Shown here in pieces: positions 1 through 32,838 of a stretch of DNA of 32,838 bases (its first letter is position 1; each line of letters starts with the position of its first letter). A program made the position numbers and the translations under genes. Location of the stretch: positions 1-32,838 of the forward strand of contig CAKZMO010000310.1 of the NCBI GenBank assembly GCA_937128595.1. Direction: 5' to 3'. The notes under the pieces were generated by a model. The model ran no database searches and had not been told where the DNA came from. It worked only from the letters and a program-made list of their open reading frames with translations. Source of the DNA: an uncultured cyanobacterium. Its GTDB lineage: Bacteria > Cyanobacteriota > Cyanobacteriia > CAKZMO01.

Positions 1-102
1 GCCCCTCCTCTCATTTAGCAGTTCACAAGCAATTTAGTATCGCTATAGATGATGTTGGTATTGAACTTAAAAGTGTTTAGCACAATCATTGCATCCACGG
101 AT

Positions 103-246
103 CTAGCCACGAGTACGACGAATGTGATCCATGACTTGCTGTTTGCGATCGCTACTAGAAGACACAGCCGATCGTTGAAAAAACTTTCCTGTGCTGCGAG
201 CAATATGCTCCATCACTTTTTTCTTGCGTTCATCTTCGCTAGCCAT
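103..246 (-). CDS. small protein (47 aa) with internal duplication, unknown function
   Basis: An ATG at 246 opens a 47-codon ORF ending in TAG at 103-105. The product is short, charged and without membrane segments. It contains the same motif twice: KKKVMEHIARSTG near residues 8-20 and RKQQVMDHIRRTRG at the C-terminus, joined by a Ser-rich linker (SSSS near 28-31). Conservation of the [KR]xxVM[ED]HIxRxxG pattern within one short ORF argues that it is translated. It lies 72 bp downstream of the Ser/Thr kinase on the same strand, so it may be co-transcribed with it, and the Ser-rich linker could be a phosphorylation target (inference). No Shine-Dalgarno sequence is evident. I do not recognise the family and assign no function. 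Confidence 0.55.
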   Translation of the reverse strand: MASEDERKKKVMEHIARSTGKFFQRSAVSSSSDRKQQVMDHIRRTRG

Positions 247-318
247 TGTGCTTTCTCCGCTTAATACTTCTACATGGAAAGTATAGCGTTTATGAAGATA
301 TGTGTAGTGAATAAAGCG

Positions 319-1131
319 CTAGATATTTTGGAGTACATTGAGGGCTTCGTCAACCGTTGCAAAGCGCTTTTGAATCGTGGGTTCGATCATTTTACTGAGC
401 CACTGAGCAAACTCGGGACTACACTGCTGAACACCGTAGACATCAACAGACATCCCTTTTTTAGGGAGTGAGTCTGGCTCTAGTCCGGTCAACAGTGTCA
501 ACACCGTTAGCCCCAAGCTGTATAGGTCAGAGGAAAGGACGGCTCGCCCACCGAGCTGCTCAGGTGCCATGTAATTTTCGTCGCCTACTAGCGATAGCAC
601 CGTCGTGTGAGACGGTCGCGATGCAATTTGTTTGACAGAACCTAAGTCAACTAAACACACCTTAGATTTTTTATCCGGCGGGTTGACTAGCAAAATATTG
701 CTCGGTTTGATATCCCGGTGAACAATGCACGGCTCGTGGCTGTGAAGATAGGCAAGAATTTTGAGAATCGCCTTGGAGATATTCCTAGCTTCTTTCTCGC
801 TAAAAATACGACCCTTGCGGAGATATTTATCAATAGAAATCCCTTCGATGTAGCTTTGCACCAGCACTAATGCCTTCATCTCTTTGGGCAAATCGATTTC
901 AAAATAGTCGAGATATTGAGGCAGTGCGGGATGGTTTAGGGATTTCAAAATGCTCATTTCTCGATCGAAGAGTCTAATCACGTCGGGATGAAGCTCATCA
1001 TCCATTGAGATGAGCTTGAGAATTGCTGGGGTCTCATTTGCAATATCAGTCGCCAGCAGCGTCCAGCGCCCTGACTTGCGACCGAGTTGCTTTTCGACTT
1101 TGTAGCGATCGCCTAAAATTTGACCGGCCAT
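319..1131 (-). CDS. small Ser/Thr protein kinase (kinase domain only)
   Basis: The 270-residue protein is essentially a bare Hanks-type kinase domain with no transmembrane segment or extra domain, so it should be cytoplasmic. Visible motifs are a degenerate glycine loop (LGRKSGRW near 16-23 instead of GxGxxG), the ATP-binding Lys39 in AILKL, a likely alpha-C Glu58, the catalytic loop IVHRDIKPSN (Asp140, Lys142, Asn145), DLG instead of DFG (Asp162) and MAPEQ (188-192). The catalytic residues are intact, so activity is plausible despite the altered glycine loop and DLG. The ATG at 1131 fits because the conserved region begins about 10 residues in. No clear Shine-Dalgarno sequence precedes it. 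The next downstream gene is the 47-residue ORF. Substrate unknown. Confidence 0.9.
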   Translation of the reverse strand: MAGQILGDRYKVEKQLGRKSGRWTLLATDIANETPAILKLISMDDELHPDVIRLFDREMSILKSLNHPALPQYLDYFEIDLPKEMKALVLVQSYIEGISIDKYLRKGRIFSEKEARNISKAILKILAYLHSHEPCIVHRDIKPSNILLVNPPDKKSKVCLVDLGSVKQIASRPSHTTVLSLVGDENYMAPEQLGGRAVLSSDLYSLGLTVLTLLTGLEPDSLPKKGMSVDVYGVQQCSPEFAQWLSKMIEPTIQKRFATVDEALNVLQNI

Positions 1132-1498
1132 AGTTCTGATTGCGCTATGCCACTAACATGAAGAAACGATTAAAAAAATGAGATAAGAAACAAAAGCAGC
1201 GTCGTCAGCTTGCGGAGGAATGCTCGAACAAAACCTCAAGTTACAGAGCGTAATCTACAAGATTGAATCACACAATGCTGCAAAATCGTCGATCTCAACA
1301 CAATGAAACGATTCGAATACTGCCAACTCACGTACTGCCAACTCACGTTCACGCTTAAAACAGCGATTTGTTAGGGTTCGTTTGAGTTATTTAATTCTCC
1401 CAAAGAATCAATCATCAAGAGAATTCAGTCCCAATCTTATCTCTCAACCTACCCTATTTCACAGAAATGCACGTCATTCCCCACGTATCTTTGCAATT
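1132..1498. other. intergenic stretch between kinase start and PPTase end
   Basis: This 367-bp AT-rich stretch separates the PPTase gene from the kinase gene, both on the minus strand, so it should hold the kinase promoter and the 3' end of the ols operon. I see no strong intrinsic terminator. It contains one perfect 15-bp tandem duplication at 1318-1347. No convincing gene is seen; ORFs on the plus strand here lack family features. Confidence 0.6.
1318..1347. repeat. 15-bp perfect tandem duplication
   Basis: The unit TACTGCCAACTCACG occurs twice back to back (1318-1332 and 1333-1347), about 190 bp upstream of the kinase start. Two copies only; possibly a slippage product. Confidence 0.9.
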
Positions 1499-2311
1499 TT
1501 AGTCCGGTTCTCGAATTGCAGCCTCTACATCGAAGAAATGTATTCGAGCTTTCCTGCCCTCATAGGCGATCGCTCCTTGATATCCAGAAATCGGACTAAA
1601 GCTTTGAAGTGTCCAACCTTCGAAAGGATTAGATCCGCGACTTGTCAACACAAGGCTAGCCGATTGAAGGCCGACTAACCCTTCTCCCTTTGCTTTCAGA
1701 TACGCTTCTTTCAATGTCCATAGGGTGAAAAAAGCGTCATCACGTTCAACAGAATCATTTTTACCAGAAGTACAGTGTGCGATCGCCTCAGATTCAGAGG
1801 GGGTGAAAAAGCGCTGGGCAATTTGTACCCCCTCTGGCATTGGGCGTATCCGTTCAATATCAACACCAATGGCGCATCCTAGCGTAAAAGCATAGAGAGC
1901 CAAATCATCGGTGTGGGTGAGGTTGAAGCTCAACGCTGACTGCTGAGACTGCAACACAGGAACGAGGGTGGGTTTGCCATGACTGCCATAGCAAAATTGA
2001 ACCTGCTCAGGGGCGATCGCCAAGTAAGCTGCTAGGAGTTGACGTAATCGACAGCGCGCCGCTGTAAACCGGAGGCGATGGTGATCGAATTTGAATCGCT
2101 GTGCTCGTTCTTGCTCATCACTCGACAGCATAAATTCGTGCTGGGCGAACCAGTCTCTTGGCATTGATAGAGGCGATCGCCATAGATGGATTGTTCCAGG
2201 GCTCAACTGCGGCACTGACTCCGGACTGACCTGCTGATAACGCCAGTGAATCGCTGGGAGAGATCTGGCAACAGTTTTTGCTAGAAAGTCAGAGTTGCCA
2301 GTCATAAGCAT
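1499..2311 (-). CDS. Sfp-type 4'-phosphopantetheinyl transferase
   Basis: The 270-residue protein has the Sfp/HetI-type PPTase signature. The Mg-binding motif GVDIE lies at about 149-153 (Asp151, Glu153), and the WTLKEAYLKAKGEGL block at about 198-212 has Trp198, Lys201 and Glu202. An upstream SFNLTHTDDLALYAF block (128-142) is also typical. These enzymes transfer phosphopantetheine from CoA to a conserved Ser of carrier proteins. It is the last gene of the ols operon, 6 bp after the 344-residue gene, so the obvious substrates are the two ACP domains of Ols; it may also serve the fatty-acid ACP (inference). Two in-frame ATGs (2311 and 2305) are possible starts and neither has a strong Shine-Dalgarno. 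Its length is usual for the family. Confidence 0.93.
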   Translation of the reverse strand: MLMTGNSDFLAKTVARSLPAIHWRYQQVSPESVPQLSPGTIHLWRSPLSMPRDWFAQHEFMLSSDEQERAQRFKFDHHRLRFTAARCRLRQLLAAYLAIAPEQVQFCYGSHGKPTLVPVLQSQQSALSFNLTHTDDLALYAFTLGCAIGVDIERIRPMPEGVQIAQRFFTPSESEAIAHCTSGKNDSVERDDAFFTLWTLKEAYLKAKGEGLVGLQSASLVLTSRGSNPFEGWTLQSFSPISGYQGAIAYEGRKARIHFFDVEAAIREPD

Positions 2312-2317
2312 TGAATT

Positions 2318-3352
2318 TTATGAAATCAGACGAATCTGGAGCCAGTCTTGAGAGAATGCCCCAGCGTCAGGCGTTTTCGGACGAATTCGAAACAAGTAAT
2401 AGCCATCCATAGGGATAGGCTCGCTGAGATAGGTTTCGTCTTCGACTTTGGCCCAAAACAATGGGAAGCTGGCTCGGTTGTAAACCGTGAGATATACGTC
2501 AAACTGTTGAACCAGCGAAGGTGCAAGCTGAAGCGAAAGGCGATCGCCTGCCTCCATTGCGTCATAGAAAAACTCCGTTTCTGGCGCACCCACGGGCAGG
2601 AACTCTTGTCGCACAAACGCAGCGGGCAACCAGCGCCGCCACCTCAGCACCGTAAACACATAGCTGTGCAGAAATCGATAGAACCCATTTGTCTGGTCGG
2701 CTAGGGTGTGATAGAAATCGTTGACTTTAGGGGAGACAGGCTGTGCGGGAATTGCTTCTTGTCCATCAATTCGCACGGTCGGAAACACCATCTGATCAGC
2801 ACACTGATAGTAGCGCAGGCCGATGGAGTAACGTCCAGCGGGAAGCGACAGTGAATACCAATCCCTCTCGTCAGAATCAGGCTGGGCCAGTTTGTTAAGA
2901 GCTTGGCTCGGAGGGGGTTCTGTTCCGTTCGCCCTAGCCTGCTCCAGGGACCCTAGATTATCGACGGTGCGGTAGGTTGGGTAGCTATAGATAGCTGCCG
3001 TCCAAGAGCCTGCGGACTGGGCGATCGCCCCCACATTCAGCGCCAATTCCTGTTCAACTCGAAATGGCCCCACCGTGCCAATTACCGCGTGAGTGTTCCA
3101 GCGGGGGCCTTTGGTCATCAGCACAGGCAAGCTCAGAGGCGATTGCAGCGTCTCGGCTGAAAGCGATCGCCATTGGGCGGCTAGTTTTTTGTTGACACCC
3201 AAATAGATCGAGTAAAGAACCCCAATCACTAGCTTGGTGAGCTTGAAGGCGACAAAAGAGGGCACTGCAATGACCAAATCCAACACGGATCCGAAGGACA
3301 TACGTCGAGATGAAGTGGATTGGGAGGTAGGCGGTGGGGCAGTTTGGGGCAT
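2318..3352 (-). CDS. conserved-looking protein of unknown function in the ols operon (344 aa)
   Basis: This gene begins 12 bp after the Ols stop codon and ends 6 bp before the PPTase gene, so it is surely part of the operon. The N-terminus is a Pro/Ser/Thr-rich tail of about 17 residues followed by a long hydrophobic stretch (about 23-52) that looks like one or two membrane helices. The rest (about 60-344) is soluble, rich in aromatic residues and predicted by eye to be mostly beta strand (for example DWYSLSLPAGRYSIGLRYY). I see no recognisable catalytic motif. It may correspond to a cyanobacterial DUF family (DUF6208 comes to mind, unverified). A membrane-attached beta-rich protein beside an alkene synthase could help handle or place a hydrophobic product, but that is only inference. 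Confidence 0.85.
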   Translation of the reverse strand: MPQTAPPPTSQSTSSRRMSFGSVLDLVIAVPSFVAFKLTKLVIGVLYSIYLGVNKKLAAQWRSLSAETLQSPLSLPVLMTKGPRWNTHAVIGTVGPFRVEQELALNVGAIAQSAGSWTAAIYSYPTYRTVDNLGSLEQARANGTEPPPSQALNKLAQPDSDERDWYSLSLPAGRYSIGLRYYQCADQMVFPTVRIDGQEAIPAQPVSPKVNDFYHTLADQTNGFYRFLHSYVFTVLRWRRWLPAAFVRQEFLPVGAPETEFFYDAMEAGDRLSLQLAPSLVQQFDVYLTVYNRASFPLFWAKVEDETYLSEPIPMDGYYLFRIRPKTPDAGAFSQDWLQIRLIS

Positions 3353-3364
3353 AACAAGTGGTTT

Positions 3365-6300
3365 CTACCCAAGATGGGATGGAGTTACAGCATCAGTGTA
3401 AATATCACGGTTTTTGACGACAGTAGCAATTGCTTCTGCAAGGGCATCGGGCGCATCCAGGTGAACGTTATGTCCTCCTGCCAGGGTGAGCCGTGACGCA
3501 TGGGCAAAGGCGATCGCCTGCTCTTCCAAATCGGTTGGTCGGTTGAACTGGCTTTTGTCTCCATAAATGAGAGTGGTCGGCACTTGAATGGCCTGCATCA
3601 TCTCGACGTATCGTGCTTTGCCAAAAGGCAAGTTATTGTAGGTGATGCCTGCACGGGTTCTCAGCAGCGGGTCCCAACGCCAGCGAACGCCTTCTTCACA
3701 AGGTTCCAAAATGCGCTTAGCGAGATCGGATGCTTGTTCCTCCGTGAGTGACGGAGTCGCCTGTCGCAACCGAGCTGCCGCCGCTGTGGCATCGGGAAAA
3801 ACGGAGTGCTGAGGCGGCGATGCCAAATAGTTGAGATGGGTAGTGAGTTGAGTCGTGGTTTCGTGGGGTTGAGGATCAGCAGGCAAAATCGTGTCTACCA
3901 AGATGAGCGATCGCACCCACTGAGGTCGCAAGCTAGCGATTAATGCGGCTAAGACTGAACCCATCGAGTGTCCCACCAAGATTAGAGATTGAGCGGATGA
4001 AGTCTCTAGGAGCTGCTGAGCCAACGTATCCACATCGCTGAGAAAATCGAGCAGATGATAGGAGCCACCCTGTCCAACATGACCCGAACGCCCGTGGCCT
4101 CTCAGATCAGGAGCTACGACGTAATAGCCCTGACTGGCAAGCGCTTGGGCAACAGGTTGCCACACCGCTCCCTGATCCAAAATGCCGTGGAGACAGAGAA
4201 TCAAGGGATCGGAAGGGTTGCCCCATGAGCAGAGACAGAGCGGCAAACCTCTCACCTCCACTTCGGTTTCTTGGCGCTGGGGAAGCGGCTGAGCTTGTAC
4301 GGCAGCTGTGACTTGAGAGCGATCGCCCTGCTGCTCAATCTCTTGTGCTTTGTGGGAGGAGGGAGACTCTGGTTTAGCAGATGGCAGGTCGTACCCAAAC
4401 CGATCGGCCAAATCTTGGGTCTGGCTCTGGAGTACTTGAGGAAGCTGAATCTGACGCCACACTTCAGCTAGTTCTGGACGCAGTTGGCGATGGTTGGAAA
4501 AGTTGGGGTCTCCCACTGATAAAGAGGAGGAATGCACTCCATCCGTCATCCGATCGCCCTCGTAGGGATTGACCATCCGAGCTTCAAAAGGAATCTTCAA
4601 TAGGTCGCATAACGATTCCATCGCCGCTTGGGGCTGAGCAACTAAATCTTCATAGCGAAGCTGGATATGGCGATCGCCATCTACCGTTGAGAGAAACTGT
4701 TGAATGTTCTGATTGCACTGGTTCCAGACCTGCTCTGCCAGGTGATAAGGATTTGGAGACGACAGTCCCAGCATTCGATCCATCCGCATTCGCACAAAGG
4801 ATTCGATGACGGAATAGGGATGGCGCACGAGGTGAATGTACCTTGCCCTAGCGAACAACGCCTCGGCGCGGTCAAGAATCGCCCGATTGATCGCGTAGGT
4901 AGGAGACTTATCGATGAGGATGCGATCGCCCGCCAGAGATTGCAGCACACCATACATCTGGTCGATTGGCAGAGCTTCGTCTACCCATGCCTGAAGCATC
5001 TGCTGGCTTGTCGCAGCATCGACTCCTTTCAGTTCCATCAGCGATCGCTGAAGTCCCTCGTTAAGATGAGCTTCGGTCAGGCGAGCTTCCCGTTCCGCCA
5101 AAGTATTGAATGGCAACAGGTGCAGCTCAGGTGCAGCAAATATTTGAGGGTGTCCGGCTAGCATCACCCGCAGCAGAGTTGAACCCGATCGAGGACTAGA
5201 GAGAATCAACACAATCCCTGGCAACTTTCGGTTCGGTATATAGGCTGGGCTGGCCTGAAGAAAGAGAGACTGCTCGATAGAAAGGGTGGCTTCGTGGGGC
5301 TGGAGTTCTTGCAAATCTGTAGGCAAACCGATATGAGCAGATCCCGCTCCATTCCGTTGCGCTAAATCAAGCGATTCTGTCTGATGAATGCGTCGAAATT
5401 CTGCAACAAGATAGGTTGCTAGGGCACTAATCTGAGGCCGTTCGTAAAATTCCCGAGGATACAGCATCAGCTGTAAGTCTTGACGGCACTGATTCATGGC
5501 TTCCATCACCATGAGAGAGTCAAGCCCCAAGTCCAGCAGATTATCCGTAGGGGCGATCGCCTCTAGGTTGAGCTGCAACACCGCTGCCATTTGCTGACGC
5601 AGGTAGTCAAGCATCAGTACCTCTTGTTGGTCAGAGCTGGCCTCCATGAGGTTGGTAAAGATCGCGGGTTGAGTGCCTGAGGCAGGTTGACTCGATGATT
5701 CACCGGACTCTATGCCAGTCCCCAGTGCCGATTTAGGTTCAAGCCAATCTGACAAATAGGATGGACAGTCCTGGGGAGCAACTCGCTGAGCTAGATCCGC
5801 CCAACGAATCGGCATGACCCCGACCTGAGCTGGAAGGCGATCGCGCTGTGTTTGCAGCAATGCCATCAGCACAGCGACACCCTGTTTGGGAGCGATCCGA
5901 TCCATCCCTGCAGTGCTCAATCGAGCTTGAGCCTGATCGTCCAACTCTGCTCCCATTCCAGCCGCATCCCACAGTCCCCAGTTGATGCTGAGGGCAGGCA
6001 ATCCGTGCGATCGTCGCAGCACTGCAAGTTCGTCTAGAAAAGCGTTGGCCGCAGCATAATTTCCTTGTCCAGGAGACCCGAGTAGCGAAGCCGCAGAGGA
6101 GAACAGGACAAAAAAGTCTAGCTCAAGATCTTGAGTCGCTCGGTGAAGATTCCAGGCTCCTGCTATTTTTGGAGCCATGACTTGACTGAACTGCGACCAG
6201 GTTTGCTGACTCAACAGCCCATCTTTGAGAACGCCCGCAGCATGGATCATTCCCTGTACCCTCAGTCCTGATGCCTGAATTTTGGCAACCAGCTGATTGA

Positions 6301-9300
6301 CCTCAACCGCCTTTGTCACATCGGTTTGAATTACTTGAACAGAGGTTTCCCCAGCTCGAATTTGATCCAAGCGATTTTGGATGGTTGTGGAAGTATCCGT
6401 GGGCGATCGCCGACTCACGAGGGTCAGATGAGATACACCTTGACGGGCAAGAGCTGCTGCGATCGTCAGTCCCAGCGCCCCCAGGCCCCCTGTGATCACA
6501 ATGGTGGTGTTAGTGGCTGTCAAAGAGAAGCCCGACTTAGCAATTTGAGGAGAGGGTTCTAGAACAGCGCGATCTGACCAGGACTGGAGCCGCAGTCCAT
6601 AGCGTTTGTGCCCCCGAACTGCGATCCAGCGTTCGCCATCGGCAGCATCTGCTAGGAGACTTTGCCGAATCCAATCGTCGAACCATGATTCTCTGGCTTT
6701 GGAAAAACTTGCCTCTTCAGTCTCTGAGCTAGTTGCGTCTACAATCCCCCCCCAGAACGAAGGATGCTCCCAAGCCATCACTTTCGCCAATCCCCAGAGC
6801 GGCGCATGAGCACAGGCAGTATGGGGTTCTGCCTCAACTCCAGGAATGGTGAGAGCTTGCTGAGTCACGATCCAAAGCTTTGGAGAAATCGGCGTTTTTT
6901 GAGGGGATGAAGTGTGGGACGCGCTGACCACTGCCTCTAGACTTTGAATCAAATACAGGACGCTTTCACATCCGTAAGATTGAGCCTGTTCCAGTTCTTC
7001 AACGGTTTCGTCAACCTCGGGTTCCAAACTCCAGAGATGGACAACACCCCGGAGAGGAGGTAGAGAAGGCGCGATCGCCACTTTTTCCAACATCTGTCTA
7101 AGGATCGAGCCATCGGCAGGAGACACAACCCAAGGGCGATCGCTTTTAGACTCAAGTTCAGCCGTGAGCTGAGCGACTGTGTCCTGATTCAACATCAGGG
7201 GTGATCCTGACTTCTCAGAGTGGTCAGCATGGTCTTCCACTGCCGATGCTTCGCTGGTGTAAATCAACACCGCAGTTTGATGGTGCGATCGCAACTGTTT
7301 TGCAATCCGCTGTCCTGTCCCTTGGCAATCAGCAAAGATAAGCCAGGTTCCAGACTTCTCGCCCGATTTGGAGGAAGGCTTTTGCCGAATGGATGGCAGC
7401 GCTACCCATTGAGGTTGGTAGAGCCAGTCTTGCCATAGCGGGGTATTGGACGAGGAGCGATCGGGACTTGCTGACTCCCATCCTGCCGTGAACCAATAGC
7501 GCTGTCGCTGCCACGGATAAGTAGGAAGTCCAACTCGGCTCTGACGGCGATAGTCTCGGTCGAAGCCAACCCAATCGACATTAACTCCGAGCGTGTAAAG
7601 GCGGCCTAAACTTTGCAGCAGTTGAGTCCAATTGGGACGGCTAGAGCGAAGGCTGGGCAACCAATGGTAAGGCTTTTCTTCATCAGCATGGGCACCGGAA
7701 ATATCCGTGAGGTGGCGACCCATGCTACACAGGGTTCCTGTCGGGCCGATCTCTAAAAAGATACGATAGCCTTGGCCTTGCAACGTTCGAACGCTGGAGG
7801 CAAACATGACGGGCTGGCGTACATGGCGACACCAGTAGTCAGCCGTAGCGATTTCGTCTCCAGCAGAACGACCCGTGAGGTTTGAAACGATGGGTAGCGT
7901 TGGCGATGCGTAGGTAATCGTCTCGGCGATCGCCCGGAACTCATTTATCATCGGTTCCATCAGGCTGGAGTGAAAGGCATGGGAAACTTGCAGCAGTCGC
8001 GATTCGATTCCATCTGCGGCGAGATGAGCGACTACGGCTTCAACAGCGGAACTTTCTCCTGAAATGACAACGTTTCGTGTGCCGTTGATGGCGGCAACAT
8101 CAACTCTTCCGTTTGTCTGCATTAATACTTCTCGAACCCGCGCTTCAGAAGCAAAGATAGCGGCCATGCTGCCCTCTTGGGAAAGAGCCTGCATCAGGCG
8201 CGATCGCGCTGCAATTAGCTTCAGCCCATCTTCTAGGCTAAAGACCCCCGCAAGACAAGCCGCCACATATTCGCCGACGCTGTGTCCCATTAGGCTGCTG
8301 GGCTGGACTCCCCACGACAGCCACAGTTGAGCCAGAGCAAATTCCAAGGCGAACAGCGCAGGCTGAGTGTAAGAGGTTTCATCAATTAGGGAATCGGCAT
8401 CGGGCAGTGGTGAGTCGGATGTGGGGTACAGCACATCCAGCAGCGGTGTTTTGAGGTAAGGGCGCAGCAAGCGATCGCACTGATCGATGGTGCGTCGGAA
8501 GATGGGCTGGGTCTGATACAGGTCATGACCCATGTTGATGTATTGAGAACCTTGCCCGGTGAACAAAAATGCGACGGGGCACTGTCCCGACTCAGCCGTG
8601 CCTTCAGTCCAAGGGAGAGTGCGAGTGGTTTGAATAGGCTGTAAATAATCGCTGAGGTGTTGCTGAAGTTCTTCCAAATCTGATGCGGCGATCGCCAACC
8701 GACGGCTCAGGGGCGTTCGGCCTGTGTTTAGGGTAAACCCAATATCTCCGACGGACGGCGCAGTATCAGCATCAAACCGCTCCAGATAGCTCAGGTGTGA
8801 TTTGACTAAAGCTTTGAGCGCAACCTCATTTTTGGCTGATAAGGTGACGAGATGTAGGGGGCGATCGCAAGTTGGGGTGCGCTGGCCTGCAACAGGAACT
8901 GCAGGCAGTTGTCGCTTGAGTTCCTGGGAACTTGGAGCCGTCGAAGTCGGTAGAGGCGGTTCTGACAAAACAGCATGAGCGTTGGTTCCGCCAAAGCCAA
9001 AGGAACTCACCCCTGCAATGCGGCGATCGCCCATGCCCTCACCCACTATCCAATCTTGAGCCTGAGTAGGAATGTGAATCGGCGTGTCGTCTAGATGAAT
9101 ATGAGGATTAAGGGTTTGGAAATGGAGGTGGGGTGGAATCTCGTGATGCTGCAACGCCAAGACGACTTTCATCAAGCCTGCCATGCCTGCGGCTGATTCT
9201 AAATGGCCGATGTTCGTTTTCACTGAGCCAATCCAGCAGGGCTGATCGGGCGATCGCCCCTGCGCCAGCACGTCCTTTAGGGAATTGAGTTCAATCGGAT

Positions 9301-12300
9301 CTCCCAGAGACGTTCCTGTCCCGTGGGCATCGACATAGCTGATCTGGTTGGGCGTCACGCCTGCTCGTCCTAGCGCCTGCCGAATCACGGCTTGCTGGGC
9401 TGGGCCATTGGGAGCTGTGAGGCCGTTGCTACGACCGTCTTGATTGATGGCCGTTCCCTCAATCACAGCCAGAATCGCATTACCATCTTTTTGAGCCGCA
9501 GATAACGGCTTCAGCACCACCACGCCGCAACCTTCTCCGCGCACATAGCCATCCGCCTCATCGTCAAAGGTCTTGCAGCGGCCATCGGCAGCCATCATTC
9601 CCGCTTGGGTAAAGGTAGCGGTGAGATCCGGCGACAAAATCAGGTTGACACCTCCGACAATGGCTTGGCTACAGTCTCCCTGAAGGAGCTGTTGACAGGC
9701 GACGTGAACAGCTACGAGAGAGGACGAACAGGCAGTATCCACAGCAAGGGATGGCCCCCGCAAATCGAGGATATAGGAAAGGCGATTGGCGGCAATGCTA
9801 TGGGCATTACCTGTTCCAGAATAGGGGTCGTGGGCAGTGGCGTAGCGATCGCCCGATTGAGTTTGCAGTTGCGAATAATCCGTGTTGCTAATGCCGATGA
9901 AAACACCCGTGTTGCTCCCTGCCAAGGTATGGGGCGCGATCGCGGCATATTCCAATGCTTCCCAGGTGACTTCCAACAGGAGGCGCTGCTGCGGATCCAT
10001 CCGGTTCGCTTCGCGGGGAGAAATACCGAAAAACTGAGGGTCAAACTGATCGACCTGTTCAAGGAATCCGCCCGTGGATGATTCTCCTCGCCCGTGCCAC
10101 CGATCGCCAATGGAAGAGATAGCATCACGTCCCTGTTTCAACACAGTCCAGAACTCATCGGGATTGGCAGCTCCAGGAAAGCGACAACCCATGCCAACAA
10201 TGGCGATCGCTTCGGAATCAGCTAGGCGAGTCGATGGCTTGACCTGAGATTCCTTGGTTTGCGTTCCATCTACAGAAGCCGCAGATTCGAAATCTCCCAA
10301 ATAGCTGGATAGAGCCGCAATGGTGGGGTAGTCGTAGACCAGAGTAGGAGAGAGCGATCGCCCAAGCCATTCTTCTAAATCACCGGACAGCCGAACTGCC
10401 GTAACGGAATCAAGACCATAGCGCGCAAACGGTTCTTGTGGGTCAATAGACGCGGTTGATAGTCCCAAATGGCTGGCGACTTGAGCGACAAGCCAAGACT
10501 GAATGGCAAGTACCGATTGAGAAGGAGTCCGTACGAGTAACGGCGACAAGGAGTCTACGCTTTCGCTGGCGTCAGATTCAGAAATAGCTGGACTTGAAGT
10601 GTGGGTCTGATCGGCTTCCAGCCATTGCCCCACAATGTCGAGGGTTCCTTGAAGAAACCCGTCTTTGCAGGCATGGCGACGAATTTTGCCGCTGGAAGTT
10701 TTGGGAATGCTGCCTGTTTTCAGGAGCAACACCCCATAGGTTTGCAGTTGATGATGCTGGGCGATCGCCTGTCGCACTGCTTGAGTCACTTCATTGACCT
10801 TTAGACGACGCAGGGCACGGCGTTCCACTTCTTGGGCAATGAGTAGCCGTTCCTCTCCGTTCACCTCTACGGAGAAAGCGGCGTTGCAGCCCTGACGCAG
10901 ATCCTCATGGCACTGATCGACCGTCAGCTCAATATCCTGGGGATAGTGATTGAGACCGCGAATGATGATCAGGTCTTTGATGCGTCCAGTGACGTAAAGT
11001 TCGCCTTGATGCAAAAAGCCCAAATCACCAGTCCGTAAGAAGGGGCGATCGCTCAACTCTGCAGGAAGCGACTGAGCCGGATCATAGATTCGTGCATAAA
11101 ACACATCTTGAGTTTGCTGAGGTCGATTCCAGTACCCTTGAGCAACGCTATCGCCAGATACCCATATTTCGCCCACTTGATTATCGTCGCAAAGGGTCTG
11201 GTCATCGGGATGGGTAATGACCAATTGCTGATCGGGGTGGCAGTGTCCACAGCTCACCAGAACTCGAGACTCTGGTGTTTCGGGAATAACGACTGCTCGA
11301 TTTTGTTCCAGCCGAGAACCGTCCACCGATAGCAGCGTGGGAGCCGTTGGGCGATCGCCTCCCGTGACAAACAGGGTGGTTTCTGCCATGCCGTAGCACG
11401 GATAAAACGCTTCTTTTCGAAAACCGCAAGGGGAGAATGCATCCACAAATCGCTCAAGGGTCTCAGCTCGAATGGGTTCCGCACCACTAAACGCCAAAGA
11501 CCAGCGACTTAAATCAAGCTGTTCTTTCTGAGTATCAGTAATTTGGCGAATGCAGAGATCGTAGGCAAAGTTGGGGCCACCACTTGTTGTGGCTTGATAG
11601 CGAGAGATGGTCTGAAGCCAACGGTAGGGGCGCTGCAAAAAGCTGACGGGAGACATCAACGCCATTGGGATGCCCAAAAACAGAGGTTGCAAGACACCGC
11701 CAATCAGCCCCATGTCGTGATAGGGCGGCAGCCACGACACGGCGCGGGTCTGCTCAGTATCTTGAAAGCTATCGCGGATAAGATTGGCGTTATGCAGCAA
11801 GTTGCCGTGACTGACCATCACACCCTTGGGTGTCCCGGTGGAACCTGAGGTGTATTGCAAAAAAGCCAGATCAGCAGGCGAGACCTGCGGCTCGAACCAA
11901 TTTTGCTCTCTTCCCGTTTCACGAGTGAGTGTATCAGTTGTAAACCAGTTGAGTGCTGAAAAATCAGGGTTTTTGGCAAGCAACCGCTCCATATTCCCCA
12001 ACTGAGATTCAGTCGTCAACGCCACGGTTGCTCCTGAATCAGCCATGATCGCTCGTAACCGATCAAGCGTCTGGTTAGGACGGGGCGGATAGGCCGGAAC
12101 CGCTAAAACTTTGGCATACAGGCACCCCATGAATGCCGCCACAAATTCTAAATTGGGCGAGTAGAGCAACAAGGCTCGCTGATCCTGGAGGTTTCGATCT
12201 TGCAATGCAGCGGCGATCGCCCGCGCCTGCCGATCGAGTTCCCCATAGGTGAGTCGTCCGTCTTCCTCCTCGCCGTCCCGCAAAAAAACAAAAGCTTGCT

Positions 12301-12361
12301 TATCCGGTTGTGTAGAGGCTCTGAAGCGTAGGAGTTCAACGAGAGTAGAGAATTCAGACAT
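3365..12361 (-). CDS. ols: olefin synthase, modular type I PKS making terminal alkenes
   Basis: This 2998-residue protein has the full domain order of the cyanobacterial Ols pathway. It starts with a fatty acyl-AMP ligase (about 1-590; TSGSTGTPKG near 170) and ACP1 (GLDS, Ser652). The ketosynthase (about 715-1140) has DTACSSS with Cys878, DAHGTGTSLGDP and KTNIGHLESAAG. The acyltransferase has GHSVGEY with Ser1361 and HAFHS, which suits malonyl-CoA. The ketoreductase has TGGLGALG near 1955 and Tyr2102 in GNYAAANAF. ACP2 (GLDSLMVM, Ser2282) is followed by a PAPS-dependent sulfotransferase (SSPRSGSTLLR near 2386-2396) and an alpha/beta-hydrolase thioesterase (GHSMGS, Ser2799). By analogy with characterised Ols and CurM, a fatty acid is activated, extended by two carbons, reduced to the beta-hydroxyacyl form, sulfated, then hydrolysed and decarboxylated to a 1-alkene. 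It is somewhat longer than the roughly 2700-residue PCC 7002 protein, probably through linkers. It starts the operon with the two genes downstream. Confidence 0.96.
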   Translation of the reverse strand: MSEFSTLVELLRFRASTQPDKQAFVFLRDGEEEDGRLTYGELDRQARAIAAALQDRNLQDQRALLLYSPNLEFVAAFMGCLYAKVLAVPAYPPRPNQTLDRLRAIMADSGATVALTTESQLGNMERLLAKNPDFSALNWFTTDTLTRETGREQNWFEPQVSPADLAFLQYTSGSTGTPKGVMVSHGNLLHNANLIRDSFQDTEQTRAVSWLPPYHDMGLIGGVLQPLFLGIPMALMSPVSFLQRPYRWLQTISRYQATTSGGPNFAYDLCIRQITDTQKEQLDLSRWSLAFSGAEPIRAETLERFVDAFSPCGFRKEAFYPCYGMAETTLFVTGGDRPTAPTLLSVDGSRLEQNRAVVIPETPESRVLVSCGHCHPDQQLVITHPDDQTLCDDNQVGEIWVSGDSVAQGYWNRPQQTQDVFYARIYDPAQSLPAELSDRPFLRTGDLGFLHQGELYVTGRIKDLIIIRGLNHYPQDIELTVDQCHEDLRQGCNAAFSVEVNGEERLLIAQEVERRALRRLKVNEVTQAVRQAIAQHHQLQTYGVLLLKTGSIPKTSSGKIRRHACKDGFLQGTLDIVGQWLEADQTHTSSPAISESDASESVDSLSPLLVRTPSQSVLAIQSWLVAQVASHLGLSTASIDPQEPFARYGLDSVTAVRLSGDLEEWLGRSLSPTLVYDYPTIAALSSYLGDFESAASVDGTQTKESQVKPSTRLADSEAIAIVGMGCRFPGAANPDEFWTVLKQGRDAISSIGDRWHGRGESSTGGFLEQVDQFDPQFFGISPREANRMDPQQRLLLEVTWEALEYAAIAPHTLAGSNTGVFIGISNTDYSQLQTQSGDRYATAHDPYSGTGNAHSIAANRLSYILDLRGPSLAVDTACSSSLVAVHVACQQLLQGDCSQAIVGGVNLILSPDLTATFTQAGMMAADGRCKTFDDEADGYVRGEGCGVVVLKPLSAAQKDGNAILAVIEGTAINQDGRSNGLTAPNGPAQQAVIRQALGRAGVTPNQISYVDAHGTGTSLGDPIELNSLKDVLAQGRSPDQPCWIGSVKTNIGHLESAAGMAGLMKVVLALQHHEIPPHLHFQTLNPHIHLDDTPIHIPTQAQDWIVGEGMGDRRIAGVSSFGFGGTNAHAVLSEPPLPTSTAPSSQELKRQLPAVPVAGQRTPTCDRPLHLVTLSAKNEVALKALVKSHLSYLERFDADTAPSVGDIGFTLNTGRTPLSRRLAIAASDLEELQQHLSDYLQPIQTTRTLPWTEGTAESGQCPVAFLFTGQGSQYINMGHDLYQTQPIFRRTIDQCDRLLRPYLKTPLLDVLYPTSDSPLPDADSLIDETSYTQPALFALEFALAQLWLSWGVQPSSLMGHSVGEYVAACLAGVFSLEDGLKLIAARSRLMQALSQEGSMAAIFASEARVREVLMQTNGRVDVAAINGTRNVVISGESSAVEAVVAHLAADGIESRLLQVSHAFHSSLMEPMINEFRAIAETITYASPTLPIVSNLTGRSAGDEIATADYWCRHVRQPVMFASSVRTLQGQGYRIFLEIGPTGTLCSMGRHLTDISGAHADEEKPYHWLPSLRSSRPNWTQLLQSLGRLYTLGVNVDWVGFDRDYRRQSRVGLPTYPWQRQRYWFTAGWESASPDRSSSNTPLWQDWLYQPQWVALPSIRQKPSSKSGEKSGTWLIFADCQGTGQRIAKQLRSHHQTAVLIYTSEASAVEDHADHSEKSGSPLMLNQDTVAQLTAELESKSDRPWVVSPADGSILRQMLEKVAIAPSLPPLRGVVHLWSLEPEVDETVEELEQAQSYGCESVLYLIQSLEAVVSASHTSSPQKTPISPKLWIVTQQALTIPGVEAEPHTACAHAPLWGLAKVMAWEHPSFWGGIVDATSSETEEASFSKARESWFDDWIRQSLLADAADGERWIAVRGHKRYGLRLQSWSDRAVLEPSPQIAKSGFSLTATNTTIVITGGLGALGLTIAAALARQGVSHLTLVSRRSPTDTSTTIQNRLDQIRAGETSVQVIQTDVTKAVEVNQLVAKIQASGLRVQGMIHAAGVLKDGLLSQQTWSQFSQVMAPKIAGAWNLHRATQDLELDFFVLFSSAASLLGSPGQGNYAAANAFLDELAVLRRSHGLPALSINWGLWDAAGMGAELDDQAQARLSTAGMDRIAPKQGVAVLMALLQTQRDRLPAQVGVMPIRWADLAQRVAPQDCPSYLSDWLEPKSALGTGIESGESSSQPASGTQPAIFTNLMEASSDQQEVLMLDYLRQQMAAVLQLNLEAIAPTDNLLDLGLDSLMVMEAMNQCRQDLQLMLYPREFYERPQISALATYLVAEFRRIHQTESLDLAQRNGAGSAHIGLPTDLQELQPHEATLSIEQSLFLQASPAYIPNRKLPGIVLILSSPRSGSTLLRVMLAGHPQIFAAPELHLLPFNTLAEREARLTEAHLNEGLQRSLMELKGVDAATSQQMLQAWVDEALPIDQMYGVLQSLAGDRILIDKSPTYAINRAILDRAEALFARARYIHLVRHPYSVIESFVRMRMDRMLGLSSPNPYHLAEQVWNQCNQNIQQFLSTVDGDRHIQLRYEDLVAQPQAAMESLCDLLKIPFEARMVNPYEGDRMTDGVHSSSLSVGDPNFSNHRQLRPELAEVWRQIQLPQVLQSQTQDLADRFGYDLPSAKPESPSSHKAQEIEQQGDRSQVTAAVQAQPLPQRQETEVEVRGLPLCLCSWGNPSDPLILCLHGILDQGAVWQPVAQALASQGYYVVAPDLRGHGRSGHVGQGGSYHLLDFLSDVDTLAQQLLETSSAQSLILVGHSMGSVLAALIASLRPQWVRSLILVDTILPADPQPHETTTQLTTHLNYLASPPQHSVFPDATAAAARLRQATPSLTEEQASDLAKRILEPCEEGVRWRWDPLLRTRAGITYNNLPFGKARYVEMMQAIQVPTTLIYGDKSQFNRPTDLEEQAIAFAHASRLTLAGGHNVHLDAPDALAEAIATVVKNRDIYTDAVTPSHLG

Positions 12362-12511
12362 GATGGTTGAAGACGACAGCGATTGAGAGATTGACTTCTC
12401 CTCCGGCGACCGAGCGAGTGATTGATGCTAGAGCTCTATGGATAATCGGGCTTTAGAAGAAAGTGATGGAGAGTGAGGGGTGAGAGCGTCAGACACACAT
12501 TGCGACGGAAT

Positions 12512-12673
12512 CTAGAGAATGGAGTCTAGGTCGCGATTGAATCCGTTATGGTTATAAAATAGCGCTCGATAGCAAGGCAGTCCGATTCGCATCAGGCCTG
12601 AGGCCGCTGCCTGATGTTTTCGCATTGCTCTGAGAAGACTGCTGAACTGAAAAGATATTGAAATGGGGATCAT
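12512..12673 (-). CDS. possible small protein (53 aa) in the ols leader
   Basis: An ATG at 12673 is preceded by a perfect AGGAGG (complement of 12681-12686) with a spacer of about 7-9 bases. This is one of the strongest ribosome binding sites in the window, where most genes lack one. The frame runs 53 codons to TAG at 12512-12514, ending 150 bp before the ols start on the same strand. The product starts MIPISISFQFSSLLRAMRKH and has no recognised motif. An inverted repeat lies inside the frame. It could be a small protein, a leader peptide or a chance ORF; the RBS is the only real evidence. Confidence 0.28.
   Translation of the reverse strand: MIPISISFQFSSLLRAMRKHQAAASGLMRIGLPCYRALFYNHNGFNRDLDSIL
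12590..12616. repeat. inverted repeat in the ols upstream region
   Basis: CATCAGGC (12590-12597) and GCCTGATG (12609-12616) form a perfect 8-bp stem with an 11-base loop that itself contains GGCC. On the plus strand it is followed by TTTT, but no plus-strand gene precedes it. On the minus strand it lies within the presumed ols leader, where it could fold in the mRNA. Confidence 0.6.
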
Positions 12674-12990
12674 ACACAGTACCTCCTCTCCGTTGTGATC
12701 TTAGACGGGGAAGCTCTAGAAATGTTTGGGGGCTTGCACAAACTGTAAGAGAACTGACAACACGAGACCGTTGAAATAGACGCATATACGCACCATCTTG
12801 TGCAGTCATAGAAAACAAACAAAACTCTGCGTTGGACATTGGGTTCTCATCTAGCAAATCAGCAAGTATGTATCGATTCTGTCCGTATTTGAGACTAAAC
12901 ATGAGCCTTGCTGAATTTGTCCGCTGTTGAAGCCACCTGTGCTGAGTACAGGTTCAAAACGAGAGATTAACGTCGGATTAACGAATCTTC

Positions 12991-13007
12991 CTTCAAAAAC
13001 ATCCTCT
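12991..13007. repeat. solitary MITE terminal-repeat-like sequence
   Basis: CTTCAAAAACATCCTCT matches the right terminal inverted repeat of the MITE at 22916-23066, plus one flanking base (CTTCTCAAACATCCTCT), at 15 of 17 bases. No clear partner end was found nearby, so it may be a remnant or coincidence. Confidence 0.3.
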
Positions 13008-13059
13008 CACAGAAGCATCCTCATCGGTCAGACCTACCATGAAGCAAGCTTCGGTCAGA

Positions 13060-14808
13060 TTAAGCGGCAGAAGTTTCCAGAATGCAGGTTGCATCGAGTA
13101 CGATACGACCTTTGGTGCGCAGCACGTTACAGGGACGGACGAGAGAACTTAGCACTGGCTTTTCTCCCTGGTTGAGGATGGCGATCGCCTCCGATGCCGT
13201 AGGTTCAATCTGCCGCAGCCAAGAATTGTTTTCCACATAACTCGCCTTAAACGCATTTGCATCCACCAACCAAAAATCAATGTCGTATTTTTGAATGAAT
13301 TCCTTAATTTCGCTCAAATCATCGCTGTACTGAGCGGCCATCAAATCATAGGTGCGTTCCTGAATCTGGCGGTAGTAGCCCATGTGATAGGGGTTGGCAA
13401 TCTCCGAGCTAGTCAGCACCGATCGCCGAGACAGGGAGGGAATATTATTGGCTTGCTCTGACAGCGACGCGATCAAAATATCTTTTGGCTGATCCGCAAA
13501 AAAGTCATATATTTCAGGGGCTTCTGCCTGCACATAGTCTGGATTGGGATAGCGATCCATCAAAAACGGGTAGATAAAGATATAGACACTGAGTAGACCC
13601 ACCATTCCGAACGCAGGTAGGGTTTGCCCAGTGAAAGTGGGCGATCGCCCCGCCACCCACCGCAGCCCAGCATCAATCAACAGAATCAGTGCCACTCCTG
13701 CTGCGATCGCCACCAGAATTCGGATGCTGTGCTTGGTATAGCGACTCGGCAAGTGCAGCCGAAACAACAGGAGATGCGCCAGGAAAAACATGCCCAAAGA
13801 TGAAAAAAGAATCTGAGGCAATATTGCAATATGATCGGTGATTTTTGACTGGAGCGAAAACCTCTGAGGGAAGAACAGCAAAATGGGTAAAACGAGACTC
13901 GCCCAAAGCTGAGGGGGACGCTCATATTTACACCAGTTGTAGGGAAACATGCCCGATCGCTCTCCGCAAAACCAGAACTTGAGCGGACTATCGAAAAAGA
14001 AATTTTTGCGGCCATCTCCTTCCAACGTGGGCAAACTCCGTGCTTCTGCCGCAGTTAGAACTGGGCCATAGTCCGAAATTTTGAGGGCATAGGGCAGCAG
14101 CAACACAAAAACTGCACCCAGCCCCGCCGCACAAAACAGATAATCGCTGCGATCGGAGGAGAGGCGCAAACGACGGTCTTTCCACTGTACAAGCCGCAGC
14201 ACTAGCACCCCCGCAGAGAGAAACAGCGTTTGAGGATAGAACAGTCCCTGAAGAACAATCACCGCCAAACAAGGCAAGAGCGATCGCCGCATCAAATAGT
14301 ATAGAAACGCTAGAAACAGAGGGTAGATAAAAGCTCTAGGCGTTCCAGAGGGAATATCGTGAGTGTTCCAGGTTGTCTGATTCAACAGCAGCGACGCAAT
14401 GAAGCCCGCCGCAGGTACGGGAAAGATCATCATCGCGATCCAAAAGCAATAAGCTGTGGTGATCAGGACGAGGGGCAGCGGCAGTAGTTTGTTAAACGTG
14501 ATGGGATCAATCCCAATCGCGATACCTGCTTTATACAAAGCGGTGTAACCATAGGGAGCCACGGATTGAAAATAGTCGGTAATCAGGTCATTGGGAAATA
14601 GCTCTGGGTCGATGAATCGCCACATCCAAAAGACGTGCGATCGCACATCGTCGTGGATGATCAGAGAACTACTAAACGCTTCTCGAAGCCCCATCAAACT
14701 GTAGATCAGGGCAAAAGCTATGCTGAGGCTGAACCAAAAAGTCAGTCGCACATCCCGCGAAGTGTGGATAGGCGCGGTTAGAAAGCTGCGGAGATGGGGG
14801 GTCAGCAT
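13060..14808 (-). CDS. multi-pass membrane protein, GT-C-like glycosyltransferase candidate
   Basis: From the ATG at 14808 the protein has 582 residues with about ten hydrophobic segments up to roughly residue 430, then a soluble C-terminal region of about 150 residues (ending near VLDATCILETSAA). The first extramembrane loop begins after TM1 and holds acidic residues (IHDDVRSH, Asp53 and Asp54), the position where GT-C glycosyltransferases carry their catalytic acid. This suggests a lipid-linked-sugar glycosyltransferase, but no precise family is recognised. Upstream in-frame starts at 14853 (ATG) and 14868 (TTG) would lengthen the overlap with the preceding gene; I chose 14808 because the first membrane helix follows soon after. 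It is the last gene of the envelope block, translationally close to the GT39 gene. Confidence 0.75.
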   Translation of the reverse strand: MLTPHLRSFLTAPIHTSRDVRLTFWFSLSIAFALIYSLMGLREAFSSSLIIHDDVRSHVFWMWRFIDPELFPNDLITDYFQSVAPYGYTALYKAGIAIGIDPITFNKLLPLPLVLITTAYCFWIAMMIFPVPAAGFIASLLLNQTTWNTHDIPSGTPRAFIYPLFLAFLYYLMRRSLLPCLAVIVLQGLFYPQTLFLSAGVLVLRLVQWKDRRLRLSSDRSDYLFCAAGLGAVFVLLLPYALKISDYGPVLTAAEARSLPTLEGDGRKNFFFDSPLKFWFCGERSGMFPYNWCKYERPPQLWASLVLPILLFFPQRFSLQSKITDHIAILPQILFSSLGMFFLAHLLLFRLHLPSRYTKHSIRILVAIAAGVALILLIDAGLRWVAGRSPTFTGQTLPAFGMVGLLSVYIFIYPFLMDRYPNPDYVQAEAPEIYDFFADQPKDILIASLSEQANNIPSLSRRSVLTSSEIANPYHMGYYRQIQERTYDLMAAQYSDDLSEIKEFIQKYDIDFWLVDANAFKASYVENNSWLRQIEPTASEAIAILNQGEKPVLSSLVRPCNVLRTKGRIVLDATCILETSAA

Positions 14809-16483
14809 AGGCTTGGGAAGAAGGGGTCGCTTGCAGAAGTTGGAACGATTCATTTTGCTCAACGACAACCTGCAACGTATAGCCGTGTCGTTCGCTCAAA
14901 ATCCGCTGGAGGCGTTTGGATGGGTCAAACACGAAAATATCACCAAATGGATTCGTGGGTGAATTTTCGAGGTCGAGGGCGTTGGGTCGAGTGACGAGCT
15001 GAACCTGTACATTTTCCTTGACCAGCCGACTCAGGGCCAACACATAAGTCGGGGATGAATCGCTGATCACTAAAGGCCGATCGCCCTCATTGATACTCTG
15101 AGCGATCGCCGGATAGTAAGCCGCTTTGTCACTTTTTGTCCAGTTCACCGCTTGTCCAGAATCAATCACACTCGCAACCATCATGCCCAGCAGAAAAACA
15201 GCCGTTCCAGCCGTCCACAAGCGACGCGATCGCCGCTGTGGAGAAGAAAGGCCTTTGGCAAACATGTGGGCGATCGCCACCTGAATTCCGATGTAAGCAG
15301 GAATCAAATAGCGAATGCGGGTCGAGCTAATTCCCCCCGTAAAACTGTCAGCTATCATTAGGGGCGCAGCAGAGACGACAATCAGGCTGACAATGGGTAT
15401 CCAAGTGTGAGCGGGGGTCTGTCGGCACAGCAGCCACAAGGCATAGAGAGCTAATCCAGCAACAACAAGATTCGCCGCTCCCAAGTCCGCGCTAAAAAAG
15501 ATCCGGCTGAGATTCCGTAGCCAAACGTTGAACAGATAATTCAAATCGGCATTGCGCTGGGTTGCATCTACAGCCCGTTCCACTTGCGTTAGATATTGAC
15601 CTAATGCCACCAGCCAGGGCAAAAAGGCAATGAGGCTGGCGGCTAAAACCGTTCCATAGCGGAGCATGACCGAGCGAGACGGACGCGCAATGAGAATGTA
15701 GAGACCGTGGGCGATCGCCACTGTCCCAAACAGCAAATGAGAATACAGTCCTAAAATCAATGTGGCTCCATACAGCAGCCAGTTGCGCCAGAGATTGTGT
15801 TGAAGGACGTGCCATAGAGCAGCGGTGGCAAGAGCAGTGGCAAGAGTCCAAAGGCTGTATTGCCGAGCTTCTTGGGCATAGAGGATATGGAGCGGAGACA
15901 ACGCCACAATGGCGATCGCCAAAATTGCTGTTTTTTCTCCCACTGGATTCGCCCCAAATCCGGCTCGACCCAATAGATAAATGGCTGGCAGCAGCAGCAC
16001 TCCAAACACCACAGAGAGCATTCGTAGGGCGGTGACAGAATCTATGGTCGTGGTGCCTTGGGCGATCGCTACTGCGTGAATCCAGGCTCGTCCCAAGATG
16101 TAATACAACGGAGCATGTTCCGGATGCTGCTTGAGGGCATTCAGAGTTTCGCCCCAAGATCGTTCCACCGTTGGGGTTTGATAGTCTTGTAGCTGAGACG
16201 CGAAGAGAATTCCTTGATCAAAAATCTGAGCTTCGACTTCATCGCGAGTGTATCCGGCAACTCGGACAGTCGTGTGAACCTCGTCCACCCAGTAAAACTT
16301 TTCTTCTAAATTCACGCCTCTCAGCACAACACCCAGAAGTACGGAGGTCAGGATAAAGGCAAGAGTGGCGATCGCCCATCGAGGCGATCGCCTAGGCAGG
16401 AATGGCCTAGACCTGTCTGGCATTCCTAGAGAATCATTAGATCTGTCGGCTTGGCGTTTCTGCCCAAATTGTGACCTGAACAT
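14672..16483 (-). CDS. GT39-family (ArnT/PMT-like) membrane glycosyltransferase
   Basis: The 603-residue protein has a cytoplasmic N-terminus of about 35 residues, TM1 (about 36-55) and then FYWVDEVHT (63-71) with Asp67-Glu68, the acidic motif of GT39/GT-C enzymes in the first periplasmic loop. About ten more hydrophobic segments follow, then a soluble tail. Such enzymes move a sugar from a polyprenyl phosphate donor to lipid A, glycan or protein on the periplasmic side. The start ATG at 16483 lies 18 bp after the LptD-like stop codon; an internal ATG at 16423 is also possible. The last roughly 45 residues overlap the next gene out of frame and are rich in Pro, Ser and Cys, unlike the rest, as if the original stop codon had been lost. 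Acceptor unknown. Confidence 0.85.
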   Translation of the reverse strand: MFRSQFGQKRQADRSNDSLGMPDRSRPFLPRRSPRWAIATLAFILTSVLLGVVLRGVNLEEKFYWVDEVHTTVRVAGYTRDEVEAQIFDQGILFASQLQDYQTPTVERSWGETLNALKQHPEHAPLYYILGRAWIHAVAIAQGTTTIDSVTALRMLSVVFGVLLLPAIYLLGRAGFGANPVGEKTAILAIAIVALSPLHILYAQEARQYSLWTLATALATAALWHVLQHNLWRNWLLYGATLILGLYSHLLFGTVAIAHGLYILIARPSRSVMLRYGTVLAASLIAFLPWLVALGQYLTQVERAVDATQRNADLNYLFNVWLRNLSRIFFSADLGAANLVVAGLALYALWLLCRQTPAHTWIPIVSLIVVSAAPLMIADSFTGGISSTRIRYLIPAYIGIQVAIAHMFAKGLSSPQRRSRRLWTAGTAVFLLGMMVASVIDSGQAVNWTKSDKAAYYPAIAQSINEGDRPLVISDSSPTYVLALSRLVKENVQVQLVTRPNALDLENSPTNPFGDIFVFDPSKRLQRILSERHGYTLQVVVEQNESFQLLQATPSSQAYADPPSPQLSNRAYPHFAGCATDFLVQPQHSFCPDLQFDGASRSV

Positions 16484-16501
16484 AGGCCAGCCCTACCTCT
16501 C

Positions 16502-19500
16502 CTACTCGCTTCCAGGACCAGGTTCAACCGGGACGATACCATCTTCTACTGTTCGCACACCTGAACCTCCAAAAGGCTCTGGCGTGCCCGTCCAAGTAAA
16601 GTCGCTCAGTCGGAAGGTTAATGATCCCGTTTCTCTGTCAGGGTTGAAGCTCAACACAATACCATAGGTACGGCGACTGTATTCAAGGAAGAAGCTGTTA
16701 TCGAACTCTTCATCCTCACCGATGCTGATAGAGGTGCGGAACCCCGCCCGCAGAGGGCCGTAAATTTGAGCAGTGGCTCCGCCTGACACCACTTCTCGAT
16801 CATTTTCGCGGTCAAAATTAAACGGTGATTCGCTGCCTTCCGTACTCCGCTCATAGGAAAGATTGAAGCCAAAGTAATCTAAAAACGGGCGCGAAAAGTT
16901 GCCAAACTGTCCTAAGAGAGTAACCTTTCCCGTCAAGATAGGCTGTGCATCGCCGCTGCTATAAAAGCTTGCAACCCCCTGAATGCTTGGAATGACACCA
17001 ATGAAAGGAACAACAGGAGCAGGCGTATACTTCAATCCTTCATCAGGCGTAGCGGGTAATACGTTGCCAATCCACAAGAAGTAGAACCGTTCGAGTTCAG
17101 CTGCCACCTGATATCGGGTCAAACTCGTTCGCACATTCTCTAGGGGAGGCGGCGGCAACAAGTCCTCTCGCCGTTCGAGAGCAACATTGGCATTAATCCT
17201 CTGAATTGCCGCTTGATAGGTCAGTTCTAGACCTCGTGTGTCAGGTGTGCCTGTGAGCTGAATGGTAGGAGAGGTGAACACTAAGCCAAAGGTTCGTTGT
17301 ACGGTCTGAAAACCAAGAGTGCCGTTGAACAGGCGATCGCGATAGCTATATTCAGCCGTGAGCGTGTGATACTGAGGCTGGCGGCTTCCGCGATGGAGAA
17401 TGGGCAACACTCCCCGCTGTAAGCGAGCACTTCCTCTGCCTTCATCGTCAAAATCGGCCAAATCTAAACTGGTCATCTCAAGCCGTCCTTCAAAAGAAGT
17501 GAGAGCATCGACGTCCACGTCTAGGCTTGCCACTAAACCAAAAGAATCCGGATCAAACAATCCGCCTTCATTGTCGTCTTGGTCAGGGCTTGCTGTTTCA
17601 TCGTCGGTATCGCTACCTAAGGCACGCTGAATAAAATATTGAGGACGAACAGAAAGGACTGCGAACGGAGTGACGATGGGTTCAAACGTGCGCTCGATGT
17701 AGAGTCCTCCCCGATCTTCACGGTCAAAGCCAAACTGGACAATGCCCTGGTCGCGCTGAGTATCGTCGAATACAAATCGTCGCCGGAATAGCGGCAGAGA
17801 AAAGCCTTGGTCGAAAACAAGACGGGGGTTGCTTGCAATCAGTTCGCTGCGAGTAGGCGACAGTCGTCGAAAAGTTGCGCGATTGGTTCGAATTTCCAAC
17901 TCAGGTGGAGAAAACGGGTCATTCGTAATTCGTACATTGGTCGCTTCCCAACCCTGCGAATTGAAATCAATGTTGTCGGCTTCAAAACGAATTTGTCGAA
18001 TATTTCCTGAGGCACCCCCTCCCTCAATCCCGCTAGAACCGCTGCCGATGCCGATGGTGAGTGACCCGGTAGTTGTAGCAGTTTCGATAGGAGGCTGCTC
18101 TGCTGAAAGTTGACCACTTAGAGGCTGCGGTGCGACTCGATTCCCCGTATCAGTACGCGTCACTTCCGTGTCAACACCGATTTGAGGAATAAAAACTTCG
18201 CCTCGCGCCCCACTCACGATGCCGTCTTCATTCACTAGACTGTACTCAATGCGATCGCCTCGCAAGACCTGTTGGCCCCGTCTCAGCACTACATTTTCCT
18301 GAGCCACAGCAATCTTGTTGGGCAGGTTGACCTCTACTCGCTCTGCTGTTAACACAACACCCCGCACCAGCATCTCTACATTGCCTTCAGCGATAAAAAC
18401 TCGGCGGATCGTGTCGTATGTCTGACGATCAGACGTCAACTCTAAAACGTCACCGGGAGCAATATCGATCGGAGTACCTGAGGGGCCGGGTGCGGGTGGC
18501 TCTAGTAGCGAACCATCGATTGGATCGAGTTCTGGATTAACGTCAGGCGCTTCAGGATCAATGTTTGGCTCAGCCAGGTCATCAACGGAGGTATCTGGCT
18601 CGGCCAAGTCGTCGATTTCGTCAATAATGTCGTCAGTGTCTTGCGGAGTTTCTTCTGGCTCATCCACAGGAATCACCAAAATTGGCGCGCTTTCAGGAAC
18701 GACACCCTCTTCCGGTTCTGGAATGGTTGGAAACGCGTCAGGACTGTCCCCATCAGGGACGTCTTGGCTTTCCTCATCCCTTTCCTCGACCCACTCTTGA
18801 GCCAGATTATAAAGGGCTGAAAACGTTTCTCCCAGAGGCTCAATGAGCTGAGCCGAGGCCAAATCCATATCTTGTTGGATTGATTCGTAATACTGCACTG
18901 CTGCAGCTTCTAACTCCTCGGCATCCGCTGCGGATGGGAGTTGTAATTCTGACGGCTGTTGAGTCGGTCCGATAGCCGTTAGCTGTTCTTCTGAACTTGA
19001 GACAGCTTGGGGTGAATTACGTTGAGAAACGTTGTTTGGAGTCGGGTCTGAAGCTGTAGGAGGTGAGTGGTAAAGCGGCGATGGCCGATAAGAGTCTTCC
19101 TCTGCTATTTCTGAGTTCTCTTGGGGCCAAACAGAAATTCTTCCCCCCAACGCGGAGGCTTGAGTGGCGGAGGCATTGTCCGTGGCGGAGGATAGGCTTT
19201 CTGTTTGACGAACTGTTTCCAACTGAACCGAGCGCGCCCGGAATCCTTCTAACCCTTCTGCAAGAAGCTGGTCGACATTGAGGGGAGGAATGCCCGTGGT
19301 TGTCGAAGCTGGATGGGATTGGGAATCGTCAGAAAGCAATAGAACCGATGGGTCAGAACCAGAAGAGACGGATTCCTCAGAAGCGACTCTAACCAGGGAT
19401 ACTGGTGAATCAGGAGCAGATGAGTTCAGAGTGGTCGAGGTCAGCCGTTGCTGGGATGCGATCGCCCCTTCTTCTAGCAATCGATCAACATTGAGCAGGA

Positions 19501-20089
19501 CACTAGTCGATTGTTCCGTGACGTTCTCTTCCGAGACTGTGTCTTCGGAGACTGATCCTCCAACTCTTTCAACATTAGAAGACTCGCGGGAAGTCCCAGA
19601 GGCGATCGCGCGGTGCGGGTTTGCTCGAACGGTATTGCCAGAGAGACCACTCTCGTGCGGGTAGAAACTGACGGAAGTGACGTCAGCCTCCATAATTTCA
19701 TTAGCTGAGGTCGAAAATTCTGGAGAAAAATTTTCAGGTGGTGTCGGGTCGAGAGTGACTAGGGTTGAAAATGAACTCTGAGCCGAACTCGATGTTGATA
19801 GCGGAGTGTTAGCACCGGAATCACGGGTCGAGACTCCGCCCACATGAGAATGCTGTTCTTGAGAAGAATGCGGCAGCGAGGCACGAGCCTCATCCGCAGA
19901 CGTTGCTGGCTCCGAAAGCAAAGAGTTCTCAGACAGTGTAGATTCTGAAGCAGATTTTGAAACTGCCCCTGATCCTACATTTCCACCATGCGACTGAGCC
20001 CCAAGTTCATTCTCTGATGCTGGAATAGAGTCAGATGGAATCGTTTCGACAAGAGGCGGGGGCGGGGGCGGCAAAACCGGATAGGGCAT
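16502..20089 (-). CDS. lptD: LptD/OstA-like outer-membrane protein (DUF3769) with long N-terminal extension
   Basis: The protein has about 1195 residues in three parts. The first 540 or so residues are low-complexity, rich in Ser, Thr, Glu and Pro, beginning with a polyproline stretch, containing a repeated LNVDxLLxEG motif (near 200 and 270) and a strongly acidic stretch near 430-540. An OstA/LptA-like segment follows (about 547-640; SDRQTYDTIRRVFIAEGNVE). The C-terminal 500 residues are a beta-barrel-like domain with alternating aromatic strands, matching what I recall as DUF3769, the cyanobacterial LptD counterpart. LptD inserts lipopolysaccharide into the outer membrane. No classic signal peptide is visible, and the extension makes it longer than I expect for the family. 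A GTG at 20101 is an alternative start. It is followed 18 bp later by the GT39 gene. Confidence 0.85.
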   Translation of the reverse strand: MPYPVLPPPPPPLVETIPSDSIPASENELGAQSHGGNVGSGAVSKSASESTLSENSLLSEPATSADEARASLPHSSQEQHSHVGGVSTRDSGANTPLSTSSSAQSSFSTLVTLDPTPPENFSPEFSTSANEIMEADVTSVSFYPHESGLSGNTVRANPHRAIASGTSRESSNVERVGGSVSEDTVSEENVTEQSTSVLLNVDRLLEEGAIASQQRLTSTTLNSSAPDSPVSLVRVASEESVSSGSDPSVLLLSDDSQSHPASTTTGIPPLNVDQLLAEGLEGFRARSVQLETVRQTESLSSATDNASATQASALGGRISVWPQENSEIAEEDSYRPSPLYHSPPTASDPTPNNVSQRNSPQAVSSSEEQLTAIGPTQQPSELQLPSAADAEELEAAAVQYYESIQQDMDLASAQLIEPLGETFSALYNLAQEWVEERDEESQDVPDGDSPDAFPTIPEPEEGVVPESAPILVIPVDEPEETPQDTDDIIDEIDDLAEPDTSVDDLAEPNIDPEAPDVNPELDPIDGSLLEPPAPGPSGTPIDIAPGDVLELTSDRQTYDTIRRVFIAEGNVEMLVRGVVLTAERVEVNLPNKIAVAQENVVLRRGQQVLRGDRIEYSLVNEDGIVSGARGEVFIPQIGVDTEVTRTDTGNRVAPQPLSGQLSAEQPPIETATTTGSLTIGIGSGSSGIEGGGASGNIRQIRFEADNIDFNSQGWEATNVRITNDPFSPPELEIRTNRATFRRLSPTRSELIASNPRLVFDQGFSLPLFRRRFVFDDTQRDQGIVQFGFDREDRGGLYIERTFEPIVTPFAVLSVRPQYFIQRALGSDTDDETASPDQDDNEGGLFDPDSFGLVASLDVDVDALTSFEGRLEMTSLDLADFDDEGRGSARLQRGVLPILHRGSRQPQYHTLTAEYSYRDRLFNGTLGFQTVQRTFGLVFTSPTIQLTGTPDTRGLELTYQAAIQRINANVALERREDLLPPPPLENVRTSLTRYQVAAELERFYFLWIGNVLPATPDEGLKYTPAPVVPFIGVIPSIQGVASFYSSGDAQPILTGKVTLLGQFGNFSRPFLDYFGFNLSYERSTEGSESPFNFDRENDREVVSGGATAQIYGPLRAGFRTSISIGEDEEFDNSFFLEYSRRTYGIVLSFNPDRETGSLTFRLSDFTWTGTPEPFGGSGVRTVEDGIVPVEPGPGSE

Positions 20090-20175
20090 ACTCAAAAACA
20101 CTCACACCACTGCGGACAGCTTTATATTCTACGCTGCTGTTGATGAGTCGATGCCAAAGGCTGACTCAAATTCCT

Positions 20176-20203
20176 AAAAAAACCCCCTTCAACAGGGGTT
20201 TAA
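20176..20203 (-). terminator. intrinsic terminator downstream of psbI
   Basis: Read on the minus strand, AAACCCC and GGGGTTT form a 7-bp stem with an 8-base loop, followed at once by a run of T (complement of 20176-20182). It sits 38 bp after the psbI stop and about 90 bp before the LptD-like start, so psbI transcription should end here. Confidence 0.85.
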
Positions 20204-20240
20204 GAAATTCAGTCCAAGGGCTGCAAATTGACTCAGAGAC

Positions 20241-20357
20241 TTAATCAAAATCCCGTTTGTTGGGGTTCCGAGCCGGATCGTTTGAGAGAAATCCAAAAAC
20301 GAAAAGCCCAACAAAAAAGAAAACGACGATATAAACCGCAATTTTTAGGGTCAACAT
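20241..20357 (-). CDS. psbI: photosystem II reaction center protein I
   Basis: This 38-residue ORF (ATG at 20357, TAA at 20241-20243) translates as [20 protein letters not shown] followed by [18 protein letters not shown]. That is the unmistakable PsbI sequence: one membrane helix (about 6-22), then the conserved FGFLSNDP and a charged stromal/cytoplasmic tail. PsbI binds near the D1 protein in the photosystem II reaction centre and helps assembly and stability. The length equals the family norm. A weak GGA lies 6-8 bases before the ATG. The gene lies between csaB (stop 54 bp upstream) and the LptD-like gene, all on the minus strand, and has its own terminator, so it is probably transcribed mostly on its own. 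Confidence 0.97.
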
Positions 20358-20387
20358 AATATTCCGGTTGAAAATTTAGCTTTACTT

Positions 20388-20393
20388 ATCATA
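20388..20393 (-). promoter_or_regulatory. possible -10 element for psbI
   Basis: On the minus strand the sequence reads TATGAT, close to the sigma-70 consensus, about 30 bp upstream of the psbI ATG in the short gap after csaB. No good -35 hexamer is seen at the usual distance. Confidence 0.35.
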
Positions 20394-20411
20394 CCGAAAT
20401 GCGTCTCGTTT

Positions 20412-21455
20412 TCATGGACAGTCCAGATGCTCAGCTAGTAACTCTTGATGAATCAAGGCGCGATCGGCGATCGCTTGCACCTGTACACTCGAAAGACCGA
20501 CTCCATTCGCATAATGTTCCAGCCAAGTCTGACAAAGGATATTGGGATCTTCGGGCAATGTCTCAACGGCATATCCAGGCAGATCTAGCTCTTGCATAAT
20601 CTGATCCACTTTGGGGTCATAGCTAATTGCAAAACAGCGGCATTCAGCGGATGCAGCCATAATGAGACCGTGAAACCGCATGGCGATCGCCATTTCCACC
20701 CCTTTGAAAACCCCTTTGAGCTGTCGAGGATCGTCTAGACACATAATTTCAGATTGGTCAGACAACGCTGTCTTCAGCGATTTAGCAATGGACAAATCGC
20801 GGCTGGGCTGAAAGGGAATCAGTAAAATATAGGCATCTGTCGCTTTTTGAAACAGCGACAATGCATGGGCAATCTGATTGATACGAGATTCTGTCAATGC
20901 TGGATGGGGGCGTAGAGCCACTGCAACGCGGGGCGCACGAGTATTCCACAACCCTGGAACAGGGGTAGCACCCAGAGCCCAAACGGGGTCAGGAGCTAGA
21001 GCAAACGGCTGCTTCCAGCCAGAAACGAGCCGAGCCGATTTTTCGTCCCGAACGCTCACACCCGTGCAATCAGAAATCACAATGCGCGTGATAGCTTGGG
21101 TAACAGAACGATTGAGCGGCCCAATCCCCTGAGCCCAAGCAATGGTTTTGAGTCCCATGCGCTGTGCAATCCACATCAGTCCCCCGTAGTAGAAAGGGTT
21201 GAGCGCACTTGTGACATCTTGCATGAGGCTGCCTCCGCCCCAAATCAGCGCATCTGATCGGCGTAGTGCATCAACGATCGCGGGAAAAGACTTGCGATCG
21301 CACGCCTCGACCCCATAGCGATCGCGCGTTTGGGACGGATTGCCGGATAGCACGATGGGAGACACCGTTGGCGGCAACATCTGCAACAGGGAAGCCAACA
21401 GGGCTTCGTCCCCGCCATTGCCCATCCCATAATATCCACACAAAACCGCTCGCAT
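20412..21455 (-). CDS. csaB: CsaB-type polysaccharide pyruvyl transferase
   Basis: The 347-residue soluble protein opens with MRAVLCGYYGMGNGGDEALL, typical of the CsaB/WcaK pyruvyl transferase family. Further family motifs are LIWGGGSLMQD (about 71-81), WAQGIGPL and AMRFHGLIMA in the C-terminal half. CsaB moves a pyruvyl group from phosphoenolpyruvate to a cell-wall polysaccharide. In cyanobacteria the pyruvylated glycan is the anchor for SLH-domain outer-membrane proteins, so loss weakens outer-membrane attachment (established for Synechocystis, from memory). The ATG at 21455 fits the conserved start. Divergent from the DUF2499 gene; downstream are psbI and the LptD-like gene, which also concerns the outer membrane. 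Confidence 0.92.
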   Translation of the reverse strand: MRAVLCGYYGMGNGGDEALLASLLQMLPPTVSPIVLSGNPSQTRDRYGVEACDRKSFPAIVDALRRSDALIWGGGSLMQDVTSALNPFYYGGLMWIAQRMGLKTIAWAQGIGPLNRSVTQAITRIVISDCTGVSVRDEKSARLVSGWKQPFALAPDPVWALGATPVPGLWNTRAPRVAVALRPHPALTESRINQIAHALSLFQKATDAYILLIPFQPSRDLSIAKSLKTALSDQSEIMCLDDPRQLKGVFKGVEMAIAMRFHGLIMAASAECRCFAISYDPKVDQIMQELDLPGYAVETLPEDPNILCQTWLEHYANGVGLSSVQVQAIADRALIHQELLAEHLDCP

Positions 21456-21696
21456 AGGATTCGAAGACTCAACTTCTTAGGGTCGTTCATTCCAATTGCC
21501 ATCCATCATGTCCTCATGTGCCGACAAGCTTTGTTGAAGCTGGCCCGCAGCAGAACATATCTCTGGACAATTATGCCTTTACAATAGAGCAAAAAGAGTG
21601 GGCGTTCGGCTACTCAAGGGTATAAAGCCTATGTTGAGTTAGCTTGCTTTTGTAGGTTCGTAATATTCGTAACTGATCTGTAACTGAGGGTTTGCT

Positions 21697-22023
21697 GTGA
21701 ATGCGCTGTCTATTCCAACTTGGATGATCCATATTTCTAGCGTCATCGAGTGGATTGCCGCAATTTGGGTGATCTGGGTTTACGCTGAGGCCGTCAACGT
21801 TTCTGCTTGGAAAGGATTGGCGATCGCCATGCTGCCCTCTCTAGTCAGCGCAATGTGTGCCTGTACCTGGCATTTTTTCGACAATGCTCCTCGCTTGGAA
21901 TGGCTTGTGACGCTACAAGCTGCGATGACTGTTGTTGGCAATACCACACTGTGCATTGCGGGCTGGTGGATTTGGAGAGATGCACGACTGAAAGCTGATG
22001 CGTTGACTAATCTCGATACCTGA
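21697..22023 (+). CDS. DUF2499 (Ycf49-like) membrane protein
   Basis: The 108-residue protein has three to four hydrophobic segments and the family pattern IPTWMIHISSVIEWIAAIW near the start and MCACTWHFFDN in the middle. It belongs to DUF2499, which is found in cyanobacteria and in plastids (Ycf49) and has no settled function. The start is a GTG at 21697 with a good ribosome binding site, GAGGG at 21686-21690 and a 6-base spacer; the ATG at 21701 is out of frame. The DUF3593 gene follows on the same strand, and the two families are often neighbours in cyanobacteria, from memory. Confidence 0.88.
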   Translation: MNALSIPTWMIHISSVIEWIAAIWVIWVYAEAVNVSAWKGLAIAMLPSLVSAMCACTWHFFDNAPRLEWLVTLQAAMTVVGNTTLCIAGWWIWRDARLKADALTNLDT

Positions 22024-22270
22024 GAGTCTCGATGACTGAGAGGACTGAACTGTGACAAGGCTTCAGACGTACCATCGTTGCCATGGAGCATAAGGTTACT
22101 GTTCATCTGCTTCAATATCTACAATTTGCCCTTGACCGCAAGCGACATTTGAAAGCCTATGAATGAGACCCGATTCCTAAACGAAGTCTGAACCTTGATC
22201 GGTCGAGCCTCAAATGACTGAGAGTATTAATGTCTAAGAATTCCCTTCGCTCCCTATTGTCCTGTTGCTT

Positions 22271-22624
22271 ATGCTGGCTTCGCTGCTGTCAAAAGACACC
22301 TTGTTTGCAGTTTCCCTTTTTCCGTATTTAGGATTTCTCTGGTTCATGACCCGCTCAGGGCGTACACCTCGCCTGGCGCTGATAGGGTTTTATGTGCTGC
22401 TGCTATTTGTCGTCATTACAATTCCGGCGGGAATCTATGCTCAGAGAGTCTTTGAGACCTCTTTAGCCAATGTAGATCCTCTCCACGGAGGAGCAGAATT
22501 TTTTCTAACCTTATCGAACGTCTTGGTTGTACTTGGATTTCGCCAAGCCTTAATTAAGACCCGCAAGTCTCAGACTGCTTCTGACACAACAAAGCCGCTG
22601 TCAGAAACAAACGATCTGTCCTGA
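22271..22624 (+). CDS. DUF3593 membrane protein
   Basis: From the ATG at 22271 the protein has 117 residues, with three hydrophobic segments (about 8-25, 32-52 and 77-92) and a polar C-terminal tail. The block SLFPYLGFLWFMTRSGRTP and the later GGAEFFLTLSNVLVVLGFRQ are what I know as DUF3593, a family shared by cyanobacteria and plants. Function unknown; a role at the thylakoid is often assumed. A TTG at 22265 is an alternative start with no better support. The gene lies 247 bp after the DUF2499 gene. Confidence 0.85.
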   Translation: MLASLLSKDTLFAVSLFPYLGFLWFMTRSGRTPRLALIGFYVLLLFVVITIPAGIYAQRVFETSLANVDPLHGGAEFFLTLSNVLVVLGFRQALIKTRKSQTASDTTKPLSETNDLS

Positions 22625-22915
22625 ACCGAATGATTGAATGATCGTGCCGCGATGTGACCCTCACATTCATTCACGTTGCAATATAGGTTAGAAGAAATCT
22701 TATGGGAGAATGAAAACCAAGGGTGTGAAAATCTTGAACCTCAGTTCTATCTCAATATTATTGACAAGTGAAGGCTGAATGACTCTGTTATAGTCTGCGA
22801 ATTTTTGTTACTGCATCACTGAACTTTAAACTTGTGCTTGCATTGCAATTTCGGTAGCTTTTGATTGGCATTTCCAGCAAATCCGCAAATACTCTTGTTA
22901 TCGTTTTGTGAGTAA

Positions 22916-23066
22916 GAGGATGTTTGAAAAGTATTAGACAACACGCTGGAACAAGACTGATCCCCCTAAATCCCCCTTGAGAAGGGGGACTTTGATCCGG
23001 TTCCCCCTTTTTCAAGGGGGGCTAGGGGGGATCTGAAGTAGCATTGACGACTTCTCAAACATCCTC
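22916..23066. mobile_element. 151-bp MITE with terminal inverted repeats and TAA target duplication
   Basis: The left end GAGGATGTTTGAAAAGT (22916-22932) and the right end ACTTCTCAAACATCCTC (23050-23066) are inverted repeats matching at 16 of 17 positions. Both are flanked by TAA (22913-22915 and 23067-23069), a likely target duplication. Inside is a strong palindromic G/C-run region: GATCCCCCTAAATCCCCCTT near 22959-22978 can pair with AAGGGGGGCTAGGGGGGATC near 23014-23033, with smaller internal hairpins. No coding capacity. A 3-bp TNA duplication is typical of some IS5-family groups, so the parent may be such an element (inference). G/C-run hairpins of this type are common in cyanobacterial genomes. 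Confidence 0.85.
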
Positions 23067-23365
23067 TAAAGCATTTCAATAAGGAAGAGGCTCGGACTGC
23101 GCTCAACGCTCTTCCATCCGTAACGTGAGCATACTTCAGTAATACAGGCTTTTTCCAAAATTTACTTGTTCACTTGGACATCGTTATAGCTTATGTCCGT
23201 CTTAGGGATGAAATGGACAAACAATCTTCTCTTTTCAAGGATAAAAGCTACAAGAGAAATATTTTTGTCGATAAGATCTAACAATGAGATGTTGAGTTCA
23301 TGAACTGAATCGTTCACGATTCGTTATTTAGGCGAGAGACTGTTTTGGGATGACATCAAGACTTT

Positions 23366-23411
23366 AGTTCGTTGTTACTCCAGTAAAGAGTTCGTTGTTA
23401 CTCCAGTAAAG
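23366..23411. repeat. 23-bp perfect tandem duplication
   Basis: The unit (starting AGTTCGTTGTTACTCC, ending AGTAAAG) occurs at 23366-23388 and again at 23389-23411 with no mismatch, about 170 bp before the kinase-WD40 start. It could be a duplicated regulatory site or recent slippage. Confidence 0.95.
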
Positions 23412-23578
23412 GTTGATTAAGTCTGTCACTTAGAAGTAATGCTGAAATTTACGTTGTAATTCATATTGAAAAGTTTGACGGAAGCTTTCACTAACTTTTA
23501 GCCAGAATGATTGCCTCAACCTCCCTCTAGGCTGCGTTTCTGCTATTATGTGCCATCTGCCACGTCCTGTAAATCGCC

Positions 23579-25666
23579 ATGATCTGCTGCCTTAATCCTC
23601 GCTGTGCTAAACCGCTCAACTCCGACGCATCAAAAGTTTGTCAAAATTGTGGCGAGCCTCTTATTCTTTCGCTGAGAGGACGTTATTCTCCAGTCAAATT
23701 ATTAGGGCAGGGCGGATTCGGGCGCACATACCTAGCGTTAGACCGCGATCGCCTAGATGCCTATTGCGTTATTAAGCAGTTTTCGCCTCAAATAGAAGGC
23801 ACAAAGTCAGTCAGCAAAGCGGTTCAACTGTTCAATCAAGAAGCTGTCCGTCTTTATGAGCTAGGGGAACATGCCCAAATTCCTGCACTGCTAGCGTACT
23901 TTGAACAAGATGAATACTTGTATCTAGTTCAGCAATATATCGAAGGCCAAACGTTATTTCAGGAGATGAATCGACAGGGAGCATTTAGCGAAGCTCAGAT
24001 TCGAGATATTCTGATGGCGCTTCTACCTGTCCTGCAATTTATTCACGAACGGCAGGTGATTCACCGCGACATCACACCGATGAATATCCTGCGTCGTAAA
24101 ACTGATCAGCGTTTGATGTTAATCGACTTTGGCGTAGCAAAGCAGCTCAGCGAAAGCCTGCCATCTCAGCCTGGAACCCGCATCGGGACAGAGGGCTATT
24201 CTCCAATGGAGCAATTTCGAGGGGGACGAGCCTATCCAGCGAGTGACCTCTATAGTTTGGGTGCAACTTGTCTTCATTTGTTGACGCATTCGAAGCCAGA
24301 CAACCTTTACAGTCCGCTTGATGGTCAATGGATTTGGCGAGACAAATTAGCGGAACATAACCGCACGGTTGATGATACGTTTGCTCAAATTCTCGACCGA
24401 ATGCTGAAAGATTTGGTGAACGATCGCTATCAATCAGCTAATGACGTGTTGCACGATTTGAAAAGATTGTCGTCTGATGCAAACTCCAATCGACAGTCTT
24501 CAATGGGGGCTACAGCCGCTTCTAGCTCTCCATCAACGTCTGCATCAGGTCGTACTCCGCGCACAGGACGGCAATCGTCACGGTCCAGTAATACGCCTCG
24601 GAGAAGCCAACCCGCTCGAACAAGGCCACCTCAGTCAGGCCAAGCCAATTCGGAGCAGGGGCGATCGTCATCGATTCCGCGTTCGAGCCAACCTCGGCCT
24701 AGCGGATTTCGGCAGAGTACGTCTGAGATGCCTGTGCGCAAAAGCAGCACCTACAAATCTAAATACTGTCGCGGTGTCTACACCCTCACAGGGCACTCAT
24801 CTTGGGTCATGAGCGTAGCGATGAACCCTGTGACACCCACGTTTGCGAGCAGCAGTCTCGATGACACGATCAAACTTTGGAACTTGCAGACTGGGGACCT
24901 GCTCACGACACTCCGGGGACACACACGAGCTGTTAATACTTTAGCGTTTAGTCCTGATGGAAAGCTGCTTGCGAGTGGCAGCGATGACTACACGGTCAAG
25001 CTTTGGGATGTGTACGATAGTCGATTGATGAGGACTCTGTCAGGTCATACGCGGGACGTAAGAGCGATCGCCATTAGCCCAGATGGGCAACTCCTAATGA
25101 CAGGGGGAGAAGACCGCGCCATTCGAATTTGGCAGACCACAACGGGCAAGCATGTTAAATCTCCTTTTGGGGTTACTAGCATGGTGCGATCGCTAGCAGC
25201 CAGCCCAGACGGCAGCCTGTTTGCCAGTGCTGGAATGGATCGCCGCATTCGCCTATGGAGTATGCAGACGGCTGCGCGCACGTTAGAGTTTCTGGCTCAC
25301 ATGGGAGCAATTCAGGCAATCGCCATCAGCCCAGACAGCCAAATTTTAGCCAGTGCAGGTAAAGATCGGGCGATCCGGTTATGGACATTGCCCGATGGCA
25401 AACCTATTCGCACCCTTTCAGAACATAGTCGTGATGTGAATGCGATCGCGTTTACTCCCGATGGTCGCATCCTAATCAGCGCCAGTAGCGACAAGACAAT
25501 CTGTATTTGGGATGTCGCATCAGGCACGCTGATTGACAAACTGATTGACCATGTCGATGCGGTTCATTCCCTAGCCATTTGCTCTGATAGCAAAACGTTT
25601 ATCAGCGGCAGTGCCGATAGGACTATTAAAGTGTGGCAATTGAAGGCGATCACTCGTCCTCGCTAG
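23579..25666 (+). CDS. Ser/Thr protein kinase with C-terminal WD40 propeller
   Basis: The 695-residue protein has four parts. An N-terminal zinc-ribbon-like segment has Cys4-x4-Cys9 and Cys21-x2-Cys24, a common opening for cyanobacterial kinases. The kinase domain (about 35-298) has GQGGFG (43-48), Lys66, HRDITPMN (Asp164, Asn169), DFG (Asp183) and YSPMEQ. The catalytic-loop Lys is Thr166, a variant I recall from other bacterial kinases. A basic Ser/Pro/Arg-rich linker follows (about 300-390). Seven WD40 repeats (about 397-690) form what should be a complete propeller, several with the GH...SPDG...D...IKLW pattern. No membrane segment, so probably cytoplasmic with the propeller recruiting partners. 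The ATG at 23579 starts right at the Cys motif. Its stop lies 1 bp from the convergent EamA stop. Confidence 0.95.
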   Translation: MICCLNPRCAKPLNSDASKVCQNCGEPLILSLRGRYSPVKLLGQGGFGRTYLALDRDRLDAYCVIKQFSPQIEGTKSVSKAVQLFNQEAVRLYELGEHAQIPALLAYFEQDEYLYLVQQYIEGQTLFQEMNRQGAFSEAQIRDILMALLPVLQFIHERQVIHRDITPMNILRRKTDQRLMLIDFGVAKQLSESLPSQPGTRIGTEGYSPMEQFRGGRAYPASDLYSLGATCLHLLTHSKPDNLYSPLDGQWIWRDKLAEHNRTVDDTFAQILDRMLKDLVNDRYQSANDVLHDLKRLSSDANSNRQSSMGATAASSSPSTSASGRTPRTGRQSSRSSNTPRRSQPARTRPPQSGQANSEQGRSSSIPRSSQPRPSGFRQSTSEMPVRKSSTYKSKYCRGVYTLTGHSSWVMSVAMNPVTPTFASSSLDDTIKLWNLQTGDLLTTLRGHTRAVNTLAFSPDGKLLASGSDDYTVKLWDVYDSRLMRTLSGHTRDVRAIAISPDGQLLMTGGEDRAIRIWQTTTGKHVKSPFGVTSMVRSLAASPDGSLFASAGMDRRIRLWSMQTAARTLEFLAHMGAIQAIAISPDSQILASAGKDRAIRLWTLPDGKPIRTLSEHSRDVNAIAFTPDGRILISASSDKTICIWDVASGTLIDKLIDHVDAVHSLAICSDSKTFISGSADRTIKVWQLKAITRPR

Positions 25667-25667
25667 T

Positions 25668-26585
25668 CTACTTTTCTGAATGGATCGGGGGAACCGGGCG
25701 CTTCGACGTTCCCTTTAGGGTGAAATTCAGCCCAACGATGATCAACGTCATGCTCACCAACATGATGGGAGTCACGGTTTCACCGAAAAAGAGAAACGCG
25801 AGCAACGCCACAAATATCGGGACAAAGCTGTAGACAAAGCTAGACGTGCGAGTAGGCCCAACATCTTTGACGCTGAGATTGTAGAGAAAATAGCCAATCC
25901 CCGATGCTCCAATGCCCATGTAAAGGACTGCAAATATTGAGGCTAAAGATATTGCCTGGACTTGGGCGATCGCCCCTTCGGGAATCGCCAGTACGGCAAG
26001 CTGCAAGACCCCAAACAGCGCCGCATAAAACGTGATGGCATAACCTGAATATCGTTTTGACAGCTGACGAATCAAGAGCGAGTAGACCACCCAGCTCATC
26101 ACTGCCGCCATCATCAACAGATCGCCCCGATTAAAATCGAGCTGAAATAGTGCCGTCAGTTGTCCCTGCGTAATCAGAATCAGAACCCCAACAAAGGCGA
26201 TCGCCACTCCCACATAACTTCGCCAGTGCAGCCTTTCCTGAATAAATACGGCGGCTAGTAGCCCAGTCAGAACAGGATTCACAGCATTGATAATGGCTGT
26301 GTTTGCGACTTCTGTATGGCGCAGACTGGCAAAAAAGAAATAGTGATAGCCCACAATACCAAAAGTGCCGAGCAACGCCATCGGAAGCAAATCAGCGGCA
26401 GCAAGCCGCAGCGATTCGGGGCGATACCATACGACTAATGCAGACAGAAATAGCAGCGCCACCAGATATCGCAATAGAGACGTGGTAATTGGCTCTAGAT
26501 CGACCGTTGTGTACTTCCCTGCAACAAAACTTCCGGCAAACAGTAGGCTTGCCATCAATAAGAGCAATACTTTTCGAGCCAGCAC
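25668..26585 (-). CDS. EamA-family (DMT) transporter
   Basis: The 305-residue protein has ten hydrophobic segments in two EamA repeats (about 7-138 and 153-290), the layout of drug/metabolite transporters of the inner membrane. Useful motifs are AVNPVLTGLLAAVFIQERL in the first repeat and FVPIFVALLAFLFFGE in the second, both with the usual Glu near the end of a helix. Substrate cannot be told. The start is a GTG at 26585 with AAGGA 7 bases upstream. The gene lies 217 bp downstream of the RND pump gene on the same strand and converges on the kinase-WD40 gene with a single base between the stop codons. Confidence 0.9.
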   Translation of the reverse strand: MLARKVLLLLMASLLFAGSFVAGKYTTVDLEPITTSLLRYLVALLFLSALVVWYRPESLRLAAADLLPMALLGTFGIVGYHYFFFASLRHTEVANTAIINAVNPVLTGLLAAVFIQERLHWRSYVGVAIAFVGVLILITQGQLTALFQLDFNRGDLLMMAAVMSWVVYSLLIRQLSKRYSGYAITFYAALFGVLQLAVLAIPEGAIAQVQAISLASIFAVLYMGIGASGIGYFLYNLSVKDVGPTRTSSFVYSFVPIFVALLAFLFFGETVTPIMLVSMTLIIVGLNFTLKGTSKRPVPPIHSEK

Positions 26586-26802
26586 GAGTGATTCCTTGAA
26601 TCAAATGAATCGATAGAATCTAGGAGTGATTGGTTCTGGAACTTAGGGCTGAGACTTAGATGTAATGACACATTAGGTTTTCACGTAGTTGGACTGCCCA
26701 AACAGCATACTACTGTCTCCGCTCAACTTGCCTTGTGAAAAGCGCGATTGCCTTATCCCAGAGAAGAAAACGATCGCGCCTTCTGTGCAGCATTTCAACC
26801 GG

Positions 26803-29800
26803 CTACGGTTTATCGATCACCGTCGATTGCGTTGCGCCGTGGCTGGCTAATGAGGCTTCCAGATCTCCTCGACTGAGCTTGGGCATAAACCAGCGACCAA
26901 ACCGGGCATAGAGCGCTGGAATCACTAGCAGCGTCAGAGTCGTGGAGGTAAATAAGCCCCCCAGCACCACGATCGCCAATGGCTGTAGGATTTCGTTGCC
27001 TGCACCACTGGCGATCGCCAGTGGCAGCATCCCCAAGGCTGAGGTCAGAGCTGTCATTAGAATGGCATTAACCCGTTCCAGGGAGCCGTGGAAGACGGCT
27101 TGATTCAAAGGCAATCCCTGAGCGAATTTGGTGTTGTAGTTATCCACCAGCAGCAATCCGTTGCGGACAGCCACCCCAAACAGGGTAATGAAGCCGATAA
27201 GGGAAGCCACCGACATCACACCCCCGGTCAGCAGGATGGAGATAATGCCCCCCACCAGAGCCAAGGGCAGATTGATCATAATCGCCACGGTCGCAGGCAA
27301 TGACCTGACAGAGAAGAACATCAGCACCGCAATGGCGATCGCCGCCAGGATGCTGTACACCAGTAGATTATTCGTGGCGTTTTGCTCTGCCTCGAACTGA
27401 CCGCCGTACTGAATGAAATAGCCATTCGGCAGTTGCACAGTCTCCCGAATCTGAGCCTGAAGGTCACCCACGACGCTACCCAGATCTCGCTCGGCGACGT
27501 TTGCCGATACCACAATCAAACGGGATACGTCTTCCCGGTTAACGATGTTGGCTCCCATGCCGTACTCCACCTTGGCCACATTGCCCAAGGTAATCAGTTC
27601 TCCTGTTGGGGTAGAGAGGGGAATAGCACTAATGGCATCCAGACTGTTACGGGCAGACTCCGGCAACGCCACCGTGATGTCAATCAACTGCTGATCTTCC
27701 GGCACCTGGGAGACGATTCGGCCATTCAGAGCCGTTTCCACCACCTCTGATAGCTGAGCCATCGTCAGGCCGTAGCTTGCCGCCGCGTCCCGGTTGTACT
27801 GAATCTGTATCTGGCGGATTGGTAGTTGGGGTTCAAGCTGCAAATCCACTACTCCTGCAATCGGCTCGATAGTGTCGCGCACTTGCTCACCAATGCTCCG
27901 CAGTTCTGCCAGGTCAGGGCCGAAGATTTTGATGGCGATCGCACTCCGCACTCCCGACAGCACCTCATCCATCCGGTGAGAAATAAACCCGCCAATGTTG
28001 GGGGCGACTCCTGGCAACTCCAAAAACGCCTCCCGCAGATGCTTGATGCTGGCTTCTCGATCCTTCAGAGCTTCGTCACTGAGTTCGATATCGACATGGG
28101 CGATGTTCACTCCAGCTCCATCCGCATCTCCCGGCGCACGGCCTGCTCGCATCTGCACCCACTCATAGAGATAATTATCTTGGAGGGAGTTAGCCAGAGC
28201 ATTACCTGCACCAGTGGTGATGTCCAGGGAAATCCCTGGAAATAGCACCATTGAGTTCACCAGAGATTTCTCTTGAAACTCTGGCAAAAAGACGCGACCC
28301 AAGGAAGGTACAATCACCCCTGTTGCCACCAAAGCCGATAGCGCCAAGGCCAAGACAATCTGCGGTGCCCGCATGGAAAATGCCAACAGGGGACGGTAGA
28401 TGCGTTCTGCCAGTCGGGAAACAAAGGTGCCTTCCTGGGGCAGATTCTGATTTGCCAACAGAATGGCACAGAGGGCAGGTGACAAGGTCATCGCTACTAA
28501 CGTCGAGGCCAGAATTGAAAATAAGTAAGCCAGTCCCATTGGAGCGAAGATGCGCCCTTCCACCCCAGTGAGGCTGAAAATGGGGGCAAACACGACGACA
28601 ATAATTACCGTCGAAAAAATCACTGCCAGCCGCACCTGTACAGAGGTGTCGAACACGACTTGAAAAGGATGCTTGGGATTGCCTTGAGCTTGGTTCGTCC
28701 TCAGCCCCCGATAGCAGTTCTCCATGTCCACAATGGCATCATCCACCACAGACCCAATGGCAACCACTAAGCCCCCCAAGGTCATGGTGTTGATGCCCAA
28801 ACCAAAAGCTTTCATGAATAGCAGACCAATCAGCAGCGATAGGGGAATGGCACTGAGGGTAATGATCGCTGTGCGCCAGTTCATCAAAAACAGCAGCAGG
28901 ATAATCGACACAATCACGACACCCTGAAGCAAGGAGCCGCTGACATTGCGAATGGCAGAATCGATAAAGTTGGCCTGCCGGAACGTGCGATTCACCTGCA
29001 CATCGGCTGGAAAGGTAGGCTGCAAAGTGGTCATAACAGCTTCCACGGCATTGGTGACGGTAGGAGTATCGACCTCCGGCTGCTTGTTGATCATCAGTAC
29101 TACCGCAGGTTGCCCGTTGAAAGTAGCATCGCCTCGCTTCAGAGCAGTACCTGTTCGCACCTCGGCCACATCCCGCAGCAGGATCGGCTGACCGTCCTGC
29201 ACCTTCACTACTGAGCGCTGTAAATCTTCGACCGACTGGATCTGACCCATGCCGCGAATCAACAGCTCTTGTCCTCCACTAATCAGGAAACCACCTGGAG
29301 CGCTAGAATTTGCTCCGGCAGCAGCAGCGGTGATTTCATGCAAAGACACGTTAAAATTTTGCAGTTTTGCCGGGTCGATGAGCACTTGTTCCTGTCTTTC
29401 GTCACCACCGTAGATCGTCACCTGAGACACTCCCGGCACCGAGAGAATCTGATTTTTCAAAGTGACGTCTACTAAGCGGCGTAAATCCATCAAGTCAGCT
29501 TGGCCCTGCCCGTTTACGGTGAAGGCATATTGCAAGATGGTGCCCAACGGTGACACGAGGGGCGAGATTTCGGGGGGATAAGCGTCATCGGGAAGCTGGC
29601 TGGTGACCTGTTGCAGCCGCTCATTTACTGCCTGTCGCGCTTGGTAGATGTCGGCACTCCGATCAAATACCACGCTGACCATCGATAGCCCCACTTTGGA
29701 GGAGGAACGCACTGTCGTCACTCCAGGTAGCCCGTTCACCGAACTTTCAATGGGCACGGTAATCTGGGATTCCACTTCTTCAGGAGCCAGCCCTACCGCT

Positions 29801-29967
29801 TCAACCTGAATATCCACCTGAGGCGGTGCAAAGGGTGGAAATACATCCAGCGACATTTGGGCGACGCTAAAGATACCCCAGATCGTGACAGCGATCGCAC
29901 CTGCCACGATGAACCACCGCTGGGCAATGGAATTTTTGAGAATTTGATTGAGAAGTGCGTTCAGCAT
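26803..29967 (-). CDS. heavy-metal efflux RND permease (CzcA/CusA family)
   Basis: The 1054-residue inner-membrane pump has the RND layout: TM1 near 12-32, a large periplasmic loop, TM2-6, a second loop, TM7-12. The TM4 block GGLVVAIGSVVDDAIVDMEN has Asp409, Asp410, Asp414 and Glu416, acidic residues used for proton transfer; this VDDAIVDMEN form marks the heavy-metal branch rather than the drug-efflux branch. It is not the DFG..VDGAV form of classic CzcA, so the metal is uncertain; Ni, Co, Zn or Cu are possible. It starts 4 bp after the miniature adaptor gene, so the two are translated together. No outer-membrane channel gene is present in the window. The neighbouring RppA/RppB pair points to metal-dependent control. 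Confidence 0.94.
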   Translation of the reverse strand: MLNALLNQILKNSIAQRWFIVAGAIAVTIWGIFSVAQMSLDVFPPFAPPQVDIQVEAVGLAPEEVESQITVPIESSVNGLPGVTTVRSSSKVGLSMVSVVFDRSADIYQARQAVNERLQQVTSQLPDDAYPPEISPLVSPLGTILQYAFTVNGQGQADLMDLRRLVDVTLKNQILSVPGVSQVTIYGGDERQEQVLIDPAKLQNFNVSLHEITAAAAGANSSAPGGFLISGGQELLIRGMGQIQSVEDLQRSVVKVQDGQPILLRDVAEVRTGTALKRGDATFNGQPAVVLMINKQPEVDTPTVTNAVEAVMTTLQPTFPADVQVNRTFRQANFIDSAIRNVSGSLLQGVVIVSIILLLFLMNWRTAIITLSAIPLSLLIGLLFMKAFGLGINTMTLGGLVVAIGSVVDDAIVDMENCYRGLRTNQAQGNPKHPFQVVFDTSVQVRLAVIFSTVIIVVVFAPIFSLTGVEGRIFAPMGLAYLFSILASTLVAMTLSPALCAILLANQNLPQEGTFVSRLAERIYRPLLAFSMRAPQIVLALALSALVATGVIVPSLGRVFLPEFQEKSLVNSMVLFPGISLDITTGAGNALANSLQDNYLYEWVQMRAGRAPGDADGAGVNIAHVDIELSDEALKDREASIKHLREAFLELPGVAPNIGGFISHRMDEVLSGVRSAIAIKIFGPDLAELRSIGEQVRDTIEPIAGVVDLQLEPQLPIRQIQIQYNRDAAASYGLTMAQLSEVVETALNGRIVSQVPEDQQLIDITVALPESARNSLDAISAIPLSTPTGELITLGNVAKVEYGMGANIVNREDVSRLIVVSANVAERDLGSVVGDLQAQIRETVQLPNGYFIQYGGQFEAEQNATNNLLVYSILAAIAIAVLMFFSVRSLPATVAIMINLPLALVGGIISILLTGGVMSVASLIGFITLFGVAVRNGLLLVDNYNTKFAQGLPLNQAVFHGSLERVNAILMTALTSALGMLPLAIASGAGNEILQPLAIVVLGGLFTSTTLTLLVIPALYARFGRWFMPKLSRGDLEASLASHGATQSTVIDKP

Positions 29968-29971
29968 CTAC

Positions 29972-30610
29972 CTAAACGCTCCCTTTCTTGCCACTACCCA
30001 AAAAGACAACTGCGCCAACGACGAGGGCTACGCCTGCACTAATGGCAACAAGCCATCCCATTGGAAAACCAGCCGATGCTTGAGCCGTTTCAGCGGGTTC
30101 TTCTGCCAATTCGTTAGCTTCTACCTCAGCGTCGGCTGCCGTAGAAACTTCATCGAAAGCTTCAGACGTTATTGTTGCATCGGCTTCAAGTTCTGCTTCT
30201 GTGGGTTGGGTTTTGCGCGACTCGGCATAGAGAGACAAGCTGCCCTGGTTGACTAACTGCTCACCCACTGACAGCCCTTCCAAAATTTCAACCCTTTCGC
30301 CTTCGGTGGCTCCTGTAGTGACAGGCACGGGCTCATAGAAATTTTCGTACTGTACAAACACCAGTTGCCGACCGTTATCTTCTACAAGAGCCGACACTGG
30401 AATCATCACTGTGCCACCGCCACCATCAGCTGACTCGATTGGACTCACTTGAATACCCAAAAGCGAATCGGTCTGAGTATTGACCTCAACCCGGTTGACG
30501 CCTCCTTCAGCCTGAAACTCATCTCCATGTCCGGCATGACCCAAGGCAGCAGGGGTGCCTATTGCAAGACTAATGGCTAAAACAGCACTCAACATTGGTA
30601 AACGTTTCAT
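29972..30610 (-). CDS. miniature RND periplasmic adaptor-like protein with C-terminal membrane anchor
   Basis: The 212-residue protein has a signal peptide (about 1-24, ending near AALG) followed by a His-rich start of the mature protein, HAGHGDEF. The segment VEVNTQTDSLLGIQVSPIE resembles the start of CzcB-type adaptors. It then jumps by a short Gly linker to TVMIPVSALVEDNGRQLVFV and EILEGLSVGEQLVNQGSL, which match the membrane-proximal part of adaptors. The lipoyl domain and the alpha-helical hairpin that should lie between are missing. An acidic Glu/Ala-rich stretch and one C-terminal helix (about 183-203, GWLVAISAGVALVVGAVVF) follow. The ATG at 30610 is chosen over the upstream in-frame TTG at 30616 because AGGAG (30617-30621) is 6 bases before it. 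It is co-operonic with the pump. Such short proteins are sometimes annotated as cobalt transporters. Confidence 0.8.
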   Translation of the reverse strand: MKRLPMLSAVLAISLAIGTPAALGHAGHGDEFQAEGGVNRVEVNTQTDSLLGIQVSPIESADGGGGTVMIPVSALVEDNGRQLVFVQYENFYEPVPVTTGATEGERVEILEGLSVGEQLVNQGSLSLYAESRKTQPTEAELEADATITSEAFDEVSTAADAEVEANELAEEPAETAQASAGFPMGWLVAISAGVALVVGAVVFLGSGKKGSV

Positions 30611-30669
30611 AGACAACTCCTCACAGTTTTGACAAAGCGAAGCAGATTCCCCAACAGAGTGACATAGGA

Positions 30670-30689
30670 CAGATGAAAATCAGGTGAAA
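30670..30689 (+). promoter_or_regulatory. 11-bp-period direct repeat, candidate response-regulator operator
   Basis: CAGATGAAA (30670-30678) and CAGGTGAAA (30681-30689) are 8 of 9 identical and start 11 bp apart, the spacing of OmpR/PhoB-type half-sites. They lie between the divergent adaptor/pump and RppA genes. The second copy occupies the place of the -35 hexamer for a -10-like TAGAAT at 30705-30710, as in promoters activated by PhoB-type regulators. Autoregulation by the adjacent RppA-like protein is inferred. Confidence 0.5.
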
Positions 30690-30704
30690 TCGCTGTAACT
30701 TCGA

Positions 30705-30710
30705 TAGAAT
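30705..30710 (+). promoter_or_regulatory. possible -10 element of the rppA-rppB operon
   Basis: TAGAAT resembles the TATAAT consensus and lies 15 bp after the direct repeat. If used, transcription would begin near 30717, downstream of the ATG at 30709, which supports the ATG at 30739 as the true rppA start. Confidence 0.35.
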
Positions 30711-30738
30711 GAGCTTCGTAGTTGACGCCCACGATGAA

Positions 30739-31434
30739 ATGCGTGTCCTGCTAGTAGAAGACGAAGAAGATTTAGGGCTGGCGATTAAGCAAGTATTGGT
30801 GAGTGAAAAGTATGTCGTAGACTGGGTTACTGACGGTGCTGAGGCGTGGCATTGCCTCAAAAGCCAGTGGACGGATTACACTGTTGCCATCTTTGATTGG
30901 CTGCTGCCAGAACTCTCAGGACTAGAGCTATGCCAGCGATTAAGAGCCCATCAAAACTCTCTCCCCGTACTGATGCTGACGGCTCTAGGGCAACCCGAAA
31001 ACCGCATTACTGGACTGGATTCAGGGGCTGATGACTATTTGACAAAGCCCTTTGTGATGGAGGAGCTGCTGGCACGGTTGCGGGCATTGCTGCGGCGATC
31101 GCCCCAGCTGCGTCCTCCCATGCTGACGGTCGGAGCGTTTACCCTAGACGATGCCAATACTTTGCTTCAGGTCAAACGACTCGATCAGCCTGCTCAGGAA
31201 ATTTCTCTGACTCTGAAAGAATTTCAAGTGCTGACTTACTTGATGGAAAACTGCGATCGCATCATCCCTGGTAGTAAGCTCCGCTCTCAGCTATGGGACT
31301 TGGACGAAGAGCCGATCAGTAATGTCGTCGCTGCCCAGATTCGCCTGTTGCGTCGTAAGTTTGCTCGCCACGACTGTGATTGCCCGATTGAGACGGTGCC
31401 AGGGCAGGGATACCGCTTTCGGACATTACCATGA
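30739..31434 (+). CDS. rppA: OmpR-family response regulator, RppA/NrsR type
   Basis: From the ATG at 30739 (MRVLLVEDEEDLGLAIKQVL) the protein has 231 residues. The receiver domain (about 1-115) has acidic residues at 7-9, the phospho-acceptor Asp53 in AIFDWLLPELSG, Thr81 and Lys103 in LTKPF. The C-terminal winged-helix DNA-binding domain ends with the usual ETVPGQGYRF. The sequence closely resembles what I remember of Synechocystis RppA/NrsR, including DWVTDG, SEKYVVDW and WDLDEEP. There the regulator controls a nickel-efflux operon that is divergently transcribed, just as here. An in-frame ATG at 30709 would add 10 residues not seen in the family. The stop overlaps the kinase start by 4 bp (ATGA), so the two are translationally coupled. 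Confidence 0.92.
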   Translation: MRVLLVEDEEDLGLAIKQVLVSEKYVVDWVTDGAEAWHCLKSQWTDYTVAIFDWLLPELSGLELCQRLRAHQNSLPVLMLTALGQPENRITGLDSGADDYLTKPFVMEELLARLRALLRRSPQLRPPMLTVGAFTLDDANTLLQVKRLDQPAQEISLTLKEFQVLTYLMENCDRIIPGSKLRSQLWDLDEEPISNVVAAQIRLLRRKFARHDCDCPIETVPGQGYRFRTLP

Positions 31435-32804
31435 ACAGTCATCAACTCTTTCGCCGCAGTCGCCTGCGGCTAGCAACCTGGTATGCCATCGTGATGGGCG
31501 GTATTTTGAGCTTGTCAGGGTTTGGGATGGCTCGTGCTCTGGTGCAAGCAAACTGGGTCGCTTTAGAGCGAGAAATTGAATCCATTGCAGGCACTCTGCA
31601 CGATAGCCTAGAGCCAATGCTGCCGCCTTCAGAAGATCCGACTGATGTATTGCAGCAAATTTTTCCTGACCTTTGCGTAGTCGATCAGCCCTGCGAGCCA
31701 AACTCCTCACTCATTCAACGCCATACGCTTGGAGTCAGCGATCGCACCACCTACTACATTCGCCTATTCGACAACCAGGGCAACCTGCTAGCTTTTTCTC
31801 CTAACCAGCCTACAACTCTCCCAACGACCTTGAACCCAGATCTCTGGCAAACCCTTCAAACCCTGGAGGGCAAGCGTTACCACCAATTTACGACTATTCT
31901 GCACAGTGCCCACACCCATTCCGAATCAGGTCAACTCCATAATGGTGAATCTTGGGGTTATCTCCAGGTGGGGCGCACCCTTGCAGCCTTTGATGCTGAA
32001 ATGCAGCGGCTACGATGGGTTTTGCTCGGTGGCATTCCTCTCATATTAGGATTGATTGCAGTTTCGAGCTGGTGGCTTTCAGGACTGGCCATGCAACCCA
32101 TCTATCAGTCCTATCAACGACAGCAGCAGTTCACAGCAAATGCAGCTCACGAGTTACGCTCTCCTCTCGCTAGCCTGCTGGCCACAGTGGAAGCATCGCT
32201 CCGTCTACCTCAATCAAAGCAGGTACCTGATCCTGTTTTGCTCCAAGCAGTTGAGCGTCAGGGTCGTCGCCTCAGCCAGCTCGTGACCGATCTTCTCTTA
32301 CTCACAACGCTGGAGCAAAATACAACAACCAAACCTCCTCAACCTTGCTGCTTGAACGACATCATTGCGGACTTGACAGAGGAATTGGCAGAGTTAGCAT
32401 CTGCGACAGATATTCACCTCAGTAGTCAGATAGTCGATATCGAAATTCACGTGATGGGGCTCGAATCGCAGCTTTACCGTCTGGTATCTAACCTAATGGC
32501 CAATGCCATTCAGTACACGCCGTCGGGCGGTTCAGTCGTAGTAAGTTTGGCCAATCATGATCGCTCCGCTACGATTGCTGTCAAAGATACGGGAGTCGGC
32601 ATCCCTACTGAGGAGCAGAGCCGCATTTTTGAGCGTTTTTATCGGGTGAATAGCGATCGCTCTCGAAAAACTGGCGGCACCGGGTTGGGGTTGTCTATTG
32701 CTCAGGCGATCGCGCAGCGGCATCATGGGCAAATCACGGTCACGAGTGAAGTAGGCAATGGCAGCGCGTTCATCATTCACTTACCTCATATTGCCATTGT
32801 CTGA
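31431..32804 (+). CDS. rppB: membrane sensor histidine kinase, RppB/NrsS type
   Basis: The 457-residue kinase has TM1 (about 14-36), a periplasmic domain (about 37-195) and TM2 (about 196-220). HisKA follows with His240 in NAAHELRSP, then the HATPase domain with the N box NLMANAIQYTP (354-364), G1 DTGVGIP (386-392), FERFYRV and G2 GGTGLGLS (415-422). There is almost no linker between TM2 and HisKA, so no ordinary HAMP domain. The periplasmic domain holds a His-rich loop, HSAHTHSESGQLH (158-170), and a Cys pair (Cys82, Cys88), both plausible for metal or redox sensing. It overlaps rppA by 4 bp and should phosphorylate it. The gene next door encodes a heavy-metal pump, so metal sensing is the best guess. 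Confidence 0.94.
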   Translation: MNSHQLFRRSRLRLATWYAIVMGGILSLSGFGMARALVQANWVALEREIESIAGTLHDSLEPMLPPSEDPTDVLQQIFPDLCVVDQPCEPNSSLIQRHTLGVSDRTTYYIRLFDNQGNLLAFSPNQPTTLPTTLNPDLWQTLQTLEGKRYHQFTTILHSAHTHSESGQLHNGESWGYLQVGRTLAAFDAEMQRLRWVLLGGIPLILGLIAVSSWWLSGLAMQPIYQSYQRQQQFTANAAHELRSPLASLLATVEASLRLPQSKQVPDPVLLQAVERQGRRLSQLVTDLLLLTTLEQNTTTKPPQPCCLNDIIADLTEELAELASATDIHLSSQIVDIEIHVMGLESQLYRLVSNLMANAIQYTPSGGSVVVSLANHDRSATIAVKDTGVGIPTEEQSRIFERFYRVNSDRSRKTGGTGLGLSIAQAIAQRHHGQITVTSEVGNGSAFIIHLPHIAIV

Positions 32805-32838
32805 AATGACGATTATGCTGACGACTCCAGCAACTTCT

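Follow-up and report, generated by a model that had tools for sequence, protein, structure and literature searches.

The olefin synthase Ols has so far been regarded as one enzyme that needs no partner. In Picosynechococcus sp. PCC 7002, deletion of Ols abolishes alkenes, and the mutant is unable to grow at 27 °C (PMC6361979). According to two papers, the releasing end of Ols works as it does in CurM of the curacin A pathway and HlaB of the haliamide pathway: a sulfotransferase (ST) domain sulfates the β-hydroxyl group and a thioesterase (TE) domain releases the terminal alkene (PMC3903477, PMC6274090). These ST-TE termini are the type of enzyme to which we tie the protein family DUF6208 here, and the accessible text of both papers describes no accessory protein of this kind. 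The Aar/Ado pathway has the same physiological output, namely membrane hydrocarbons, but its proteins are unrelated to those encoded by ols and the DUF6208 gene.

The window, i.e., the whole stretch of 32,838 nucleotides from an uncultured cyanobacterium analyzed here, carries an ols gene on the minus strand (3365..12361) whose 2998 aa product shows the Pfam domain order FAAL-ACP-KS-AT-KR-ACP-ST-TE. The ST domain (PF13469, residues 2384-2593) is encoded at 4583..5212 and the TE domain (PF00561, alpha/beta-hydrolase, residues 2719-2971) at 3449..4207, both on the minus strand. The gene under study (2318..3352, minus strand) is an open reading frame for 344 aa with an ATG start and a TAA stop, which starts 12 bp downstream of the ols stop codon and ends 6 bp upstream of a gene for an Sfp/HetI-type phosphopantetheinyl transferase (PPTase; 1499..2311, minus strand; PF01648/HetI-like). 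A first-pass annotation of the window had called the product an unrecognized protein. Its family is in fact recognizable, since it matches DUF6208 (PF19713) with an E value of 8e-110 and 367 bits against a curated cut-off of 25, over profile positions 7-290 of 316, and is thus a full-length member; what holds is that no function is on record. The Pfam entry comes without one; the new element here is the link between the family and alkene-forming synthases of the ST-TE type. NCBIfam contains no model matching the window protein, we found no mention of DUF6208 in the literature, although an earlier Ols phylogeny might have noted the neighboring gene, and searches found neither DUF6208 among viral contigs nor a solved structure matching it by sequence. 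The gene is single copy in the source genome. In a profile search across 96 cyanobacterial genomes, DUF6208 was either strongly matched or at noise level, with nothing between.

The same annotation had placed the gene between Ols and the PPTase as parts of one operon. This arrangement is real in the window, but the PPTase is not a conserved neighbor: it was seen again beside DUF6208 only at loci L101 and L104, on the opposite strand. As it is not a regular neighbor in other loci, we rejected the PPTase as a member of the conserved ols-DUF6208 unit. No other PPTase (PF01648) was detected in the source genome, and it therefore probably serves fatty acid synthesis as well. About 370 bp downstream of the PPTase gene, the window encodes a Ser/Thr protein kinase of 270 aa (319-1131).

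To relate DUF6208 to Ols beyond the window, we scored both across the class in a sample of 390 genomes. The cut-off for DUF6208 was exceeded in 35 genomes and the Ols ST and TE domains were present in 34; 33 genomes had both, two had only DUF6208, one had only Ols, and 354 had neither. The Fisher p-value of 2e-44 ignores kinship and is descriptive only; phylogeny was allowed for in these counts by within-genus contrasts only, and many of the genomes are metagenome-assembled (MAGs). Far from being widespread in genomes without ols, which the first-pass annotation had regarded as the outcome that would speak against its proposal, the family thus nearly coincides with Ols. In the Ols-only genome (G317), ols abuts the end of its contig and the downstream side is missing. 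Of the two DUF6208-only genomes, G384 is a MAG of 73% completeness in which a contig begins with DUF6208, whereas G370 is a real mismatch that seems to have lost the ST-TE module.

Such a pattern could in principle reflect a passenger gene that resides near ols by chance or through shared ancestry, as the genes adjoin in many genomes and both are inherited within the same clades. However, about nine genomes keep both genes although they are unlinked (e.g., G163, G388, G156, G352, G197, G154, and G081; in G163, ols lies at 1.23 Mb and DUF6208 at 2.36 Mb), showing that linkage or hitch-hiking is not the cause of the association. An unlinked pair occurs in Picosynechococcus sp. PCC 7117, a close relative of PCC 7002, with DUF6208 about 1.1 Mb away from ols. 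The unlinked DUF6208 copies have variable neighbors, and no common neighborhood was found for them. Presence and absence also agree within genera: G081 has both genes while G012 and G059 have neither, and the same pattern distinguishes G044 and G092 from G069 and G080. Together with the separate DUF6208 copies of second synthases described below, these data refute a passenger origin as a general explanation, and we consider it extremely improbable.

Scanning GTDB with the DUF6208 alignment yielded 79 loci, 41 of which include an ST domain in the same stretch. In 40 of these 41 linked loci, DUF6208 is located downstream of the ST synthase and has the same orientation, at a distance of 300 bp or less in 30; the lone exception, L097, is convergent. 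For the 38 loci without a nearby ST, ST-TE matches were present elsewhere in 34 of the 38 genomes. Two of these matches are weak: in G422 only part of the TE is present where the contig breaks off, and in G423 there is a 40% ST only. The four genomes without any ST-TE match (G395, G401, G425, and G429) are all MAGs. Evolutionary distances of DUF6208 and of the ST domain were correlated in a mirror-tree comparison (r 0.78 over 43 pairs, with none of 2000 permutations exceeding 0.19), and the partial correlation given accA was 0.65 (15 pairs). Altogether, it is highly probable that ST-TE synthases have a functional partner in DUF6208, which is very likely an overlooked component of hydrocarbon production in cyanobacteria.

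We then asked which part of the synthase DUF6208 is associated with. Ols starts from fatty acids via its FAAL domain (PMC3903477), and, given the membrane-facing anatomy of DUF6208 described below, the protein might deliver free fatty acids from the membrane to this loading domain. FAAL-less multimodular ST-TE synthases, however, also carry DUF6208. At L180 and L181, DUF6208 precedes a three-gene polyketide synthase (PKS) without FAAL, whose last gene has the order KS-AT-KR-ACP-ST-TE. At L107 (70% GC) and L113 (74% GC), from an Acidobacteria and an Actinobacteria bin, DUF6208 directly follows a FAAL-less multimodular PKS ending in ST-TE. Substrate delivery to FAAL was thus rejected as a general role, and we regard it as very unlikely.

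The bins that contain an ST-TE synthase together with DUF6208 at L107, L113, L101, and L104 are named Acidobacteria, Actinobacteria, Phycisphaerae, and Crocinitomicaceae. Neither L107 nor L113 looks like cyanobacterial DNA. Between L101 and L104, identity is 95% although their bins belong to different phyla, so that at least one of them must be misbinned.

We then tested the prediction that a genome with two ST-TE synthases would have two DUF6208 genes. A search with ST-TE, in which DUF6208 was not used, revealed second ST-TE PKSs in G431, G434, and G436, and all three have their own DUF6208, 46-72 bp downstream and with E values below 1e-117. In Symploca SIO1C2, which has two cassettes, the DUF6208 and the ST of each cassette have the same outside relatives. 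As a negative control we used G128, G265, and G423, in which an ST of about 40% identity resides in NRPS-like genes without the TE; no DUF6208 was found alongside these ST domains. Loci L182, L183, and L184 contain an ST about 40% identical to the Ols ST inside NRPS-like genes that lack the alkene-forming TE. In the reverse direction, DUF6208 is present in 33 of 34 Ols genomes, the exception being cut at the contig end, and beside three of three second synthases, a count that leaves out the curacin CurM and haliamide HlaB loci. The pairing is one DUF6208 per ST-TE synthase.

The mismatched genome G370 has the same cluster as L180 and L181, except that a different thioesterase and a methyltransferase stand in for the third gene. 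At this locus (L141, G370:C56, 5500-16463), a TubC-docking/thioesterase gene and an LCM methyltransferase gene are found where the ST-TE gene was. Since the related L180 and L181 clusters end in ST-TE and a 40-aa remnant of an ST-TE-type TE persists between the methyltransferase and the next gene, this exception looks like a recent ST-TE loss. Directly upstream of DUF6208, these three-gene PKS clusters encode EF-hand proteins (L180, 17256-18565; L181, 962-1567; L141, 17588-18844), which would be compatible with a possible calcium link.

Thus, the data strongly support a partnership of DUF6208 with the ST-TE alkene-releasing terminus, including that of Ols and of FAAL-less modular PKSs. The first-pass annotation had suggested that the gene is an undescribed part of alkene production. 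The co-occurrence supports this, but the partner is the ST-TE terminus and not Ols alone.

Independent evidence that ols and DUF6208 form a unit comes from their chromosomal location, as the two genes make up a cassette that replaces ado-aar. Of the 79 loci, 19 have accA downstream of DUF6208 in the same orientation, within 4 kb in 16 of them, and an SDR gene is also present in 13. The ado-aar neighborhood of most cyanobacteria consists of the same accA/SDR surroundings (PMC4094844), so that the two pathways share one locus upstream of accA-SDR in many lineages. The loci with ols-DUF6208 directly upstream of accA, often together with SDR, come from many lineages and comprise L066, L078, L095, L099, L100, L109, L117, and L119 as well as L124, L128, L129, L132, L133, L134, and L140. 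Where a sampled genome has Ado/Aar but no ST-TE synthase, DUF6208 was not found, except in G370 with its decayed synthase. We conclude that ols and DUF6208 are co-transferred as a unit.

In one family of loci (f10), the gene order is creatininase-ado-ols-DUF6208-accA-SDR and aar was undetected. Its loci L148 (G010:C36, 2930-17727) and L149 (G092:C60, 3075-17956) encode a complete Ols beside ADO, and the ADO retains all six iron-ligand positions. G069 and G080, close relatives of the f10 ols carriers, have aar and no ols. In published surveys, no cyanobacterium was reported to have both pathways or remnants of them (PMC3903477, PMC6361979). Judged from the gene content, f10 looks like a pathway swap caught half-way, in which ADO would be orphaned or have a new aldehyde source. 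In G010 only, an extra ORF is inserted between ols and DUF6208 (L148, 13889-14671); it encodes 260 aa with a hydrophobic N-terminus and has no match in Pfam or NCBIfam.

To learn how DUF6208 might act, we analyzed an AlphaFold2 model built from 30 homologues (mean pLDDT 87, pTM 0.83) together with residue conservation in 87 homologues. The model agrees with the first-pass description of one hydrophobic N-terminal stretch followed by a beta-rich, aromatic-rich body, and all elements listed here are encoded on the minus strand. The N-terminal stretch is a single 34-residue helix (residues 20-53, 3194..3295; pLDDT about 87-96), which hydropathy and residue conservation mark as a probable monotopic membrane anchor. 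It is followed by the motif R-W-N-x-H (residues 84-88, 3089..3103), in which R84, W85, and N86 are kept in 87/87 and H88 in 86/87 homologues, and by a first beta-sandwich domain (residues about 88-206, 2735..3091). This domain includes the motif G-x-Y-x-x-G-x-R-x-Y (residues 173-182, 2807..2836), with G173, Y175, R180, and Y182 in 87/87 and G178 in 84/87 homologues. An aromatic and basic helical linker (residues 210-251, 2600..2725; predicted helices 210-220, 223-237, and 244-251) with the invariant residues N211 and Y231 might provide a second membrane-contacting element. The C-terminal part is a second beta-sandwich domain (residues about 258-343, 2324..2581), in which F261 and R322 are invariant. 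W61, Y122, P191, and P253 are likewise invariant or nearly so.

Based on hydropathy and the predicted helix, DUF6208 is probably membrane-attached. The first-pass annotation had called the protein "membrane-anchored"; its hydrophobic helix does not resemble a textbook transmembrane helix. Hydropathy reaches 1.87 over 19 residues, some homologues are only moderately hydrophobic in this region, and positions 37 and 40 within the helix are Lys or Arg, rarely His, in every one of the 86 homologues spanning this region; Ser32 is also kept in 86/86. Because these basic residues and Ser32 are retained inside the hydrophobic helix, a predicted position within one leaflet (monotopic) would fit better than a membrane crossing.

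The invariant polar residues R84, N86, H88, R180, Y182, N211, and R322, as well as the tie to the releasing and not the loading end, would be consistent with DUF6208 being an enzyme that works on the chain or the product during release, e.g., by assisting sulfated-thioester hydrolysis or by modifying the alkene. However, in line with the earlier remark that no catalytic motif is visible, DUF6208 has neither a hydrolase triad nor a metal-ligand set, and none of the invariant positions in the 87 homologues is Cys, Asp, or Glu, the sole invariant Ser being in the membrane helix. A classical hydrolase site is thus absent, and with no conserved nucleophile-His-acid set in the 87 homologues a catalytic hydrolase or thioesterase was rejected. 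The best structural matches include no enzyme. In addition, ST and TE domains tested in vitro as isolated domains are enough to bring about sulfation and release by decarboxylation (cited in PMC3903477), showing that the chemistry does not need DUF6208. An enzymatic role therefore appears quite unlikely to us. R84, N86, H88, R180, N211, and R322 could constitute a binding or active site, and the conservation pattern is suggestive of a possible Arg/Asn/His-rich binding pocket.

Structural comparison of the model with Foldseek gave 2p3y, 3vb9, 6ans, and 3u07 as the best matches, with E values of about 5e-6, probability 1.0, TM of about 0.44, and an rmsd of 11-13 Å. We take these structures (2p3y and 3vb9 being VPA0735) to be DUF1254/DUF1214 proteins. 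Such proteins have two beta-rich domains, as does DUF6208, but are not related to it in sequence: profile-profile comparison (hhalign probability 0.7%, E 0.08) led us to reject such a relation, and 30 DUF6208 members gave no match to PF06742 or PF06863. The distribution of DUF1214 in cyanobacteria is independent of ols, and we treat the likeness as a fold resemblance only. The GOLD-type beta-sandwich of p24 proteins (5azw, 5gu5) is also similar, with a 91-column stretch matching p24beta1 (probability 1.00, TM to target 0.55). This is again a fold resemblance only, as it concerns one domain at 15-19% identity in proteins of the eukaryotic secretory system.

The two beta-sandwich domains would suit protein-protein binding, and the one-to-one pairing and co-variation with ST-TE could also be explained if DUF6208 were a scaffold or chaperone, either soluble or peripheral, with a role in stabilizing the ST-TE region or the synthase dimer and none in membranes or product transfer. 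This would leave the hydrophobic N-terminal helix unexplained, which is present in 86/86 homologues covering it and keeps the basic positions 37 and 40, and we consider such a role unlikely. Given its tie to ST-TE, a helix that seems to seek membranes and the lack of enzyme-like residues, the most plausible role of DUF6208 is to position the releasing end at the membrane or to take up the alkene, and the predicted anatomy would suit both docking to a membrane and handling of a hydrophobic product. We infer that DUF6208 is attached to a membrane, contacts the synthase, handles the product, and is not catalytic. In the mechanism that we propose, the partner synthases are those whose last module ends in ST-TE and from which the terminal alkene would be released by sulfation and decarboxylation. 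DUF6208 would be seated on the cytoplasmic face of the membrane via its N-terminal helix and the basic and aromatic elements, and its beta-sandwich body would bind the ST-TE end of the synthase or take over the alkene at this point, which would let the water-insoluble product pass straight into the bilayer. As a whole, this mechanism of a non-catalytic, membrane-associated docking or product-receiving protein has, in our view, about an even chance of being correct. We put forward only tentatively, and with more doubt than belief, that DUF6208 is the first hydrocarbon-handling PKS partner, a membrane-seated receiver on ST-TE that moves the alkene to the bilayer, is required in vivo, and serves Ols and modular synthases in several phyla.

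If Ols has an obligatory partner, the alkene output of engineered hosts may have suffered from its omission. DUF6208 would then offer a way into the old question of how a hydrocarbon that is insoluble in water gets from a soluble megasynthase to membranes. The family would also mark genomes with synthases that form terminal alkenes, among them multimodular ones outside cyanobacteria that are still unexplored, and the locus common to ols-DUF6208 and ado-aar shows one hydrocarbon pathway replacing another.
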